A stretch of DNA of 64,000 nt, taken from an uncultured Clostridia bacterium. GTDB taxonomy: Bacteria > Bacillota > Clostridia > UMGS1883. The stretch lies in assembly GCA_947589005.1 (NCBI GenBank), contig CANPZO010000001.1, positions 62,001 through 126,000 of the forward strand. The letters run 5' to 3'. Numbering within the stretch: the first letter of the stretch is position 1; every line of letters starts with the position of its first letter. Under the pieces are notes generated by a model. It saw only the letters and a program-made list of their open reading frames with translations. It was not told the DNA's origin and did no database searches. A program made the position numbers and the translations under genes. Below, one piece after another: positions 1 through 64,000 of this stretch.

Positions 1-1213
1 TGTCTAATCCGCTGCTGTACGTTTCGACATACTCAAAAGCCTGATTTGTGGAAAGAGAGGGCTCCTCCATTACAAGGGTGCCGTCCCTTACCGCAAGGGC
101 CAGGCCGCTTTCGTTATTAACGAACTGATAACGGCCATCTCCCCTGGCCACCGTTCTCCAGACGGCGTTGCGGTCAGGGGCAGTCTTAAATTCGCCAACA
201 ACGTCTCCAAGCTCAAAGGGTGAAAGTCCAAGGCTCTCTCCGTCGGCGGATATTATTCCGTAGCTGGAATCGTGGCCGGAAACCATATGTATATTCACAA
301 GCTTGCCGTTGAGCTTGTCATAGTCGGTGATAACGGGGCTTTCACCGCCGGAGGCGGCGTCAGCGGTCACGGGCATCTCCCTGAGCTCGAAAATCTGGGT
401 GTCGTCGCCCACAAGGACGTTTTGGGCGATAACGCCGTCCGCGCGTTCGGTCAGGTACAGCGCGTCGTCATGAGCGCATTGCAGCAGATAGCCGCCGCCT
501 TCCTGAGCAACGGGGCGTATCCACTGGTTTGTGCCGTCCGTAATGCCGTAAATTATAAGGTTCAGCTCAGGGTCGCTGCGTCCGTTGGGTATATCGAAGG
601 AGCGCAGGGCCTTTTTGTTGGTCACCGCGTAACGGCCGTCGCCGCGGCTTACGAACCTCCACACCTGCTTATCGTCGGAGGGGTCGGCCTCGCCGAGGAC
701 TACGCGCACGCCGTCGCCCATATTGCCGTTTTCGAGGGTAAAGGCCCTGCCGCTGCTCTTTTGAACGATTTGATAATACAGACCGCTCATAAAGTCAAAG
801 CTTATCTCAACGGTATTGGTCTCCTCATTAAGCTCCGCGCCGCCGCCGAAGGCGGAAATGGCGCCGGCGGGTATATATATGTCCCCGTCAACGGTAATCA
901 CCTCATCCGCGAGGGAAACGGGTTTCCCGTTGACCCTCACTTCGTTGGCGCCGTCCTCAACGCCGACCATGGTCTCGCCTCTTGAGGCGGCGGCCGTTCC
1001 GCCATCCTCGGACAAGGTATAGCCCAGCAGACCGCACACGTCGCCAAGATACAGGTAGGCCGTACCGTCCTTAACTATCGGCGCTTTTGTCAGGACGGCG
1101 GCCTCGCCGTTGAGGGTGACAGCCGGGTCAGCCGCCATTGCCGTCAGGGACAGGCCCGTCATGGAAAGGACGAGCATTGCCGCCGTCAGGACAAATCCTA
1201 AAACTCTTTTCAT
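1..1213 (-). CDS. secreted copper-amine-oxidase-N / ricin-like lectin protein (partial)
   Basis: The gene starts at ATG 1213, 8 nt after GGGAG, and runs off the left edge, so its C-terminus is missing; about 404 codons are visible. The N-terminus is a signal peptide (MKR, then a hydrophobic stretch ending TAMAA). It is followed by a copper-amine-oxidase N-terminal-like unit (about residues 30-135, with VTLNG and a second VNGKPV strand), a domain common in clostridial wall and surface proteins. From about residue 140 there are ricin-type beta-trefoil repeats (QVWRF, NQWIR and similar Q-W motifs), with a second trefoil starting near residue 290. The expected role is binding to carbohydrate or cell wall outside the membrane; no catalytic domain is visible in the part seen. 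A paralogue lies at 19218-20498. Family assignment is by motif reading; the function is inferred. Confidence 0.8.
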   Translation of the reverse strand, partial: MKRVLGFVLTAAMLVLSMTGLSLTAMAADPAVTLNGEAAVLTKAPIVKDGTAYLYLGDVCGLLGYTLSEDGGTAAASRGETMVGVEDGANEVRVNGKPVSLADEVITVDGDIYIPAGAISAFGGGAELNEETNTVEISFDFMSGLYYQIVQKSSGRAFTLENGNMGDGVRVVLGEADPSDDKQVWRFVSRGDGRYAVTNKKALRSFDIPNGRSDPELNLIIYGITDGTNQWIRPVAQEGGGYLLQCAHDDALYLTERADGVIAQNVLVGDDTQIFELREMPVTADAASGGESPVITDYDKLNGKLVNIHMVSGHDSSYGIISADGESLGLSPFELGDVVGEFKTAPDRNAVWRTVARGDGRYQFVNNESGLALAVRDGTLVMEEPSLSTNQAFEYVETYSSGLD

Positions 1214-1262
1214 TTTCACATCTCCCATTCAATTTTCTTCCGGGTAAAACCCTATTATATAA

Positions 1263-1291
1263 ATTATACTACATTTATTTAAATGTGGCAA
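1263..1291 (-). promoter_or_regulatory. sigma-A-like promoter for the copper-amine-oxidase/ricin gene
   Basis: Reads TTGCCA, a 17 bp spacer and TATAAT on the minus strand. The -10 box lies about 50 nt upstream of the start codon at 1213. Confidence 0.65.
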
Positions 1292-1380
1292 TAGTTTTTT
1301 TGTGAATTTTTTAAAAAGCATACAGAACAGACGCTTGAAAATTTTTTTATGTTGCCGAAAATAATAATGCGCGATAGAGG

Positions 1381-1953
1381 TCACGATATCGCCTCGCCGC
1401 CATGCAGTATCATATTTTCCACGATGGCGGCCATACGCGCGGGAGTTTCCTTCATTCCGCCCACAAGCCAGGCATGACAGACCCCTATACAGCCGGAAAC
1501 GATATAGTTGTAGAAATACTCGAAATCGTCGGCGCTTTTGATATTGAACATAGTTCGGGCGTCGGCAAGACATTTTTCCCGTACTATGTTTTTCAGCTTG
1601 TCCATAAAAGCCGCGTCTCCGTTTTTGCCGGTCATGACGCGGGCGAACTCGGCATTTTCCGCCAACAGGCTGAAAAGCTCGGTCAAAAGCGGGAAAAGCT
1701 CGTCCGTGCTTTCACTGTGAGCATGACTGTCCACAATTCGGTTGAACTTTTCTATTATCTCGTCCTGAAGCTGACGCGCCATGTCATAAATATCCCGATA
1801 ATGAAGATAAAATGTGCCCCGGTTTATATCGGCAAGCTCGGCTATCTCCCTTACGCTTATGGCGCTTAGAGGCTTTTGCATCAAAAGCCGGGCCAAGGCG
1901 TCCGTCATGAGCTTTTTTGTTTTGCGCACCCTGCGGTCCTCTTTTTCGGCCAT
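1381..1953 (-). CDS. TetR/AcrR family transcriptional repressor
   Basis: 190-residue TetR-type regulator. The N-terminal helix-turn-helix (about residues 10-55, with ISVREIAELADINRGTFY and the following LHYRD) is the classic TetR DNA-binding domain. The C-terminal half is a helical ligand/dimerization domain that I cannot assign to a ligand. I chose ATG 1953 because AGGAGG sits 7 nt upstream; an ATG seven codons earlier overlaps that ribosome-binding site. The gene is divergent from the giant MMPL-GLUG gene. The 150 bp between them carries overlapping promoters and a near-perfect 14 bp inverted repeat, so this protein probably represses itself and the transporter. TetR/MMPL pairs are a common arrangement; the specific target here is inference. 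Confidence 0.9.
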   Translation of the reverse strand: MAEKEDRRVRKTKKLMTDALARLLMQKPLSAISVREIAELADINRGTFYLHYRDIYDMARQLQDEIIEKFNRIVDSHAHSESTDELFPLLTELFSLLAENAEFARVMTGKNGDAAFMDKLKNIVREKCLADARTMFNIKSADDFEYFYNYIVSGCIGVCHAWLVGGMKETPARMAAIVENMILHGGEAIS

Positions 1954-1986
1954 AATTTCCCTCCTGCTCAACATTTATCCTTTGCG

Positions 1987-2076
1987 GTGTTGATTATACG
2001 TCAAAATTAAAAAATCTGCATATTGCAAACCTTTACCATCGTATATATAATATAATTATAATCGTTTAATCAACAC
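1987..2076. promoter_or_regulatory. paired inverted-repeat sites (likely TetR operator)
   Basis: GTGTTGATTATACG at 1987-2000 and CGTTTAATCAACAC at 2063-2076 are reverse complements except for one position (the outer 10 bp are identical). The right arm lies in the spacer of the tetR promoter and just downstream of the mmpL -10 box. The left arm is upstream of the mmpL -35 box and inside the tetR leader. This is the position expected of a repressor site controlling both genes. Confidence 0.55.
2023..2051 (+). promoter_or_regulatory. sigma-A-like promoter for the MMPL-GLUG gene
   Basis: TTGCAA, 17 bp, TATAAT. The predicted transcription start is near 2058, about 45 nt before ATG 2104. It overlaps the divergent tetR promoter. 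Confidence 0.7.
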
Positions 2077-2083
2077 TTGTCAA
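2055..2083 (-). promoter_or_regulatory. consensus sigma-A promoter for the tetR gene
   Basis: Exact consensus TTGACA, 17 bp, TATAAT on the minus strand. The inverted-repeat arm 2063-2076 occupies most of the spacer, so a bound repressor would block the polymerase. Confidence 0.75.
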
Positions 2084-2103
2084 TATTTTTTGGGGGATTT
2101 TTC

Positions 2104-5100
2104 ATGAACAAACCTCTTGAAAAGGTGGCCGCGTTCATAGTTGACCGACGCAAGGGCTTTTATCTTATATACATACTTCTGACGATATTCAGCCTGTTTT
2201 CCACGGGCTGGGTCAAGGTGGACAACAACCTGACCGACTATTTGGACGAGGCTTCGGAGACCCGCCGCGGCCTGACCATGATGGACGAGGAATTCACCAC
2301 CTACGCCACGGCGGAGGTCATGGTGGACAACATCGCCTATTCCGACGCCGAAAAAATCAAAGATGAGCTGGAAAAAATCGAAGGCGTCAAGGAAATTGCC
2401 TTCGACGATACCAAGGCTCATTACAACGACGCGGCGGCGCTGTTTTCGGTGACCTTTGACGGCGAGGCCGACAACCCAATCTGTGAGACCGCCCTTGACA
2501 GTATCGAAAAGCGGCTTAAGGGCCGCGACCTTTACGTGTCTGCGGAGCTCGGCAACACAAAGGCCGATACCACCGCCGCGGAAATGCGGCTCGTCATGGT
2601 CATTGCCTGCGTCATAATACTTTCCGTGCTGACCCTGACCTCCCGCACCTATATGGAGATACCGGTGCTGGTAATCACCTTCGGTATGTCGGCCCTGCTG
2701 AACAAGGGAACAAACTTCATGTTCGGCACAATATCATTTATTTCCAACTCCATATCCGTGGTTTTACAGCTGGCGTTGGCCATAGATTACGCCATTATCC
2801 TCTGCCACCGCTACACCGAGGAAAGGGCGAGTCTCGAGCCAAGAGACGCCGTCGTTCAGGCCCTGTGCAAGGCCATACCCGAAATATCCGGCAGCTGTCT
2901 TACCACTCTTTCGGGCCTTGGCGCAATGAGCTTCATGCACTTCCGTTTGGGCTTCGACATGAGCATGGTAATGATAAAGGCCATAATCATAAGCATCATT
3001 ACCGTATTTACATTGATGCCGGGACTGCTGCTCTCCTTCAGCCCTCTTATCGACAAAACTCACCACCGCAGCTTTGTGCCCAAAATAACGGCCTGGAACG
3101 AGCTGGTCGTAAAGCTGCGCCATATTGCGCCCGTATTTTTTGCGGCCTTGATAGTTGTGTGCTTTTTCCTGTCCAAGTCCTGCCCTTATGTGTACAGCTA
3201 CACGGAGCTTTCCACCATAGCAAAAAACGACGCTCAGATAGCGCAGGAAATGATAGACGGCACCTTCAGCTCCACAAATACGCTGGCGGTTATCATTCCT
3301 TCCGGCGATTACGAAAAGGAGCAGGCGCTGACGGAGGAGCTGAAATCCTTTGACGAGGTTGACAGTGTTACCGCGCTGGCGTCGGTGGAGGCAAAGGACG
3401 GCTACAGCGTGGGCGACAAGCTGAGTCCGAGAGAATTTGCGGAGCTTACCGACATCGACGTGGAGCTTGTCAGGCTGGTTTACACGGCCTATGCCTCAAA
3501 GGAGGAAAACTACGGACGGATAGTAGGAGGCATCGACGACTATCGCATCGCCCTTGTAGATTTGTTCGATTTTGTCTATGACATGACCGAGGAGGGCTAT
3601 GTTGATTTGGACGAGGATACAGCCGGCACTCTGGCCGAGCTTGATGAGAAGCTCAGCGACGGCAAGCTCCAGCTGGAGGGCGACGACCACAGCCGCCTCG
3701 TGCTTAATTTGAACCTGCCCGAGGAAAGCGCCGAGACCTTCGAATTTCTGGGGACGGTCAGAACAACGGCGGAAAAGTACTACGACGACGTCACGCTGGC
3801 CGGCAACTCCACCAACGACTATGATTTGTCCTCCACCTTCGGCCACGACAACACCCTCATCAGCATACTGTCGATTTTGTTCGTCATGCTGGTGCTGTTC
3901 TTCACCTTCCAGTCGGCGGGCATACCCATAATACTGATTTTGGTGATACAGGGGAGCATATGGATAAACTTTTCCTTCCCCACCCTAATGGATAAGCCCC
4001 TATTCTTCATGAGCTATTTAATCGTCAGCTCCATACAGATGGGCGCGAACATAGACTATGCCATCGTCATAACCAACCGTTACACCGAGCTGCGGCATGA
4101 AATGTCCAAGCTGGATGCCATAAAGCAGTCGCTGGATATGGCTTTTCCCACGGTGTTCACCTCCGGCTCCATACTGGCGGCGGCGGGGGCGGCCATCGGA
4201 CTGCTGTCCTCCGAGCCGGCAATTTCCTCCATCGGCGTCTGCCTCAGCCGCGGAACGCTCATATCCATAGTTCTGGTAATGGGATTGCTGCCTCAGCTGC
4301 TTGTACTCGGGGATTTCTTCATAGACAAGACCTCCTTCTCCATCAAAAATATGCGCCGGGCCGGAGCGGGCGCCATGGCCGCGGTCATGGCCGTGGGCCT
4401 TGTACCCACTGTCAGGGCCGAGGACGGCACCGTTACGCTGTCCAGCCGCGAGGAGCTAATCGCTTTTGCCAAGGACTGCACTCTTGACACCTGGTCAATC
4501 GGCAAAACCGTCGAGCTGACGGCGGACATCGACATGGAGGACGTGACTCTCTCCCCCATACCCACCTTCGGCGGCACCTTCAACGGCAACGGGCATAAAA
4601 TCACCAACCTTTCGATAACCAAAAACGGCTCCTCCCTCGGTCTGTTCCGCTACATACAGGAAGGCGGCGGCGTGTACGGCCTGAACGTCAGCGGCAAGGT
4701 GACGCCCGGAGGGAGCAAAAACCACGTCGGCGGCATTGCCGGAGAAAACGCCGGCACGATACAAAACTGCACCTTCACCGGCATCGTGGAAGGCGAAAAC
4801 AATGTCGGCGGCATTGCCGGTAAAAACTCGGGACAGATAATTTCCTGCACCGTGAGCGGCAGCGTTGAGGGTCAGAACTCCACCGGCGGCATCGCCGGCA
4901 AAAACACGGGCTATATTTCCGGCTGCGAGAATAAGGCGGCGGTGAACACCTCTCCAAAGGATAAAAAGCGCAGTCTTTACGACATAGACACCGACGCCGG
5001 GGCCGTGGTGGAAAACATACTTTCAAGCCGAGAGGAAAACGAGGAGGAAAGCGTCCTGGGCCACACGGACTCCGGCGGCGTCACGGGGTACAACACGGGC

Positions 5101-7842
5101 ATAATTCAGGGCTGCACCAACTCGGCGAGCATAGGCTATCAGCATATAGGCTATAATGTCGGCGGCATTGCCGGCCGCCAGTCCGGATATATTCTCGGCT
5201 GCGTGAACAACGGCACCGTCCGTGGGCGCAAGGACGTCGGCGGCATCACCGGGCAGGCCGAGCCCTACATAACCCTGACCATATCGGAAACCACACTGGG
5301 CGAGGTCAAAAAAGAACTGGAAAATCTTGATAACATGATAAACGGTATGATATCCGACGCCAAGGACCTCAGCGGCGAGGCCGGCGCGTATCTTGACAGG
5401 ATAAGAGGCTACGCCGACAGCGCAAAAAGCGGCGCGGAGACCCTGGCCGACAGCGCCCATGATTTCGTAAATGACAACGTCGCCGAAATAAACGCTCTGT
5501 CGGCCTCGCTAAACGATACCGTCGGCAGGCTTGCGGATACTGCCGGCGAATTGGACAACGGCACGGAGCATATCGACAACGCCATGAATTATTTCTCCGA
5601 CGCCCTTGACGCGGTGGAGCTTAGTCTGCCTGATTTGAGCGACGAGCTGAGCGAGCTGAAAAGCGCCGATTTTACGGCTATCAGGGAGACGCTTGATGAA
5701 ATAAGTAAAGCGGAGGACGGCCTGAGCGCCGCCCGTTCCAGGGCAAGAAGTGCTCTTAGGGCCCTTGACAACGGCATAAGCGCAAAAAGCGAGGCCGACG
5801 AAAGGGCGGCGCTTACGGCGCTCGCCGCCGCGATAAGGGACGCCGCCGCCTCAAGAGAAGCCATGAAAGCCTCTCTTGAGATAATTGAAAGCATTATCAG
5901 CGGCCGGCCCGGGAGCTTTGACGACGTGCTTACAAACGGCGAGGCGATAGCCGAGCAGCTCAGGATGATAATTGACGGGCTTAAAAAAGGCGCCGCAGAC
6001 CTGCGGACGATATCGGACAGTATCGACGAACTGATTTTGAACACCGAGCTAAACTACGACTCCTTCCGCAAGGCCGCAAGACAGGCCGGAGAAGCGGTGG
6101 ACGATTTTGACGACGGCCTGGCGCAGATAAAAAACGGTCTTTCCGATTTGAGCGGCGTCCTTGACCGCGGAGAAGCCGGCCAAATACTGGACTCGGCGGA
6201 AAGCGCGGGAGAAAAAATAGACGATTTTGCCGACGAGGCGGAAGCCCAGCTGGCCGAGGCAAAAGAACTCATTGGCTCCGGTTTTAAGTCCTTGTCCTAC
6301 GCGGCGGAGGACATCGGCGGCGTTATGGACAGCGCCTCGGGCATTGTTTCGGACTTCGCCTCCGAGAACGACCCCAGGTTCGTCACTCCCGGCGAGGACT
6401 TCCGTGCGGCGGGCGACACTCTGTTTGACAGCTTCAGCGGGATATCGGAGGAGCTGTCCAATCTGCGCTCCGCCGTTTCCGATAAGGAAGGACTGGACAG
6501 TCTGAGCCAAATAAACGACCAGTTGGACCTCATCGCGGAGCTGGCCGCGGGAGAGCTCGACAACCTCGAAAACGACCGGAATGACGAGATATTTGTGGAC
6601 GCCTCCGACGAGAACATCGAAAGCTCCCGCCAGGGCAAGGTTGGCGGCTGCACCAACTCCGGCGCGGTGGAGGGTGACCGCAACGTGGGCGGAATTGCCG
6701 GCGCAATGGCGGTGGAATATGCCCGTGACCCGGAGGACGAAATAGAAAAGCCCGACGCGCTGAACTTCACCTACACCACCAAGGCAATTCTGGCTAACTG
6801 CGTGAACGACGGTGCGGTAACCGGAAAGAAGAACTGCGTGGGCGGAATTGTCGGGCTGGCCGACATAGGCACGGTGTACGAGTGCGAGAGCTACGGCCCG
6901 GCCAAAAGCACCTCAGGCAGCTACGTGGGCGGCATCACCGGACAGACCTCGGCCGGCCTCCGCCGCTGCTATTCCAAGGCGGCGGTCACCGGCAAAAAAT
7001 ATACCGGCGGCATCGCCGGCAAGGGCGAAAAACTGTCCGGGTGCATATCCCTTTCGGTTGTGGAGGGAGATGAATTTTCCGGCGCGGTGCTGGGCGGCTG
7101 CGGAGACAGGTCCGCCGTCACCGGCAACTATTTCATTGACCGCGGACTGGGCGGCATCGACGGCATAAGCTATTCCGGCATTGCCGAGCCCGCGGATTAC
7201 GGTTCCATCGCAAATACCGCCGGCGTTCCGGAGCGGCTGGTGAGCTTTTCCGTGACCTTTATCGCCGACGGAAAGGTAACCGACACTCAGGACATCATGT
7301 ACGGCAGCGACGTGGGACGCATAATATATCCGGCCGTGCCGGAAAAGCAGGGCTTCTTCGGCCGCTGGCCGGAGATAGAGGACAAAACCGTCACCTCCGA
7401 CATTGAGCTTGTATGCCGTTACACGCCGTATATTACCGTGATATCCAGCTCGGAAAAAAGCGGCGAACTGCCGCTGGCGCTGGCCGAGGGCAGCTTTACG
7501 GATGAGGCGGAGCTTCACGCACGCAAAAACGGCGGCGCCTATGACATCGAGCTCACCGGCGCCGATTTAAGCGATAACGGCTCGGTGACCCTCCGCCTCC
7601 TTGCTCCCGGCGGCAAGGGCGGCAAGACGGCCGCCGTAAGCATAAAAACCGGCGGAGGCTGGCGGCGCGTCCCCTCAAGTATGCGCGGCCAATACGCCGT
7701 ATTTGACATCACCGGCCCGACCGCCACGGTCCGCGTCACCTACGAACGCTCCGGCATACTTCTGCCCATGATAATACTGGCGGCGCTGATGCTCGCGGCG
7801 GCGGTCATCGCGGTTATCCGAAGGAGAAAGAAAAAGAAATAG
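2104..7842 (+). CDS. MMPL/RND-family permease fused to GLUG-repeat and coiled-coil extracellular region
   Basis: A single 1912-residue frame. Start ATG 2104 follows GGGGGA by 6 nt. Residues 1-745 are a complete MMPL-type RND permease: TM1 near 18-36, two halves, each with the MMPL signature (LAIDYAIILCHRYTEE near 224 and GANIDYAIVITNRYTE near 648) and extracytoplasmic loops. Near residue 750 there is a signal-peptide-like stretch (MRRAGAGAM, hydrophobic, ending TVRAED). After it come GLUG motifs (GGIAG/GGITG repeats, about 876-1056), a long helical coiled-coil region (about 1060-1500), a second GLUG block (about 1513-1670), an InlB-B-like unit (about 1713-1773) and a C-terminal membrane anchor ending RRRKKKK. 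The first part should sit in the membrane and export a hydrophobic or envelope substrate; the rest should be outside. It is probably controlled by the divergent TetR. Permease assignment is firm; the role of the fusion is inferred. Confidence 0.9.
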   Translation: MNKPLEKVAAFIVDRRKGFYLIYILLTIFSLFSTGWVKVDNNLTDYLDEASETRRGLTMMDEEFTTYATAEVMVDNIAYSDAEKIKDELEKIEGVKEIAFDDTKAHYNDAAALFSVTFDGEADNPICETALDSIEKRLKGRDLYVSAELGNTKADTTAAEMRLVMVIACVIILSVLTLTSRTYMEIPVLVITFGMSALLNKGTNFMFGTISFISNSISVVLQLALAIDYAIILCHRYTEERASLEPRDAVVQALCKAIPEISGSCLTTLSGLGAMSFMHFRLGFDMSMVMIKAIIISIITVFTLMPGLLLSFSPLIDKTHHRSFVPKITAWNELVVKLRHIAPVFFAALIVVCFFLSKSCPYVYSYTELSTIAKNDAQIAQEMIDGTFSSTNTLAVIIPSGDYEKEQALTEELKSFDEVDSVTALASVEAKDGYSVGDKLSPREFAELTDIDVELVRLVYTAYASKEENYGRIVGGIDDYRIALVDLFDFVYDMTEEGYVDLDEDTAGTLAELDEKLSDGKLQLEGDDHSRLVLNLNLPEESAETFEFLGTVRTTAEKYYDDVTLAGNSTNDYDLSSTFGHDNTLISILSILFVMLVLFFTFQSAGIPIILILVIQGSIWINFSFPTLMDKPLFFMSYLIVSSIQMGANIDYAIVITNRYTELRHEMSKLDAIKQSLDMAFPTVFTSGSILAAAGAAIGLLSSEPAISSIGVCLSRGTLISIVLVMGLLPQLLVLGDFFIDKTSFSIKNMRRAGAGAMAAVMAVGLVPTVRAEDGTVTLSSREELIAFAKDCTLDTWSIGKTVELTADIDMEDVTLSPIPTFGGTFNGNGHKITNLSITKNGSSLGLFRYIQEGGGVYGLNVSGKVTPGGSKNHVGGIAGENAGTIQNCTFTGIVEGENNVGGIAGKNSGQIISCTVSGSVEGQNSTGGIAGKNTGYISGCENKAAVNTSPKDKKRSLYDIDTDAGAVVENILSSREENEEESVLGHTDSGGVTGYNTGIIQGCTNSASIGYQHIGYNVGGIAGRQSGYILGCVNNGTVRGRKDVGGITGQAEPYITLTISETTLGEVKKELENLDNMINGMISDAKDLSGEAGAYLDRIRGYADSAKSGAETLADSAHDFVNDNVAEINALSASLNDTVGRLADTAGELDNGTEHIDNAMNYFSDALDAVELSLPDLSDELSELKSADFTAIRETLDEISKAEDGLSAARSRARSALRALDNGISAKSEADERAALTALAAAIRDAAASREAMKASLEIIESIISGRPGSFDDVLTNGEAIAEQLRMIIDGLKKGAADLRTISDSIDELILNTELNYDSFRKAARQAGEAVDDFDDGLAQIKNGLSDLSGVLDRGEAGQILDSAESAGEKIDDFADEAEAQLAEAKELIGSGFKSLSYAAEDIGGVMDSASGIVSDFASENDPRFVTPGEDFRAAGDTLFDSFSGISEELSNLRSAVSDKEGLDSLSQINDQLDLIAELAAGELDNLENDRNDEIFVDASDENIESSRQGKVGGCTNSGAVEGDRNVGGIAGAMAVEYARDPEDEIEKPDALNFTYTTKAILANCVNDGAVTGKKNCVGGIVGLADIGTVYECESYGPAKSTSGSYVGGITGQTSAGLRRCYSKAAVTGKKYTGGIAGKGEKLSGCISLSVVEGDEFSGAVLGGCGDRSAVTGNYFIDRGLGGIDGISYSGIAEPADYGSIANTAGVPERLVSFSVTFIADGKVTDTQDIMYGSDVGRIIYPAVPEKQGFFGRWPEIEDKTVTSDIELVCRYTPYITVISSSEKSGELPLALAEGSFTDEAELHARKNGGAYDIELTGADLSDNGSVTLRLLAPGGKGGKTAAVSIKTGGGWRRVPSSMRGQYAVFDITGPTATVRVTYERSGILLPMIILAALMLAAAVIAVIRRRKKKK

Positions 7843-7877
7843 GGCCCGCGGACGCTCATTTGCCGCGTCCGTGGGCC
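7843..7877. terminator. hairpin between convergent genes
   Basis: A 12 bp stem with one G-T pair (7843-7854 with 7866-7877) directly after the MMPL-GLUG stop. The right arm lies within the last codons of the convergent TauE gene. There is no clear T tract, so termination is uncertain. Confidence 0.35.
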
Positions 7878-8242
7878 GATGGGCCGTCCTTGCGTCGGAG
7901 GCCGAGATAAATTTCCCTTATACCGAACACTCCGATAAAGACCCCGAAAGCCCGTCGGAGCCAAGCGTCGCTGACCGCCGAGGCCAGCCACGCTCCGGCC
8001 AAGGCGAACAATAGGCCGGCCGCAGCCATTTTCAGGGCGGGCCGAAGAGCGATGTTCTTGTCCCTTAGATGCACCGCCAGGGCCGCCGCGGACGTGGGAA
8101 TAAAATAAAACAGATTTACGGTCTGGGCGGCGTGCTGGCCCGCGCCGCAAAAAATGGTCAACGCCGGTATAAGTATCATTCCTCCGCCTATCCCCATGCC
8201 GCTGAGTATGCCCGAGAGGAAGCCCGCGACAGCTACGAACAT
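7856..8242 (-). CDS. half-size TauE/SafE family permease subunit (second of a pair)
   Basis: 128 residues, about half the usual 250-260 of TauE/SafE proteins, with about four hydrophobic segments. The glycine-rich first segment (GILSGMGIGGGMILIPAL) is the family signature. TauE/SafE proteins are thought to export sulfite, sulfonates or other small organic anions. The gene lies 61 nt downstream of another half-size member (8304-8645) on the same strand, so the two probably assemble into one two-subunit permease equivalent to the internally duplicated full-length protein. The start at 8242 follows GGAAAGG by about 10 nt. The substrate cannot be told from sequence. Confidence 0.8.
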   Translation of the reverse strand: MFVAVAGFLSGILSGMGIGGGMILIPALTIFCGAGQHAAQTVNLFYFIPTSAAALAVHLRDKNIALRPALKMAAAGLLFALAGAWLASAVSDAWLRRAFGVFIGVFGIREIYLGLRRKDGPSAHGRGK

Positions 8243-8303
8243 TGTGACACAACCTTTCCGTATTAAGTAGTCATTTTCCCGTATACGCCGTAAACCGACC
8301 GTA

Positions 8304-8645
8304 TTAGTGTAACATCATTTTAAATCCCGCGATTACCATGACGGCGCCGAAGCATATTTTTATATATTTCTTCGGCAGCCGTTCCAGCAGCTTGGCTCCC
8401 ACGGCGGCGCCCAGCGTACCGCCCACCGAGGCTTTGAGCACCAGCGGCCAGTCGATGTAGCCCTTAAAGCCGTAAACCGCCAGCGACGCCAAAGACAGAG
8501 GCAGTATAACCGCGATTGCCGTGGCGTGGGCCTTTTTAGTTTCCAGCTTCAGGAACTTTTCCAATATCAGCACCGCGGCTATGCCTCCGCCCGAGGCGAA
8601 AAAACCGTTGATAACGCCAATTAACGCGCCGTACAGAAGAGTCAT
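8304..8645 (-). CDS. half-size TauE/SafE family permease subunit (first of a pair)
   Basis: 113 residues, one four-helix TauE/SafE repeat with GALIGVINGFFASGGGIAAV at the N-terminus and a short positively charged loop (LPKKYIK) before the last helix. I chose ATG 8645 (AAAGG about 10 nt upstream) over upstream in-frame ATGs at 8690 and 8666, because 8690 lies inside the terminator of the preceding gene and 8666 has no ribosome-binding site. Together with 7856-8242 it makes up one full-length family equivalent. Small-anion export is inferred from the family. Confidence 0.8.
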   Translation of the reverse strand: MTLLYGALIGVINGFFASGGGIAAVLILEKFLKLETKKAHATAIAVILPLSLASLAVYGFKGYIDWPLVLKASVGGTLGAAVGAKLLERLPKKYIKICFGAVMVIAGFKMMLH

Positions 8646-8674
8646 AAACACCAGCCTTTCAACCATAGCACAGT

Positions 8675-8700
8675 AAAAAAACTCCCTCAAGGGGAGTTTT
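8675..8700 (-). terminator. rho-independent terminator of the Na/phosphate cotransporter gene
   Basis: On the minus strand AAAACTCCC, a 5 nt loop, GGGAGTTTT and a run of seven T, about 20 nt after the stop at 8721. Confidence 0.8.
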
Positions 8701-8720
8701 TCCTTTTATGGCCGATTTAT

Positions 8721-10520
8721 TCATTCCAGCGCGAACCTGGTCTGGTACTCGTTCAGTATGGCGTCGTAAAGCTCACTGTTCTGGCTGCGCAGGTGGCTGA
8801 CATATTTGTGAGCGTCAATATCGCTGTCAATATTGCCCAGCTGTTCTATAGATATGCCCACGTTGCTGCAATGGTCGGATATGCGCTCAAGGTTGTTGAT
8901 TATATCCAGGAACGCTATTCCCGCCCGAACGCTGCAATTATTGTTTACCAGTCTGTCCACATGGCGGTCCTTGAGCACGTCGCGTATCTCGTCAACCACC
9001 GCCTCGCAGGGCTGTATCCGCATAGCCCTGCCGGAGTCGGAGTAACGCAGACCGTCCACGGCCAGAGTAAGGGACTCGCGCACGGCGGAAGCCATGGTGC
9101 CCAGCTCGTCCAACGCCCCGGGAGAGAGCGCCGCGCCCTCGCCGCTGTTCTTGAAATCACGGATGCAGTAGCAGATATTCAGCACATGGTCGCCAACGCG
9201 CTCGAGGTCGGTCACAACATGGAGAATAGTGGTAGCCGTATGCTTTTCGGCGTCGTTCAGGTGCTGGGCGACTATCTTGGTCACGTACTGAGAAATTCCG
9301 CTTTCCATTTTATCAATGTCGTTTTCGATGCCCTTGACCTTATCCACGAGCTCCATGCGGCCGTTTTCGACCACCTCCATGGACATATCAAAGCCCGAAA
9401 GGGCGGTCTCGGCCATTTTTATTACCTCACTCATGGCCTGGCGCAGGGCTATGGCCGGGGCGCGCATAAAGCGGTCGTCCATAAGGGCCAAATCCACGCC
9501 CTGGGCCTTGCCCTTTTCGCCCTTTTCGCCGTCGGGGATTATGAGACAGGCCACCTTAATAAAGAGGTTGCAGAAGGGCAGCAGCACAAGGGTGCTGAGT
9601 ATATTGAACACGGAGTGGATATTGGCCACGCCGTTGGTGGTGAGCCGCTTGTCCCAGAAGTCGAAGTGCAGGAACAAATCGAGGCCGTACATTACCACAA
9701 AGCACAGCACGACGCCGGTGACCTTGAATATAAGGTTAAGTATCGAAGCCCGGCGGGCCTCCTTGTTGGCCCCGGCGCCGGATATTATGGTCACCGCGCA
9801 GGTGCCGATATTGGCGCCCATTATTATGGGCAGGGCGTTGCTCCACGTGACAAGACCGGTAAAGGTGAACGCCTGCAAAATACCCACCGAGGCCGAGCTG
9901 GACTGAATGAGAGCGGTTATCAGCGCGCCGGCTATAATGCCGAGAATGGGGTTGCTTATGCCGGTGAAGATAGTCCGCATGACGGGCAAATCCTTCATTG
10001 CGGAAACCGAGTCGGTCATTATGCTCATGCCGATAAATATGGCGCCCAGACCCAGTATTATCTCGCCCACATAGACGCGGGTCTTGTTTTCCTTGCCCAT
10101 GAACATAATCAATACAATACCCGCCAGCAGCAGGAAATTTGCCAGGGTCGAGGGCTTGAACAGCCGCATATACCACTGTTCGCCGTCGATGCCCGCCAGC
10201 GACAGTATCTGAGCGGTTATGGTGGTGCCTATGTTGGCCCCCATTATAACCCCCGACGCCTGACGCAGGGTCATCATTCCGGCGTTTACAAAGCCGACCA
10301 CCATAACGGTAGTCGCGCCGCTGGACTGTATCAGGGCCGTCACCGCCGCGCCCACAAGCACGCCCTTGATAAGGTTGCTGGTAAGGTTTTCGATGAGCCG
10401 CTGCATACTGTCGCCGGCTACCTTTTCAAGGCCGCCGCTCATGACATTCATTCCGTAAAGGAACAGGGCGGCGCCTCCAAGCATTGTCAGCAGGCTGAAT
10501 ATTATATCGGTCATTGACAT
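8721..10520 (-). CDS. Na/Pi cotransporter family protein with PhoU-like C-terminal domain
   Basis: 599 residues. The N-terminal membrane part (about 1-320) has the two inverted Na/Pi-cotransporter repeats, each with the hallmark glutamine-serine motif (QSSGATTVM and QSSSASVGI). The C-terminal third (about 350-590) is a helical PhoU-like domain, the usual architecture of bacterial NptA/YjbB-type proteins. It should move phosphate across the cytoplasmic membrane with sodium; import versus export is not decided by sequence. Start ATG 10520 has AAGGGG 9 nt upstream. It lies downstream of glnN on the same strand, separated by a hairpin at 10565-10596 that may allow partial read-through. Confidence 0.9.
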   Translation of the reverse strand: MSMTDIIFSLLTMLGGAALFLYGMNVMSGGLEKVAGDSMQRLIENLTSNLIKGVLVGAAVTALIQSSGATTVMVVGFVNAGMMTLRQASGVIMGANIGTTITAQILSLAGIDGEQWYMRLFKPSTLANFLLLAGIVLIMFMGKENKTRVYVGEIILGLGAIFIGMSIMTDSVSAMKDLPVMRTIFTGISNPILGIIAGALITALIQSSSASVGILQAFTFTGLVTWSNALPIIMGANIGTCAVTIISGAGANKEARRASILNLIFKVTGVVLCFVVMYGLDLFLHFDFWDKRLTTNGVANIHSVFNILSTLVLLPFCNLFIKVACLIIPDGEKGEKGKAQGVDLALMDDRFMRAPAIALRQAMSEVIKMAETALSGFDMSMEVVENGRMELVDKVKGIENDIDKMESGISQYVTKIVAQHLNDAEKHTATTILHVVTDLERVGDHVLNICYCIRDFKNSGEGAALSPGALDELGTMASAVRESLTLAVDGLRYSDSGRAMRIQPCEAVVDEIRDVLKDRHVDRLVNNNCSVRAGIAFLDIINNLERISDHCSNVGISIEQLGNIDSDIDAHKYVSHLRSQNSELYDAILNEYQTRFALE

Positions 10521-10564
10521 AATCTTATCCCCTTCATTGGGTATTTTCGGCCGTTTCCCAAACT

Positions 10565-10596
10565 AAGGCCCAAAGTGTGGATACTCTTTGGGCCTT
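10565..10596 (-). terminator. hairpin between glnN and the Na/Pi cotransporter gene
   Basis: Perfect 11 bp stem (AAGGCCCAAAG with CTTTGGGCCTT) and a 10 nt loop. On the minus strand it is followed only by a short T-rich stretch (TTAGTTT), so it may be a weak terminator or an RNA-stability element. Confidence 0.5.
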
Positions 10597-10620
10597 AATG
10601 GTTATTATTTCAAATATGGA

Positions 10621-12720
10621 TTATTGATAGAACAAAATGTCGGCATAAGTCTCCATCGGCCAGAAGTCCTTGGGAACTATAAGCTCGAGAGCGTCGGCCG
10701 CGGCGCGCACGGCGTCCATGGCGGTGATGACGTTCTGCTTGTATGCCTTGGCCTGTTCGTCCAAATCCTCAATCGCATGAGACGCCTTGATAGCGCCGTC
10801 AAGGGTATCGGTAGCCTGATAGAGCTCCTTATAGAGGGGAGTCACCTTGGCAAGCTGCTCCTTCTCAACAAAGGCGTCCACGCCGATATCTTCCATAAGC
10901 GCCTTGGACTCGGCCAGATGAGCAACGTAGTCGCCCACGGCGGGAACTATTTCCTGCCGGGCCATATCGAGCATTGTGAGAGCCTCATAGTTTGTGGTCT
11001 TGACAAACTTTTCCATCTTTATCTCGTAGCGGCTCTTAAGCTCTACCTCACTGTATACGTTGTTCTCGCCGAAGAGCTTGATGGCCTTTTCGGTTATGTA
11101 AGCGGGATAGGCGTCGATGGACTGAGGCAGATTGGGCAGACCGCGGCGGGCGGCCTCCTCAACCCACTCCTTGCTGTAGCCGTCGCCGTTGAAGATGATG
11201 CGCTTGTTGGCGGTAAGGAGGTCCTTGATAATTACCTTGGCCTCGGCTTCAACATCGCCGGCGGCCTCGAGGCGGTCGGCTATCTTGCGGAGGCTGTCGG
11301 CCACTATGGTATTGATAACCGTGTTGGGGCCCGCGATGGAAGCGGAGGAGCCAACCATTCTGAATTCAAACTTATTGCCTGTGAAAGCGAAGGGAGAGGT
11401 GCGGTTTCTGTCGGTGGTGTCGCGGTCGATATTGGTGATGGCCGCCACGTCGAAGGCTACCTCCTCCTTGTCCTTGACGGAAGCCTCTCTGCCGGTTACA
11501 ACGGCGTCCACTACCTCGCCCAGCTCGTCGCCGAGATATACGGAAATAATGCTGGGAGGAGCCTCGTTGCCGCCGAGACGGTGGTCGTTGCCCACATTGG
11601 CCGCGCTGGCCCTGAGCAAATCGCCGTGTATATTGACGGCCTCGATGACCGCCGACAGGAAGAGCATGAAACGGGTGTTGTTCTGGGGATCCTTGCCGGG
11701 TTTGAGAAGGTTCTCGCCGCCGTCGGTGGAAAGGGCCCAGTTATTGTGCTTGCCACTGCCGTTGATGCCCTCGAAGGGCTTTTCGTGGAGCAGGCAGACC
11801 AAATCGTGACGCAGGGCCACGCGCTTAAGGGTCTCCATGACAAGCTGGTTGTGGTCGGTGGCGATGTTGGACTCGCTGTAAATGCAGGCCAGCTCGTGCT
11901 GACAGGGGGCGACCTCGTTATGCTCGGTCTTGGCAAAAACTCCCAGCTTGTAGAGCTCCATGTTCACGTCGTGCATGAACTTGGAAACGCGCTCGCGGAT
12001 AATTCCGAAGTAATGGTCCTCCATCTCCTGACCCTTGGGAGGCTTTGCGCCGAAAAGGGTGCGTCCGGTGATGAAGAGGTCCTTACGCGCGGCGTAGGAC
12101 TTTTTATCGATAAGAAAGTATTCCTGTTCCGCGCCCACGGTGGAAATGACACGGCGGGTCTCGGTGTCGCCAAGAGCGCGAAGAACTCTTAATGCCTGCT
12201 TGTTAATGGCCTCGGCGCTGCGCAGAAGAGGAGTTTTCTTGTCCAGAGCCTCGCCGGTGTATGAGCAGAACGCCGTAGGTATGCAAAGCACGGTAGTACC
12301 CTGATCCTTCTTAAGGAAGGCGGGAGATGAGCAGTCCCACGCCGTATAGCCTCTGGCCTCGAAGGTGGCGCGAATACCGCCGGAGGGGAAGCTGGAAGCG
12401 TCGGGCTCGCCCTTAATGAGAGAAGAACCGGTAAAGCTCATAATGGCACGGCAGTTGCCGTCCGGCTCGATAAATCCGTCATGCTTCTCGGCCGTTACGC
12501 CGGTGAGAGGCTGGAACCAGTGAGTGTAGTGGGTCGCGCCATGCTCCATGGCCCAGTTCTTCATGCACTCGGCGATGACGTCGGCGACCTCCTCCTGAAG
12601 GGGAGCGCCGGTCTTTACGGTCTTGCGGAACTCCTTATAGACCTTTTCGGGGAGTCTGTTTCTCATCACAGAGTCATTGAATACGTTGCATCCAAAGATA
12701 GAGGTAATGTTTTCTGCCAT
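10621..12720 (-). CDS. glnN: type III glutamine synthetase
   Basis: 699 residues, the length of GSIII (about 700) rather than GSI (about 450). It makes glutamine from glutamate, ammonia and ATP in the cytoplasm, as a large oligomer. Diagnostic stretches are KHNNWALSTDGGENLL, GAEQEYFL and NRTSPFAFTGNKFEFR. The last contains the conserved NRTSPFAF/FEFR segment of the catalytic core. Start ATG 12720 is preceded by AGGAGG 10 nt upstream; an in-frame ATG 39 nt earlier has no ribosome-binding site. A sigma-A-like promoter lies at 12777-12805. There is no GlnR or GlnB gene nearby, so nitrogen control is not visible from context. Confidence 0.95.
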   Translation of the reverse strand: MAENITSIFGCNVFNDSVMRNRLPEKVYKEFRKTVKTGAPLQEEVADVIAECMKNWAMEHGATHYTHWFQPLTGVTAEKHDGFIEPDGNCRAIMSFTGSSLIKGEPDASSFPSGGIRATFEARGYTAWDCSSPAFLKKDQGTTVLCIPTAFCSYTGEALDKKTPLLRSAEAINKQALRVLRALGDTETRRVISTVGAEQEYFLIDKKSYAARKDLFITGRTLFGAKPPKGQEMEDHYFGIIRERVSKFMHDVNMELYKLGVFAKTEHNEVAPCQHELACIYSESNIATDHNQLVMETLKRVALRHDLVCLLHEKPFEGINGSGKHNNWALSTDGGENLLKPGKDPQNNTRFMLFLSAVIEAVNIHGDLLRASAANVGNDHRLGGNEAPPSIISVYLGDELGEVVDAVVTGREASVKDKEEVAFDVAAITNIDRDTTDRNRTSPFAFTGNKFEFRMVGSSASIAGPNTVINTIVADSLRKIADRLEAAGDVEAEAKVIIKDLLTANKRIIFNGDGYSKEWVEEAARRGLPNLPQSIDAYPAYITEKAIKLFGENNVYSEVELKSRYEIKMEKFVKTTNYEALTMLDMARQEIVPAVGDYVAHLAESKALMEDIGVDAFVEKEQLAKVTPLYKELYQATDTLDGAIKASHAIEDLDEQAKAYKQNVITAMDAVRAAADALELIVPKDFWPMETYADILFYQ

Positions 12721-12776
12721 TATAATAATCCTCCTATATAAGCATATGCTCCCTTGCATACACTTTTTACAAATTC

Positions 12777-12805
12777 ATTATAATTCATCGGATTGCAATA
12801 ATCAA
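12777..12805 (-). promoter_or_regulatory. sigma-A-like promoter for glnN
   Basis: TTGATT, 17 bp, TATAAT on the minus strand, about 57 nt upstream of ATG 12720. Confidence 0.6.
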
Positions 12806-12858
12806 TGTTAAAGTTATACAAAATCTTACCGCATTTTGCTCATTTGACTGTATCAGAT

Positions 12859-13824
12859 TTACACGGCCCTGTCGGTGATATCCGATATCTCGCCGTTTAT
12901 GTCCTCAATAAGGCCGGTGAGCCGCTCTATCTCCTTCTGGCTCTTTTCAGCCTGTTCCATGCTGTAGTTCAGCATTTCCACCACGGTGTCGGTGTCGTAA
13001 GTATTTTGGAGCCTGAGCCCCCCCTGATGCTGCATTATCTTCAGCCAGCGCATCATTTCCTCATATTTTTCAAGGTCGCAGTCGCCTTCCTTGTCGTCCA
13101 CATAACGCTTTACGTGGCCGGTGGTGACGGCAAGAGGCGTGCCGCTGTTCATTGCCCTGTTGGCCCGAAGCTTCACCACCGAGGGATTGTACATAACCGG
13201 CTCGCTGTCCACCTTAAGCATACCGTCGTCGGAGTCGTCGTCGCAGATGCAGAGGTTTATGCCGACGCTCTTAAGATATCCGGCCATGTCGGGGCTGTAC
13301 TCTCCGTCCTCAAAAACCATTATCTCGGGGAAGGGCGCGTCAATGGCCGCAAATCCCGCCTTTACCGCTTCCAAATCGGTGTCGGGGTCATACTTTATGG
13401 CGCCCTCCCAGTCCGAGGCCAGCAGCTCACGGTACTGAGCCAGCGTCAGGCCGCCGGCGTCGGCTTCACCGACGGCGGGCACCTGTCCGGGCGCAAAGGT
13501 AAACACGGCCCGAAACTCGTGATAGGTGACCGTGGGATATATCACCTCATACAGGTTCCTGTCGGCGTAATCAAAGCACAAAAACAATACGGCTCCGCCC
13601 GTCTCCGTCTTGTCCCGCTCCTTTTCCAGCAGTTCTATCTGCGAGTAGAGGTCGGCACGTTCCTGCCGGAGGGCGTTTACCTTCACCACGTCCTGGACGC
13701 GGGAGCTGAAATCCCTGTTTTCGCGGCGGACGCAGAAAAAGATTATAAGCGCCGAGACCGCCACGGCCAGCGCGATGATTACCGCCGGTATGACTTTTTT
13801 CAATTCAAATGAACTGTTTTTCAT
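12859..13824 (-). CDS. membrane-anchored degenerate polysaccharide-deacetylase (NodB)-like protein
   Basis: 321 residues; start ATG 13824 with GGAGT 6 nt upstream. It has an N-terminal TM (about residues 12-31) after a short basic segment, then a coiled coil (about 40-70). The domain at about 76-255 follows the order of NodB deacetylases: VLFLCFDYADRN in place of the TFDDG strand, VIYPTVTYHEFRAVFTF like the YPILKKYGFKATFF segment, then GLTLAQYRELLASDWEGAI. The metal-binding aspartate pair and the H-x3-H motif are absent. A second coiled coil ends the protein (about 285-315). I infer a pseudoenzyme held outside the membrane, perhaps binding glycan or a partner. It is encoded 19 nt after a small membrane protein gene. 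The family link is a pattern reading and needs a profile search. Confidence 0.65.
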   Translation of the reverse strand: MKNSSFELKKVIPAVIIALAVAVSALIIFFCVRRENRDFSSRVQDVVKVNALRQERADLYSQIELLEKERDKTETGGAVLFLCFDYADRNLYEVIYPTVTYHEFRAVFTFAPGQVPAVGEADAGGLTLAQYRELLASDWEGAIKYDPDTDLEAVKAGFAAIDAPFPEIMVFEDGEYSPDMAGYLKSVGINLCICDDDSDDGMLKVDSEPVMYNPSVVKLRANRAMNSGTPLAVTTGHVKRYVDDKEGDCDLEKYEEMMRWLKIMQHQGGLRLQNTYDTDTVVEMLNYSMEQAEKSQKEIERLTGLIEDINGEISDITDRAV

Positions 13825-13843
13825 TGTTCACTCCAAAGTTAAA

Positions 13844-14059
13844 TTAAAATTCACTCGCCGTATTTCGGCGGAATTCATCGGCCGGCTGGTTGGTCACGTA
13901 AATGATTTCTTCCTCGCCGGACCTTCCGTCGGGGGTGTCGCCGCTCAGGCTAAGGTCGCCGTTTTTGTCTCCGCCGTTCGAAAAATAAATCAGCGCGACC
14001 ACCAGAACGATAACTATGACCGCCGCCGTTACCACCTTCAGAAAACAGTTAGTTTTCAT
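13844..14059 (-). CDS. small single-pass membrane protein
   Basis: 71 residues from ATG 14059 (an in-frame ATG at 14071 is also possible; neither has a strong ribosome-binding site). One TM helix (about residues 8-26, VVTAAVIVIVLVVALIYF) is followed by a short polar, acidic tail (DGRSGEEEIIYVTNQ) expected outside. I do not recognise the family. It is the first gene of a two-gene unit with the degenerate NodB-like protein and has its own sigma-A-like promoter (14107-14135). Confidence 0.6.
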   Translation of the reverse strand: MKTNCFLKVVTAAVIVIVLVVALIYFSNGGDKNGDLSLSGDTPDGRSGEEEIIYVTNQPADEFRRNTASEF

Positions 14060-14106
14060 ATAAAACACCATTCGTCATAAATTTTCACATATATACATAC
14101 AGAGTT

Positions 14107-14135
14107 ATTATAGCACAAATAATTTTATTTGTAAA
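14107..14135 (-). promoter_or_regulatory. sigma-A-like promoter for the 14059-12859 unit
   Basis: TTTACA, 17 bp, TATAAT on the minus strand, about 48 nt before ATG 14059. Confidence 0.6.
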
Positions 14136-14226
14136 TATCAATTTAAAATTTTTCGTCACTGTGCGGGTGAAAAAATATTTTTTTCGGAATTTTCTCCCGT
14201 GTGGGCCGAAAAAATAAAATTGGGTA

Positions 14227-14255
14227 TGGACAAACGGCGGATTTTGTGATAAAAT
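14227..14255 (+). promoter_or_regulatory. sigma-A-like promoter for the Gls24-FakA-RecG operon
   Basis: TGGACA, 17 bp, TAAAAT, about 42 nt before ATG 14297. Confidence 0.5.
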
Positions 14256-14296
14256 ATTTTCAATAAATATGAATGACAATTAAGGAGGCAATATAC

Positions 14297-14659
14297 ATGG
14301 CCGGAATTTTTGAAAACGAACTGGGCAGCATAACCATCAGCGGCAGCGTTATCTCCGCCATTGCGGGCAGCGTGGCCAACAAGTGCTACGGAGTTGTGGG
14401 CATGGCTTTCAAAAACACCAAGGACGGCATAGTAAATCTTCTCAAGGCCGGCAATATCAGCAAGGGCATCAAGGTCAGCTTTGACGAGCGGGGCGCCCTG
14501 CACATTGATTTGCACATCATAGTTCAGTACGGCGTAAATATCAACGCCATCTGCGACAGCATCATGAACAACGTCCGGTATCAGGTGGCCGCCATGACCG
14601 GTCTCGAGGTGGCCGGAATCAACGTATACGTTGACAGTGTCCGGGTCACCAGCGACTAA
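14297..14659 (+). CDS. Asp23/Gls24 family envelope stress protein (YloU-like)
   Basis: 120 residues covering the single Asp23/Gls24 domain (GSITISGSVISAIAG near the start; GLEVAGINVYVDSV near the end). In Firmicutes these proteins localise at the membrane and are linked to envelope stress. Start ATG 14297 has AAGGAGG 8 nt upstream; an ATG 24 nt earlier would place that site inside the gene. The next gene is FakA-like 12 nt downstream, the same order as yloU-yloV in Bacillus. The molecular role of the family is not settled. Confidence 0.9.
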   Translation: MAGIFENELGSITISGSVISAIAGSVANKCYGVVGMAFKNTKDGIVNLLKAGNISKGIKVSFDERGALHIDLHIIVQYGVNINAICDSIMNNVRYQVAAMTGLEVAGINVYVDSVRVTSD

Positions 14660-14671
14660 GGGGGAATGGTC

Positions 14672-16330
14672 ATGATCGACAGAATTGACGCGGCGCTGTT
14701 CAAAAACATGGTGCTCTCCGCCGCCAACAGGCTGGGCGCGAACAAGGACGCCGTTGACGCGCTGAATGTTTTTCCCGTACCTGACGGAGACACCGGCACC
14801 AATATGGGCCTTACCTTCATGAACGCCGCAAAGGAGATAGAAAACAACACCTATTCCTCGCTGTCAGAGGTGGCCTCCGCCGTGGCCAAGGCCACACTGA
14901 GGGGCGCGAGGGGCAACAGCGGCGTTATACTTTCACAGATATTCAGGGGCGTGAGCAAGGTCTTTAAGGGCCTCGACACCGCCTCCGTTTCCGATTTCGC
15001 GGCCGCCCTCAAGGAGGGCAGCGACACCGCCTACAGCGCGGTTATGAAGCCCACCGAGGGCACTATACTCACGGTCATACGCAAGTGCGCCCAGGCCGCT
15101 CAGGAATATGAGGGCGGGGACGTGGCCGCCCTGCTGGACGCGGTTATCGCCAAGGGCAACCGCACCCTCGCCAAGACCACCCAAATGCTGCCCCAGCTCC
15201 AGCAGGCGGGCGTTGTGGACGCCGGCGGACAGGGACTTATGTTCGTGCTGGAGGGCTTTGCCCTGGCCATGGACGGCAAGGACGTGACCCTTGTGCCCAT
15301 GAGCGGGGCCAAGGCTCAGGCTAAAGCCGAGGACGCGTCCCGCCAGTCAGCGGACACAGAGGAAATACGCTATGCCTACTGCACCGAATTCATAATAAAC
15401 AAGGCCGACCCCTCCGCCTCCGCCGACGGCCTCCGGAACGCCATTAGCTCCAAAGGCGACTGTATGCTCATCATAGACGAGGAGGAGATAGTCAAGGTAC
15501 ATATCCACACCAACAACCCCGGATATGTTCTTGAACAGGCCGTCAAGCTTGGTGAAATGGTCAACATAAAAATCGACAATATGCGTCTACAGCACAGCAG
15601 TCTCACCGGCGGCGCGGACGAGGCCGCTCACACCGGCGTCGAGACCCCGGCGGAAGCTCCCGCCAAGCCCGAAAAAGCCCTGGCAATTATCGCGGTGGCC
15701 GCCGGCGAGGGTTTGGCGAACACCTTCCGTGAGATGGGCGTGGACGAAATCATCGAGGGCGGACAAACCATGAACCCATCCACGGAGGATATTCTGGCGG
15801 CGGCCAACGCTGCCAACGCCGAAAACGTCATCATCTTACCCAACAACAAAAATATAATCCTTTCCGCCGAGCAGGTGCAGTACCTGACCGACAGGAAAAT
15901 ATTTGTGGTGCCCTCAAAATCCATACCCGAGGGTATCGCGGCGGCGATGGCCTTTTTGCCGGAGCTTTCTCCCGAGGAACTTTTCGAGGCCATGAAGGAG
16001 GCCGTCAAGACCGTCAAAAGCGGCAGCGTTACCTTTGCCGTCCGCGACACGACCGTTGACGGCATGGATATTGCCAAGGGCAACTATCTGGGCCTTGCGG
16101 GAGGCAGGATAGCCTCCGTGGGCGAGGATTTGAACAAGACGGCCGCCGAGCTGACGGCCGATTTGGCGGACGAAAACAGCGAGGTGATTTCCGTGTACCG
16201 CGGCAGCGACGCCTCGGAGGCGGACAGCGCCGCCCTTGAGGAGCTGCTGAGCGAGGCGTATCCAGACGCGGACGTGCTGTTCTACGACGGAGGTCAACCG
16301 GTATACTACTATATAATTTCCGTTGAGTAA
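14672..16330 (+). CDS. fakA: DAK2-domain fatty-acid kinase subunit FakA (YloV-like)
   Basis: 552 residues with the FakA layout. The N-terminal DAK2/DhaL ATP-binding domain (about 1-200) has NVFPVPDGDTGTNMGLT (metal-binding aspartates) and GARGNSGVI. A central domain follows (about 240-320), then a C-terminal DegV-like domain (about 330-550, with IILPNNKNI and VVPSKSIPEGIAA). FakA phosphorylates fatty acids bound to a separate FakB (DegV) protein, feeding exogenous fatty acids into phospholipid synthesis. No fakB is in this window. I chose ATG 14672 because GGGGG lies 7 nt upstream; ATG 14666 is only 1 nt from it. Confidence 0.9.
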   Translation: MIDRIDAALFKNMVLSAANRLGANKDAVDALNVFPVPDGDTGTNMGLTFMNAAKEIENNTYSSLSEVASAVAKATLRGARGNSGVILSQIFRGVSKVFKGLDTASVSDFAAALKEGSDTAYSAVMKPTEGTILTVIRKCAQAAQEYEGGDVAALLDAVIAKGNRTLAKTTQMLPQLQQAGVVDAGGQGLMFVLEGFALAMDGKDVTLVPMSGAKAQAKAEDASRQSADTEEIRYAYCTEFIINKADPSASADGLRNAISSKGDCMLIIDEEEIVKVHIHTNNPGYVLEQAVKLGEMVNIKIDNMRLQHSSLTGGADEAAHTGVETPAEAPAKPEKALAIIAVAAGEGLANTFREMGVDEIIEGGQTMNPSTEDILAAANAANAENVIILPNNKNIILSAEQVQYLTDRKIFVVPSKSIPEGIAAAMAFLPELSPEELFEAMKEAVKTVKSGSVTFAVRDTTVDGMDIAKGNYLGLAGGRIASVGEDLNKTAAELTADLADENSEVISVYRGSDASEADSAALEELLSEAYPDADVLFYDGGQPVYYYIISVE

Positions 16331-16356
16331 AAATAATGGTGAAGTGAGGGTATATT

Positions 16357-16734
16357 ATGGGCAAAGTAATATGGGGGCATCTGCTCCTGACGTTAGGGGC
16401 CGCGGCGGTGGCCTACTGGCCGAAATTTTTTTCCATCACCGGCAACGAAATGGGCTACTGCGTGATGGCCTACTGCCTTATCTTTCCGCTTTTGGCTCTT
16501 ATCTGCTGCTTTATGTGCGGACTTAGAGGGGTGTTTTTCGGGCTGAGCTGCGCCTTTTTCACAATCATTTTCGCCGTAATCATACCCTATCCCGTTTTTG
16601 GCGGCTTCTGGAAAGAAAACATTCTTCTGCCCGGCGTGGGCGCGGTTATGGGCGTTGCGATTAGCTGCGCCATCGACCGCTTTATCCGCCGAAGGACCGG
16701 CGAAAGCTCGGACTACGATCATCTCAATCCCTAA
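16357..16734 (+). CDS. hypothetical four-helix membrane protein
   Basis: 125 residues with about four hydrophobic segments (near 7-20, 34-53, 58-75 and 88-106) and a polar basic C-terminus (RFIRRRTGESSDYD). I do not recognise a family. ATG 16357 has GAGGG 7 nt upstream. It lies between fakA and recG with gaps of 26 and 12 nt, so it is co-transcribed with them, but context gives no clear function. Confidence 0.75.
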   Translation: MGKVIWGHLLLTLGAAAVAYWPKFFSITGNEMGYCVMAYCLIFPLLALICCFMCGLRGVFFGLSCAFFTIIFAVIIPYPVFGGFWKENILLPGVGAVMGVAISCAIDRFIRRRTGESSDYDHLNP

Positions 16735-16746
16735 GGAGGGAGAATT

Positions 16747-18792
16747 ATGTCCTCTCCCCTTTCCGCCCCCGTGACCGCGATTTCGGGCATAGGCGAGGCA
16801 AACGAAAAAAAGTTCAACAAGCTTGACATCTTCACCCTCTGGGATTTACTGACCTATTACCCGGTGCGGCTGGAGGACAGGCGGACCGTAAAAAAAATAG
16901 CCGACCTTACCGTCGGAGAGACCGTTTGTATAACCGCCGCGGTTTTCACCCCCGTCAACGGGCGCGTCAGCGGCGGACTGACGGTATACAGGGCCACTCT
17001 CAGAGATGAGAGCGGCTTTTTGCCCGTGACGTTTTTTAACAACAAATACATCAAAAATATGCTTATTCAGGGCAGGGAGTACACATTCTACGGGAAAGTC
17101 ACCGCCGCGATGGGACGGCCCGAGCTGGTTTCGCCGGAGTTTGAACCCGTAGGGCGGGAACAGTTTACCAAGGCTGTCACCCCCGTTTACGCCGCCACCG
17201 CCGGCCTGCCCCAAAGGGCCATACGCAAGGCCGTGCTTGGTGCGCTGGAGCTCACCAAGGAAATTCTGCCCGAGACACTGCCCGTCCGTATCCGCGAGGA
17301 ACACCGTCTGTGCGGACTGGCCTTTGCCCTGAACAACATTCACTTCCCCACGGACATGGAAAGCGCCCAGCTTGCGCGGCGGCGTCTGGTGTTTGAGGAG
17401 TTTTTCATTTTGCAGACCGCCCTGCGGGGGCAGAAGCTGTTGGGACGGAAGGGCTCGGCCTTCCGCTGCGCCGACACGGATATCTCTCCCCTGACCGCGC
17501 TGCTGCCATACGAGCTCACCGGCGCCCAAAAGCGGGTCGTCGCCGAGGCCGCGGCGGATATGTCGGGCCCGTATCCCATGAACCGCCTTATTCAGGGCGA
17601 CGTTGGCTGCGGAAAAACCATGATTGCGGCGGCGGCAATGTATATAGCCGTAAAAAACGGCTTCCAGGCGGCAATGATGGCCCCCACGGAAATCTTGGCC
17701 GCCCAGCACTTTTCCGAACTGGGGCCGCTGTTTGAAAGGCTTGGCATCCATGCCCGGCTCATAACCGGCAGCCTTACGAAAAAGCGCAAGTCCGAGCTGA
17801 CCGCCGCCCTTGAAAACAACGATATAGACATACTGTTCGGTACCCACGCCCTCATCGAGGACAGCGTTATTTTTCCGCGGTTGGCCCTCGCCGTAACCGA
17901 CGAGCAGCACCGCTTCGGCGTCCGCCAGCGGACCCGCCTTGCGGAGAAGGGCGAGGGCTGCCATATTTTGGCAATGACCGCCACCCCTATTCCCCGCTCT
18001 CTGGCCCTGATAATGTACGGCGACATGGATGTTTCCATAGTTGACGAGCTGCCCCCGGGACGGCAGAAGATAGACACCTTCTGCGTTGGGGAAAATATGC
18101 GGAAAAGGATAAACGCCTTTATCGGCCGGGAGGTGGCCGCGGGGCATCAGGCATATATAGTCTGTCCCGCCATAGACGAAAATCCGGCCACCGAGCTTAA
18201 GGCCGCCGCCTCATATTCCGAAAGGCTTCGGGCCGCACTGCCCGGCGTGAGCGTGGGCCTGCTCCACGGACGTATGAGGGCCGCCGAAAAGGACGCCGTA
18301 ATGGACTCCTTTGCGAAGAACGAAATTTCGGTGCTTGTTTCCACCACGGTCATAGAGGTGGGCGTCAACGTGCCCAACGCCACAATGATGATAGTTGAAA
18401 ACGCCGAACGCTTCGGTCTCAGTCAGCTCCACCAGCTTCGTGGCCGCGTCGGACGCGGGAAGGCGAAAAGCTACTGCGTGCTGTTCGCCCAAAATACCGA
18501 CGAGCAGACTCTCGAGCGCATGAAAATTATGGTGGACAGCGGCGACGGCCTTAAAATAGCCGAAAAGGATTTGGCCCTTCGCGGCCCGGGCGAATTTTTC
18601 GGCAGCCGCCAGCACGGTCTGCCCGAGCTGAGGATAGCAAGTCTGGCCGACGATATCGAACTGTTGAAGGAGAGCGGCGAAGCGGCGGAAAAGCTGCTCC
18701 GCGACGACCCTCACTTGGAAAAAAAGGAGAATTTTTACCTGAAAAGAAGAATTGACGAATTTTTCAGAGACAAAAAAGAATTTATGGGGTAA
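16747..18792 (+). CDS. recG: ATP-dependent DNA helicase RecG
   Basis: 681 residues, the usual RecG length. The N-terminal wedge/OB domain (about 1-200) binds branched DNA. Helicase motor domains follow: Walker A GDVGCGKTM, DEQH box (VTDEQHRFG), motif III ATPIPRSLALIMYGD, and motif VI region QLHQLRGRVGRG. The C-terminal LRGPGEFFGSRQHG is typical of RecG. It remodels stalled replication forks and Holliday junctions. ATG 16747 follows AAGGAGG by 9 nt. Confidence 0.97.
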   Translation: MSSPLSAPVTAISGIGEANEKKFNKLDIFTLWDLLTYYPVRLEDRRTVKKIADLTVGETVCITAAVFTPVNGRVSGGLTVYRATLRDESGFLPVTFFNNKYIKNMLIQGREYTFYGKVTAAMGRPELVSPEFEPVGREQFTKAVTPVYAATAGLPQRAIRKAVLGALELTKEILPETLPVRIREEHRLCGLAFALNNIHFPTDMESAQLARRRLVFEEFFILQTALRGQKLLGRKGSAFRCADTDISPLTALLPYELTGAQKRVVAEAAADMSGPYPMNRLIQGDVGCGKTMIAAAAMYIAVKNGFQAAMMAPTEILAAQHFSELGPLFERLGIHARLITGSLTKKRKSELTAALENNDIDILFGTHALIEDSVIFPRLALAVTDEQHRFGVRQRTRLAEKGEGCHILAMTATPIPRSLALIMYGDMDVSIVDELPPGRQKIDTFCVGENMRKRINAFIGREVAAGHQAYIVCPAIDENPATELKAAASYSERLRAALPGVSVGLLHGRMRAAEKDAVMDSFAKNEISVLVSTTVIEVGVNVPNATMMIVENAERFGLSQLHQLRGRVGRGKAKSYCVLFAQNTDEQTLERMKIMVDSGDGLKIAEKDLALRGPGEFFGSRQHGLPELRIASLADDIELLKESGEAAEKLLRDDPHLEKKENFYLKRRIDEFFRDKKEFMG

Positions 18793-18889
18793 ATTGCAAG
18801 ATTATATTGAATGTTTCTGCGCACAATAATAGCGTACTTCAAGTACAGCACATTACAGAAAAAACACAAAAAAGAAAGAGGATAACAAA

Positions 18890-19096
18890 ATGAGCAGAAA
18901 CACAAGACAGCTTGTTCCCGAGGCCCGCGAGGCCCTCAACCGTTTTAAGATGGAGGTTGCCAACGAGGTCGGCGTAAACCTCAAGCAGGGCTACAACGGC
19001 GACCTTACCAGCCGTGAGGCAGGCAGCGTAGGCGGCGGCATGGTCAAGAACATGATAAAGTCCTACGAGCAGTCTCTTGCCGGACAGAACAAGTAA
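18890..19096 (+). CDS. alpha/beta-type small acid-soluble spore protein
   Basis: 68 residues with both SASP signatures: FKMEVANEVGVNL near the N-terminus (germination-protease cleavage region) and DLTSREAGSVGGGMVKNMI in the C-terminal half. It coats and protects DNA in the spore. ATG 18890 has AGAGGA about 8 nt upstream. In Bacillus such genes are transcribed by sigma-G in the forespore; I cannot point to a convincing sigma-G promoter in the 97 nt upstream. A strong terminator follows. This is the clearest sign that the organism forms spores. Confidence 0.97.
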   Translation: MSRNTRQLVPEAREALNRFKMEVANEVGVNLKQGYNGDLTSREAGSVGGGMVKNMIKSYEQSLAGQNK

Positions 19097-19120
19097 ATTA
19101 AAATTGCGCGAACTTTTTTA

Positions 19121-19159
19121 AAATTCAAGACCACCGGTTGAACCGGTGGTCTTGAATTT
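19121..19159. terminator. bidirectional terminator between the SASP and ricin-like genes
   Basis: Perfect stem of at least 16 bp centred at 19140 (TTCAAGACCACCGGTT with its complement), flanked by A- and T-rich tails on both sides. It serves the SASP gene and the convergent gene ending at 19218. Confidence 0.85.
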
Positions 19160-19217
19160 ACTTTTGTTGACAAATTTTACAAAGCTGTCTCGGCGAGTTT
19201 TATGTTTTGTCATGTTT

Positions 19218-20498
19218 TTATTCCGCTTCGGTTATGTCGAATACCGTGCCCGCCGCCGTCTGTACAAGTTCTCCGCCGGCGGCTACGGCCGCGTAAAGGT
19301 CGGAATGGAGGCTCTTGAGCTTATAGCCGCCGTCCGCCTGCTTTTCCAGTATCCAACGCTGGTTGTCGTCAGTGGAGGAGGCGTAGGTTATCAGCGGGTC
19401 TCCCTCGGAAGTGGAATTGTTGGCAACGTCTATGCTCTTGCCGCCGTTTTTGGTATTAATGGCATAATACCCCTCGGCCGTTGCCTCAAACAGCCACTGC
19501 TGAGTATCCGCCCCGGTATACGCCGAGGCGTTGAGAGCGGTTCCGCTCACCGAATACGTGAGGGCGGTATCGCTGCCCTTTACCACGATTTTTTTGTATG
19601 CCGGCGTTTTCGGCGGCTGGGCCTGAGCCTCGGCCTCCTCGATGACCCAGTTCTGCACCGCGCTGTCCCGCTCTGAATTCTGCCTGAGTATACCGGCGGA
19701 ATTTTCGAAGGGCAGCATGGAATTTTTGGAATAAATCTTGTATGAACCGTCCTCCCGCTGAACAAGCATGAACTTCTGGTTATCGCCGGTCCCCTTGTTG
19801 TACTGTAAGATGGTTGCGCCCGGCTCCCGGCTCTGGCCGTTTACGTCCATAGCGCAGCCGCTTTGGAGATTGACGATAAAGTAGAAGCCCTCCTCGTTGT
19901 CCACAGGCTCAAATTTCCATATTTGGCCCTGTTCGCCGGCGAAAGTATCGACCGTGAGGCCGCTGCCGCTGCTGCCGTATTCGGGAGTCACGGCGCTGTT
20001 GGTGCCTTGAGCCACTATTTTATAGGTTTTTGCCGTGTCGATTTTTGAGGCGTCCTTAATGACGACAGTCTGATTTGCGCCGTCCCAGTCCACCTTTTTG
20101 CCAAAAGCCTGAGCTATGGCACGGACGGGCAGATATGTGGTGCCGTCCTTTATTATGGGCGCGACCTCGGCGCCCTTGGCGTCACGGGGCGTAAATTTTG
20201 CTCCGTCAACGTATATGTTCACCTTGTCGCCCTGCTCCGGCGCGGCATTGCCCCTATCGCCGATGAAAACCGTCCTTGTGGCCCCGTCCCAGTCGATATC
20301 GAGGCCCAGCGCCCCGGCGATGGCCCTGACGGGGACGTAGGTTGTGCCGTTCTGGATAAAGGGCGGCACGGGCGTGCCGTTGACATCTCTGGTGTCTATG
20401 GGCGCGCCGTTGAGCGTCACGGTAATATCCGCGGCAAGGGCCGTCACGCCCAGGCAGAGAGCAAGGGCAAGGATAAGAACGAACGTAAACTTTTTCAT
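19218..20498 (-). CDS. secreted copper-amine-oxidase-N / ricin-like lectin protein
   Basis: 426 residues. Signal peptide at 1-23 (MKKFTFVLILALALCLGV, ending LAA). Two copper-amine-oxidase N-terminal units follow (about 27-75 and 80-135), each with FIQNGTTYVPVRAIA/IIKDGTTYLPVRAIA, DWDGA and VFIGD/VVIKD motifs. From about 145 there are two ricin-type trefoil domains with Q-W motifs (GQIWKF, VQNWVI, TQQWLF, NQRWIL). It should be secreted and bind wall polymers or glycans. I chose ATG 20498 because AGGAGG is 8 nt upstream. It is divergent from a CotH-family gene, with separate promoters in the 141 bp between. It is a paralogue of the gene at 1-1213. No enzyme domain is present. Confidence 0.9.
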   Translation of the reverse strand: MKKFTFVLILALALCLGVTALAADITVTLNGAPIDTRDVNGTPVPPFIQNGTTYVPVRAIAGALGLDIDWDGATRTVFIGDRGNAAPEQGDKVNIYVDGAKFTPRDAKGAEVAPIIKDGTTYLPVRAIAQAFGKKVDWDGANQTVVIKDASKIDTAKTYKIVAQGTNSAVTPEYGSSGSGLTVDTFAGEQGQIWKFEPVDNEEGFYFIVNLQSGCAMDVNGQSREPGATILQYNKGTGDNQKFMLVQREDGSYKIYSKNSMLPFENSAGILRQNSERDSAVQNWVIEEAEAQAQPPKTPAYKKIVVKGSDTALTYSVSGTALNASAYTGADTQQWLFEATAEGYYAINTKNGGKSIDVANNSTSEGDPLITYASSTDDNQRWILEKQADGGYKLKSLHSDLYAAVAAGGELVQTAAGTVFDITEAE

Positions 20499-20540
20499 AT
20501 ATATTCCTCCTATCATCTTCTATAATACTTTTATACTGTA

Positions 20541-20569
20541 ATTGTACTATATTTTTATCTTTATGTCAA
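20541..20569 (-). promoter_or_regulatory. sigma-A-like promoter for the 19218-20498 gene
   Basis: TTGACA, 17 bp, TACAAT on the minus strand, about 42 nt before ATG 20498. Confidence 0.7.
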
Positions 20570-20577
20570 TTATTATC

Positions 20578-20606
20578 TTGCAATTTTTTCTCTTTTAATA
20601 TATAAT
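20578..20606 (+). promoter_or_regulatory. sigma-A-like promoter for the CotH-family gene
   Basis: TTGCAA, 17 bp, TATAAT, about 33 nt before ATG 20640. It stands back to back with the promoter of the divergent ricin-like gene; the -35 boxes are 8 bp apart. Confidence 0.7.
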
Positions 20607-20639
20607 TAAATTGGGAATTGCCACAAGGAGGAATATAAA

Positions 20640-22835
20640 ATGAAAAAAGTTCTCATGCTGTTGGCCGCGCTTATGCTGTATGCCGCGGCAGCCTTTGCCG
20701 ATGGGTCCCCGGCCCCGCCGGTTTTTTCCGTGGGCGGCGGAGTTTACTCCGATACCGTCACGCTGGAGCTCAACGGCGGCGGAAGCATATACTACACCAC
20801 CGACGGCTCCTTGCCCACGTCGGGCTCCACGCTCTATACCGGACCTATCGTAATAAGCGCGAAAACAACCGAGGTCCGCATGGGCATGGACGAGGCCCCG
20901 GTCCAAATCCCCGCCGGCACGGTAATCCGGGCGGCGGTTATCAGCGGCGGCCAAACCAGCGCCGTTGTGAATCATACCTATTTTATCGGCACGGACATCA
21001 TCAACTATTTCGGCAGCGTGCCTCTGGTCAATCTTACGGTGACGCCCTATGACCTTTGGGACAGGAACAACGGCATATATTCCAATTACAATTACGAGCA
21101 CAAGGTGCCCGCGGTGTTCCAGCACTTCAACACCCAGGGCGTCTGTGACATAAACCGAACCATCGACGTTAAGGTCAGCGGCCACGGTTCGCGTTCAAAT
21201 CCGAAAAAATCACTGAGAGTTTATTTCAAAAACACAGACCCCGGCCAGGGCAAATTTCTGGAATATCCCCTAATCCCCGGCAACCTTGACCGAAGCGGCA
21301 GGGAAATAACCAAATATTCCAAGGTGACCTTCCGTATTTCCGATTACAGCAACACCGACCTCCGAGACGTGGTGGCACAGAGGCTCGGCGCGCAGACAAG
21401 GGCGGATACCGCCGCCAGCGTTCCCAAGGCGCTGTTCCTGAACGGCGAATACTGGGGGCTTTACGAGTGCCGCGAGCAGTACGACGACGACTATGTGGCC
21501 GTCCACTACGGCCTCGACAACGACGACGTGGTATTCTTTGACCGCGACTGGACTCTGCCGCCCTCCTACGAGCCGCTTTCCGACACGGGCACGGTCTACG
21601 TGGATAAAATGGAATATTCCTCCGGCCCGGACGACGGCGACATGGACGGCCGTTTGGGAGAGAGCTATTACCGCGATCAGTGGAACTACGTAAAGAGTCT
21701 TGTCCTTGAAAAGGACATAACCTCCCCCGATGTTTATGCGGAATTCTGCGCCAACGTGGACATAGACAACTTCATCGACTACATTATAATTTACATTTTC
21801 TCCGGCAATGACGACTGGCCCGGCAACAACTTCAAGCTCTGGCGGGTGACCGAGGAAAGCGCGGACCCCAATAAATACGGGGCCGACGGCAAATGGAGGT
21901 TCATGATACACGACTTTGACATCGCCTTCGAGGGCGCGTGGCATGACACTCTGCGGCTCAGCGCCTTCGGCACCGAGCCCGACACCGAGGCCCGTCATCC
22001 GGCCTACGCCACACAGTTTATCGCCGGACTGCTGAAAAATCCCGATTTCCGAAATGAATTTGCCCAACGCACAAGGGTATATCTCTCCACGATTTTAAGC
22101 AAAAGCTCCATGCAGACGCTGGTAGACGACCTCATCTCCACCCATCAGGCCGGCAAAACCGCCGACCTGCTCCGCTGGGACTGGGGGCCAGCGCAGCAGC
22201 GCCGCGACTTCTGGCTTTGGAATATGTCCGGCTTTGTGGATTTCGCCTCGGCGCGTTCGGATATCATCATCAACCAGTACACGGACGTGCTCAATTCCCA
22301 GTTTAACGCCGGCATCACCGGCACGGCCAGAGTGATGCTCACAAGCGCGCCCGAGGAAATTAACGGCGTGCACTACCGTATCGGCGGGGCCGAGGCCGGC
22401 GCCGGCAACAGCAAGATATACGCCCTCTTTGCCGGTATACCCGTAACTGTCAGCGCCGAGGCCGCGGACGGAACTCCCCTGACCGTGACCGTGAGCCACC
22501 GGGGAGCCCTGACCTCCGGAGCCGGAGAGGTTACCTTCACGCTTCAGCCAAACGAGCCCTACACCGTTTCCGTGGCTAAAAGCGAAGGCTCGGTCACCGC
22601 CGTGATTCCGGCGGGAATAGCCAGGGCGGGCCGATTTGAGACAATGACCGTGGGCGAGGCCCTGCCCGCCGTGCTGTTTGGCAAGGACGGCAGCCGCCTT
22701 ACGGCGGAATTTACGGTCACCGGCAGCTGCGTCAGCATTGAAAACGGGATAGTAAAGGCCCTCTCCCCAGGCCGGGCCGTGCTCAGCGCCAACTATAACG
22801 GCTTGATATATTCCATACCCGTCACCGTTATGTAG
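20640..22835 (+). CDS. CotH-family kinase-like secreted protein
   Basis: 731 residues; ATG 20640 with AAGGAGG 9 nt upstream. A signal peptide (about 1-20) is followed by a chitobiase/hexosaminidase C-terminal-like unit (about 25-110, IYYTTDGSLPTSGSTLYTG). The CotH domain spans about 125-530, with RSNPKKSLRVYFK, LFLNGEYWGLYECREQYDDDY and the conserved acidic MIHDFDIAFEG. A beta-rich region and a bacterial Ig-like unit (about 660-731) end the protein. CotH proteins are atypical kinases that phosphorylate spore-coat or secreted proteins; the signal peptide and Ig-like modules point to an extracellular rather than spore-coat role here. A strong hairpin terminator follows. Confidence 0.9.
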   Translation: MKKVLMLLAALMLYAAAAFADGSPAPPVFSVGGGVYSDTVTLELNGGGSIYYTTDGSLPTSGSTLYTGPIVISAKTTEVRMGMDEAPVQIPAGTVIRAAVISGGQTSAVVNHTYFIGTDIINYFGSVPLVNLTVTPYDLWDRNNGIYSNYNYEHKVPAVFQHFNTQGVCDINRTIDVKVSGHGSRSNPKKSLRVYFKNTDPGQGKFLEYPLIPGNLDRSGREITKYSKVTFRISDYSNTDLRDVVAQRLGAQTRADTAASVPKALFLNGEYWGLYECREQYDDDYVAVHYGLDNDDVVFFDRDWTLPPSYEPLSDTGTVYVDKMEYSSGPDDGDMDGRLGESYYRDQWNYVKSLVLEKDITSPDVYAEFCANVDIDNFIDYIIIYIFSGNDDWPGNNFKLWRVTEESADPNKYGADGKWRFMIHDFDIAFEGAWHDTLRLSAFGTEPDTEARHPAYATQFIAGLLKNPDFRNEFAQRTRVYLSTILSKSSMQTLVDDLISTHQAGKTADLLRWDWGPAQQRRDFWLWNMSGFVDFASARSDIIINQYTDVLNSQFNAGITGTARVMLTSAPEEINGVHYRIGGAEAGAGNSKIYALFAGIPVTVSAEAADGTPLTVTVSHRGALTSGAGEVTFTLQPNEPYTVSVAKSEGSVTAVIPAGIARAGRFETMTVGEALPAVLFGKDGSRLTAEFTVTGSCVSIENGIVKALSPGRAVLSANYNGLIYSIPVTVM

Positions 22836-22869
22836 CGCGTCAAACCATAATATTATATAATGAATAAAG

Positions 22870-22920
22870 TCCCACGCACGATGAAATAAATCGCAAATTT
22901 CATCGCCGTGGGATTTTTTT
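22870..22920 (+). terminator. terminator of the CotH-family gene
   Basis: Long, slightly bulged stem (CCCACG..CGATGAAAT pairing with ATTTCATCG..CGTGGG) followed by seven T. Confidence 0.85.
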
Positions 22921-22948
22921 GCCTTTTTGTCTAATGAAAGTAAACTGA

Positions 22949-22982
22949 AAATCGCGTCCCGGCTTATTCCGAAACGCGATTT
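22949..22982 (-). terminator. probable terminator downstream of tRNA-Thr
   Basis: On the minus strand a 9 bp stem AAATCGCGT/ACGCGATTT followed by TTCAGTTTAC, about 20 nt beyond the tRNA 3' end. Confidence 0.55.
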
Positions 22983-23001
22983 GGGTCCGGCGTCACGCCG
23001 G

Positions 23002-23077
23002 TGGAGCCAGTAACGGGACTCGAACCTGCGACCTGCTCATTACGAATGAGCTGCTCTACCGACTGAGCTACACTGGC
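23002..23077 (-). tRNA. tRNA-Thr (anticodon CGT)
   Basis: 76 nt with the CCA end encoded. Acceptor stem GCCAGTG pairs with TACTGGC (terminal G-U). The anticodon loop TTCGTAA sits on stem GCTCA/TGAGC; the T arm contains GGTTCGAGTCC. It reads ACG codons. Confidence 0.95.
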
Positions 23078-23086
23078 AACGGAATT

Positions 23087-23116
23087 ATTATACTATAAAT
23101 GTATGCCGTTTGTCAA
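23087..23116 (-). promoter_or_regulatory. promoter for tRNA-Thr
   Basis: TTGACA, 18 bp, TATAAT on the minus strand, ending about 10 nt before the tRNA 5' end. Confidence 0.7.
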
Positions 23117-23148
23117 GCCCTATTTAAAAATAAAAATAATTTTCAGTA

Positions 23149-23177
23149 TTGATAAAGGGTCAAATTTATGATATAAT
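23149..23177 (+). promoter_or_regulatory. sigma-A-like promoter for the hydratase-icd operon
   Basis: TTGATA, 17 bp, TATAAT, about 49 nt before ATG 23227. Confidence 0.65.
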
Positions 23178-23226
23178 AACTTAAAATACCGTATTTCAAA
23201 GACGAAATACCAAAGGAGATGCATCC

Positions 23227-25479
23227 ATGAAGGGATTAGAGCTTAAGGACAGCGGCGCGTACTTAGTTGACGGCCGTATCTCGGATAAGGGCGCAAAGGC
23301 TCCCTCCGAGGCCAGAGAAGGCACCATGGCCTACAAGATAATGCGCGGCCACGATACCGGCAGCGACCGGAATAAAATGAGGATAAAATTTGACGCCCTC
23401 ATCTCTCACGACATTACATACGTGGGTATAATCCAGACCGCCAGAGGCAGCGGGCTCAGGGAGTTCCCTCTGCCCTACGCCATGACCAACTGCCACAACA
23501 GCCTTTGCGCCGTTGGCGGCACCATTAACGAGGACGACCATGTGTTCGGCCTCAGCGCGGCGAAAAAGTACGGCGGCATATACGTGCCCGCAAATCAGGC
23601 CGTTATCCATCAGTATGCGAGAGAAATGATGAGCGGCTGCGGAAAGATGATTCTCGGCTCCGACAGCCACACCCGCTATGGCGCTCTCGGTACCATGGGC
23701 GTCGGCGAGGGCGGCCCCGAGCTGGTTAAGCAGCTGCTCAAAAACACCTATGACGTGAACGCGCCCGAGGTGGTCCTCGTGTATCTCGAGGGCGCGCCCA
23801 AAAAGGGCGTCGGCCCGCAGGACGTGGCGATAGCACTCGTTGGGGCAACCTTCAAAAACGGCTTTGTGAAAAATCGGGTGCTGGAATTCACCGGCCCGGG
23901 CGTGGCGAGCCTGTCCATGGATTTCCGCATAGGCATCGACGTCATGACCACCGAGACTACCTGCCTTTCCTCCATATGGCACACGGACGACAGGGTGAGG
24001 GAGTTCTACGATATTCACGGCCGCCTTGGGGATTTTGCCGAGCTCAAGCCCGAGAACGGCGCCTATTACGACAGAGTTATCAAAATCAACCTCAGCGAGA
24101 TAGAGTGCATGATAGCCCTGCCCTTCCACCCCAGCAACGCCTACACGGTTCACGAGCTTCAGGCGAACGCCGCCGACATCCTCCGCGAGGTGGAAAAGGG
24201 CGCGGCGGAGCAGTTCGGCCCGAAGGTTAAATTCAGCCTCACCGACAAGCTGACGGACGGAAGGCTCATGGTGGACCAGGGCGTAATCGCCGGATGCAGC
24301 GGCGGTATGTTCGAAAATATCTGCGAGGCGGCGGCCATCCTTCGCGGCGCAAATATAGGCGACGGTTATTTCAATCTCTCCGTTTACCCCAGCAGCACCC
24401 CCATAAATCTGGCCCTGGTAAGGAACGGCGTTCAGGCGGAGCTCATGGAAGCGGGCGCGGTGTTCAAGCCCTGCTTCTGCGGCCCCTGCTTCGGCGCGGG
24501 AGACGTACCCGCCAACAGCGGACTTTCCATCCGTCACACCACCCGCAACTTCCCCAACAGGGAAGGCTCCAAGCCCGGCGAGGGCCAGCTCAGCGGCGTG
24601 GCCCTTATGGACGCCCGCTCTATCGCCGCCACCGCCCTCAACAAGGGCGCGCTCACCGCGGCCACCGATGTCGAAATTCCCGAATACGACAAAACCTACC
24701 GCTTCGATAAGGGCGTTTACGAAAAAAGAGTTTATCAGGGCTTCGGCAAGGCCGACCCGGACTACGAGCTGCGCCTCGGCCCCAATATTACCGACTGGCC
24801 TAAAATGTACCCCCTTGCGGACAATCTGCTGCTTAAGCTGGCGGCGGTCATTCACGACGAGGTCACTACCACCGACGAGCTCATTCCCTCCGGCGAGACA
24901 AGCTCCTACCGCAGCAATCCCCTGAGACTCAGCGAGTTTGCCCTGTCCCGACGGGTGCCCGAGTACGTTGGCCGCAGCAAGGCCGTGGCCGCCGTTGAAT
25001 CGCGGCGCCGGGCCGGAGAAAAGCCCGCCGAGCTTACCGAGCTCCTTTCCAGGGTCGGGGACGCAAACGAGCTGATGGAAAACACCCAGTTCGGCTCCTG
25101 CGTATTCGCTAACAGGCCCGGCGACGGCTCCGCCCGTGAACAGGCGGCTTCCTGCCAGAAGGTGCTGGGCGGCTTCGGCAATATATGCTACGAGTTCGCC
25201 ACCAAGCGTTACCGCAGCAACTGCATCAACTGGGGCATACTCCCCTTTACCATAAGCAGAGACACCGAGTTTAACTACACCGACGGCGACTGCGTTTTCG
25301 TACCCGGCATCCGCGGGGCCATAGCCGAGGGCGCCGAGGAGATACCCGCCACCATTCTGAAAAAGGACGGCTCCGCCGAGCCTATAACTCTGTATGTCAA
25401 CGGCTTGACCGCCGATGAAAAACAGATAATTTTGGACGGGTGCTTAATGAACTACTACGCCAACAACGCAAAGGAGTGA
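23227..25479 (+). CDS. aconitase-superfamily hydratase (YbhJ-like), probable aconitase
   Basis: 750 residues; ATG 23227 after AAAGGAG. The domain order is that of aconitases: the first three domains carry the iron-sulfur ligands (a cysteine in [12 protein letters not shown] and a CGPC pair in [11 protein letters not shown]), then a swivel domain with [14 protein letters not shown]. The motifs differ from classical AcnA/AcnB (CSGG instead of CTNS), matching the less-studied YbhJ-like branch. The gene directly precedes NADP-isocitrate dehydrogenase (5 nt gap), which makes citrate-to-isocitrate conversion, and from there 2-oxoglutarate for glutamate synthesis, the likely job. No citrate synthase gene is in this window. 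The superfamily is certain; aconitase activity is inferred from the neighbour. Confidence 0.85.
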
Positions 25480-25484
25480 TTAAT

Positions 25485-26696
25485 ATGGAAAAAATCAAAA
25501 TGGAAAATAAAATCGTGGAGATGGACGGGGACGAGATGACCCGCATACTCTGGAAGATGATAAAGGACGAGCTGCTGCTGCCCTTTGTGGATTTGAATAC
25601 GGAGTATTACGATTTGGGACTGCCCTACCGGGACGAGACCGACGACCAGGTGACCCACGACGCGGGCGAGGCCATAAAAAAGTGGCACGTGGGCGTAAAG
25701 TGCGCCACCATAACCCCCAACGCTCAGAGAGTTGAGGAATATCACTTAAAGAAAATGTGGAAAAGTCCCAACGGCACTATCCGCGCTATCCTTGACGGCA
25801 CGGTGTTCCGGGCGCCCATTCTCCTGAGTCAGGTGAAGCCCGCCGTCCGCAACTGGAAAAAGCCCATAACCATCGCCCGTCACGCCTATGGCGACGTTTA
25901 CAAGGGCACCGAGTACCGGGTCCCCGAAAAGGGCAGGGCGGAGCTGGTGTTCACCGGCGAGGACGGAGCCTCCTTCCGCGAGACTATATACGATTTCGAG
26001 TGCCCCGGCGTGCTTCAGGGCCTGTACAACAAGGACAGCTCCATAGAGTCCTTCGCCCACTCCTGCTTCCAGTACGCCATCGACACAAAGCAGGATCTGT
26101 GGTTTGCCACAAAGGACACCATTTCCAAGCAGTACGACCAAACCTTCAAGCTGATTTTTCAGGACATATACGAAAAGGAATACAAGGAAAAATTCGAGGC
26201 TCTCGGCATCGAGTACTTCTACACCCTCATCGACGACGCCGTCGCCCGCGTCATACGCAGCGAGGGCGGCTATATCTGGGCCTGCAAGAACTATGACGGC
26301 GACGTTATGAGCGACATGGTGTCCACGGCCTTCGGTTCGCTGGCCATGATGACCAGCGTCCTGGTAAGTCCCGACGGCAACTATGAGTACGAGGCCGCCC
26401 ACGGCACCGTGACACGCCACTACTACAAATATCTCAAGGGCGAGGAAACCTCCACCAATCCCATCGCCACCATCTTCGCCTGGAGCGGCGCGTTGCGCAA
26501 GCGCGGCGAGCTGGACGGCAACAAACCCCTCTCCGACTTTGCGGATAAGCTGGAGGCCGCCTGCATCGACACCCTCGAGGGCGGCACAATGACCAAGGAC
26601 CTGGCCGGCCTCTGGGAGGGGCCCGCCCCCAGGGTGGTAAATTCTCATGACTTTATCAAGGCCATAAGGACACGGCTGGAGGAGACACTCAAATAA
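25485..26696 (+). CDS. icd: NADP-dependent isocitrate dehydrogenase, eukaryotic-type
   Basis: 403 residues, close in length and sequence style to the eukaryote-like homodimeric NADP-IDH rather than the E. coli Icd type ([14 protein letters not shown] at the N-terminus; [20 protein letters not shown] near 300). It oxidises isocitrate to 2-oxoglutarate with CO2 release and NADPH formation. I chose ATG 25485 because AAGGAG lies 8 nt upstream; the longer frame begins inside the hydratase gene. It is co-transcribed with the hydratase, and a terminator follows at 26737-26804. Confidence 0.95.
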
Positions 26697-26736
26697 ACGC
26701 CTCCGAAGCGTGGCGAAGCAAAACCCGACCCCGCCG

Positions 26737-26804
26737 GGGGCCGCTCAAAAAACCGCACGATATCGGCAAAATCGGTCCGCGCGGCTTTTTGCGGCCCCTC
26801 TTTT
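26737..26804 (+). terminator. terminator of the hydratase-icd operon
   Basis: Outer stem GGGGCCGC/GCGGCCCC (26737-26744 with 26791-26798), additional inner pairing, then TCTTTT. Confidence 0.65.
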
Positions 26805-26848
26805 GTCCGCGGTTTTCAACATCTTGTGCCCGCTTCAAAAAAATTTTT

Positions 26849-26894
26849 ACAGATATTGTGTTTTTCCTATTGACAAACTACAAGATATGGGTTA
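26849..26894 (+). promoter_or_regulatory. candidate tandem NrdR boxes upstream of nrdD
   Basis: Two similar motifs, ACAGATATTGTGT (from 26849) and ACAAGATATGGGT (from 26880), have their ATAT cores 32 bp apart, three helical turns, as seen for NrdR box pairs. Right halves resemble the consensus; left halves do not match well. The nrdR gene is at 48693-49151. Confidence 0.35.
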
Positions 26895-26898
26895 TAAT
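26870..26898 (+). promoter_or_regulatory. consensus sigma-A promoter for nrdDG
   Basis: Exact TTGACA, 17 bp, TATAAT, about 57 nt before ATG 26955. Confidence 0.8.
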
Positions 26899-26954
26899 AG
26901 TACCTGTACGAAAAAGGGAAATGAAAAAATATCATAACAAAAGGACGGGTTAGT

Positions 26955-29138
26955 ATGAAAATTATCAAGAGAAACAAGACCGAGGTCGATTTCGATATCA
27001 ACAAGATAACCGCCGCGGTCACCAAGGCCAACAACGTGGTCGAGGAAGACGAGAAAATGACTCCCAAGCAGATACTGCGGATTTCCGATTCCGTAATGAA
27101 GACCTGCGAAAAGATGGGCCGCGCCCTGTCGGTTGAGGAAATACAGGATCTGGTGGAGAAGCAGATAATGGCCCACGGCGCCTTTGAGGTGGCCAAGCGT
27201 TACATAACCTACCGCTATACCCGCAGTCTGGTCCGCAAGTCCAATACCACCGACGACCAGATACTCACCCTCATCGAGTGCAACAACGAGGAGATAAAGC
27301 AGGAAAACTCCAACAAAAACCCCAGCGTCAACAGCGTACAGCGCGACTACATGGCCGGCGAGGTCAGCAAGGACATCACCGAGCGTATTCTTCTGCCTCA
27401 GGAGATAGTGGAGGCCAACCGTCAGGGTATCATACACTTCCACGACGCGGACTATTTTGCCCAGCATATGCACAACTGCGATTTGGTGAACCTTGAGGAT
27501 ATGCTCCAGAACGGCACCGTAATCTCCGGCACCATGATAGAGAAGCCCCACAGCTTTTCCACCGCCTGCAACATCGCCACCCAGATAATAGCTCAGGTGG
27601 CCTCCAGTCAGTACGGCGGCCAGTCCATCTCTCTCACCCATCTGGCCCCCTTCGTTCAGGTGTCGAGAGAGAAAATAGCCGCCTCCGTCCGCGAGGAGCT
27701 CAAGGCCCTTGAGGTGCAGCCCTCCGAGGAGCAGGTATCCTCTATCGTTGAGGCCCGTCTCCGTGAAGAAATCGAAAGGGGCGTGCAGACCATTCAGTAT
27801 CAGGTGGTAACCCTCATGACCACCAACGGACAAGCCCCATTCGTTACCGTGTTTATGTATCTGAACGAAGCCAAGGACCCCCAGCTCAAAAAGGACCTCG
27901 CCCTCATAATCGAGGAGGTGCTCCGCCAGCGCTATCAGGGCGTGAAGAACGAGGCCGGTGTGTACGTCACCCCCGCTTTCCCCAAGCTCATCTATGTGCT
28001 TGAGGAGGACAACGTCACCGAGGACTCTCCTTATTGGTATCTCACCCGCCTTGCGGCCAAATGCACCGCCAAGCGTATGGTGCCCGACTATATTTCCGAA
28101 AAAATGATGCTCAAGCTGAAGATAGACAAAAACGGCAACGGCAACTGCTACACCTGCATGGGCTGCCGCAGCTTCCTGACCCCCTACGTTGACAGCGAGG
28201 GCAAGCCTAAATATTACGGCCGCTTCAATCAGGGCGTTGTCACCATAAATCTGGTGGACGTGGCCTGCACCGCCTGCAAGGACGGAAAGAGCGAGGAAAA
28301 GTTCTGGAAGGTTCTTGACGAACGTCTTGAGCTCTGCCACCGGGCGTTGCAGTGCCGTCATGAGCGTCTTGAGGGCACGCTTTCCGACGCGGCCCCCATA
28401 CTTTGGCAGTACGGCGCTCTGGCACGTCTGAAAAAGGGCGAGCCCATAACCGGCCTTCTCCACGGCGGCTATTCCACCCTGTCGCTGGGCTATGCCGGTC
28501 TGTGGGAATGTGTTTACGAGGTAACCGGCAAAAAGCTCACCGAGCCCGAGGGCGAGGCTTTCGGCCTTGAGATAATGAAGGCGCTTAACGCCGCCTGCGC
28601 CAAGTGGAAGGCCGCGGAAAATATCGATTACTCCCTTTACGGCACTCCTCTCGAATCCACCACCTACAAATTTGCCAAGTGCTTACAGCGCAGGTTCGGT
28701 ATAATCGAGGGCGTTACCGACAAGAACTATATCACCAACAGCTATCACGTTCACGTTACCGAGCCAATCGACGCCTTTGAAAAGCTGGCGCTGGAATCCA
28801 AATTCCAGGCGCTCTCCCCCGGCGGCGCCATAAGCTACGTCGAGGTGCCCAATATGCAGAACAATATTGAGGCCGTGGTCGAGGTAATAAAGTTCATATA
28901 TGACAACATCATGTACGCCGAGCTCAACACCAAATCCGACTACTGCCAGTGCTGCGGCTACGACGGAGAGATAAGGATAGTGGAGGACGACGGCAAGCTG
29001 GTATGGCAGTGCCCCAACTGCGGCAACACCGACCAGAGCAAGATGAACGTCGCCCGCCGTACCTGCGGCTACATCGGCACCCAATACTGGAATCAGGGAC
29101 GGACGCAGGAAATTAAAGAGCGCGTTCTGCACCTGTAA
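26955..29138 (+). CDS. nrdD: anaerobic ribonucleoside-triphosphate reductase (class III), large subunit
   Basis: 727 residues. An N-terminal ATP-cone (about 3-95, KIIKRNKTEVDFDINKI) senses dATP/ATP. The catalytic barrel follows. The C-terminus has a zinc site (CQCCG and CPNCG) and the glycyl-radical loop RRTCGYIG. It reduces ribonucleoside triphosphates to deoxy forms without oxygen, after activation by NrdG. ATG 26955 has AAGGACGG upstream. It is followed 11 nt later by nrdG. Confidence 0.97.
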   Translation: MKIIKRNKTEVDFDINKITAAVTKANNVVEEDEKMTPKQILRISDSVMKTCEKMGRALSVEEIQDLVEKQIMAHGAFEVAKRYITYRYTRSLVRKSNTTDDQILTLIECNNEEIKQENSNKNPSVNSVQRDYMAGEVSKDITERILLPQEIVEANRQGIIHFHDADYFAQHMHNCDLVNLEDMLQNGTVISGTMIEKPHSFSTACNIATQIIAQVASSQYGGQSISLTHLAPFVQVSREKIAASVREELKALEVQPSEEQVSSIVEARLREEIERGVQTIQYQVVTLMTTNGQAPFVTVFMYLNEAKDPQLKKDLALIIEEVLRQRYQGVKNEAGVYVTPAFPKLIYVLEEDNVTEDSPYWYLTRLAAKCTAKRMVPDYISEKMMLKLKIDKNGNGNCYTCMGCRSFLTPYVDSEGKPKYYGRFNQGVVTINLVDVACTACKDGKSEEKFWKVLDERLELCHRALQCRHERLEGTLSDAAPILWQYGALARLKKGEPITGLLHGGYSTLSLGYAGLWECVYEVTGKKLTEPEGEAFGLEIMKALNAACAKWKAAENIDYSLYGTPLESTTYKFAKCLQRRFGIIEGVTDKNYITNSYHVHVTEPIDAFEKLALESKFQALSPGGAISYVEVPNMQNNIEAVVEVIKFIYDNIMYAELNTKSDYCQCCGYDGEIRIVEDDGKLVWQCPNCGNTDQSKMNVARRTCGYIGTQYWNQGRTQEIKERVLHL

Positions 29139-29149
29139 GGGGTGGGCCT

Positions 29150-29686
29150 ATGTATTACGGCGAAATAAAAAACTGCGACATAGCCAACGGCGTCGGCGTC
29201 CGGGTGACGCTGTTCGTGTCGGGCTGCACCAACAAGTGCTGGGGCTGTTTTCAGCCCCAGACCTGGGATTTCGAGTACGGCCAGCCCTTCACCGCCGAGA
29301 CCGAGGACGAGCTGATGCGTCTGCTCCGGCCGGCCTATATCAAGGGTCTGACCCTGCTGGGCGGCGAGCCCTTCGAGCCGGATAACCAACGGGCCCTCCT
29401 CCCCTTTATAAAGCGGGTGCGCTCCGAGCTGCCGGAAAAGGATATATGGGTGTTTTCGGGCTTTACCTATGAGGAGCTTAACACTCCCGGCGCTCACCCC
29501 AGCTGCGAGGTCACGGCGGAAATGCTCAGCCTAATCGACATTCTTGTGGACGGTCGCTACGAGGAGGAGCTTAAAAACATCTCCCTCAAGTTCAGGGGCT
29601 CGTCGAACCAGCGCATAATTGATTTAAAAAAGACCCGCGAAAGCGGCGAGGTCGTCCTGTGGGACGAAAAAGGCTCGGATAATTAA
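29150..29686 (+). CDS. nrdG: anaerobic ribonucleotide reductase activating protein
   Basis: 178 residues, radical-SAM enzyme with the cluster motif CTNKCWGC near residue 26 and the glycine-rich LLGGEPF segment. It generates the glycyl radical on NrdD using S-adenosylmethionine. ATG 29150 follows AAGGGGTGG by 5 nt. Its TAA stop is followed with no gap by GGGGCTGTAAAAAAA, the end of a repeat element. Confidence 0.96.
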   Translation: MYYGEIKNCDIANGVGVRVTLFVSGCTNKCWGCFQPQTWDFEYGQPFTAETEDELMRLLRPAYIKGLTLLGGEPFEPDNQRALLPFIKRVRSELPEKDIWVFSGFTYEELNTPGAHPSCEVTAEMLSLIDILVDGRYEEELKNISLKFRGSSNQRIIDLKKTRESGEVVLWDEKGSDN

Positions 29687-30347
29687 GGGGCTGTAAAAAA
29701 ATGGCGCAGATCGGCGTCGTCACAAGCTCGGTATCGCAAGTTTCGATTTAAAAATCGAAACTCGGCTTACCTCGCTGTGACTCCTTTTCCCCGCAAAATC
29801 GGCTTCGCCGTTTTGCGGGGGCCCCATTTGACTGAAAGGCATATTTATGTGTAGATAAGCTCCGCAAAAAATCAAACCTATGAATTAATGTGGAAAAACC
29901 GCCTTTTTACAAGAAAAAGACGGTTTTTCTTTTTAGTTTATGCCCTTGAACTACGAACGAAAGTCACCCTCGGCGGCGTCGGGGCAAAGCCGGTCTCCGT
30001 TCCGACATTTCCTGCGGAAAAGTCGTCACTCGAGGGCTTGCCCCTCCTTTTTCGCAAAAGGTCCCGTTCGCGTCGCCTGCTTCGGGCCTAAAGCGGCCCT
30101 CGCCGCGGCTTTGGCTCATTATCAACCTTTTGCGAGATTTTTTGTCCGTCATGTGGGACGGCGGGCTGAAGGCAGCCCGCCCTACAGCGTCGCTTTATGC
30201 GTGTAGGGCGGCTTGCCCTCAAGCCGCCGAAAAAATTTAAAAGAAATCGCCGCAAGCGAAGTTAGGCTTGCGATGACGTCCGTTCTGCACGATTTTTTTG
30301 TACAGCCCCAGTGCCTCCAGATTACATAGTGAGTTTTGGGGCAGCCC
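29687..30347. repeat. modular hairpin-rich intergenic repeat, copy R1
   Basis: Fills the gap between nrdG and the LytTR gene. The left end GGGGCTGTAAAAAAA abuts the nrdG stop. Matching inverted ends occur at about 30292-30308 (TTTTTTTGTACAGCCCC) and, less exactly, 30340-30347. Four modules can be separated: A (29687-29829, with a TTTCGATTT/AAATCGAAA hairpin and a CCCCGCAAAA hairpin), B (29882-29940, an AAAAACCGCCTTTTT-type hairpin), D (29941-29985) and C (30157-30308, a GGCGGGCTG..CAGCCCGCC hairpin and a GTAGGGCGGCTTGCCC segment). Each recurs elsewhere in the window in either orientation. No credible coding sequence; short open frames here are products of the repeat. Confidence 0.8.
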
Positions 30348-30391
30348 CTTTGCATCTTATCGCGAGTTTTCGACCGCTTATACAAAATCTC

Positions 30392-30420
30392 TTGTAAAAA
30401 GGCCCGATATGTGCTATATT
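30392..30420 (+). promoter_or_regulatory. sigma-A-like promoter for the LytTR-DUF3021 pair
   Basis: TTGTAA, 17 bp, TATATT, about 21 nt before ATG 30442. Confidence 0.6.
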
Positions 30421-30441
30421 ATTTTTGCAAGGAGGGATAAC

Positions 30442-30888
30442 ATGAAGGTCAGATTTGAACCGGCGCGGCTGCCGGAGCCGGAGGTCATCGTCCGCGGCGA
30501 CCCGGACAGCGGACAGGTGAAAAACATACTCGGTCTGCTGAACGGGGCGCAAAGCTCAAACAAAATGTTTTTTCTGAAAAACGACAGAGAATATCTTTTC
30601 GACCTTAAGGACGTGACCCGCTTTGAGGCTGGCGGCAGTAAAATAACAGCCTACATCGCGGGGCTCGAATACGAGGCTCGGGGAAGACTTTATGAGCTTG
30701 AGACCGCGTTGGCCGCCAAGGGCTTCGTTCGTATAAGCAAGGGAGTCTTGGTCAACGTAAACCACATAGCCTCGGTGGAGGCTGAATTTTCCGGCAATTA
30801 CACCGCCAACATGAAAGACGGCGGCAAATTGACTATCTCGCGGAAATATGTCAAATCGTTCAGGAACTTTGTTATGGAGGTATATTGA
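30442..30888 (+). CDS. LytTR-domain DNA-binding transcriptional regulator
   Basis: 148 residues; ATG 30442 with AAGGAGG 6 nt upstream. Residues about 50-145 form a LytTR DNA-binding domain (IRISKGVLVNVNHIASVE; the C-terminal SRKYVKSFRN). There is no receiver domain, so it belongs to the small stand-alone LytTR proteins usually paired with a DUF3021 membrane protein, as here (1 nt gap). Such pairs are thought to control nearby transport or stress genes, often with autoregulation. No ABC transporter follows in this case, so the target is unknown. Confidence 0.9.
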   Translation: MKVRFEPARLPEPEVIVRGDPDSGQVKNILGLLNGAQSSNKMFFLKNDREYLFDLKDVTRFEAGGSKITAYIAGLEYEARGRLYELETALAAKGFVRISKGVLVNVNHIASVEAEFSGNYTANMKDGGKLTISRKYVKSFRNFVMEVY

Positions 30889-30889
30889 A

Positions 30890-31297
30890 ATGTTGAAAAA
30901 ATTATTTTCCCATTTAGGCGTAAGCCTTGCCATAGGCTGGACAGTCACCACAGCCTGTATGTGGAGCTTCGGCGCCTGGCAGTCCGACGGCATAACGGTG
31001 ATGAGAATGTATACCGTCTGGCTGTTCGCGTCGGCGCTGTACGGACTGATATCGCTGGTCTACGATACCGAATTGCCCCTGCCATCGGCCATTGCCATAC
31101 ATTTTATCGGCTGTGCCGCCATAACCTTTGCCGGAAGCTGGGCGGCCGGACTGTTCAGTATCTTTAATCCCTGGCCCTATTGGTTCATTTATGTGCTGCC
31201 CACGTTCTTTGTCATCTATCTCATCATAGGCGGGGTTATAACCGTAACGGAGAAAATCAAGGAAAAGAGGATCAATAAAGAACTAAACAAGGGTTGA
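30890..31297 (+). CDS. DUF3021 family membrane protein
   Basis: 135 residues with four TM helices (about 9-27, 42-60, 67-91 and 97-120) and a basic C-terminal tail (KIKEKRINKELNKG). ATG 30890 has GGAGG about 9 nt upstream, inside the end of the LytTR gene. DUF3021 proteins almost always accompany LytTR regulators and may modulate them at the membrane. The function is not experimentally settled to my knowledge; the pairing is the main evidence. Confidence 0.85.
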   Translation: MLKKLFSHLGVSLAIGWTVTTACMWSFGAWQSDGITVMRMYTVWLFASALYGLISLVYDTELPLPSAIAIHFIGCAAITFAGSWAAGLFSIFNPWPYWFIYVLPTFFVIYLIIGGVITVTEKIKEKRINKELNKG

Positions 31298-31318
31298 ACA
31301 CAAAAAAAACACGAGAAA

Positions 31319-31354
31319 AACACCCGTCTTTTCAACCGGTAAAAGACGGGTGTT
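31319..31354. terminator. bidirectional terminator between convergent units
   Basis: Perfect 14 bp stem AACACCCGTCTTTT with its complement and an 8 nt loop; T-rich tails on both strands. Serves DUF3021 (+) and the anti-sigma gene (-). Confidence 0.8.
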
Positions 31355-31362
31355 CTGCGTTT

Positions 31363-32250
31363 TTACTTTTCTTCGATAATATATACCTTTTCCTCTTCAA
31401 CGCCGCCGTCCGTCACGACCATGCGCGGGTCGCCCACGACGAGCCTGAACTCTCCGGCGTCACCGCCGCTGTCGCCGTCCTCGCCGCTGTCGTTACCCTC
31501 AACTCTTTCACCCGCCCTGTCGATGAGGGCCTGTGCCTTGTCCGGATCGGCCTTGGAGGGGTCGAGCCGGAACTTTAGAAGCATATTTACCTTATCATAT
31601 TCGGCCTTCGGACTGATTTCGCCGGTTTCGGCGTCCATTGAATAGGCGGTGTTAGGCGCCAAACCATCGTAAACCGCCATATACATCTGTCTGTCGGCCA
31701 GACACTCGATGCTGTCGCACTCGACAATCCAGTACATTGTCCCGTCAATTACCCGTCGGGTACTGCTGCCGCCCATGGAAAATACGCTGAACCGCATTGG
31801 GTCGAGGCCCTGAACGAGGGGCGAAACCATCAAGCCGTCATCAAGGCTCACCTCCGTCCCGTCCGTGCGTTCAATCGCCAGCACCGCATAGGTGCGTTCG
31901 GGAGCAATTTCCTCGTCGGAGCTGCCGAAATCGCTGAGATTTTCGCCGGAGCACACGCCCAGCAGCGTGGCGCGGTAGGGGGACTCCTCGGCGGTTATGT
32001 TCATTTCCTCGCCGCCATCAAAACTGATGGCAAGCTTTTTGTCGCCCATCTCACGCGCGGCTTGGCCGGCGGTGAGGTAACGGTAAGCGGCCACGGCCCC
32101 AACGGACAGCACAAGCACAAGACAGGCCGCCAAAAGAGTTATTTTAAGGCTGAAGCCTTTTTTGTTTTTCATAGATGCATCGATCCTTTCTTCAATTTTT
32201 GCTTTAAGCTCATCGCTCGCGTTAATTTTATCAAACAGTTCCCTATACAC
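31363..32250 (-). CDS. probable membrane-anchored anti-sigma factor
   Basis: 295 residues. Short cytoplasmic N-terminal helical part (MYRELFDKINASDELKAKIEER, read from a GTG start), one TM helix (about 39-56, LKITLLAACLVLVLSVGA), then a large extracytoplasmic domain of about 235 residues with an acidic, serine/glycine-rich linker (GNDSGEDGDSGGD). The layout and the overlap with the ECF sigma gene indicate an anti-sigma factor. I prefer GTG 32250, with GGGAGG 8 nt upstream, over ATG 32268, which lies upstream of that site. It overlaps the sigma gene by 8 nt, implying coupled translation. The external domain is not assigned to a named family. Confidence 0.75.
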   Translation of the reverse strand: MYRELFDKINASDELKAKIEERIDASMKNKKGFSLKITLLAACLVLVLSVGAVAAYRYLTAGQAAREMGDKKLAISFDGGEEMNITAEESPYRATLLGVCSGENLSDFGSSDEEIAPERTYAVLAIERTDGTEVSLDDGLMVSPLVQGLDPMRFSVFSMGGSSTRRVIDGTMYWIVECDSIECLADRQMYMAVYDGLAPNTAYSMDAETGEISPKAEYDKVNMLLKFRLDPSKADPDKAQALIDRAGERVEGNDSGEDGDSGGDAGEFRLVVGDPRMVVTDGGVEEEKVYIIEEK

Positions 32251-32734
32251 AGTTGATACCTCCCTCATTCAGTTGAGCGCGCAGCTTTTCGCGGCCTCTG
32301 GATAACTGGCTGCGGACGGTCCCTTCCCTGAGCCCCAGCAGCTCCGCCGTCTCTGCCGTCGAATATCCCTGACAGTAATGCAGGTAGATTACGGCCCGAT
32401 ACTTAGGCGGCAGGGCCAATATCTCCTCCATGAGGCCGATTTCCTCCGGTGTGTCCATATAATTCAGTATACCGTCGTCATAGCTTTCGGCGGTGAATTT
32501 TCTCCGCCGAAGCCGGTCCTTGCAGAGGTTGATGGCTGCGCGTATGACAAAGGCTTTCTCGTGTTCGCCGCTCTTAAAGGCGGCGCGGGGCCGTCCCATG
32601 AGCTTGACGAACAAATCGGCGGTCACGTCCTCGGCGTCGGCCCTGTTGTTGAGCCATACCAGCCCCAGGCGGAACACCGTATCCGCATATTTTTCATAGA
32701 CGGCGGAAAAGTATTCCCTGTCCTCACCGTTCAC
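32243..32734 (-). CDS. ECF-type RNA polymerase sigma factor
   Basis: 163 residues, sigma-70 family with only regions 2 and 4. Region 2 (about 8-75) includes NNRADAEDVTADLFVKLM; region 4 (about 105-155) includes LPPKYRAVIYLHYCQGYSTAE and the helix-turn-helix LLGLREGTVRSQLSRGR. The start is GTG 32734, 8 nt after GGGAGG. It is paired with the membrane anti-sigma gene downstream, so it probably responds to an envelope signal; targets and signal are unknown. Confidence 0.92.
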   Translation of the reverse strand: MNGEDREYFSAVYEKYADTVFRLGLVWLNNRADAEDVTADLFVKLMGRPRAAFKSGEHEKAFVIRAAINLCKDRLRRRKFTAESYDDGILNYMDTPEEIGLMEEILALPPKYRAVIYLHYCQGYSTAETAELLGLREGTVRSQLSRGREKLRAQLNEGGINCV

Positions 32735-32800
32735 TTATGTCGCCTCCCGTGTTCAGGCGCCTGGCCTGTTTTGTATCGATACACTAATAAAACGAACAAG

Positions 32801-32825
32801 CCCGGCGGTTTGCTGCACCGCCGGG
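32801..32825 (-). terminator. hairpin downstream of the HAD phosphatase gene
   Basis: Perfect 9 bp GC-rich stem (CCCGGCGGT with ACCGCCGGG), followed on the minus strand by CTTGTTCGTTTT, 8 nt after the stop. Confidence 0.6.
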
Positions 32826-32833
32826 GAAATTTT

Positions 32834-33466
32834 TTATAAAAACAGTTCCTTAAGCCGGTCGAAGCGGTCTATCTTCTTCCAGTATTTTTCCACCTCGCCG
32901 AAGCCGTATGAGGCATACACAAAAGGCACCCCCGCCCGCCGGCTGGCCTCGGCGTCACCGCCGGTATCTCCCACATAGACGGGATTTTTCAGGCCCCGCT
33001 TTTCTATGAGCCGCCGCATTGTCTCGTCCTTTTGGGCAAGGGTGTCGCCGTAGCACATGAAATCCGTAAAATACGGGCCCAGGCCGCTGTTTTTAAGGAA
33101 CGACTCGATATAGCCCTTTTGACAGTTGCTGACAATATAGAGGCCGATTTTCTCGGAAAGGGCCTTAACCGTGCCGGCCACTCCCTCATAGAGGGGCACC
33201 TTTTCGCGGTCGAGGAAAAGCGCCTCATACTCGCAGCATTTCACCGCCAGGGCGTCCCTCTCCTCCCGGACGACTCCCGGGAACAGCGCCGCGAAAATTA
33301 CGTCCATCGGCTTGCCGAACAGAGTTCGCAGCCTGTCCGCCGTGAGGTCGGGACTTATGTCCGAATTGTCCGTGATGGCGGCGTTCCAGGCCCTGGCGCA
33401 GATGTCGGTGGTATCCCAGAGAGTGCCGTCCACATCAAAAATTATATCGTAGGTCAAAATTTTCAT
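32834..33466 (-). CDS. HAD-family hydrolase, phosphoglycolate-phosphatase-like
   Basis: 210 residues. HAD motif I DVDGTLWDT (nucleophile and acid/base aspartates), a helical cap, motif II VSNCQ, motif III lysine region and motif IV VGDTGGDAEA. These enzymes remove phosphate from small molecules; the exact substrate cannot be read. The ATG at 33466 is tight to GGGAG; a TTG at 33457 (giving MTYDIIFDVDG) has a better spacing of 9 nt and may be the real start. It is transcribed from its own promoter at 33505-33534. Confidence 0.85.
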   Translation of the reverse strand: MKILTYDIIFDVDGTLWDTTDICARAWNAAITDNSDISPDLTADRLRTLFGKPMDVIFAALFPGVVREERDALAVKCCEYEALFLDREKVPLYEGVAGTVKALSEKIGLYIVSNCQKGYIESFLKNSGLGPYFTDFMCYGDTLAQKDETMRRLIEKRGLKNPVYVGDTGGDAEASRRAGVPFVYASYGFGEVEKYWKKIDRFDRLKELFL

Positions 33467-33504
33467 CTCCCGCAGGTCGTTTTGGAGAAATTTCCGTAAG
33501 TCAC

Positions 33505-33534
33505 AGTATATCACACACCGGCGGGCCTTGTCAA
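33505..33534 (-). promoter_or_regulatory. sigma-A-like promoter for the HAD gene
   Basis: TTGACA, 18 bp, TATACT on the minus strand, about 38 nt before the start. Confidence 0.65.
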
Positions 33535-33567
33535 TATGCGTATTTTATTTTTTCTGTCTCTAACCCC

Positions 33568-33596
33568 TTGCAAACAGGAAAATTTTGTGGTATTAT
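33568..33596 (+). promoter_or_regulatory. sigma-A-like promoter for the lepA operon
   Basis: TTGCAA, 17 bp, TATTAT, about 34 nt before ATG 33631. No terminator is seen until after pgsA, so it may drive lepA through the 38797-39357 gene. Confidence 0.6.
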
Positions 33597-33630
33597 ATAG
33601 ACAATAATTATGACTTTCGGGAGAAGAACC

Positions 33631-35430
33631 ATGCAAGATAATATACGAAATTTCAGCATAATCGCTCATATTGACCACGGCAAGAGCACCCTTGCCGACC
33701 GTCTGCTGGAGCTGACGGGAGAAGTGGAGAGCCGCGAGATGGAGGACCAGCTTCTTGACAACATGGAGCTGGAGCGTGAGAGGGGCATCACCATAAAGGC
33801 CCGGGCGGTACGCCTTAACTACCGGGCCAAGGACGGAAAGGACTATGTGCTGAACCTCATAGACACCCCCGGCCATGTGGATTTCAACTATGAGGTATCA
33901 CGGTCCTTGGCCGCCTGCGAGGGGGCCTTGCTTGTGGTGGACGCGGCTCAGGGCATCGAGGCGCAGACCTTGGCCAACACCTATTTGGCTCTGGATCACA
34001 ATCTTGAAATTTTGCCGGTCATCAATAAAATAGATTTGCCCAGCGCCCGACCCGAGGTTGTCGCGAAGGAGATCGAGGACGTCATCGGCATCCCCGCGAT
34101 GGACGCTCCCCGCATAAGCGCCAAGCAGGGCATTAATATTGAAGAAATACCGGAGTATATAGTAAATAACATTCCCGCGCCTCACGGCGACCCGAACGCC
34201 GCGCCGAGGGCGCTTATATTCGATTCATACTACGACTCGTACAAAGGGGTCATAGTTTATGTGCGCGTAATGGACGGGCGTTTCCGCCCGGGTATGCGCA
34301 TCCGCTTCATGGCCGGCGGCGGCGAGTTTGACGTGGTGGAGACCGGCTATCTGGTCCCCGACGGCACCCGTCCGGCTGACGGACTTTCCGCCGGAGAGGT
34401 GGGCTATATCGCCGCCAGCATCAAGACCGTAAAGGAGACCCAGGTGGGCGACACGGTGACCGACGCGGACAACCCCGCTTCCGAGCCGCTCGAGGGCTAC
34501 CGCAAGGTAAATCCCATGGTGTACTGCGGCATCTATCCCGCCGACGGCGCAAAATATAACGACCTGCGGGACGCGCTTGAAAAGCTGCAGCTCAACGACG
34601 CCTCGCTTTCCTTTGAGGCCGAGACCTCGGTGGCGCTGGGCTTTGGTTTCCGCTGCGGCTTTCTGGGGCTGCTGCACCTCGAGATAATACAGGAGCGGCT
34701 GGAGAGGGAGTTCAACCTCGACCTTGTCACCACCGCGCCCAGCGTTGTGTACAGGGTAATAAAAACCGACGGCGAGGAGCTTATGATATCCAATCCCACC
34801 AATCTCCCCTCCCCCGCGGAAATAAACTATATGGAGGAGCCTGTGGTCACCGCGCACATCTTCGCGCCCAAGGACTATGTGGGTTCCATTATGGAGCTTT
34901 GCCAGGAGCGCCGGGGTGTGTACAAGGACATGACCTACATCGACGCCGACAGGACAGACCTGCACTATGAACTGCCGCTTAACGAGATAATTTACGACTT
35001 TTTCGACGCCCTCAAAAGCCGCAGCCGGGGCTACGCCTCCTTTGACTACGAGCTTTTGGGGTACGAAAAGAGCGATCTTGTCAAGCTGGACATCCTACTA
35101 AACGGCGACGCTGTGGACGCGCTGAGCTTTATTGTACACTCCTCCAAGGCTTATGCGAGAGGCCGTCGCATCGCGGAAAAATTAAAGGAGTCCATTCCCC
35201 GCCAGCTGTTTGAGATACCCATACAGGCGGCCATCGGCGGCAAGATAATTGCCCGCGAGACGGTGAAGGCCCTGCGCAAGGACGTGCTTGCCAAGTGCTA
35301 CGGCGGCGACATAACCCGTAAGAAAAAGCTCCTTGAAAAACAGAAGGAAGGCAAAAAGCGTATGCGTCAGGTGGGCAGCGTAGAGCTGCCTCAAGAGGCG
35401 TTCATGTCGGTGCTGAAATTAGATGAGTAA
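33631..35430 (+). CDS. lepA: elongation factor 4 (LepA)
   Basis: 599 residues, usual LepA length. GTPase motifs: [10 protein letters not shown] (G1), RERGITIKA (G2), DTPGHVDF (G3) and NKIDL (G4). EF-G-like domains follow, and the LepA-specific C-terminal domain ends with [15 protein letters not shown]. It is a ribosome-associated GTPase that acts on translating or initiating ribosomes. ATG 33631 has GGGAG 7 nt upstream; the ATG at 33610 would put that site inside the gene. It overlaps hemW by 8 nt. Confidence 0.97.
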
Positions 35431-36463
35431 GCCAAAGGGACTTTACGTACACATACCCTACTGCGTAAAAAAATGCCCCTATTGCGACTTCTATTCGGTC
35501 GTTGACAGGACGGGGGCGGAGGACTACGTGGCCGCGGTACTGGAGGAGTTTAAGCAATATAACGAAAATTTTGATACGGTTTTTATTGGCGGCGGAACAC
35601 CGACCTCCATCGGGGACGGGCTGGTCCGCCTGTGCGACGCTCTGCCCAAGGCGGAGGAATTCACCGTGGAGGCTAACCCGGGCACGGTGAGCCGCGAGCT
35701 CCTTACCGCGCTGAAAAGGGCCGGCGTAAACCGCCTCAGCCTCGGCGTGCAGAGCTTCAACGACGGCGAGCTTCGGGCGCTGGGCCGCATACACACGGCG
35801 GCTCAGGCGGAGGAAGCGTTTTTGGCGGCGCGGGAGGCGGGCTTTGAAAATATAAGCATCGACCTCATGCTTTCCACACCGCGCCAAACTCTTGAGAGCG
35901 TCAGGAAAACCCTTGAAAAGGCGCGGGAGCTGGTCCCCGACCACGTCAGCGCCTACTCCCTCATCGTTGAGGAAAACACACCCTTTTACGGGGCGGAGCT
36001 TCCCCTCCCCGACGAGGACGAGGAACGGGAGATATACTATCTGACGCGGGACTTTCTTGAGGACATGGGGCTCGGACAGTACGAGATATCCAACTTCGCC
36101 CGGCCCGGCTATGAGTGCCGTCACAACATAAAATACTGGACGCTGGCGCCCTACGTTGGCATAGGCGCGGCGGCCCACTCATATTACGGCGGCCGCCGCA
36201 GCTGCAACTCTCCGGACATCGCCGCTTACATCAGGGGCGAGGGCAGAGGCGCAACAAGCGAGACCGTCACCGCCGAGGAGCGGCTTCGGGAGAAATTCTG
36301 GCTTGGACTGCGAATGACCCAGGGCGTGCCCTACGGCGGAGAGTTCCCCGAGACGGTTGAAAAGCTCGTCGGACAGGGACTGCTTGAGCTCTCGGGCGGG
36401 AACCTTCGGCTTACCCGACGGGGGACGGATTTGGCAAATTTGGTTTTTATGGAGTTTGTGTGA
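35423..36463 (+). CDS. hemW: HemW-like radical SAM protein (coproporphyrinogen-III-oxidase-like)
   Basis: 346 residues. The radical-SAM cluster motif is [16 protein letters not shown] (three cysteines plus the CxxxCxxCxF pattern of the HemN/HemW group). [15 protein letters not shown] and [12 protein letters not shown] are shared with HemW. True HemN has an extra N-terminal stretch that is lacking here, so this is HemW, a heme-binding or chaperone-type protein, rather than an oxygen-independent coproporphyrinogen oxidase. The lepA-hemW order is common in Firmicutes. Confidence 0.92.
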
Positions 36464-36464
36464 T

Positions 36465-36935
36465 ATGAATTGCAGAGAATACGCTCTTAAGCTACTGTCT
36501 TTCAGCGACCGCACCGAGAACGAGCTGCGTAAAAGACTGGAAGAAAAGGGCTTCAACGGCGGCGATATTGACGGCGCCTTGGACTTTCTGAAGGACTACG
36601 GCTATATCGACGACGCACGCTACGCCCAAAAATACGCCGCCGACAGCGTTAGGCTCAAGGGCCACGGACCGGGGCGCATACGGGCCGACCTGCTCCGAAA
36701 GGGCGTCAGCCGTGAAAGCATCGACGCGGCGATAGACGGGCTGGACACGGACCCCAGAGAGCGCATCGAGGCGGAAATGGAACACCGCTTTGACGGGGCG
36801 GACTTGAGCAGCCGCAGGGAAAGGAACCGCATCTTCGGATATTTCGCCCGCCGGGGCTTTTCCCCCCACGATATATGGGGCGCGATCAACGCTAAAAGCT
36901 CGTTTGACGATATAGACGGTGATTTTGAGGAGTGA
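36465..36935 (+). CDS. recX: regulatory protein RecX
   Basis: 156 residues made of RecX helical repeats (LLSFSDRTENELRKRLEEKGF; FLKDYGYIDDARYAQKY; LLRKGVSRESIDAAI). RecX binds RecA filaments and limits their activity. I chose ATG 36465, directly after the hemW stop, with GGAG 10 nt upstream; the longer frame runs back into hemW. The neighbours are housekeeping genes; recA is not in the window. Confidence 0.9.
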   Translation: MNCREYALKLLSFSDRTENELRKRLEEKGFNGGDIDGALDFLKDYGYIDDARYAQKYAADSVRLKGHGPGRIRADLLRKGVSRESIDAAIDGLDTDPRERIEAEMEHRFDGADLSSRRERNRIFGYFARRGFSPHDIWGAINAKSSFDDIDGDFEE

Positions 36936-36939
36936 TAAC

Positions 36940-38259
36940 GTGACTAAAATCGGCTTTGTGTCCCTTGGCTGCAACAAAAACCTTTGCGACACGGAAAATA
37001 TGCTGGGACTTTTGGCCGAGCGGGGTTACGAAATAGTCAACGACCCCGCCGAGGCGGAGGTCATTGTTGTGAACACCTGCGGCTTTATCGACAGCGCCAA
37101 GGAGGAATCCATCAACACCATCCTTGAAATGGCCGAGTACAAAAAGGGGAACTGCCGTCTTTTGGCGGCGGCTGGCTGCCTGGCCCAGCGTTATCCCGAA
37201 GAAATCCAGCGGGAGCTGCCGGAGGTGGACGTGATAATCGGAACAACGGTTTTCGACAGGATTGCCGACGCCATTGAGGCAGGGCTTAAGGGCAAAAAAG
37301 ACGCCTATATCGGCGGCATAGACAAAGAGGTGCCCGACTGCCTGCCGCGCATACGCACCACTCTCCCCCACGTGGCCTATCTGAAGATAGCCGAAGGCTG
37401 CAGCAACCGCTGCACATACTGCGCCATACCGAATATCCGCGGCCGCTACCGCAGCCGCCCCATGGAAAATATAATCGCCGAAGCGAGGGCTCTGGCCGCC
37501 GACGGAGTCAAAGAACTGATAGTAGTGGCTCAGGACACCACACGTTACGGCGAGGACCTTTACGGCGAAAGAAAAATAGCCCCTCTGCTGAGGGAGCTGT
37601 GCAAAATCGACGGCATAACCCGTGTGCGGACGCACTACTCCTACCCCGAAGCCGTGGACGACGAATTGATTGAAGCTGTAAAGACCGAGGATAAAATCGT
37701 AAAATATTTTGACATACCGATACAGCACGGCGACGACGAGGTGCTTAGGCGCATGGGCCGCCGCACCAACCGTAAGCAGATACTCGACTTGGTCGCACGG
37801 CTTAGGCGGGAAATTCCGGGCGTAGTCATAAGGACGAGCCTTATAGCCGGCTTTCCGGGAGAGACCGAGGAGCAGTTTGAAAATCTGCTGTCCCTGATGG
37901 AGGAGGCCCGCTTTGACCGGACAGGGGTCTTTGCCTACTCCGCCGAGGAGGGTACCCCCGCCGCTCGGCTGCCCGATCAGCTCTCCGATGAGGTAAAGGA
38001 GCGGCGGCGCTCGGTGGCCATGGAACTGGCTCAAAGATTGTCGCTTGAGCGAAATCAAGGGCTTTTGGGAAAGACCCTCGAGGTGATGACCGACGGCTTC
38101 GAGGACGGGCTTTACTACGGACGCAGCGGCGGCGAAAGCCTCGAGGCGGACCCGTTGATATATTTCGGTTCCACCCTCGAGCCCTCCGGCGGCGATATAG
38201 TGAAGGTAAAAATTCTCGACGCGGGCGAATACGACCTGTATGGAGAACAAACAGAATAA
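36940..38259 (+). CDS. rimO: ribosomal protein S12 methylthiotransferase
   Basis: 439 residues from GTG 36940 (GAGGAG 8 nt upstream; another GTG at 36919 overlaps recX further). The N-terminal UPF0004 domain has three cluster cysteines (SLGCNKNLCD, NTCGF, AAGCLAQRY). The radical-SAM core has CSNRCTYC, and a TRAM domain ends the protein (about 375-438). RimO adds a methylthio group to an aspartate of ribosomal protein S12. It is distinguished from the tRNA enzyme MiaB by the SLGC/NKNL start and the overall length. Confidence 0.94.
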   Translation: MTKIGFVSLGCNKNLCDTENMLGLLAERGYEIVNDPAEAEVIVVNTCGFIDSAKEESINTILEMAEYKKGNCRLLAAAGCLAQRYPEEIQRELPEVDVIIGTTVFDRIADAIEAGLKGKKDAYIGGIDKEVPDCLPRIRTTLPHVAYLKIAEGCSNRCTYCAIPNIRGRYRSRPMENIIAEARALAADGVKELIVVAQDTTRYGEDLYGERKIAPLLRELCKIDGITRVRTHYSYPEAVDDELIEAVKTEDKIVKYFDIPIQHGDDEVLRRMGRRTNRKQILDLVARLRREIPGVVIRTSLIAGFPGETEEQFENLLSLMEEARFDRTGVFAYSAEEGTPAARLPDQLSDEVKERRRSVAMELAQRLSLERNQGLLGKTLEVMTDGFEDGLYYGRSGGESLEADPLIYFGSTLEPSGGDIVKVKILDAGEYDLYGEQTE

Positions 38260-38274
38260 AGAGGAGGATTTTTC

Positions 38275-38790
38275 ATGAACTTACCAAACAAACTTACAAT
38301 GTTCCGCATAATTCTGGTGCCGGTCACCATGGCGCTGATACTGCTTGAGCATCCCGTATGGGCGGGCATAGTCTTTGCCGTCGCGAGCATAACGGACTTT
38401 TTCGACGGTTACATCGCCAGAAAGTACAATCTAATCACCTCGTTCGGGAAGATAATGGACCCTCTGGCGGACAAAATTCTGGTTTTTGGGGCGCTTTTGT
38501 GCTTCATTCAAAACGGCACCATAAACGTGTGGCCCGTGGCCATCATAATTGCCCGCGAGCTTTTCGTGACCTGCATGAGGGTGGTCGCGGTGGACAAGGG
38601 CAAGGTCATCGCCGCCTCCTGGTGGGGTAAAATAAAGACCAACGTCCAGATTTTTGCCGTGCTGTTTTCTATATTTTTCGAGTGGAGGTTCCCCACGGCC
38701 TGCGCCGTGGTGCTTTGGATAGCGGCGGCCTTTACGCTGGCGAGCTGGGTGGCCTATATATTTGAAAACATCGACGTTTTCAAGGGTTGA
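38275..38790 (+). CDS. pgsA: CDP-diacylglycerol-glycerol-3-phosphate 3-phosphatidyltransferase
   Basis: 171 residues, polytopic membrane enzyme. The CDP-alcohol phosphotransferase motif D-G-x2-A-R-x8-G-x3-D-x3-D is complete from FDGYIARK to IMDPLADK. It makes phosphatidylglycerol phosphate, the committed step to phosphatidylglycerol and cardiolipin. ATG 38275 follows GAGGAGG. The rimO-pgsA order is frequent in Clostridia. Confidence 0.95.
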   Translation: MNLPNKLTMFRIILVPVTMALILLEHPVWAGIVFAVASITDFFDGYIARKYNLITSFGKIMDPLADKILVFGALLCFIQNGTINVWPVAIIIARELFVTCMRVVAVDKGKVIAASWWGKIKTNVQIFAVLFSIFFEWRFPTACAVVLWIAAAFTLASWVAYIFENIDVFKG

Positions 38791-38796
38791 TGAAAT

Positions 38797-39357
38797 ATGA
38801 GGCCCATTATTGTGGCTGTTTCGGGCATACTCGGCAGCAACGCCGCGGCAATATGCAGCGGTATCGCGAAGCGCATCGAGCGTTCGACCGTGCTGCGCTT
38901 CGAGGATTTTCCGTCCTGCGCCTGTCCCAACGCCGGCTGGCTGGAAAACGACGGCAATTTCAACCGCGTCAATGTGGGAGACATCAAGGCCGCGCTCGAC
39001 TGCCTGATAGTCAACAAAAAGCTGGACTGCGTGATAATGGATTTCCCCTTCGGCAGGTCGGTCGAGGCGTTGTCCCCATACATAGATTTTGTATTTTATC
39101 TCGAGGATTTTCCTGATTTGGCCCTTGCGCGGCAGCTCGGCCGCCAGCTCCGCAGCATGAGCACCGACCTGCTGCGCACCAAGCTAAGGCTGTATTGCGG
39201 CTCGGGTCACAAAATAATCCGCAAAATAGAAAGAGTCGTTCCCCGAAGCGCCGACATGGTGCTTAAAGCGGGGTCCGACCCTGACGAAGTGGAAGAGCTG
39301 ATTTGCCAAAAACTTAAGGCCATGCTGATAAACCGCTGGATAATCGGCCCGAAATGA
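38797..39357 (+). CDS. uncharacterised protein, nucleoside-kinase-like with altered P-loop
   Basis: 186 residues, 6 nt after pgsA. The N-terminus VAVSGILGSNAAAI sits where a uridine-kinase-type P-loop would (strand, glycine-rich turn, helix) but lacks the lysine-threonine of Walker A. VIMDFPFG near residue 84 resembles the following kinase strand, and DLALARQLGRQLRSMSTD resembles a lid-type segment with arginines. I cannot name a family. It is either a P-loop kinase relative that has lost nucleotide binding or an unrelated fold. It is likely co-transcribed with pgsA. Confidence 0.65.
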   Translation: MRPIIVAVSGILGSNAAAICSGIAKRIERSTVLRFEDFPSCACPNAGWLENDGNFNRVNVGDIKAALDCLIVNKKLDCVIMDFPFGRSVEALSPYIDFVFYLEDFPDLALARQLGRQLRSMSTDLLRTKLRLYCGSGHKIIRKIERVVPRSADMVLKAGSDPDEVEELICQKLKAMLINRWIIGPK

Positions 39358-39361
39358 GGTC

Positions 39362-39670
39362 TCAGTCCCACTCCACGTAACCGTACTTCCAGTAGACCAG
39401 GCCGCCGAGATCAAAGACGTTTTCGTAGCCCTGCGAGTCCAGGTATTCGGCGGCCAGGCGGCTGCTCCTACCGCTGCGGCAGCATACCAGTATACGGGCG
39501 TCCTTTCCGGGAAGCTCGTCCAGGCGGCTGTCCAAATCGTCCACGGGTATGCAGACGGAGTTTTCTATATGACCTTGGACGAACTCGTCCTCCGTCCTGA
39601 CGTCAAGGACAAAGCAGGACTTAGCGTCGATGAGCTTTTTCGCGTCTTCCTGACTGATTTTTCTGTACAT
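39362..39670 (-). CDS. single-domain rhodanese-like protein
   Basis: 102 residues, one rhodanese domain (LDVRTEDEF, GHIENSVCIPVDDL). The active-site loop CRSGRS carries the catalytic cysteine, so the domain should be able to carry persulfide sulfur. No signal peptide. ATG 39670 has GGGTGA 5 nt upstream; the upstream GTG at 39679 is inside that site. The gene is convergent with the one ending at 39357. The sulfur acceptor is unknown. Confidence 0.88.
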   Translation of the reverse strand: MYRKISQEDAKKLIDAKSCFVLDVRTEDEFVQGHIENSVCIPVDDLDSRLDELPGKDARILVCCRSGRSSRLAAEYLDSQGYENVFDLGGLVYWKYGYVEWD

Positions 39671-39738
39671 AACTATCACCCAAAAAACATAAAGAGCCGC
39701 GGGCTTTGTGGGTAAGCGCGAGCCGAGCTCCTATTCAT

Positions 39739-39767
39739 AAAAATCGGAGCAAGCGATTGGACGCTTG
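39739..39767 (-). terminator. terminator downstream of tRNA-Leu
   Basis: On the minus strand CAAGCG, 6 nt, CGCTTG then CTCCGATTTTTAT, about 9 nt beyond the CCA end. Confidence 0.5.
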
Positions 39768-39775
39768 CCCCGGCG

Positions 39776-39862
39776 TGGTGCGGATAACAGGACTTGAACC
39801 TGCATGAAATTGCTCTCATACGGACCTGAACCGTACGCGTCTGCCAATTCCGCCATATCCGC
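39776..39862 (-). tRNA. tRNA-Leu (anticodon CAG)
   Basis: 87 nt with the CCA end encoded and a long variable arm typical of tRNA-Leu. Acceptor GCGGATA pairs with TATCCGC. Anticodon stem TACGG/CCGTA with loop TTCAGGT gives CAG, reading CUG codons. Confidence 0.95.
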
Positions 39863-39874
39863 AAGTACTTTCAT

Positions 39875-39903
39875 ATTATAGCATAACTTTTCTCAAATTG
39901 CAA
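39875..39903 (-). promoter_or_regulatory. promoter for tRNA-Leu
   Basis: TTGCAA, 17 bp, TATAAT on the minus strand, 12 nt before the tRNA 5' end. Confidence 0.65.
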
Positions 39904-39979
39904 GCCTTTTTTGAAATTTTTATTGAAATTTTTCTCCGCGGTAATTTGAGGTTTTAATGAGATAAGGAAGATATATATT

Positions 39980-40168
39980 ATGATAGTAACCTATTCTGTT
40001 AATCAAGGGCAAAAACCTACTTCAGAACAATTAAAAGAGGTTGAGGAAGCGGCTAAGATGCCAATTACGTTTGACGAGGACTCTCCGGAGCTTACGCCGG
40101 ATATGGAAAAAGCTCTGAAATGCGCCGTCGCACAGCGAAATAGAAGCATGATAAAAAATGAGGCATAA
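39980..40168 (+). CDS. small hypothetical protein, possibly antitoxin-like
   Basis: 62 residues, charged and helical (TSEQLKEVEEAAKMP, then FDEDSPELTPDMEKAL). ATG 39980 has AAGGAAG about 9 nt upstream, and a terminator follows at 40175-40212, so it looks like a real monocistronic gene. The base composition is noticeably more AT-rich than its neighbours. The D-E-D..P-E-L-T pattern reminds me of small BrnA/CopG-type antitoxins, but no toxin gene is adjacent. That link is weak; treat it as uncharacterised. Confidence 0.6.
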   Translation: MIVTYSVNQGQKPTSEQLKEVEEAAKMPITFDEDSPELTPDMEKALKCAVAQRNRSMIKNEA

Positions 40169-40174
40169 AGATTT

Positions 40175-40212
40175 AAGACCCGTAAGTCTTAACCGGCTTG
40201 CGGGTCTTTTTA
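40175..40212 (+). terminator. terminator of the 62-residue protein gene
   Basis: AAGACCCGTAAG pairs with CTTGCGGGTCTT (one mismatch) and is followed by TTTTTA. Confidence 0.75.
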
Positions 40213-40267
40213 CACTTATGAGGAGAAGTGTATGACGGCGTGCCGTCCTTTTTTACAGCTCCTTTGC

Positions 40268-42181
40268 TTATTCGTCCATACTCTCGAGTTCCTCGTTGGC
40301 GGCCTCCCATAGGGACATATCCTCGTCGAGCTTTTTCTCGGCGGCCTCGAGGTCCGCGCTGAGACCGATTATTTTTTCAAAATCGCTGCCCGCGGAATTT
40401 ATCTCGCCGTTCAACCGCTCTATCTCCGTCTCGTCTGTGGCCACCGCCTCTTCGAGGCGTTTTATGCGCCCCTCTAAACGGCGGACGGCGCTTTGGCGCT
40501 CCTTCTGACGCCTGTAGTCGTTCACTGCCGGCTTTTCTTCTTTGGGCGCTCCGACCGCGGCCGCCGTATCGCGTCCGGCCTTATATTCCACATACTGATC
40601 ATAGTTGAAGCTGTACGGCCGCACGGTTCCGTCCTCAAACACCAAGAGCTTGGTCGCCAGCTTGTTTATCAAGTAACGGTCGTGGCTTATGATGAACACC
40701 GTCCCGCCGAAGTCCTCCAGCGCCTGCTCAAGGGCCTCCCTCGCGGCGATGTCAAGGTGGTTGGTGGGCTCGTCCAGGAGCAGAAAATTCGCCCCTCGGA
40801 GCATTACCGTCAGCAGGGCAAGACGCGCCTTTTCGCCGCCGCTGAGCTTATCCACCGTTTTCAGCACATCGTCGTCCCTAAACAGGAACGCCGCCAGCGC
40901 GCCCCTCACCTCCGAGCGCACCATGGACGGATACTCGTCCCAAAGCTCGTCCTGCACGGTCTTGTTTCCGCTCAGGTCGCTGCGGTCCTGGTCGTAGTAT
41001 GCCTCTATTAGCTTTACGCCCCGGCTGACCGTGCCGGTATCAGGGCGCACGGAGCCCTTGATTATGCCGTAAAGGGTAGACTTTCCGCAACCGTTGGGCC
41101 CCAGAAGGAACACCCTGTCCCCCCTCTTTATCTCAAATGAGGCCCCTTCAAAGAGCCGCTTTTCTCCGTAGCTTTTTGAAAGGTCCCTGACGGTGAGCAC
41201 ATCGTCCCCGCTGCGTGCCGCCTCCGGGAAGCGGAACCGCAGTCCCTCGCTGCCCTCGAAGGGTTTTTCCAGCCCCTCCTCAAGACGGTCGATGGACTTT
41301 TGCTTATTGGCGATTATCTTATAGTTACGTTCCTGGCCCCACCGTTTTTGCTGCTCTATCATGCCCTCGATACGCTTTATCTCGGCCACGGTGTTCTCAT
41401 ATTTACGGCGGGCGGCCTCCCGGGCCTCCTCCTTTTTCTTCATAAAGACGGAATAACTTCCGTTGTATGCGGTTATCGCGCCGTTCTCCAGCTCAAGGGT
41501 GGAGGTGGTTACCTTGTCGAGAAAGTAACGGTCATGGCTTATCACCACAAAAGCCCGGTTATAATTCTTCAAAAAGTCCTCGAGGAAGGCCGAAGCCTCA
41601 AAGTCAAGGTGATTGGTCGGCTCGTCAAGGAGGAGCAGATTTGCGTCGGAAAGCAGGGTCCTGGCCAGCCCCAGCCTTGTCTTTTGTCCGCCGGAAAGTT
41701 GGCTCAACGGGCGGTCCAATTCCTCCTCAAGGAAACCCAGCCCCAGTAGCATGGACCGGGTCTTTGCCCGAAAAACCATGCCGTCGCCGCGGAAATACTC
41801 GTTGTTGAGGGCGTCCTGACGCTTAACAAGGGCGTCCACGTCGCCCTCCCTTTTTTCTATTTTACGGTGAATTTCGCTTAACAGTTCCTCGATTTCCAGC
41901 AGCCGTGAAAACACTCCGAGAGCATAGCCGTAGGCCGTAAGCTCCCCATCGTCCGGAGGGGTCTGCTCCATATAGCCTATTTTTAACAAGCCGTTTTTTA
42001 TCAGGCCGCCCTCGCAGTCCTCCTGACCGGTGAGTATGCGCAGCAGGGTGGTTTTCCCCGCGCCGTTGGCTCCGATAAAGCCAATTTTTGAATTTTCGTC
42101 AACGGTAAAGTTTAAATCCTTGAATAACACACGCTCTCCAAAGGATTTGGAAATTCCGTTTGCGGTTAAAAGTGCTGCCAT
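40268..42181 (-). CDS. ABC-F family ATPase
   Basis: 637 residues, two fused ABC domains and no membrane segment. Walker A GANGAGKTT and GPNGCGKST; signatures LSGGQKTRLGLARTL and LSGGEKARLALL; Walker B LLLLDEPTNHLD and FLLLDEPTNHLD. A charged inter-domain linker (about 240-305) and a C-terminal coiled coil (about 560-637) are typical of Uup/YdiF-like ABC-F proteins, which act on ribosomes to resolve stalls; some members give antibiotic resistance, but that cannot be claimed here. ATG 42181 follows GAGGAAC by about 8 nt. It is last in a leftward group after the GerMN lipoprotein gene. Confidence 0.93.
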   Translation of the reverse strand: MAALLTANGISKSFGERVLFKDLNFTVDENSKIGFIGANGAGKTTLLRILTGQEDCEGGLIKNGLLKIGYMEQTPPDDGELTAYGYALGVFSRLLEIEELLSEIHRKIEKREGDVDALVKRQDALNNEYFRGDGMVFRAKTRSMLLGLGFLEEELDRPLSQLSGGQKTRLGLARTLLSDANLLLLDEPTNHLDFEASAFLEDFLKNYNRAFVVISHDRYFLDKVTTSTLELENGAITAYNGSYSVFMKKKEEAREAARRKYENTVAEIKRIEGMIEQQKRWGQERNYKIIANKQKSIDRLEEGLEKPFEGSEGLRFRFPEAARSGDDVLTVRDLSKSYGEKRLFEGASFEIKRGDRVFLLGPNGCGKSTLYGIIKGSVRPDTGTVSRGVKLIEAYYDQDRSDLSGNKTVQDELWDEYPSMVRSEVRGALAAFLFRDDDVLKTVDKLSGGEKARLALLTVMLRGANFLLLDEPTNHLDIAAREALEQALEDFGGTVFIISHDRYLINKLATKLLVFEDGTVRPYSFNYDQYVEYKAGRDTAAAVGAPKEEKPAVNDYRRQKERQSAVRRLEGRIKRLEEAVATDETEIERLNGEINSAGSDFEKIIGLSADLEAAEKKLDEDMSLWEAANEELESMDE

Positions 42182-42218
42182 AAAGTTTGTTCCTCGATTA
42201 AAAATTTCCAGCCGGGTT

Positions 42219-43145
42219 CTATTCCTTTATAAGGGACTTATTCTTTTCAAGCGGAGCGTCCAACACATGGTTGCCGAACTCCGCGCCCGCCTTGCCGTCG
42301 ATGAGTATCTGAACGCTGCCCACAGAGTCCAGCTCGGTCAGGGAATTGACTATGCTGAACAGGACCATATTTGTGGACGCGCTGCCGCCGGGCACCTTAT
42401 CCAGCAGGTCGCCGGAAAGGTTCACAAAGCACACCCCGTCCTTGGTCTCGGTGCTTATCACCTTAATGTCTGAGGGAATGACTTGAACCAGGTCGGAGCT
42501 CTTGGGTCCTTTCATAAGCTCCGTGAGTATGAGCCGCTCGGTGGAAAGGGATGCCTGCGCCTCCACGTCACGCTTTTCAGGCACGAGGTATTCCGCGTTT
42601 TTGTCCGGGAAATAAAGGGTGACTGTCACCTTTTGGGTGGCAGAGCTGTCCTGCGGACTGTAGACCACGTCGCTCATGCTTACCACGCCTATTTCGCCAC
42701 CGGAGGTCGTGGAAATAAGAGGCTCGCCCTCCACAAGTATCTCCACGCTTTCGATGCCGTCCACCTCACAGAGAGTGCTGATAATCGAGTATCGGGCCAA
42801 AAGCTCCTCCACTCCCTGATTGCGGTAATATTTCTCTGAAAGATCCACGACCGCAGTCTTTTTTCTCATTTCGGCCTTAATAAGCTCGGTACCGTCGGGG
42901 AGGGTGTTGATGACCCCCTCGGTATCGGGGCTTTGGGAAAGCTCGCCGATGAGATAGGCGATTATTTCTGTTTTGTCCGCATCCTCGGGCAGGTCGGTCT
43001 TGTGGGTCTCTTTTACCAGAGAGGTGCCGTCGGCGTTTTTATAATAAATGTTGTACTGGCTTTCCCCTTCGCCGCAGCCGCACACGGCGGCCGTAATAAG
43101 CAGGACGAAAAGAAGGGCCGTGAATTTTTTGAAAGTGATTTTCAT
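42219..43145 (-). CDS. GerMN-domain lipoprotein
   Basis: 308 residues. A signal peptide with a lipobox-like end (LLITAAVCGCGEGE) suggests a lipoprotein anchored outside the membrane. Two GerMN domains follow (about 50-150 and 170-300; VDLSEKYYRNQG and VNLSGDLLDKV are the matching segments). GerMN domains occur in GerM, a sporulation protein involved with peptidoglycan. ATG 43145 follows GGGGGT. It sits 14 nt after the histidine kinase gene, in the place where WalK-type operons have accessory wall genes, so a role in sensing or regulating wall synthesis is plausible but inferred. Confidence 0.85.
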   Translation of the reverse strand: MKITFKKFTALLFVLLITAAVCGCGEGESQYNIYYKNADGTSLVKETHKTDLPEDADKTEIIAYLIGELSQSPDTEGVINTLPDGTELIKAEMRKKTAVVDLSEKYYRNQGVEELLARYSIISTLCEVDGIESVEILVEGEPLISTTSGGEIGVVSMSDVVYSPQDSSATQKVTVTLYFPDKNAEYLVPEKRDVEAQASLSTERLILTELMKGPKSSDLVQVIPSDIKVISTETKDGVCFVNLSGDLLDKVPGGSASTNMVLFSIVNSLTELDSVGSVQILIDGKAGAEFGNHVLDAPLEKNKSLIKE

Positions 43146-43159
43146 TCCCGTACCCCCTA

Positions 43160-44533
43160 TCACTTAAAGGTTATCGGAATAATGATGATGAACTTGCTCC
43201 CCTTGCCTTCCTCGCTCTCCACCTGTATATTGCCGCCGTGGAGCTCCACGGCCGTCAGAGCGATGGAAAGTCCAAGACCCGTGCCGCCGGTTTCCCTGGC
43301 CCGGGCCTTATCCACCCGGTAGAAGCGGTCGAATATCTTGTACAGCTCGTCGGGGGCTATGCCTATACCGGTGTCCTCCACGGTTATGATGGCGTTGCCG
43401 TTTTCCTTGGAAACGTCCATGGAGACCGTGCCGCCGGCGGGAGTGTATTTTATGCTGTTGTCAAGGATATTGTATATGGCCTCCCAAATGCGGTCCCTCT
43501 CCACTCGGGAATAAATTGCGCCGTCGGCATAGAAGTCCAGATTGATGTTCTTCTGCTCCGCCAAAGGCCGAAGGGCCTTGACCACATTTGCGCATATCTC
43601 GCTCAGGTTGAGCACGCTGAACTCCATTCTGGCGACGTTGGCGGTGCTGTCCATCTTTGTCAGGGTGAGGAGCTTGTTGACTATCCTCGTCAGCCGGTCC
43701 ACCTGCACGTTCATGTCCGTAAGGAATTCCTCCACGGTCTCCCGTGAAGCGTTTGGGGCGTTGAGCAGGGAATCGGAAATGAGTTTGATGGAGCTGAGCG
43801 GCGTTTTAAGCTCGTGAGAGGCGTTCGACACGAACTCCTGCCGCTTTTCCTCCTGAGTTTTTATCTTGGCGGTCATCTTGTTGAAGCTGGCCACGAGCGT
43901 GCCTATCTCTCCCCCCGCGGTGATATCCAGCTCATCGGCGTCGTCATTTTCGGACATTTCCTCAAGGCGGCGGGTCAGGCGGCGTATGGGCTCGGTAATT
44001 ATGCCCGCAAGAACAAAGCCCACCGCGCCCACGAGTACGCTTACCAGCACGGTCAGCATGAAAAGTATGCCCCGTATCTTGTCCATATACTCGGTAATTT
44101 CCGTGCCGGACGCCTGATAGTAAATCACGCCCACCACGTTCCTGTCCCGGGTTATGGGCACGGCGGCGCTTATGATAAGCTCTCCGGTGGCGTCCTCGCC
44201 CTCCTCGGCGTTATTGTTGCCGCGCAGAGCGTCCAGCACCAGCGGCGAGGGCATCAGCCGTCCCTGCATGGCACCGTCGTTGGAGTCAAAGGTGACGGTC
44301 GCGTCGCTGTCCAGCATCAGCACACGTCCCCCGCTGCCAAGCTGCTGCTGCTGAAGGAGAAAGTTTATGCTGGACTCGCTGAGGTCCTGATACTGGGCTA
44401 TGTAACCGGAGATGACGTTGGCCTGGCTCAGCACCTGTACCTCCTTCTGATTGAGGGTGTACTGACGCATGGAGTTGGTGACATAAAAGCTGATAAACAC
44501 AAGCGTAAACGACACCAGCAAAAAGTAGGTCAC
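43160..44533 (-). CDS. sensor histidine kinase (WalK/PhoR-like)
   Basis: Two TM helices flanking an extracytoplasmic domain (about 20-150 of the 457-residue form), a HAMP linker (about 170-225), HisKA with phosphorylated histidine in FVSNASHELKTPLSSIK, and HATPase_c (ILDNSIKYTPAGG, DTGIGIAPDEL, GTGLGLSIA). It pairs with the response regulator upstream. GTG 44533 is the first canonical start, but homologues normally begin about 10 residues earlier with RSIRWKLV. Here that segment (SIRWKLV) is encoded in frame upstream without any ATG, GTG or TTG. An ATT at 44563, 11 nt after AAGGA, would give that longer N-terminus, so the real start may be 44563. Confidence 0.9.
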   Translation of the reverse strand: MTYFLLVSFTLVFISFYVTNSMRQYTLNQKEVQVLSQANVISGYIAQYQDLSESSINFLLQQQQLGSGGRVLMLDSDATVTFDSNDGAMQGRLMPSPLVLDALRGNNNAEEGEDATGELIISAAVPITRDRNVVGVIYYQASGTEITEYMDKIRGILFMLTVLVSVLVGAVGFVLAGIITEPIRRLTRRLEEMSENDDADELDITAGGEIGTLVASFNKMTAKIKTQEEKRQEFVSNASHELKTPLSSIKLISDSLLNAPNASRETVEEFLTDMNVQVDRLTRIVNKLLTLTKMDSTANVARMEFSVLNLSEICANVVKALRPLAEQKNINLDFYADGAIYSRVERDRIWEAIYNILDNSIKYTPAGGTVSMDVSKENGNAIITVEDTGIGIAPDELYKIFDRFYRVDKARARETGGTGLGLSIALTAVELHGGNIQVESEEGKGSKFIIIIPITFK

Positions 44534-44567
44534 AACCAGCTTCCAGCGTATGCTGGCAAAAATACTT

Positions 44568-45245
44568 CTAATTTTCCTTAAAATAGTAACCTACCCCCCA
44601 CTTGGTGAGTATATATTTGGGAGACGCCGCGTTTGGCTCTATCTTCTCGCGCAGGCGGCGGACATGAACGTCCACCGTCCTGATGTCGCCTGGGTAGTCG
44701 TAGCCCCAGATTATATCAAGAAGATTTTCACGGCTGTAAACCTTGCCGGGATTGGAGACAAAGAGCTCGCAAAGGTCAAACTCCTTGCTGGTGAGCTCGA
44801 TGCTGCGGTCGCCTATGCGGATGCGGCGGAGGTTGTAGTCCAGCTCCACGTCGCCGCTGCGGACGGTGGAACGGTCCGGAGCCGCGGAAGACGAGCGGCG
44901 GATAATGGCCTTTACTCTGGCCTTTAGCTCAAGAATGTTAAAGGGCTTGGTAAGATAGTCATCGGCCCCGTATTCCAGTCCCAAAATCTTGTCCATGTCC
45001 TCGGCCTTGGCCGTGAGCATGATTATGGGCACATTTGAGAACTCCCTCACCTTCTGGCATACGGTGAGGCCGTCTATCTTGGGCAGCATAAGGTCGAGTA
45101 TTATAAGGGAAAGGCTCTTGTCCCGAGCCAGCTTAAGGGCCTCCTCCCCGTCATAGGCCGTCTCTATCTCATAACCGTCCTGCTCGAGGTTGAATTTTAT
45201 ACCCTTCACAAGCAGCTTTTCATCATCAACAATCAATATTTTCAT
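44568..45245 (-). CDS. OmpR-family response regulator (WalR/PhoP-like)
   Basis: 225 residues. Receiver domain (1-115): DDE acidic pocket, phospho-acceptor aspartate in LIILDLMLPKIDG, TAKAED, and lysine in YLTKPF. A winged-helix DNA-binding domain follows (about 128-224; LTSKEFDLCELF, RTVDVHVRRLREKIE, KWGVGYYF). ATG 45245 has GAGGAC about 10 nt upstream. First gene of the group with histidine kinase and GerMN lipoprotein; the signal and regulon are not visible. Confidence 0.95.
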   Translation of the reverse strand: MKILIVDDEKLLVKGIKFNLEQDGYEIETAYDGEEALKLARDKSLSLIILDLMLPKIDGLTVCQKVREFSNVPIIMLTAKAEDMDKILGLEYGADDYLTKPFNILELKARVKAIIRRSSSAAPDRSTVRSGDVELDYNLRRIRIGDRSIELTSKEFDLCELFVSNPGKVYSRENLLDIIWGYDYPGDIRTVDVHVRRLREKIEPNAASPKYILTKWGVGYYFKEN

Positions 45246-45289
45246 CGGAATTTCGTCCTCTCATATAATTTTCACAATTTCACATGCTT

Positions 45290-45318
45290 ATTATAGCACC
45301 TTTCACAAAATTTTTCAA
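45290..45318 (-). promoter_or_regulatory. sigma-A-like promoter for the response regulator operon
   Basis: TTGAAA, 17 bp, TATAAT on the minus strand, about 45 nt before ATG 45245. Confidence 0.65.
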
Positions 45319-45349
45319 TAGATTTTTCATATATATTGCGGAAAAGTTC

Positions 45350-45378
45350 TTGAATATCTACAAAATATGTGGTAGAAT
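45350..45378 (+). promoter_or_regulatory. sigma-A-like promoter for fhs
   Basis: TTGAAT, 17 bp, TAGAAT, about 42 nt before ATG 45420. Confidence 0.55.
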
Positions 45379-45419
45379 AGTACTGTAAAAAAATACTAAT
45401 TTAAACGGAGGTACAGAGT

Positions 45420-47090
45420 ATGTTGACTGACATCGAAATCGCCCAGAGCGCAAGACCGCAACACATAGCGAAGGTTGCCGAAAAAATCGGCGTCCTCGAG
45501 GACGAACTGGAATTTTACGGAAAATACAAGGCCAAGCTCTCTGACGAACTGGCCGCGAGGGTAAAAGACAGGCCCAACGGCAAGCTTGTGCTTACAACGG
45601 CCATCAACCCCACCCCCGCCGGCGAGGGAAAGACCACAACGACGGTCGGACTTGGACAGGCTCTGTGCCGCCTCGGTAAAAACGCGGTTATCGCCTTGCG
45701 GGAGCCCTCGTTGGGTCCGGTAATGGGCATCAAGGGCGGGGCCGCCGGCGGCGGCTACGCGCAGGTGCTGCCCATGGAGGACATCAACCTCCACTTTACC
45801 GGCGATATGCACGCCATAACTGCCGCGCACAATCTGCTGGCGGCCATGCTGGACAACCATATACATCAGGGCAACGCCCTCGGCATCGACGTGCGGCGCA
45901 TCACCTATAAAAGAGTTATGGATATGAACGACCGGGCGCTCCGCGAGATAATCGTCGGCCTCGGCGGTAAGGTAAACGGCTTCCCCCGTCAGGACGGATT
46001 TATGATAACAGTGGCCTCCGAAATAATGGCCATTCTCTGCCTCGCGACGGACAAGGAGGACCTTAAGGAGCGGCTTGGCAAAATAATCGTGGGCTACAAC
46101 TATCAGGGTCAGCCCGTATGCGCCGCCGACCTCAAGGCCCAGGGCGCGATGGCCCTGCTGCTCAAGGACGCCATAAAGCCCAATCTGGTACAGACATTAG
46201 AGAACACCCCCTGCATAATGCACGGCGGCCCCTTCGCCAACATCGCCCACGGCTGCAACAGCGTTATAGCCACAAAGCTGGCGCTCAAGCTCGGCGACTA
46301 CGTTGTCACTGAGGCGGGCTTCGGCGCGGACCTTGGCGCCGAAAAGTTCTTTGATATCAAGTGCCGCGCCGCCGGACTCAGTCCCGACGCGGTGGTGCTG
46401 GTAGCCACCTGCCGCGCCCTTAAGTACAACGGCGGCGTAAGCAAGGCCGAGGTTTCCGCGCCCAATGTGGAGGCTCTTAAGAAGGGCCTGCCAAACCTTG
46501 AAAAACACATCGAAAACATAGCCAAATACGGCGTGCCCTGCGTGGTGGCCATCAACCGCTTCCCCACCGACACTGAGGAGGAGCTGGCCGCCGTTGAGGA
46601 CTGCTGTAAGGCTCTCGGGGCGGAATTTGCCGTATCCGAGGTATTTGCCAAGGGCGGCGAAGGCGGCGAGGCTTTGGCAAAAAAGCTGCTTGAGACCCTT
46701 GAGACTAAGGAGAGTCACTTCAAGCCCATTTACGACCTTGACACCGACTGCTATGAAAAGGCCGAGACCATCGCGAAGGAGATTTACGGCGCCGACGGGG
46801 TGGACTTCCTGCCCGCGGCGAAAAAGGCCATCGACGAGTTTGCGGCCATGGGCTACGGCAAACTGCCTGTCTGCATGGCAAAAACGCAATACTCTCTTTC
46901 CGACGACCCCAGTCTGCTCTGCCGGCCCAAAAATTTCCGCATAACCGTGCGGGAGGCCCGCATCAGCGCCGGCGCGGGCTTTATAGTCCTGCTCACCGGC
47001 GACATAATGGTAATGCCCGGTCTGCCTAAGGTCCCCGCGGCGGAAAAGATAGATATCGACGAAAACGGCGTGATAACCGGACTCTTTTAG
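45420..47090 (+). CDS. fhs: formate-tetrahydrofolate ligase
   Basis: 556 residues, the usual length. The nucleotide-binding loop [16 protein letters not shown] and [22 protein letters not shown] region are diagnostic. It makes 10-formyl-tetrahydrofolate from formate and ATP, feeding purine synthesis or one-carbon metabolism in anaerobes. ATG 45420 has GGAGG 8 nt upstream. It is followed within 15 nt by tsaE. Confidence 0.97.
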
Positions 47091-47105
47091 AAAGAAGTTT
47101 TAACA

Positions 47106-47516
47106 TTGAGATACATTTCCCACAGCACGGAGGATACGGAAAGCTTCGCCCGCGCTCTGGCGTCCTCGGTCACCCCGCCGAAGGTCATCTGTCTCAGAGG
47201 GGATTTGGGCGCGGGGAAAACGGCCTTTGTTCGGGGCTTTGCCCGGGCATTCGGCATCGAGCGGGGAGTGTCCTCCCCTACCTTCACCCTTATGCACCGC
47301 TACGACGGCAGCATCAGCCTTAAGCATTACGACCTGTACCGGCTGTCGTCTCCGGATGAGCTTTTGGACATAGGCTTCGAGGAGGAGATAGAAAGCGGCG
47401 TTTCCCTCATCGAATGGCCAGACGGCTTTGAAGAGCTCATCCCCGGCGACGCCCTTAACGTCACCATAACCCGCGGCGAAGGGGACAACGACAGGCTCAT
47501 CGAGGTGACGCCATGA
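47106..47516 (+). CDS. tsaE: tRNA threonylcarbamoyladenosine biosynthesis protein TsaE
   Basis: 136 residues. P-loop LRGDLGAGKTAFVRGFARAFG and the VSSPTF segment are typical. TsaE is the ATPase that works with TsaB and TsaD to form t6A37 in ANN-decoding tRNAs. The start is TTG 47106 with AAGAAG about 8 nt upstream; no ATG is available. It overlaps tsaB by 4 nt (ATGA). tsaD is not in the window. Confidence 0.93.
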   Translation: MRYISHSTEDTESFARALASSVTPPKVICLRGDLGAGKTAFVRGFARAFGIERGVSSPTFTLMHRYDGSISLKHYDLYRLSSPDELLDIGFEEEIESGVSLIEWPDGFEELIPGDALNVTITRGEGDNDRLIEVTP

Positions 47517-48202
47517 ACATTTTAGCCTTGGACACCTCCGCCCTGACCGCCACCGCCGCGGTGATGAGGGACGGCGTTATCGCCGGCGAGGCAAGCTTTA
47601 CCAACGGACTGACCCATTCCCAGACCATAATGCCCATGGTGGACTATGTGCTCAAGGGAGCCGGTCTCGCCCTCGCGGACATAGATTTGTTTGCCGTCAG
47701 CACCGGCCCCGGCTCCTTTACGGGACTGAGGATAGGCGTCGGCACGGTTAAGGGTCTGGCCTACGCCCGTGACAAAAGCTGCGCCGGTGTGTCTACCCTC
47801 AGGGCCCTGGCCTACAATATCGCCCCAACCGACAGACTTATAGTGCCAATAATGGACGCACGGCGAAATCAGGTCTACACGGCGGCTTACCGGTACGATG
47901 GCGGAAAAATCGCCTCGGTATCCGCTCCGGAGGCTCTGGAGATTGAGGAGCTGTGCGGCCGCCTGAGTGAAAGCGTAATCTTCGTGGGCGACGGAGTGAG
48001 CCCGTACATGGGAAAAATACGTTCCCTCATAGGCGGCAGAGCGGAATTTGCTCCGCCCCAGCTCAGGCTCCAGCGGGCGGCCTCGGTATGTGCGGCGGCT
48101 TTGGATAACCCCCCCGTCTCGCCGGCGGAGCTGAGCGTGATATATCTGAGAAAGCCGCAGGCCGAGCGTGAGCGTGACGAAAAACTGAACATACATTCCT
48201 GA
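47513..48202 (+). CDS. tsaB: tRNA threonylcarbamoyladenosine biosynthesis protein TsaB
   Basis: 229 residues of the ASKHA fold (LALDTSALTATAAV at the start; VSTGPGSFTGLRIGVGTVKGLA near 60). TsaB is the scaffold partner of TsaD. The frame overlaps tsaE by 4 nt, so translation is probably coupled. Downstream is rpiB rather than the rimI often found in other species. Confidence 0.93.
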   Translation: MNILALDTSALTATAAVMRDGVIAGEASFTNGLTHSQTIMPMVDYVLKGAGLALADIDLFAVSTGPGSFTGLRIGVGTVKGLAYARDKSCAGVSTLRALAYNIAPTDRLIVPIMDARRNQVYTAAYRYDGGKIASVSAPEALEIEELCGRLSESVIFVGDGVSPYMGKIRSLIGGRAEFAPPQLRLQRAASVCAAALDNPPVSPAELSVIYLRKPQAERERDEKLNIHS

Positions 48203-48216
48203 AAGGACGAATATAT

Positions 48217-48657
48217 ATGAGAATAGCCATTGCCGCCGACCATGGCGGATACAAACTCAAACAGGAGCTTATCCCCTATCTTGAAGGCGAGGGCCACGTC
48301 GTAACCGACTGCGGCACGGACAGCGAGGAGAGCGTGGACTATGTTGACTTCGCGGAAAAAGGGTGCAGAGAGTATCTTGACGGCAAGGCCGACTTCACCA
48401 TTCTCTGCTGCGGCACCGGCGTAGGCATCTCCATCGCCGCCAACAAAATCAGGGGCATACGCTGCGGTATGTGCCCCTCCGTGCAGGTAGCGGAGCTGGT
48501 GAAGCAGCACAACAACGCCAACGTCATCGCTCTGGGCGGACGCACCACCTCGCCGGAGCTGGCCAAGGAGATAGTTGACGCTTATATGAAGGCCGAGTTT
48601 ATGGGCGGCCGCCATCAGCGGCGTATCGACAAGATAACCGCCCTTGAAAATAAATAG
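48217..48657 (+). CDS. rpiB: ribose-5-phosphate isomerase B
   Basis: 146 residues, LacAB/RpiB family. AADHGGYKLKQEL at the start, active-site cysteine in CCGTGVGISIAANKI, and a histidine-rich GGRHQRRIDKI segment at the end. It interconverts ribose-5-phosphate and ribulose-5-phosphate. ATG 48217 has GAAAGGA upstream. It lies between tsaB and nrdR, probably in one transcript. Confidence 0.94.
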   Translation: MRIAIAADHGGYKLKQELIPYLEGEGHVVTDCGTDSEESVDYVDFAEKGCREYLDGKADFTILCCGTGVGISIAANKIRGIRCGMCPSVQVAELVKQHNNANVIALGGRTTSPELAKEIVDAYMKAEFMGGRHQRRIDKITALENK

Positions 48658-48692
48658 GTCAATAAAATTTATTACATATTGGAGGGATAATA

Positions 48693-49151
48693 ATGCGTTG
48701 TCCATATTGCGGCCACCGCGACAGTAAGGTAATCGATTCACGCCCCACCGACGAGGGCGAGGCTATCCGCCGCCGGCGGGAGTGCATGAAGTGCGAGGAA
48801 CGATTTACCACCTATGAAAAGGTCGAAACTCTGCCTATCATGGTTATTAAAAAGGATAAGACCCGGGAGCTTTTCGACCGGGACAAGCTAATACGCGGTA
48901 TTGCCCGAGCCTGCGAAAAACGCCCCGTGGCCACCGAGCAGATCGACGCCATCGTTGACCGTATCGAGGCGTCGATGCAAAACTCACTCGAGCGCGAAGT
49001 GACCTCCGCCCAGATAGGTGAAAAGGTGATGGAAAACCTTCGGGACATCGACGAGGTAGCCTATGTGCGCTTCGCCTCTGTTTACCGTCAGTTTACCGAC
49101 GCCACCACCTTTATCAAGGAGGTCAACAAGCTCCTGACCGACAAGGGCTAA
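48693..49151 (+). CDS. nrdR: transcriptional repressor NrdR
   Basis: 152 residues. The N-terminal zinc ribbon (MRCPYCGH and [12 protein letters not shown]) is followed by an ATP-cone (about 49-139). NrdR represses ribonucleotide reductase genes when bound to dATP/ATP. ATG 48693 follows GGAGGG by 7 nt. Its likely target here is nrdDG at 26955, in front of which two candidate boxes can be seen. Confidence 0.97.
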
Positions 49152-49184
49152 AATCCGTTAAAAATAAGAAAGGGAGCCTTCAAA

Positions 49185-49907
49185 TTGGCAATTTTCAGAT
49201 GTACCTTCCGTTCAACACTGCTGACAAATGATACAAACCTTAACATAATCCTTCCCGACAGGCGGTTCCATCCGCCGAAGGTGCTGTATCTGCTCCACGG
49301 CTATCAGCAGCATTTCGGCTCCTGGCTGAACCAGTCCTCCCTGATAAGGTATGCCGCCGGAAAAAATCTGGCCGTCGTCATGCCCGACGGCGGACGGAGC
49401 TTTTATTCCGACATGACCACGGGAGAAAATTACTATTCCTATATCGTCAAGGAGCTGCCCCGCTTTCTGAAAGGGCAGCTCGGTCTTGAGCCAAAGCGCG
49501 AGGACACCGCCGTCGCGGGTCTGTCCATGGGGGGCTACGGCGCTCTCAAGATAGGTCTGCGCAACCCCGAGCTGTTCAGTATGATAGGAGCTTTCTCCCC
49601 CGCCTGCGACATCGTGCGCATCGCGGAGGAAAATCCTCTCCTCGCTCACGCCATCTGCGGCGATATGGAGCTGAGGGACAGTGAGCACGACATCTTCCGT
49701 CTTGTGAGTGATATTTCCGGCAGCCCCGAGGCTCCGGAAATCGTCCACTACTGCGGCAGCGAGGACTTCATGATAGAGGAGAACCGCCGTTTCAGGGATC
49801 TCGCCCAAGGGCTCGATCTCACGTACTCCTATATTGAGGAGCCGGGCGGACATGACTGGGACAAATGGGACCCCTGGGTAAAGGACTTTATAGAGAGATT
49901 TGTATAA
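49185..49907 (+). CDS. alpha/beta-hydrolase esterase (putative esterase, D-like family)
   Basis: 240 residues without a signal peptide. The nucleophile elbow is GLSMGGYGALK near residue 117; LYLLHGYQQHFGSW forms the oxyanion-hole region; a late aspartate and GGHDWDKWD supply the other triad residues. It resembles S-formylglutathione-hydrolase/antigen-85-type esterases. The start is TTG 49185, 8 nt after GGGAG. The substrate is unknown; acylated carbohydrate or a small ester is typical of the family. Confidence 0.88.
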   Translation: MAIFRCTFRSTLLTNDTNLNIILPDRRFHPPKVLYLLHGYQQHFGSWLNQSSLIRYAAGKNLAVVMPDGGRSFYSDMTTGENYYSYIVKELPRFLKGQLGLEPKREDTAVAGLSMGGYGALKIGLRNPELFSMIGAFSPACDIVRIAEENPLLAHAICGDMELRDSEHDIFRLVSDISGSPEAPEIVHYCGSEDFMIEENRRFRDLAQGLDLTYSYIEEPGGHDWDKWDPWVKDFIERFV

Positions 49908-49914
49908 TGTCTGT

Positions 49915-50137
49915 GAATTAATGTGGAAAAACCGCCTTTTTACAAAAAGACGGTTTTTCTTTTTAGTTTAAGCCTTCGTGCTAAGCGGCGGGCTGAAGGC
50001 AGCCCGCCCTACGCCACTTTGCTACAGTAGTGCGCCGTAGGGCGGCTTGCCCGGGGGCCGCGAAAAAATTAAAAGGAAATCGTCACAAGCGAAGTTACGC
50101 TTGTGACGACGCCGTTCTGCACAATTTTTTTACAGCC
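49915..50137. repeat. modular hairpin-rich intergenic repeat, copy R2
   Basis: Lies between two convergent genes. Module B (49915-49970, the AAAAACCGCCTTTTT hairpin) is followed by module C (49986-50137, with the GGCGGGCTG..CAGCCCGCC hairpin and GTAGGGCGGCTTGCCC). The right end TTTTTTTACAGCC stops exactly at the TGA stop codon of the amidase gene (read on the minus strand as TGA then GGCTGTAAAAAAA). Same orientation as R1. Confidence 0.8.
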
Positions 50138-50878
50138 TCATACAAACCGTATATATCTTCCGTCGCTGTATCCCACGTTGTTCCCGTAGCGCACCACATA
50201 CCAGCCCTTCCATTCTCCAAGGACGGTGACCCTCGCTCCGTTGGGGATGCGTGTAATTACGCTGGCGGTCAAATCGGGTTTGGCGCGGAGGTTCAGGCTG
50301 CCGGAGGTCAGGCGCACCACACCGGCCCTGGCCGGAGTCGCCTCGATAAAGGGCAGACCGAAATATTGTGTCAGGGAAAGCACCAAATTCCGCGCGATAT
50401 TTTGTATATTGTTCCTTATCCAGTTGGCGTCGGCTGTGTTGTCGTGATAGCCAATCTCCATGAAAACCGCCGGGGCGCGGGTCTTGACGGCCTCGCCGAT
50501 GGTGGTAGTCTGAAGGGAACGCACAAGAGAGGGCCCGGGGTAAATATCCCGCATATTCCGGGCGAAAATCTCCGCCGCCCTGCGGCCCTTGGCGCTGCCG
50601 CGGGCATAGTATACATCCACCCCCTGCTTGGCGCCATACATACCTTCTGGCGCGGCGTTGGAATGAATGGCCAGATGCAGGTCATAATTTCCACGGTTGG
50701 ACTGATTGATAAACTGCTGGGCGGTCTGGCTGCGGTCGTTGCGAACGTAACGAATGCCGTTGGACTGCAGATAGGGCTCCATAGCGTCGGCGATGAGGTT
50801 CATGTAATACTCCTCGCTGCCTCCGCCGGTATACATATTGCCCTCCTGAGAGGAGGGGCTGAGATAAATTATGGGCAT
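50138..50878 (-). CDS. N-acetylmuramoyl-L-alanine amidase with C-terminal SH3b domain
   Basis: 246 residues. Amidase_3 domain (about 1-175): the LAIHSNAAPEG motif with zinc-ligand histidine, and the catalytic glutamate in VFMEIGYHDN. A bacterial SH3 domain follows (about 185-246, LNLRAKPDLTASVITRIPNGARVTVLG). It cleaves the amide between N-acetylmuramic acid and the peptide. There is no signal peptide, which fits mother-cell lysis amidases of the CwlC type or a phage-like endolysin. The start ATG 50878 follows GAGGTGAT; the GAG of this site is the end of an 18 bp palindrome. Repeat copies R2 and R3 flank the gene. Confidence 0.92.
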   Translation of the reverse strand: MPIIYLSPSSQEGNMYTGGGSEEYYMNLIADAMEPYLQSNGIRYVRNDRSQTAQQFINQSNRGNYDLHLAIHSNAAPEGMYGAKQGVDVYYARGSAKGRRAAEIFARNMRDIYPGPSLVRSLQTTTIGEAVKTRAPAVFMEIGYHDNTADANWIRNNIQNIARNLVLSLTQYFGLPFIEATPARAGVVRLTSGSLNLRAKPDLTASVITRIPNGARVTVLGEWKGWYVVRYGNNVGYSDGRYIRFV

Positions 50879-50887
50879 AAAAATCAC

Positions 50888-50905
50888 CTCATACCATGGT
50901 ATGAG
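50888..50905 (-). promoter_or_regulatory. 18 bp palindrome overlapping the amidase ribosome-binding site
   Basis: CTCATACCATGGTATGAG is a perfect palindrome. On the minus strand its last GAG forms the start of GAGGTGAT in front of ATG 50878. It could be an operator or a hairpin that hides the ribosome-binding site. Confidence 0.5.
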
Positions 50906-50969
50906 ATAATTTGTTTTTTTGTTAAAACATATCAGTCTGCAAAAACCTCGCTATGTAGCATAAAGGCAC

Positions 50970-51407
50970 GGGGTCGGCCGAAAAAATCGCGAAGAACGGC
51001 GTCGTCGCGAGCCTAACTTTGCTTGCGGCGATTTCTTTTAAATTTTTTCGGCGGCTTGAGGGCAAGCCGCCCTACGGAGCACTAATGTAACAAAACGGTG
51101 TATGGCGGGCTGCCTTAAGCCCGCCGCTTAGCATGAAGGCTTAAATTAAAAAGAAAAACCGTCTTTTTCTCGTAAAAAGGCGGTTTTGTCACATTAATTC
51201 ATAGTTTTGATTCTATACAGAGTTTATCATCACATATATTTGGCTTAAATTAAGGTTTCCGGCCAAAATGGGGCCCCCGCAAAACGGCGAAGCCGATTTT
51301 GTGGGGAAAAGGAGTCACAGCGAGGTGAGCCGAGTTTCGATTTTTAAATCGAAACTCGCGATACCGAGCTTGTGACGACGCCGGTCTGCGCCTTTTTTTA
51401 CGGCCCC
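50970..51407. repeat. modular hairpin-rich intergenic repeat, copy R3 (inverted)
   Basis: The order is the reverse complement of R1: module C (50970-51128, starting GGGGTCGGCCGAAAAAATCG), module B (about 51140-51201) and module A (51266-51407). Module A is nearly identical to the reverse complement of 29687-29829. The right end (TTTTTTTACGGCCCC) stops 2 nt from the stop codon of the purF-like gene. Together with a short stretch up to 50906 it fills this gap; no gene is seen. Confidence 0.8.
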
Positions 51408-51409
51408 TG

Positions 51410-52828
51410 TTACTCCTTACCGTTCCAGCAATATGTACACAGCTTGTCGGGGTCGATGCCCACAGACTTTATCATATCGTCCAGCCGGTGATAGCGCAGA
51501 GAGGTAAAGTGCAGGGTCTCCCCTATCCTCTTTACCATGGCCTCGTACTTTTCGCTGTTGGGGTCGGCATATTCGGCTATGGTCTCACGGTCGGGGTCCT
51601 TACCCTCCAGCTCCTTGATTACGCGGCGGCCGATAAGCTCCATTTCCGAGGTGGAGCGGGAGAAATTGAGATATTTACAGCCATAGAGCAGAGGCGGACA
51701 GCCGGTGCGGATGTGGACCTCCTTGGCCCCACTTTCGTACAGGAACTCGGTGGTCTCCCGAAGCTGGGTGCCGCGGACGATGGAGTCGTCAATCAGCAGC
51801 AGGCTCTTTCCGTCGATAAGATCGTGAATAGGTATGAGCTTCATCTTGGCGATGAGATTGCGTTCGCTCTGATGGGTAGGCATAAATGACCGGGGCCAGG
51901 TGGGAGTGTACTTGACAAAGGGACGGGCAAAGCGCACGCCGGACTCATTGGAATAGCCGATGGCATGGGCCGTGCCGGAATCCGGTATGCCGGCCACCAT
52001 ATCTGGGTGTATATCCACAAGGCTGTCGTGCATAGCCAGATATTTGCCGCAGTCATAGCGCATTTCTTCAACGGTCTTTCCCTCATAGGATGAGGACGGG
52101 TAGCCGTAATATACCCACAAAAAGGTACAGATGCGCATTTTATCCCCCGGCGCGACGAGAGTCCTGACGCCCTCGGCGTCCATGACCGCTATCTCTCCGG
52201 GGCCAAGCTCTTTATAGTCCGTGTAGCCAAGGTTCAGATAGGCAAAGCTCTCAAAGCTGGCGCAGTAGCCCTCCTCCCCCTTTTTGCCAATGACAATGGG
52301 CGTGCGGCCCAGCTTGTCCCTGGCGGCGTATATGCCCCTCGGGGTAAGTATGAGCATACTGATGGAGCCGTCCACGGTCTCCTGAGCGTAACGTATGCCG
52401 TCGATAAAATTATCCTTTTGGTTTATCATGGCGGCGATAAGCTCGGTCTGGTTTATCTCGCCGTTCTGCATTTCAAAGAAATGCGCCTTGTTTTCGATTA
52501 TTTCATGAATTATTTCCTCCGCGTTGTTTATCTTGCCCACCGTAGTTATGGCAAAGGTGCCGTGGTGTGACCTGACCAATATAGGCTGCGCCTCAAAGTC
52601 GGAAATGCAGCCCACGCCCATTTCGCCATGCATGGACTGGGCCTCGTCATAGAAACGGGTCCTGAAAGGAGCGTTTTCGATGTTGTGAATGGCCTTTTCG
52701 AAGCCTCCATTATTGCTGTAAACGGCCATGCCGGCCCTGCGGGTGCCAAGGTGAGAATGGTAATCGACTCCATAAAACAAATCAAAGACACAATCTTTTT
52801 TTAATGCCGCGCCAAAAAAACCGCCCAT
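51410..52828 (-). CDS. amidophosphoribosyltransferase (PurF) paralogue lacking the catalytic N-terminal cysteine
   Basis: 472 residues with both PurF domains. The N-terminal Ntn glutaminase-like domain (1-240) begins MGGFFGA, where active PurF has a cysteine exposed by processing (CGVFGI type), so glutamine hydrolysis should be lost; TRRAGMAVYS and NQTELIAAMI still follow the fold. The phosphoribosyltransferase domain (about 250-440) keeps the PRPP loop LLLIDDSIVRGTQLRE and GIPDSGTAHA. A cysteine pair (CTYC) is near the end. Relatives of this kind occur in Bacteroidetes and Clostridia beside a genuine PurF. It may use free ammonia or have another PRPP-linked role. The gene has its own promoter with a large inverted repeat; no other pur genes are nearby. 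Confidence 0.88.
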   Translation of the reverse strand: MGGFFGAALKKDCVFDLFYGVDYHSHLGTRRAGMAVYSNNGGFEKAIHNIENAPFRTRFYDEAQSMHGEMGVGCISDFEAQPILVRSHHGTFAITTVGKINNAEEIIHEIIENKAHFFEMQNGEINQTELIAAMINQKDNFIDGIRYAQETVDGSISMLILTPRGIYAARDKLGRTPIVIGKKGEEGYCASFESFAYLNLGYTDYKELGPGEIAVMDAEGVRTLVAPGDKMRICTFLWVYYGYPSSSYEGKTVEEMRYDCGKYLAMHDSLVDIHPDMVAGIPDSGTAHAIGYSNESGVRFARPFVKYTPTWPRSFMPTHQSERNLIAKMKLIPIHDLIDGKSLLLIDDSIVRGTQLRETTEFLYESGAKEVHIRTGCPPLLYGCKYLNFSRSTSEMELIGRRVIKELEGKDPDRETIAEYADPNSEKYEAMVKRIGETLHFTSLRYHRLDDMIKSVGIDPDKLCTYCWNGKE

Positions 52829-52849
52829 AATGTAACCTCACTTTAAATG

Positions 52850-52890
52850 ATAATAGCCCTGTGGCACTTGTCTTGTCACAGGGCTATTAT
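52850..52890 (-). promoter_or_regulatory. 14 bp inverted repeat spanning the -10 region and leader of the purF-like gene
   Basis: ATAATAGCCCTGTG and its exact reverse complement, 13 nt apart. On the minus strand the first arm includes most of the -10 box and the second lies in the leader, so it may act as an operator or as a 5' RNA hairpin. Confidence 0.6.
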
Positions 52891-52914
52891 ATCACAAGTT
52901 TTTACATATTTCAA
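52886..52914 (-). promoter_or_regulatory. sigma-A-like promoter for the purF-like gene
   Basis: TTGAAA, 17 bp, TATAAT on the minus strand, about 57 nt before ATG 52828. Confidence 0.7.
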
Positions 52915-52972
52915 TAGGGAATTTTACATATTTTTTAGGGCGCCGCCGCACGGATATTGTTGGCCGATACTT

Positions 52973-53905
52973 TTATTCGGCGAACATGGGGGTGGAGAGA
53001 TAGCGTTCGCCCGTGTCGGGCAGGAGGACGACTATAGTCTTGCCCTTATTCTCGGGCCGCAGAGCGAGCTGGGTCGCGGCCCATACCGCCGCGCCGGAGG
53101 ATATGCCGACCAGCACGCCCTCAGCGCGGGCAACGGCCTTGCCGACGGCAAAGGCGTCGTCATTTTCCACGGTGATTATTTCATCGTATATCTCGGTGTT
53201 AAGCGTTTCGGGAACAAAGCCCGCGCCTATGCCCTGTATTTTGTGGGAACCGCTGCGGCCCTCGGAAAGGACGGGAGATGAGGCGGGCTCAACGGCGACG
53301 ACCTTAACGTCGGGATTTTGGGACTTAAGATACGCTCCAACGCCGGAAAGCGTACCGCCGGTGCCGACGCCGGCCACAAATATGTCCACATTTCCGTCGG
53401 TGTCCTCCCAAATCTCGGGACCGGTAGTGGCCTTGTGGCAGGCGGGATTGGCGGGGTTGGTGAACTGGCTGGGAATGAAGCTGTCGGGTATCTCCTTAGC
53501 CAGCTCCTCGGCCTTTTCGATAGCGCCCTTCATACCCCTGGCGCCGTCGGTGAGCACCAGCTCGGCGCCGTATGCCTTAAGTAAATTCCGCCGCTCGACG
53601 CTCATGGTCTCGGGCATGGTAATGATTATGCGGTAACCTCTGGCCGCGGCCACGGAAGCCAGACCGATGCCGGTGTTGCCGGAGGTGGGTTCGATGATGA
53701 CAGAGCCGGGCTTAAGCTTGCCGCTGGCCTCGGCGTCATCGACCATGGCCTTGGCGATGCGGTCCTTAACGCTGCCGGCGGGGTTGAAGTATTCCAGCTT
53801 AGCCACTAATCTCGCCTCGAGCCCATTGGCCTTCTCGTAGTTAACAAGCTCCAAAAGAGGCGTTTTACCTATCAAATCTGTAAGTTGCGTGTAAATTTTA
53901 GACAT
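52973..53905 (-). CDS. cysK: cysteine synthase (O-acetylserine sulfhydrylase)
   Basis: 310 residues, fold-type II PLP enzyme. PLP lysine in [15 protein letters not shown]; phosphate-binding [23 protein letters not shown]-terminal [10 protein letters not shown]. It makes cysteine from O-acetylserine and sulfide. ATG 53905 has AGGAG about 8 nt upstream. It follows metY by 33 nt and shares its promoter, forming a two-gene sulfide-assimilation unit. No SAM or T-box leader is visible. Confidence 0.96.
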
Positions 53906-53938
53906 ATATACTCCTTCTTTCTTTATATTCAAAATATT

Positions 53939-55231
53939 TTATTCCTTGACCGCCGCAAAAGCGTCGTCCAGGGCGGCTATAAGGTCGTCAACATTTTCGG
54001 TGCCGATGGAAAGCCGGATAGTGTTGGGCTTTATTCCCTGCTCCTCAAGCTCCCGCTCGCTGCACTGGGAGTGAGTGGTGGTCGCCGGATGGATAACGAG
54101 GGACTTTGAATCGGCCACGTTAGCCAGCAGGGAGAATATCTCCAGATTATCGATAAATTTGTGAGCCTCGGCCTGACCTCCCTTTATCTCAAAGGTGAAT
54201 ATGCTGCCGCCGCCGTTGGGGAAGTACTTTTTATACAGCTCGTGGCTGGGCTCGGTGGGCAGGGAGGGATGGTGGACGGCCTCCACCTGAGGATGGCCGT
54301 TCAGATACTCAACTATCTTCAAAGCGTTGGAAACGTGACGCTCGACCCGCAGCGACAGGGTCTCGAGCCCCTGAAGGAAGATGAAAGCGTGGAAAGGAGA
54401 AAGCGTGGCGCCGGTGTCACGGAGAAGAATGGCTCTTATGTAGGTGACAAAGGCCGCCGGCCCAACGGCCGCGGTAAAGCTGACCCCGTGATAAGAGGGG
54501 TTCGGCTCCACAAACTGGGGGAACTTTCCGCTCGCCGCCCAGTCAAATCTGCCGCCGTCCACGATAACTCCGCCTATGGCGGTACCGTGGCCGCCGATGA
54601 ACTTGGTGGCGCTGTGTACGACTATATCAGCGCCGTACTCGATGGGCCGCACCAGATAGGGCGTCGCAAAGGTGGAGTCCACGACAAGCGGGATATTATG
54701 GCTGTGAGCAACCTTTGCCACGGCCTCAATGTCGATGATGTTGGAGTTGGGGTTGCCGAGGGTCTCGATAAACACGGCCCTGGTGTCCTCCGTTATGGCC
54801 GCCTCAAAAGCGCCCTCCGCATCGGGATCCACAAAGGTAGTCTTTATGCCGTAGTGAGGCAGGGTATGCTCGAGGAAGTTATATGTACCGCCGTATATGG
54901 TCTTGGATGCGACGATGTGGCCGCCGTCCTGCGCCAAAGCCTGAAAGGTGTAAGTAAGGGCCGCCGCGCCGGAAGCAACGCCCAGCGCCGCCACGCCTCC
55001 CTCGAGGGCCGCCATGCGCTGTTCGAATATATCCTGAGTGGGATTGGTCAGGCGTCCGTAAATGTTGCCCGCGTCCCGAAGGCCAAAGCGATCCGCCGCG
55101 TGCTGGGAATTGTGGAACACATAGCTTGTGGTGGCGTAAATGGGCACCGCACGGGAATCCGTCACCGGGTCAGCCTTTTCCTGTCCAACGTGGAGCTGTT
55201 TCGTTTCAAATTTCCATTCTCTTTTTGCCAT
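53939..55231 (-). CDS. metY: O-acetylhomoserine aminocarboxypropyltransferase (sulfhydrylase)
   Basis: 430 residues, the length of MetY rather than the shorter cystathionine gamma-synthase. PLP lysine in VVHSATKFIGGHGT; YGRLTNPTQDIFEQRMAALEGG at the N-terminus; C-terminal IRLSIGTENVDDLI. It makes homocysteine from O-acetylhomoserine and sulfide, the direct route to methionine. ATG 55231 follows GAGGC by about 7 nt. First gene of the unit with cysK. The short leader contains the palindrome CCTATAGG but no recognisable riboswitch. Confidence 0.95.
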   Translation of the reverse strand: MAKREWKFETKQLHVGQEKADPVTDSRAVPIYATTSYVFHNSQHAADRFGLRDAGNIYGRLTNPTQDIFEQRMAALEGGVAALGVASGAAALTYTFQALAQDGGHIVASKTIYGGTYNFLEHTLPHYGIKTTFVDPDAEGAFEAAITEDTRAVFIETLGNPNSNIIDIEAVAKVAHSHNIPLVVDSTFATPYLVRPIEYGADIVVHSATKFIGGHGTAIGGVIVDGGRFDWAASGKFPQFVEPNPSYHGVSFTAAVGPAAFVTYIRAILLRDTGATLSPFHAFIFLQGLETLSLRVERHVSNALKIVEYLNGHPQVEAVHHPSLPTEPSHELYKKYFPNGGGSIFTFEIKGGQAEAHKFIDNLEIFSLLANVADSKSLVIHPATTTHSQCSERELEEQGIKPNTIRLSIGTENVDDLIAALDDAFAAVKE

Positions 55232-55284
55232 TTTAAAGCCTCATTTCTTGTAATTTGTTTTCCTATAGGTTTACTATGGTTTAT

Positions 55285-55312
55285 AGTATAGCACAATTTT
55301 TTAATTTGTCAA
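55285..55312 (-). promoter_or_regulatory. sigma-A-like promoter for metY-cysK
   Basis: TTGACA, 16 bp, TATACT on the minus strand, about 53 nt before ATG 55231. A CCTATAGG palindrome (55262-55269) lies just downstream of the likely start of transcription and could be a regulator site. Confidence 0.65.
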
Positions 55313-55365
55313 GAGGTTTTTGAAAATTTTTCCGAAAAATTTTATGCGGCCGCAAGCGATGCGCT

Positions 55366-55727
55366 GGGGCGGCCGAAAAAATCCTATGTAGTCAGAAGCA
55401 CATAGAAAAGGGGCTGTAAAAAAATTCACTATGTAATCTGGAGGTACTGGGGCTGTCCAAAAAAATCGTGCAGAACGGACGAAAATCAGCTCGCGCAGGC
55501 GGCCCATGCCGCCGAGCAAGCCCTCCCGACTGCGTACACAGGTACGCCGAGGGTGATTTTCGTTCGTAGTTCAAGGGCATAAAAATGAGAAAATTCGCTC
55601 GTAAGGGCGAATTTTCTTCATTAATACATTATTTTGTTTTTGCCGAACAATTATATAACGCTCACATTTGCCTTAAATAAAGCCTATCAGCCCTTGAACG
55701 TTCTGCGCCATTTTTTTACAGCCCCTT
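55366..55727. repeat. modular hairpin-rich intergenic repeat, copy R4
   Basis: The core is bounded by AAAGGGGCTGTAAAAAAA (from 55408) and its exact reverse complement ending 55730. Inside, 55414-55483 is an inverted copy of 30281-30347 (shared TCACTATGTAATCTGGAGG). 55545-55580 is an inverted copy of module D of R1. A different small hairpin (AAAATTCGCTCGTAAGGGCG region, 55590-55615) replaces module B. The right end again reads, toward the left, GGGGCTGTAAAAAAATGGCG, about 65 nt after the spoVT stop. No gene is seen in 55313-55792. Confidence 0.8.
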
Positions 55728-55792
55728 TATTCCGACACCGATATTTTTACGGCCTATTGCAGCGAGTCTCCCCTACGGCCCTCGCTCACCTT

Positions 55793-56338
55793 CTATGCCT
55801 CCATATGACGGCCAAGAAACCCGGCAGCACTCTGGCAGAGCTTCTGCTCTACCTCCCCCATGCCGTCGCCGGTGAGATCCGTCACCATGACTACCGTTCC
55901 TATCGTGTCGCCCTCGCTGATGATGGGGGCCATTACTCCCGCGTAATACTTGTCCGCGCCGTCAACCACCGGCACGGGGTCGCTTCCGTCGGACTCCATT
56001 ACGAAAAGCCGCTTTTCGTCCATGAGCTGCTCCAGCCGGTCGCTGATGCGCTTTTCCTGGAGCTCCTTTCGGGGTGCGCCGGACACGGCGATGACGTTGT
56101 CCTTGTCGGTGATGAGCACCGGCGTGCCGCTGGTCTTGGACAGGGTCTCGGCGTACTCGGACGCGAAGTCCCCCAGCTCTCCGATGGGCGAATACTTCTT
56201 AAAAATAACCTCGCCGTCCCGCTCGGTGAAGATTTCCAGCGGGTCGCCCTCGCGGATACGGAGGGTGCGGCGTATCTCTTTGGGAATGACGACTCTGCCC
56301 AGGTCGTCTATCCTCCTCACAATTCCTGTCGCTTTCAT
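55793..56338 (-). CDS. spoVT: stage V sporulation protein T, AbrB-type regulator
   Basis: 181 residues. N-terminal AbrB swapped-hairpin DNA-binding domain (MKATGIVRRIDDLGRVVIPKEIRRTLRI). A C-terminal GAF-like domain follows (about 55-178, VLITDKDNVIAVSG; GTVVMVTDLTG). SpoVT tunes forespore sigma-G genes. ATG 56338 follows AAGGAG about 10 nt upstream. The two-domain length separates it from shorter AbrB paralogues. Confidence 0.95.
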   Translation of the reverse strand: MKATGIVRRIDDLGRVVIPKEIRRTLRIREGDPLEIFTERDGEVIFKKYSPIGELGDFASEYAETLSKTSGTPVLITDKDNVIAVSGAPRKELQEKRISDRLEQLMDEKRLFVMESDGSDPVPVVDGADKYYAGVMAPIISEGDTIGTVVMVTDLTGDGMGEVEQKLCQSAAGFLGRHMEA

Positions 56339-56414
56339 ATATAAATTTCTCCTTTTTGCTTTATTACATGAGCTATTATTTGCAGAGGGAGAAATTTTAT
56401 CCGTGGCAGATTTT

Positions 56415-59201
56415 TCATTGCGGCGCGTTCTCCGTGAGCTTCACATACATTTTCATCAGCTCGGCAACGCAGGCGCTTTCGGAGGTGCGGGCCGGATGAC
56501 CCACCACAAAGCCGTAAGCGTCCATAACGGCGCGGTCGTTTTCGGTATGGGCACGCCGGAGCTCCGGCGGCATGGTAACCTCGTCGTAAAGGTCGGCCAG
56601 CGAGCTGTCCGGATAAAGTGCGCGGGCGTCAAGAATAGCCTGAGCGGTCTTTTCAATTTTTGCCTTTTGAGCGTCGGTGGGCTCGGGCCATGGAAAGTTA
56701 TTGTAGACGATGTCCTTCGAGTAGCGGTAACGCATTTCCAACCGTCCGCAAACTGCACGCATCCATGCCATGTGTATGTTTGAGGTAAGTACGCCAAAAT
56801 GGTAAAGCGTGGCGTCTGGTATGAGTTGAACAAGATTAGATGCAATTACTTCCTTGCTCATAAATCCTATTGGAACATAGCGCCGTTTTTCAGAGGAAAC
56901 GCCTGGCACAATGATATAATCGGTATCAGGTTGAGCAATTTGACAGAACAGGGCAGGTGTTTCAGCAAATTTTCTTGTCGCCGCAGCTCGGCTCGAAGCA
57001 CGAAATTTTCGGACACTTTCTACTCTGCGCATTACTTCTTTGCAGGTGCGAAGTTCGTTCGGTGTTGCGCCAACCAACCAAAGACAATAACGCTTTTTCC
57101 GATTGATAAATTCTTCTGCGCCAAGATACAGACGTATCCATTTTTCTGCCATAGGTTCTTTTTTAATTAATTCTTTCTTTTCATCTTCGTTCAATACAAA
57201 ACCACCGCCGTCACGAGGCATACTCCCAAACCGCATTTTAGGTACATCGCATAACGGTGTGTTCTTGCTTTCCACAAAAATGTTCTCGGCATCAATCAAA
57301 TAGCCATTTATATTTTGCGCAATCTGTGGCTGGTCAGAAAAATAAATTATTCTATGTGCACTGTTCGGCGCAATACTAAAACCAACAATCACGCAATGTA
57401 CATGAGCCTTGATTTTCGCTTCACTATCCCAACGAAACGTGCGGTAAGCAAAATCAATGTGTATACCAATATCAAAAAGTGGTTTCCAAATTGAAGCAAC
57501 CGATTGTCCTTGACAAATTGAATTTGTAGACACAAATGCACATCGAATTTGCGTGTTTTGAACTATTCTTGCTGCTTTTGCATACCAGCCGACAACATAA
57601 TCAACTTCGCCAATCTGCGGACACTCCGGGAAAGCATCCGCCAATTCTTTATGCTGAGCAGGGGTCATCATCATACCGCCCACAAACGGCGGATTACCCA
57701 TGATATAATTCAGTTTTTCCCTCGCCACAACGTCCGCCCAATCCATGCGCAGGGCGTTGCCCTCGGCGATGTTGGCGTAGGACTTAAGTGGAAGAAAATC
57801 AAGGCTCATATGAACCACGTTTTCAGTCTCGCGCAGCATTTGGCTCTCCGCTATCCACAGGGCGGTTTTGGCCACGGTCACCGCGAAGTCGTTTATCTCG
57901 ATGCCGTAAAATTGGCCGATATTCACCTTTATGGGGTTGCCGATGTCAAGCACTATCTGCCCCTTGTAAAGCAAGGACAGAGCCTCGTTTTCCAGGCGGC
58001 GCAGGGAAAGATAGGTCTCGGTCAGGAAATTGCCGCTGCCGCAGGCGGGGTCAAGAAAGGTCAGCGACGCCAGCTTGGTCTGAAAAGCCTTGAGCGCCTT
58101 TGTGCGGGCGGACAGGACGGGGTTGGCCTTTATTTCGTCAAGCTCGGCCCGCAGCCCGTCAAGAAACAGCGGGTCGATGACCTTGTGTATGTTTTCGATG
58201 GAAGTATAGTGCATACCGCCGCTGCGACGGGTCTCGGGGTTCAGGGTGCTCTCGAACACCGCGCCGAAAATCGTGGGGCTGATGGCGGACCAGTTAAAGT
58301 CCGCGCTGGCACGGTTAAGGATAAGGTTTTTAAGCTCCTCGGTAAAAGGCGGCACCTCAACGCCCTCGTCGGCAAAAAGGCCGCCGTTCACATACGGGAA
58401 GGCCGCCAGACGCGGGTTGTCGTCGGCGAGGTACTTGTCCCGCTGTTCCGGCTTTTGGTCAAGCACCTTGAAAAGTTCCGTCAGGGCGCGGCGCATACCG
58501 TTGACGGGCACGTCGCGGAGATAGTCGTGGAACATACCGTGGCCGCCAAAAATTCCGGCGTCCTCGGCGTAAAGACAGAACACCAGCCGGACGCAAAGGG
58601 CGTTGAGACTCTTGAGGGTCTCGGGACTTTCGGGATCCTTATACTGCTTGAGAAGCTCGTCGTACAGTACGCCGACAATCTCGCCGGCCCGCAGGGAGAC
58701 CTCTATTTCCTTTTGGATATTTTCGTCACCGGCGTCCACCAGAAAACGCAGGCGGTAGTACTCCTCCTCCAAATCGGCGAGGGCGATTATCTCCGGGTCG
58801 CCGTGGGGCCGCTCCATATCGTAGACATAAAACTCACGAAAGTTGCAGGTGACGACCCAGCGGGGGTGTTGGGACAGCGGCAGCTCGGTTATATAACGCT
58901 TGGCCTGTTGAAACGGGCTGAGCAGGGTGCCGTCGGACTGCTTTATGGGCTTGTTCAAATCCTTGTCAATGCTTTTCTGCTCGATAAGCACCTTGGTGGA
59001 GGCGATGTGGCCGTCGATAAAGCTGGTATGGTCAAGGTGCACCTGCTCCTCAAAGGAAATGAATTCATGAGGCTCCTCCACACCCAGCACATCACGAAGC
59101 AGCGAAAGCCAGAACACCTGACTTTCACCCTTCTCATAGCCCTTGCCCTTCCAAAATTCGGAAAATTTTTTCGCCGCAGCGCGGGTCCGCGCGTCTGTCA
59201 T
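56415..59201 (-). CDS. MmeI-like single-chain type II restriction-modification enzyme
   Basis: 928 residues. The N-terminal nuclease domain (about 1-150) has the PD-(D/E)xK elements D..EQK (FIDGHIA, then LIEQKSIDK), so cleavage should be possible. After a helical spacer comes the N6-adenine methyltransferase core: motif I FLDPACGSGNF near 387 and motif IV NPPF near 505. A target-recognition domain follows (about 510-800), then a C-terminal helical part. The whole enzyme cuts and protects DNA in one chain and needs no partner. I prefer ATG 59201 to GTG 59210; both have weak ribosome-binding sites. The stretch 56800-57690, which encodes the recognition part, is clearly more AT-rich than the flanks, suggesting replacement by recombination. 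Confidence 0.9.
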   Translation of the reverse strand: MTDARTRAAAKKFSEFWKGKGYEKGESQVFWLSLLRDVLGVEEPHEFISFEEQVHLDHTSFIDGHIASTKVLIEQKSIDKDLNKPIKQSDGTLLSPFQQAKRYITELPLSQHPRWVVTCNFREFYVYDMERPHGDPEIIALADLEEEYYRLRFLVDAGDENIQKEIEVSLRAGEIVGVLYDELLKQYKDPESPETLKSLNALCVRLVFCLYAEDAGIFGGHGMFHDYLRDVPVNGMRRALTELFKVLDQKPEQRDKYLADDNPRLAAFPYVNGGLFADEGVEVPPFTEELKNLILNRASADFNWSAISPTIFGAVFESTLNPETRRSGGMHYTSIENIHKVIDPLFLDGLRAELDEIKANPVLSARTKALKAFQTKLASLTFLDPACGSGNFLTETYLSLRRLENEALSLLYKGQIVLDIGNPIKVNIGQFYGIEINDFAVTVAKTALWIAESQMLRETENVVHMSLDFLPLKSYANIAEGNALRMDWADVVAREKLNYIMGNPPFVGGMMMTPAQHKELADAFPECPQIGEVDYVVGWYAKAARIVQNTQIRCAFVSTNSICQGQSVASIWKPLFDIGIHIDFAYRTFRWDSEAKIKAHVHCVIVGFSIAPNSAHRIIYFSDQPQIAQNINGYLIDAENIFVESKNTPLCDVPKMRFGSMPRDGGGFVLNEDEKKELIKKEPMAEKWIRLYLGAEEFINRKKRYCLWLVGATPNELRTCKEVMRRVESVRKFRASSRAAATRKFAETPALFCQIAQPDTDYIIVPGVSSEKRRYVPIGFMSKEVIASNLVQLIPDATLYHFGVLTSNIHMAWMRAVCGRLEMRYRYSKDIVYNNFPWPEPTDAQKAKIEKTAQAILDARALYPDSSLADLYDEVTMPPELRRAHTENDRAVMDAYGFVVGHPARTSESACVAELMKMYVKLTENAPQ

Positions 59202-59300
59202 TTGTACCACCGTCCCGAATAATCGTTGATTTAATTATACATTATTTTGATAAATTTGTCAAGGCTGGCAAAATTCAATCCACGCACACGGCGCACGGTT

Positions 59301-59756
59301 TCAGATTTTCCCCAAAAATTTCAACAGGCCCTTGCAGCCGGCCGTCACGTCGTCATAAGTGGCGTCGAAATCACCGGTATACCAGGGGTCGGCCACATCC
59401 CGCGCGTTTTCCGTAAAATCGAGGAGCAGCCGCACTTTCCCCTCGGGGTCGCCGCCGGTGATGACGTTTATGTTTTTGATGTTCCACCTGTCCATTCCTA
59501 TAATGAAATCATACTTGCCGTAGTCCTCCCGCCGGAGCCGCACCGCCCGATGCTCCCTGACCGACACACCCGCGCGGCGGAGCCGGGCCACGGTCCCGCG
59601 GTGGGGCGGATTGCCTATTTCCTCAGTGCTGGTGGCGGATGAGGCTATGTAAAACTCATTTTCTATTCCCAATTTTTCCACCATGTACTTCAGCACAAAT
59701 TCCGCCATTGTGGAGCGGCAGATGTTGCCGTGGCAGACGAACATTATCTTTATCAT
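59301..59756 (-). CDS. low-molecular-weight protein-tyrosine phosphatase
   Basis: 151 residues. Active site CHGNICRS (C-x5-R-S) at residues 8-15 and the general acid in VADPWYTGDF. It removes phosphate from tyrosine of target proteins, often in capsule or stress regulation. ATG 59756 follows GGAGG about 8 nt upstream. Divergent from glgB; the two promoters share a 20 bp inverted repeat. No tyrosine kinase gene is nearby. Confidence 0.94.
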   Translation of the reverse strand: MIKIMFVCHGNICRSTMAEFVLKYMVEKLGIENEFYIASSATSTEEIGNPPHRGTVARLRRAGVSVREHRAVRLRREDYGKYDFIIGMDRWNIKNINVITGGDPEGKVRLLLDFTENARDVADPWYTGDFDATYDDVTAGCKGLLKFLGKI

Positions 59757-59779
59757 GGTCTCGCCTCCGTTTCTCCTTT

Positions 59780-59808
59780 ATATTATCCCAATTTCCGCTC
59801 CGTGTCAA
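59780..59808 (-). promoter_or_regulatory. sigma-A-like promoter for the tyrosine phosphatase gene
   Basis: TTGACA, 17 bp, TAATAT on the minus strand, about 23 nt before ATG 59756; the -35 box lies in the left arm of the inverted repeat. Confidence 0.65.
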
Positions 59809-59839
59809 GGTCGATTTTTCTTGACACGGAGCGGAAATT
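59790..59839. promoter_or_regulatory. 20 bp perfect inverted repeat containing both divergent -35 boxes
   Basis: Arms 59790-59809 and 59820-59839 are exact reverse complements with a 10 nt centre. Each arm contains a TTGACA facing outward and the same CGGAGCGGAAATT after it, giving two mirror-image promoters. A shared regulator site is possible. Confidence 0.7.
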
Positions 59840-59849
59840 ATTATATAAT
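59821..59849 (+). promoter_or_regulatory. consensus sigma-A promoter for glgB
   Basis: TTGACA, 17 bp, TATAAT, about 33 nt before ATG 59883. Confidence 0.8.
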
Positions 59850-59882
59850 GGTATAAAATTGAGCTTCCAAGGAGTGGCACAA

Positions 59883-61670
59883 ATGAATAATCACGACTTT
59901 TTTACCGGCAGCGAATTCTTTGCTTTCGAATATTTCGGCGCACACATTTACGGAGAAAACGTCACCTTCCGCGTTTGGGCGCCGGGAGTCAGGGGCGTGG
60001 CGGTGCTCGGCGACTTCAACAACTGGACACCCGAGCCCATGACCGGCGACGGCGGCGCGGGCATCTATGAAAAGACTTTGCCCGCCAAGGCCGGACAGTT
60101 TTACAAGTACCGCGTCTATCTCCACAACGGCCGCGAGGTGGACCACTGCGACCCTTACGGCTTCGGCGGGGACCTGCGTCCGGAATGGGCCAGCCGTATA
60201 ACGGATATGAGCTTCGACTGGAGCGACGAGCCGTTCATGCGCGCTCGGGACAAGGGCTACGACAGGCCGGTGAGCATTTACGAGGTACATTTGGGCTCCT
60301 GGCTGAAAAATCCCGACGACGGCGAAAACGGCTGGTACACCTACGACGCCGTTGCTCCGAAGCTGGTAGAGTACGTGAAGGAGATGGGCTATACTCATAT
60401 CGAGCTGATGCCTCTGGGCGAGCACCCCTTCGACGCAAGCTGGGGCTACCAGCAGACCGGCTACTTCTGCCCCACCGCCCGTTACGGCACGGCGGCGCAG
60501 CTGAAAAGGCTTATCGACCTCTGTCACAAAAACGGCATCTACGTCATAACGGACTTTGTGCCCGTACACTTCGCCGTCAACGACTACGGTCTGGCGGAGC
60601 TGGACGGCGTGGGAGTTTACGAGTACCCCAACGAGGGCGCGGGCCGCAGCGAGTGGGGCACCAAAAATTTCAACTTTTTCCGCGGCGAGGTGCGGAGCTT
60701 TCTCCAATCCGCGGCCAACTTCTGGCTGGGGGAGTTCCACTTCGACGGGATACGCATGGACGCCATTTCAAACTGCATTTACTGGCAGGGCGACGTTAAC
60801 CGCGGCGTGAACGAGGGCGCGGTCAACTTTGTCCGCTCGATGAACGCCGGCCTCCACAGGCTCCACCCCGGAGCCGTGCTCATAGCCGAGGACAGCAGCA
60901 ACTTTTTGAAGGTCACGGCTCCGGCGGAATACGGCGGCTTAGGCTTCGACTACAAGTGGGATATGGGCTGGATGAACGACACCCTCGACTTTTTCCGCAC
61001 CGACCCTCTGTTCCGTGGCGGCTGCTATCACAAGCTGAGCTTTTCAATGATGTATTTCTATAACGAGCTCTACCTCCTGCCCTTTAGCCATGACGAGGTC
61101 GTCCACGGCAAGGCGACGATAATTCAAAAAATGTGGGGCGGCTACGAGCAGAAATTTCCCCAGTGCCGCGCTTTGTACGCCTATATGTATACTCACCCCG
61201 GCAAAAAGCTTAATTTCATGGGCAACGAGCTGGCCCAGTTCCGTGAATGGGACGAAAACAAGGAGCCGGACTACTTCCTGCTGAAATATCCTCTCCACGA
61301 CTCCTTCAAAAAATACATAAGCGACTTAAACCGCATTTATCTGACCGAGCCCTCGCTGCACGAAAAGGAGTACGACCCGGCCCGGTTTCAGTGGCTTCAG
61401 GTCAACGATCCGGAGCACGTTGTCTACGCCTACAGGCGCGGGGCCGAGGGCCGGCGGACGGTCACGGCGCTGAACCTTTCGGGCAGTGCTTATGAGGGAT
61501 ACGAGCTTAAAATCGAGGGCGGGAAAAGCCTTGTTCCCCTTATAAATTCCGACTGGGAGCCATACGGCGGCAGCACTCCCGAAAAGCGGGAGCCTGTCAA
61601 GATAGATAATCACAGGGCCAAGCTCGACCTCCCGGCCATGTCGGCGATAATATACAGGGTGGAAGAGTGA
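59883..61670 (+). CDS. glgB: 1,4-alpha-glucan branching enzyme (short form)
   Basis: 595 residues, shorter than typical GlgB (about 630-730). CBM48 domain (about 20-110, VTFRVWAPGV), then the GH13 barrel: nucleophile aspartate in FDGIRMDAIS, acid glutamate in VLIAEDSS, and third acidic residue in FSHDEVVHGK. It makes alpha-1,6 branches in glycogen. I chose ATG 59883 because AAGGAG lies about 8 nt upstream; the longer frame extends back through the promoter. No other glycogen genes are in the window. Confidence 0.95.
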   Translation: MNNHDFFTGSEFFAFEYFGAHIYGENVTFRVWAPGVRGVAVLGDFNNWTPEPMTGDGGAGIYEKTLPAKAGQFYKYRVYLHNGREVDHCDPYGFGGDLRPEWASRITDMSFDWSDEPFMRARDKGYDRPVSIYEVHLGSWLKNPDDGENGWYTYDAVAPKLVEYVKEMGYTHIELMPLGEHPFDASWGYQQTGYFCPTARYGTAAQLKRLIDLCHKNGIYVITDFVPVHFAVNDYGLAELDGVGVYEYPNEGAGRSEWGTKNFNFFRGEVRSFLQSAANFWLGEFHFDGIRMDAISNCIYWQGDVNRGVNEGAVNFVRSMNAGLHRLHPGAVLIAEDSSNFLKVTAPAEYGGLGFDYKWDMGWMNDTLDFFRTDPLFRGGCYHKLSFSMMYFYNELYLLPFSHDEVVHGKATIIQKMWGGYEQKFPQCRALYAYMYTHPGKKLNFMGNELAQFREWDENKEPDYFLLKYPLHDSFKKYISDLNRIYLTEPSLHEKEYDPARFQWLQVNDPEHVVYAYRRGAEGRRTVTALNLSGSAYEGYELKIEGGKSLVPLINSDWEPYGGSTPEKREPVKIDNHRAKLDLPAMSAIIYRVEE

Positions 61671-61705
61671 GACATTTATCGGGGAAGTCCCCGTGACGGG
61701 TTTAG

Positions 61706-61734
61706 AAAATCCCGGGCGCACGGCCCGGGATTTT
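61706..61734 (+). terminator. terminator of glgB
   Basis: AAAATCCCGGGC, 5 nt loop and GCCCGGGATTTT, then GTGTTG. The symmetric A/T ends may let it act on both strands; the flippase gene ends at 61757 on the other strand. Confidence 0.75.
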
Positions 61735-61756
61735 GTGTTGTCCGCTAAGCGGCACT

Positions 61757-63373
61757 TTATTTGGCAAATTTTTTCAATCTGTTTCCGAAGGGGAGCATAG
61801 CCAGCTCGTCGGCGGTGAACACCCGCATTACCAAGATGGCGGCGAAATATACCGCCACACCCACAACTATGGAGCAGAGGGTGGCTACGGTATTGCCGGC
61901 AAAGGGACGGGCAAAATGGTGGACCGCCCAGACAGCGCCGGACATAACGGCAGTGCACACGGCCGGCCTTAAATAATACCGAAGGTACGGTATCTTCATG
62001 GGCAGGTTTTTGCGCAGGACGGCAAAGCTGATAAAGAAGGCTATCCCCTGACAGAGGACGCTGCCCACGGGCGCGCCGTAAATGTTTATTTCCGGTATGG
62101 GTATCAGCACCAGATTGGCGATAAGCTTCACCGCGCCGCCGCATAGTATGCTTATGGCCGGTACAAATATCTTGCCCATACCCTGAAGGCTGCCGTAAAT
62201 GGTCTGGCTCATGGCCGAGAAGAACACCGTAGGGGTGAGCATGATGAACAGCAGGGCTCCGTCGGAAACGGCGGGGTATATCATCTTAAGTATGGGCTCG
62301 GCCAGCACCGCATAACCGGCGGCACAGGGCATGGCAATGACAATCGAGGTCAGGAGGGAAAAAGTCACCCTCCGCGCGGCGGTGTCGTAATCCTTGACCG
62401 CCAGCGCACCGGCAATAGTGGGCACGAGCACCGTGGCAAAGGCGATGTTTATCGCAAGCGGAAGATTTATCAGAACGTCGGTTTTGCTGAGTATTCCGCT
62501 GAGAGTTACCGCGTTGTTCTCAAGAGCCTCCGCGCCGGATATCAAACCGGCAAAAGCCTTGTAAAGCCCGCGGTTCACCGTGGCAATGTCAAGCACCCTG
62601 TTCAGGGAGGTGACGATGGAGCCCAAGGATATGGGTATGGACACCCAAAGTATGGTTTTGGCCACCGACAGGGCGCTCTGCTTCTCCTTAAGCTCGGGAG
62701 CGGAGTTGTATTTCTCCTTTATCTCCCTGCCGTGAGCCTTGCAGAAGCCCAGGAGGTACATAAGGCTGAGCACGGTGGAAATCGTGGTGCCAAGGGTCGC
62801 GCCGGCGGCCATGTACTCGGGGGCCTGGCCGGTCATGCACATAACGATGACTATAGTTGTCACGGATTTGAGGAGCTGCTCCAGCATCTGACTGGTGCTG
62901 GTGGCCTTGGCGTTATGCTGGCCCATAAAGAAGCCCCGTATAACACTGGACACGGACACGAAGAAGATGGAGGGCGCCAGCACCCGCATGGAGTAAGCGG
63001 CCTTAGACGCGTTGAATATGTAGACGGAAATGAAGTCCGCCCCGAAGAACAGGGCAAAGGAGCAGGCCCCGCCGATTATGGCGAACAGAGCCAGACTTAT
63101 CTTGAATATCCTGAGCGCCCCGCGGTAGTTATTAAGCGCGCATTTTTCCGAAACCAGCTTGCTTATGGCGTTGGGTATGCCCACGGAGCTGAGAGCCAAA
63201 AGCAGGGTGTATATCTGAAAGCCGTAATTGTAATAGCCGTTGCCCGCGTTGCCGAAGCCGGGGACGTTGGTAATGACCATCCTGTATGCGAAGCCCAGGA
63301 GCTTTACGACCACCTGGGAAAAAATTATCGTGAGAACATTCGTCATAAACGAGGGCTTTTTCTTTTCGGGCAT
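61757..63373 (-). CDS. polysaccharide/lipid flippase, SpoVB/MurJ-type (MOP superfamily)
   Basis: 538 residues, 14 predicted TM helices typical of MurJ/Wzx/SpoVB proteins (SFMTNVLTIIFSQVVVKLLGF at the N-terminus; NGYYNYGFQIYTLLLALSSVGIPNAISKLVSE). In Firmicutes this branch includes SpoVB, needed for spore cortex, and MurJ-like lipid II flippases. I chose ATG 63373 because GGAAGG lies 6 nt upstream; ATG 63379 is directly against it. Which lipid-linked precursor it moves cannot be told from sequence. Confidence 0.9.
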   Translation of the reverse strand: MPEKKKPSFMTNVLTIIFSQVVVKLLGFAYRMVITNVPGFGNAGNGYYNYGFQIYTLLLALSSVGIPNAISKLVSEKCALNNYRGALRIFKISLALFAIIGGACSFALFFGADFISVYIFNASKAAYSMRVLAPSIFFVSVSSVIRGFFMGQHNAKATSTSQMLEQLLKSVTTIVIVMCMTGQAPEYMAAGATLGTTISTVLSLMYLLGFCKAHGREIKEKYNSAPELKEKQSALSVAKTILWVSIPISLGSIVTSLNRVLDIATVNRGLYKAFAGLISGAEALENNAVTLSGILSKTDVLINLPLAINIAFATVLVPTIAGALAVKDYDTAARRVTFSLLTSIVIAMPCAAGYAVLAEPILKMIYPAVSDGALLFIMLTPTVFFSAMSQTIYGSLQGMGKIFVPAISILCGGAVKLIANLVLIPIPEINIYGAPVGSVLCQGIAFFISFAVLRKNLPMKIPYLRYYLRPAVCTAVMSGAVWAVHHFARPFAGNTVATLCSIVVGVAVYFAAILVMRVFTADELAMLPFGNRLKKFAK

Positions 63374-63398
63374 TGCCATCCTTCCTTTCATCTTTACT

Positions 63399-63427
63399 AT
63401 TATATATCATGCCGGCAAAAAATGCAA
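63399..63427 (-). promoter_or_regulatory. sigma-A-like promoter for the flippase gene
   Basis: TTGCAT, 17 bp, TATAAT on the minus strand, about 26 nt before ATG 63373. Confidence 0.65.
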
Positions 63428-63507
63428 GGCATTTGAAAAATATTTAATTAATCCCAATTAAAGCGCCGGCCGAGCGGTCCGCCCTCGCAGGTTTTCCAAA
63501 AAACAAA

Positions 63508-63534
63508 GGAGGTCCGCTCAAAAGGCGGACCTCC
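63508..63534 (-). terminator. terminator of the xerD-like gene
   Basis: Perfect 10 bp stem GGAGGTCCGC/GCGGACCTCC with a 7 nt loop; on the minus strand it is followed by TTTGTTTTTT. Confidence 0.85.
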
Positions 63535-63556
63535 ACGCCATCGATTTTATACCGCT

Positions 63557-64000
63557 TTACGCCCTGGGGTGGGAGCGGTTGTACACCTTCTTTATGCGCT
63601 CCTTGAGCATATTGCTGTAAACCTTGGTGGAAACGGTGTCGCTATACCCCAGCATCTGTGACACTGCCTCGGCGTCGGCTCCGTTCTGGAGCAGGTGCAT
63701 GGCAAAGGAATGACGCAGGGTCTGCGGAGTGACAGGCTTTTCGATGCCCGCCTCGGCTATGTAGCCCTTGATAAGCTTCCAGAAGCCCTGACGGGTCATG
63801 GGCTGACCGCCGCAGTTCACAAACAGGGTCTTGACGCGCTGGTTCTCCACCATCAGCTCACGGATATTGGCTATGTAATATCCCACCGCGTCCTCGGCAG
63901 CCGCGCCCATAGGTATCATCCTGGGCCGCGCACCGTTTTTGCAGCGGACTACGCCGCCCTCCAAGTCCACATCCTTGAGCTCGAGGGTTATGAGCTCGCT
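63557..64000 (-). CDS. xerD: tyrosine recombinase, XerD-like (partial, C-terminal catalytic domain)
   Basis: Only the last 147 codons are present; the gene enters from the right edge. The catalytic domain has LRHSFAMHLL (catalytic arginine), LGYSD and the tyrosine nucleophile in KVYSNM, ending NRSHPRA like XerD. XerC/XerD resolve chromosome dimers at dif. Two usual active-site histidines are altered: TPQTLRH has Gln where TPHxLRH is typical, and LGYSD has Tyr for LGHSD. The position next to a SpoVB-type gene suits a chromosomal housekeeping recombinase; a mobile-element integrase is a less likely alternative. Confidence 0.85.
   Translation of the reverse strand, partial: SELITLELKDVDLEGGVVRCKNGARPRMIPMGAAAEDAVGYYIANIRELMVENQRVKTLFVNCGGQPMTRQGFWKLIKGYIAEAGIEKPVTPQTLRHSFAMHLLQNGADAEAVSQMLGYSDTVSTKVYSNMLKERIKKVYNRSHPRA

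Follow-up and report, generated by a model that had tools for sequence, protein, structure and literature searches.

The described systems closest to the locus reported here are MmpL transporters with long helical extensions outside the membrane. The coiled-coil domain of MmpL5 is required for efflux and has been modeled as a tube of ~13 nm, and the transporter has both an operon partner and a repressor of its own (PMC12501195); the coiled coil of MmpL10 drives trimerization (PMC12183618). In both, the coiled coil lies within the permease, in its second porter domain. MmpL3 and HpnN have the same RND lipid-exporter fold, and we know of no β-helix/coiled-coil partner fused to either of them or encoded next to them. 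How might single-membrane MMPL-type pumps hand over hydrophobic cargo across a thick wall? The gene pair described here points to a candidate for the missing extracellular part.

The locus lies in an uncultured Clostridia bacterium (assembly GCA_947589005.1, contig CANPZO010000001.1, positions 62,001 to 126,000); this 64,000-nucleotide stretch, analyzed as a whole, is referred to as the window. Like MmpL4 and MmpL5 with MmpS, and like MmpL10, the system has an MMPL/RND core of 12 transmembrane (TM) helices with one porter domain per half, together with a long helical extension outside the membrane, although its permease is only ~14% identical to MmpL4/5. However, whereas MmpL5 and MmpL10 carry the coil in the permease, here it sits on a partner with a β-helix body and its own TM anchor, supplied in trans or, in the one genus with the fusion, in cis. 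With MmpL3/HpnN the permease further shares similar porter domains and Asp-Tyr pairs. The β-helix is common to the partner and the IgA1 proteases (3n6z, 6xjb), but the partner differs from these in having a helix inserted into the β-helix, a TM anchor and a tie to a permease, and no HExxH zinc metalloprotease motif occurs in the 1,912 residues of the fused protein. As had been supposed from the DNA alone, no described system has this architecture in the literature searched, which yielded no paper on MMPL together with GLUG. By sequence, the module appears to be an undescribed variant of a two-component RND/MMPL exporter with a dedicated outer subunit, the partner being without a curated family.

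Architecture of the fused protein

Positions 2104-7842 of the plus strand form a single open frame of 1,912 codons, with an ATG at 2104 and a stop codon ending at 7842. It encodes, in order, an MMPL permease, a signal-like segment, a GLUG β-helix with a helical insertion, β domains and a TM anchor:

1381..1974, minus strand: divergent TetR-family gene, likely regulator of the system (Pfam TetR_N and TetR_C_8; a TetR relative is found here in 27 of 71 loci)
2104..4341, plus strand: MMPL/RND permease half, residues 1-746, with 12 predicted TM helices and two porter domains (Pfam PF03176; AF2)
2785..2790, plus strand: D228-Y229, presumed TM4 proton-relay pair (invariant in 30 subfamily permeases; role by analogy to MmpL3)
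4054..4059, plus strand: D651-Y652, presumed TM10 proton-relay pair (Y652 invariant and D651 in at least 90% of 30 permeases; role by analogy to MmpL3)
4342..4350, plus strand: fusion point, where permease KTSFSIKN meets the ancestral start of the partner (comparison with unfused loci L049-L062)
4351..4419, plus strand: internal signal-peptide-like segment, residues 750-772, with putative signal-peptidase site VRA|E (sequence reading, relatives)
4420..5289, plus strand: N-terminal part of the GLUG β-helix, residues 773-1062 (Pfam Glug; AF2 pLDDT mostly >90; IgA1 protease β-helix, Z 25)
5290..6579, plus strand: helical/coiled-coil insertion, residues ~1063-1492 (AF2 helices of low to medium pLDDT; variable length, conserved base)
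6580..7209, plus strand: C-terminal part of the GLUG β-helix, residues ~1493-1702 (AF2; VIA-align)
7210..7749, plus strand: C-terminal β domains, residues ~1703-1882 (AF2 strands, pLDDT mostly 80-90)
7759..7839, plus strand: C-terminal TM anchor and basic cytoplasmic tail IRRRKKKK (hydrophobic peak of 2.87; helix in the AF2 model)

This layout agrees in most respects with the original prediction, which had recognized an uninterrupted frame of 1912 codons, a complete two-halved MMPL permease in its first 745 residues, a signal-peptide-like stretch at residue ~750 (nt 4351) and a C-terminal anchor. The open-reading-frame analysis and the Pfam MMPL and Glug matches bear out the frame and the permease, and the anchor is the strongest hydrophobic peak of the chain.

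By profile and predicted fold, the permease half is an ordinary MMPL member. PF03176 matches it in two stretches with 117.3 bits (gathering score 20.5), and an AF2 model of residues 1-746, built from 30 relatives, has the MmpL fold with pLDDT mostly 70-90 and 12 TM helices in two pseudo-repeats, each carrying one porter domain. The closest solved structures are MmpL4, MmpL5 and MmpL3 (Z ~42 over 656-662 residues, 14% identity). The ~209-residue loop between TM7 and TM8 is modeled as an α/β porter domain, and the model of the permease half contains no coiled-coil insertion in the second porter domain; the long helices sit in the partner half.

The partner half matches Pfam Glug (PF07581) above the gathering score (31.2 bits), and 35 of 40 relatives match it at E <= 0.01. 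In the AF2 model and VIA-align comparisons, the two GLUG blocks belong to a single right-handed β-helix, split by the helical insertion of ~430 residues. VIA-align places this β-helix closest to those of the IgA1 proteases of Bacteroides ovatus (3n6z; Z 25.1 over 239 residues, 23% identity) and pneumococcus (6xjb; Z 24.0), with 22-23% identity over 239-258 residues for both structures; the fold is common also to tailspikes, polygalacturonase and SRRP adhesins, which bind or cleave carbohydrates. A Foldseek search with the whole partner gave no match at E <= 0.001, no LPxTG motif occurs in the fused protein, and neither an HlyD/MFP adaptor family nor a curated NCBIfam family was among the partner's Pfam and NCBIfam matches; in NCBIfam, the only matches were to coiled coils and stayed below cut-off.

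The ~440 residues of coiled coil that had been predicted between two sets of GLUG repeats hold up only in part: the repeats and a clear helix are there, but a regular long-range coiled coil is not evident: analyzed for periodicity, the hydrophobic residues showed no heptad signal exceeding that of shuffled sequences. We rejected the coil's matches to SMC, myosin, MCE and tape-measure proteins as generic to coiled coils. The base of the coil (residues 1056-1155 and 1416-1475) is more conserved, while its distal part varies in sequence and length, with a coil of 329-584 residues in 46 proteins with placeable bounding motifs; a conserved base with a variable distal coil is the pattern to be expected if a stalk docks by an end that stays fixed. 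The length of this putative stalk differs even within the genus, the fused protein of one species (G002; L029:2650-8661) being ~90 residues longer owing to a longer coil.

Origin of the fusion

A species-genome collection scanned with the partner alignment yielded 283 relatives, and the best 80 of these 283 loci were analyzed. In all 80, a permease gene lies directly upstream of the partner on the same strand; five are fused, all from the genus of the window, whose own genome makes a sixth fused case. The 75 others, most of them from gut Clostridia, have the halves as two separate, neighboring genes with the permease leading, and their partner has its own signal peptide. The proposal that two ancestral genes, a permease and a secreted GLUG protein, had been joined in frame, to be checked by searching for the separated halves in other genomes, is supported by this arrangement in every other lineage found. 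The unfused partner mostly starts 4-41 nt ahead of the end of the permease stop codon, with a strong AGGAGG-like Shine-Dalgarno sequence inside the permease 3' end, as in translational coupling.

The nearest unfused clade (e.g. L062, L049, L051) suggests how the fusion came about. Its permeases end in a short tail, e.g. ...IGGGTDEE*, the partner lies in the +1 frame, and in L051 the equivalent of the fusion point is 37 nt from the partner start. At the fusion point of the window, the 3' tail, the stop codon and the Shine-Dalgarno sequence of the unfused operon are missing. Loss of a stretch of 3n+1 nucleotides would have removed tail, stop and ribosome site at once and joined the frames. The fused permeases group in a single clade (support 100), so one fusion event is enough to explain them; G008, from another genus of the family, has the two as separate genes, and outside the genus no independent fusion was found among 391 genomes of the class, 398 of the phylum or the best 80 loci. 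Judged from these genomes, the fusion is natural, lineage-specific and confined to the genus of the window.

Several observations on the unfused loci may be added. Distant unfused permeases (L035, L037, L039; L036:6200-6384) end in a Gly-rich tail, e.g. MRISGHVRGYISGMVDADLQGTVHGTINA, which resembles a few bactofilin-type β-helix rungs on the cytosolic side and gave no match in Pfam; in the clade nearest the fusion, a short IGGGTxEE tail stands in its place. The partner gene breaks at an A7 run in G008 (L037:7505-7560) and occupies two frames in G036 (L034:10400-11185), each probably an assembly error or one-off mutation. Programmed frameshifting in the partner gene was considered and rejected: there is no sign of it, the split in G008 sitting at the A7 run and the gene in G223 meeting a contig end. 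One unfused locus labeled Bacteroides (L106) groups with the Clostridia permeases, likely a binning error. The pair is also present in the cultured gut isolates Anaerotignum lactatifermentans DSM 14214, Flintibacter muris DSM 110149 and Evtepia gabavorous KLE1738.

Possible processing at the junction

What has become of the old signal? The segment MRRAGAGAMAAVMAVGLVPTVRA|EDG (residues 750-772) has a basic start, a short hydrophobic core, a Pro and a V/A-R-A|E site. We lean toward cleavage by signal peptidase I, which its sequence makes plausible, over use of the segment as an additional helix; the fused chain, instead of staying a 14-helix fusion for good, may be a polyprotein that signal peptidase cuts. 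There is precedent in FbcH of Bradyrhizobium, a cytochrome bc1 polyprotein in which a multi-TM protein is fused to its downstream operon partner via a cleaved internal signal peptide. The fused MMPL chain is built likewise, from a multi-TM protein and its downstream operon partner joined via an internal signal peptide, but FbcH belongs to a respiratory complex and is cleaved, while our chain belongs to a transporter and its cleavage is inferred only. The fusion constitutes a natural test of internal signal-peptide processing behind a polytopic membrane protein.

The main alternative, which we rate as a serious but distinctly less probable one, is that the chain stays uncleaved with 14 helices, the former signal serving as TM13 and the ectodomain being permanently held by the permease on one side and by the membrane on the other. 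The topology would fit, with a cytosolic MMPL C terminus, an N-in/C-out segment and an anchor with a basic tail, and the hydrophobicity of the segment is below that of the unfused signals, which a lost targeting role could explain. However, a crude hydrophobicity sum, used in place of a trained signal-peptide predictor, marks the segment as a poor TM helix, with an insertion value of +4.5 to +7 over 19 residues, compared with -4.1 to +0.7 for six unfused signals and -2.5 for the anchor. The Pro and the V/A-R-A|E site are retained in all six fused species despite synonymous codon changes (AGG/CGG/CGC; GCC/GCG), with the limit that VRA|E is no more strongly conserved than neighboring residues. 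The structure prediction that had been proposed for the junction gave a short helix only at the segment, with pLDDT < 50. These three points make it doubtful that the old signal now serves as an extra membrane helix, as the original prediction had it.

Functional link between permease and partner

Of 391 class genomes, 44 contain the permease subfamily, and the partner is present in exactly these 44, with neither family found without the other in this sample; since related genomes are included, these are not 44 independent events. A pairwise search found the partner in 43 of the 44, and an HMM in the last (G127, 552 bits); one further genome (G216) was rejected as having generic GLUG matches only. 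Beyond the class, the partner is present in five further phylum genomes among those sampled. Permease and partner distances correlate in a mirror-tree comparison (r = 0.90, 76 loci), as expected for co-inheritance, and the fusion in one genus is itself an argument for joint action of the halves. Upstream in 27 of the 71 loci with enough sequence is a divergent TetR gene akin to that of the window; no other convincing recurring neighbor was found around the loci. Genome comparison thus shows an MMPL gene and a gene for a predicted secreted, anchored GLUG β-helix protein to be a tightly overlapping pair across gut Clostridia, present in the same genomes. A permease constantly accompanied by a giant ectodomain protein, with which it has fused in one case, offers a clean, testable pair in cultured gut isolates.

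We consider it probable, though by no means certain, that the fused gene is a genus-specific natural fusion of a conserved two-gene export module whose products form one complex, the partner acting as stalk or conduit. The permease, with its RND fold and Asp-Tyr pairs, would draw on the proton gradient to extract a lipid or another amphiphile from the membrane. The partner would dock on its extracellular face via the conserved β-helix, and the helical insertion would project outward as stalk or conduit; of the two, 'conduit' is the weaker term, because confidence in the model is low over the insertion (block means 33-76). From the DNA alone, an exporter with its own surface stalk or scaffold had been proposed, which may span the thick wall and pass a lipid or polymer outward. 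The ancestral signal of the fused chain would still direct translocation of the ectodomain and then be cut by signal peptidase I, and the fusion would fix 1:1 synthesis and delivery of the halves. If uncut, the segment would be a weak 13th helix, with the ectodomain tethered at both ends.

It is unlikely that the pair is something other than an exporter with a stalk, namely a β-helix surface adhesin or wall-polymer binder placed by the permease, or an envelope sensor or scaffold. The kinship of the fold with IgA1 proteases and carbohydrate-binding or -cleaving β-helices would suit such a role, as would a neighborhood without a substrate clue. However, the permease has kept a full RND core with conserved proton-relay residues (D228-Y229 invariant and D651-Y652 nearly so among the 30 relatives) and is more constrained than the partner, and co-occurrence in 44 of 44 genomes speaks for a pump and its partner more than for a free adhesin. 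Returning to the export module, a bolder and still tentative extension, which we hold to be rather improbable as a whole, would be a class of two-subunit RND exporters in gut Clostridia, in which a β-helix/coiled-coil subunit on the permease forms a conduit through the thick wall, and which in one genus has become a self-processing polyprotein. If true, it would give single-membrane bacteria a counterpart of the TolC/adaptor and MmpL5-tube solutions.

Maintenance of the fused frame

The genus of the window comprises rabbit-gut Clostridia. Eight genomes were examined; six contain the frame, in one piece in five (G000, G001, G002, G003 and G005) and interrupted by contig ends in G007, and the other two contain neither half. 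In the five complete genes, with pS of ~0.6 and near saturation, pN/pS is 0.12 for the permease, 0.19 for the junction (residues 740-775), 0.27 for the signal segment, 0.25 for both β-helix parts, 0.44 for the coil and 0.54 for the anchor. By these ratios, purifying selection acts on the frame throughout the junction.

The ancestral start codon (ATG at 4351) is kept in the window alone, without a Shine-Dalgarno sequence, and is an Ile codon in the other five species. A later in-frame ATG (M758), found in five species and replaced by CTG in G002, is preceded by a weak GGAG at best; a start there would leave the signal without basic residues. No AGGAGG lies near the internal starts of the fused frame in the six species. 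That the frame is an artefact, created by frameshift or chimeric assembly, or that its 3' part is made solely from an internal start, is highly improbable: although the window comes from a draft genome of 38 contigs and M758 offers a possible start, the junction KTSFSIKN-[MI][RK][RH][AS]GAGA is common to all six species from separate assemblies, which excludes the error near nt 4300-4360 that had been raised as a possible refutation and effectively refutes the assembly version, and the selection on the frame, the lost ancestral start and the missing strong Shine-Dalgarno sequence make an internal start unlikely.

Two minor observations concern other genes of the same genome. Its other GLUG protein, of ~1,470 amino acids, lies at a contig end (contig C12; L026:31-4440), without a link to a permease. 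On the minus strand of the window (8721-12759), a frame of 712 amino acids resembling type III glutamine synthetase (10621-12759) adjoins a Na/phosphate-cotransporter-like frame of 599 amino acids (8721-10520), both named by reading alone.
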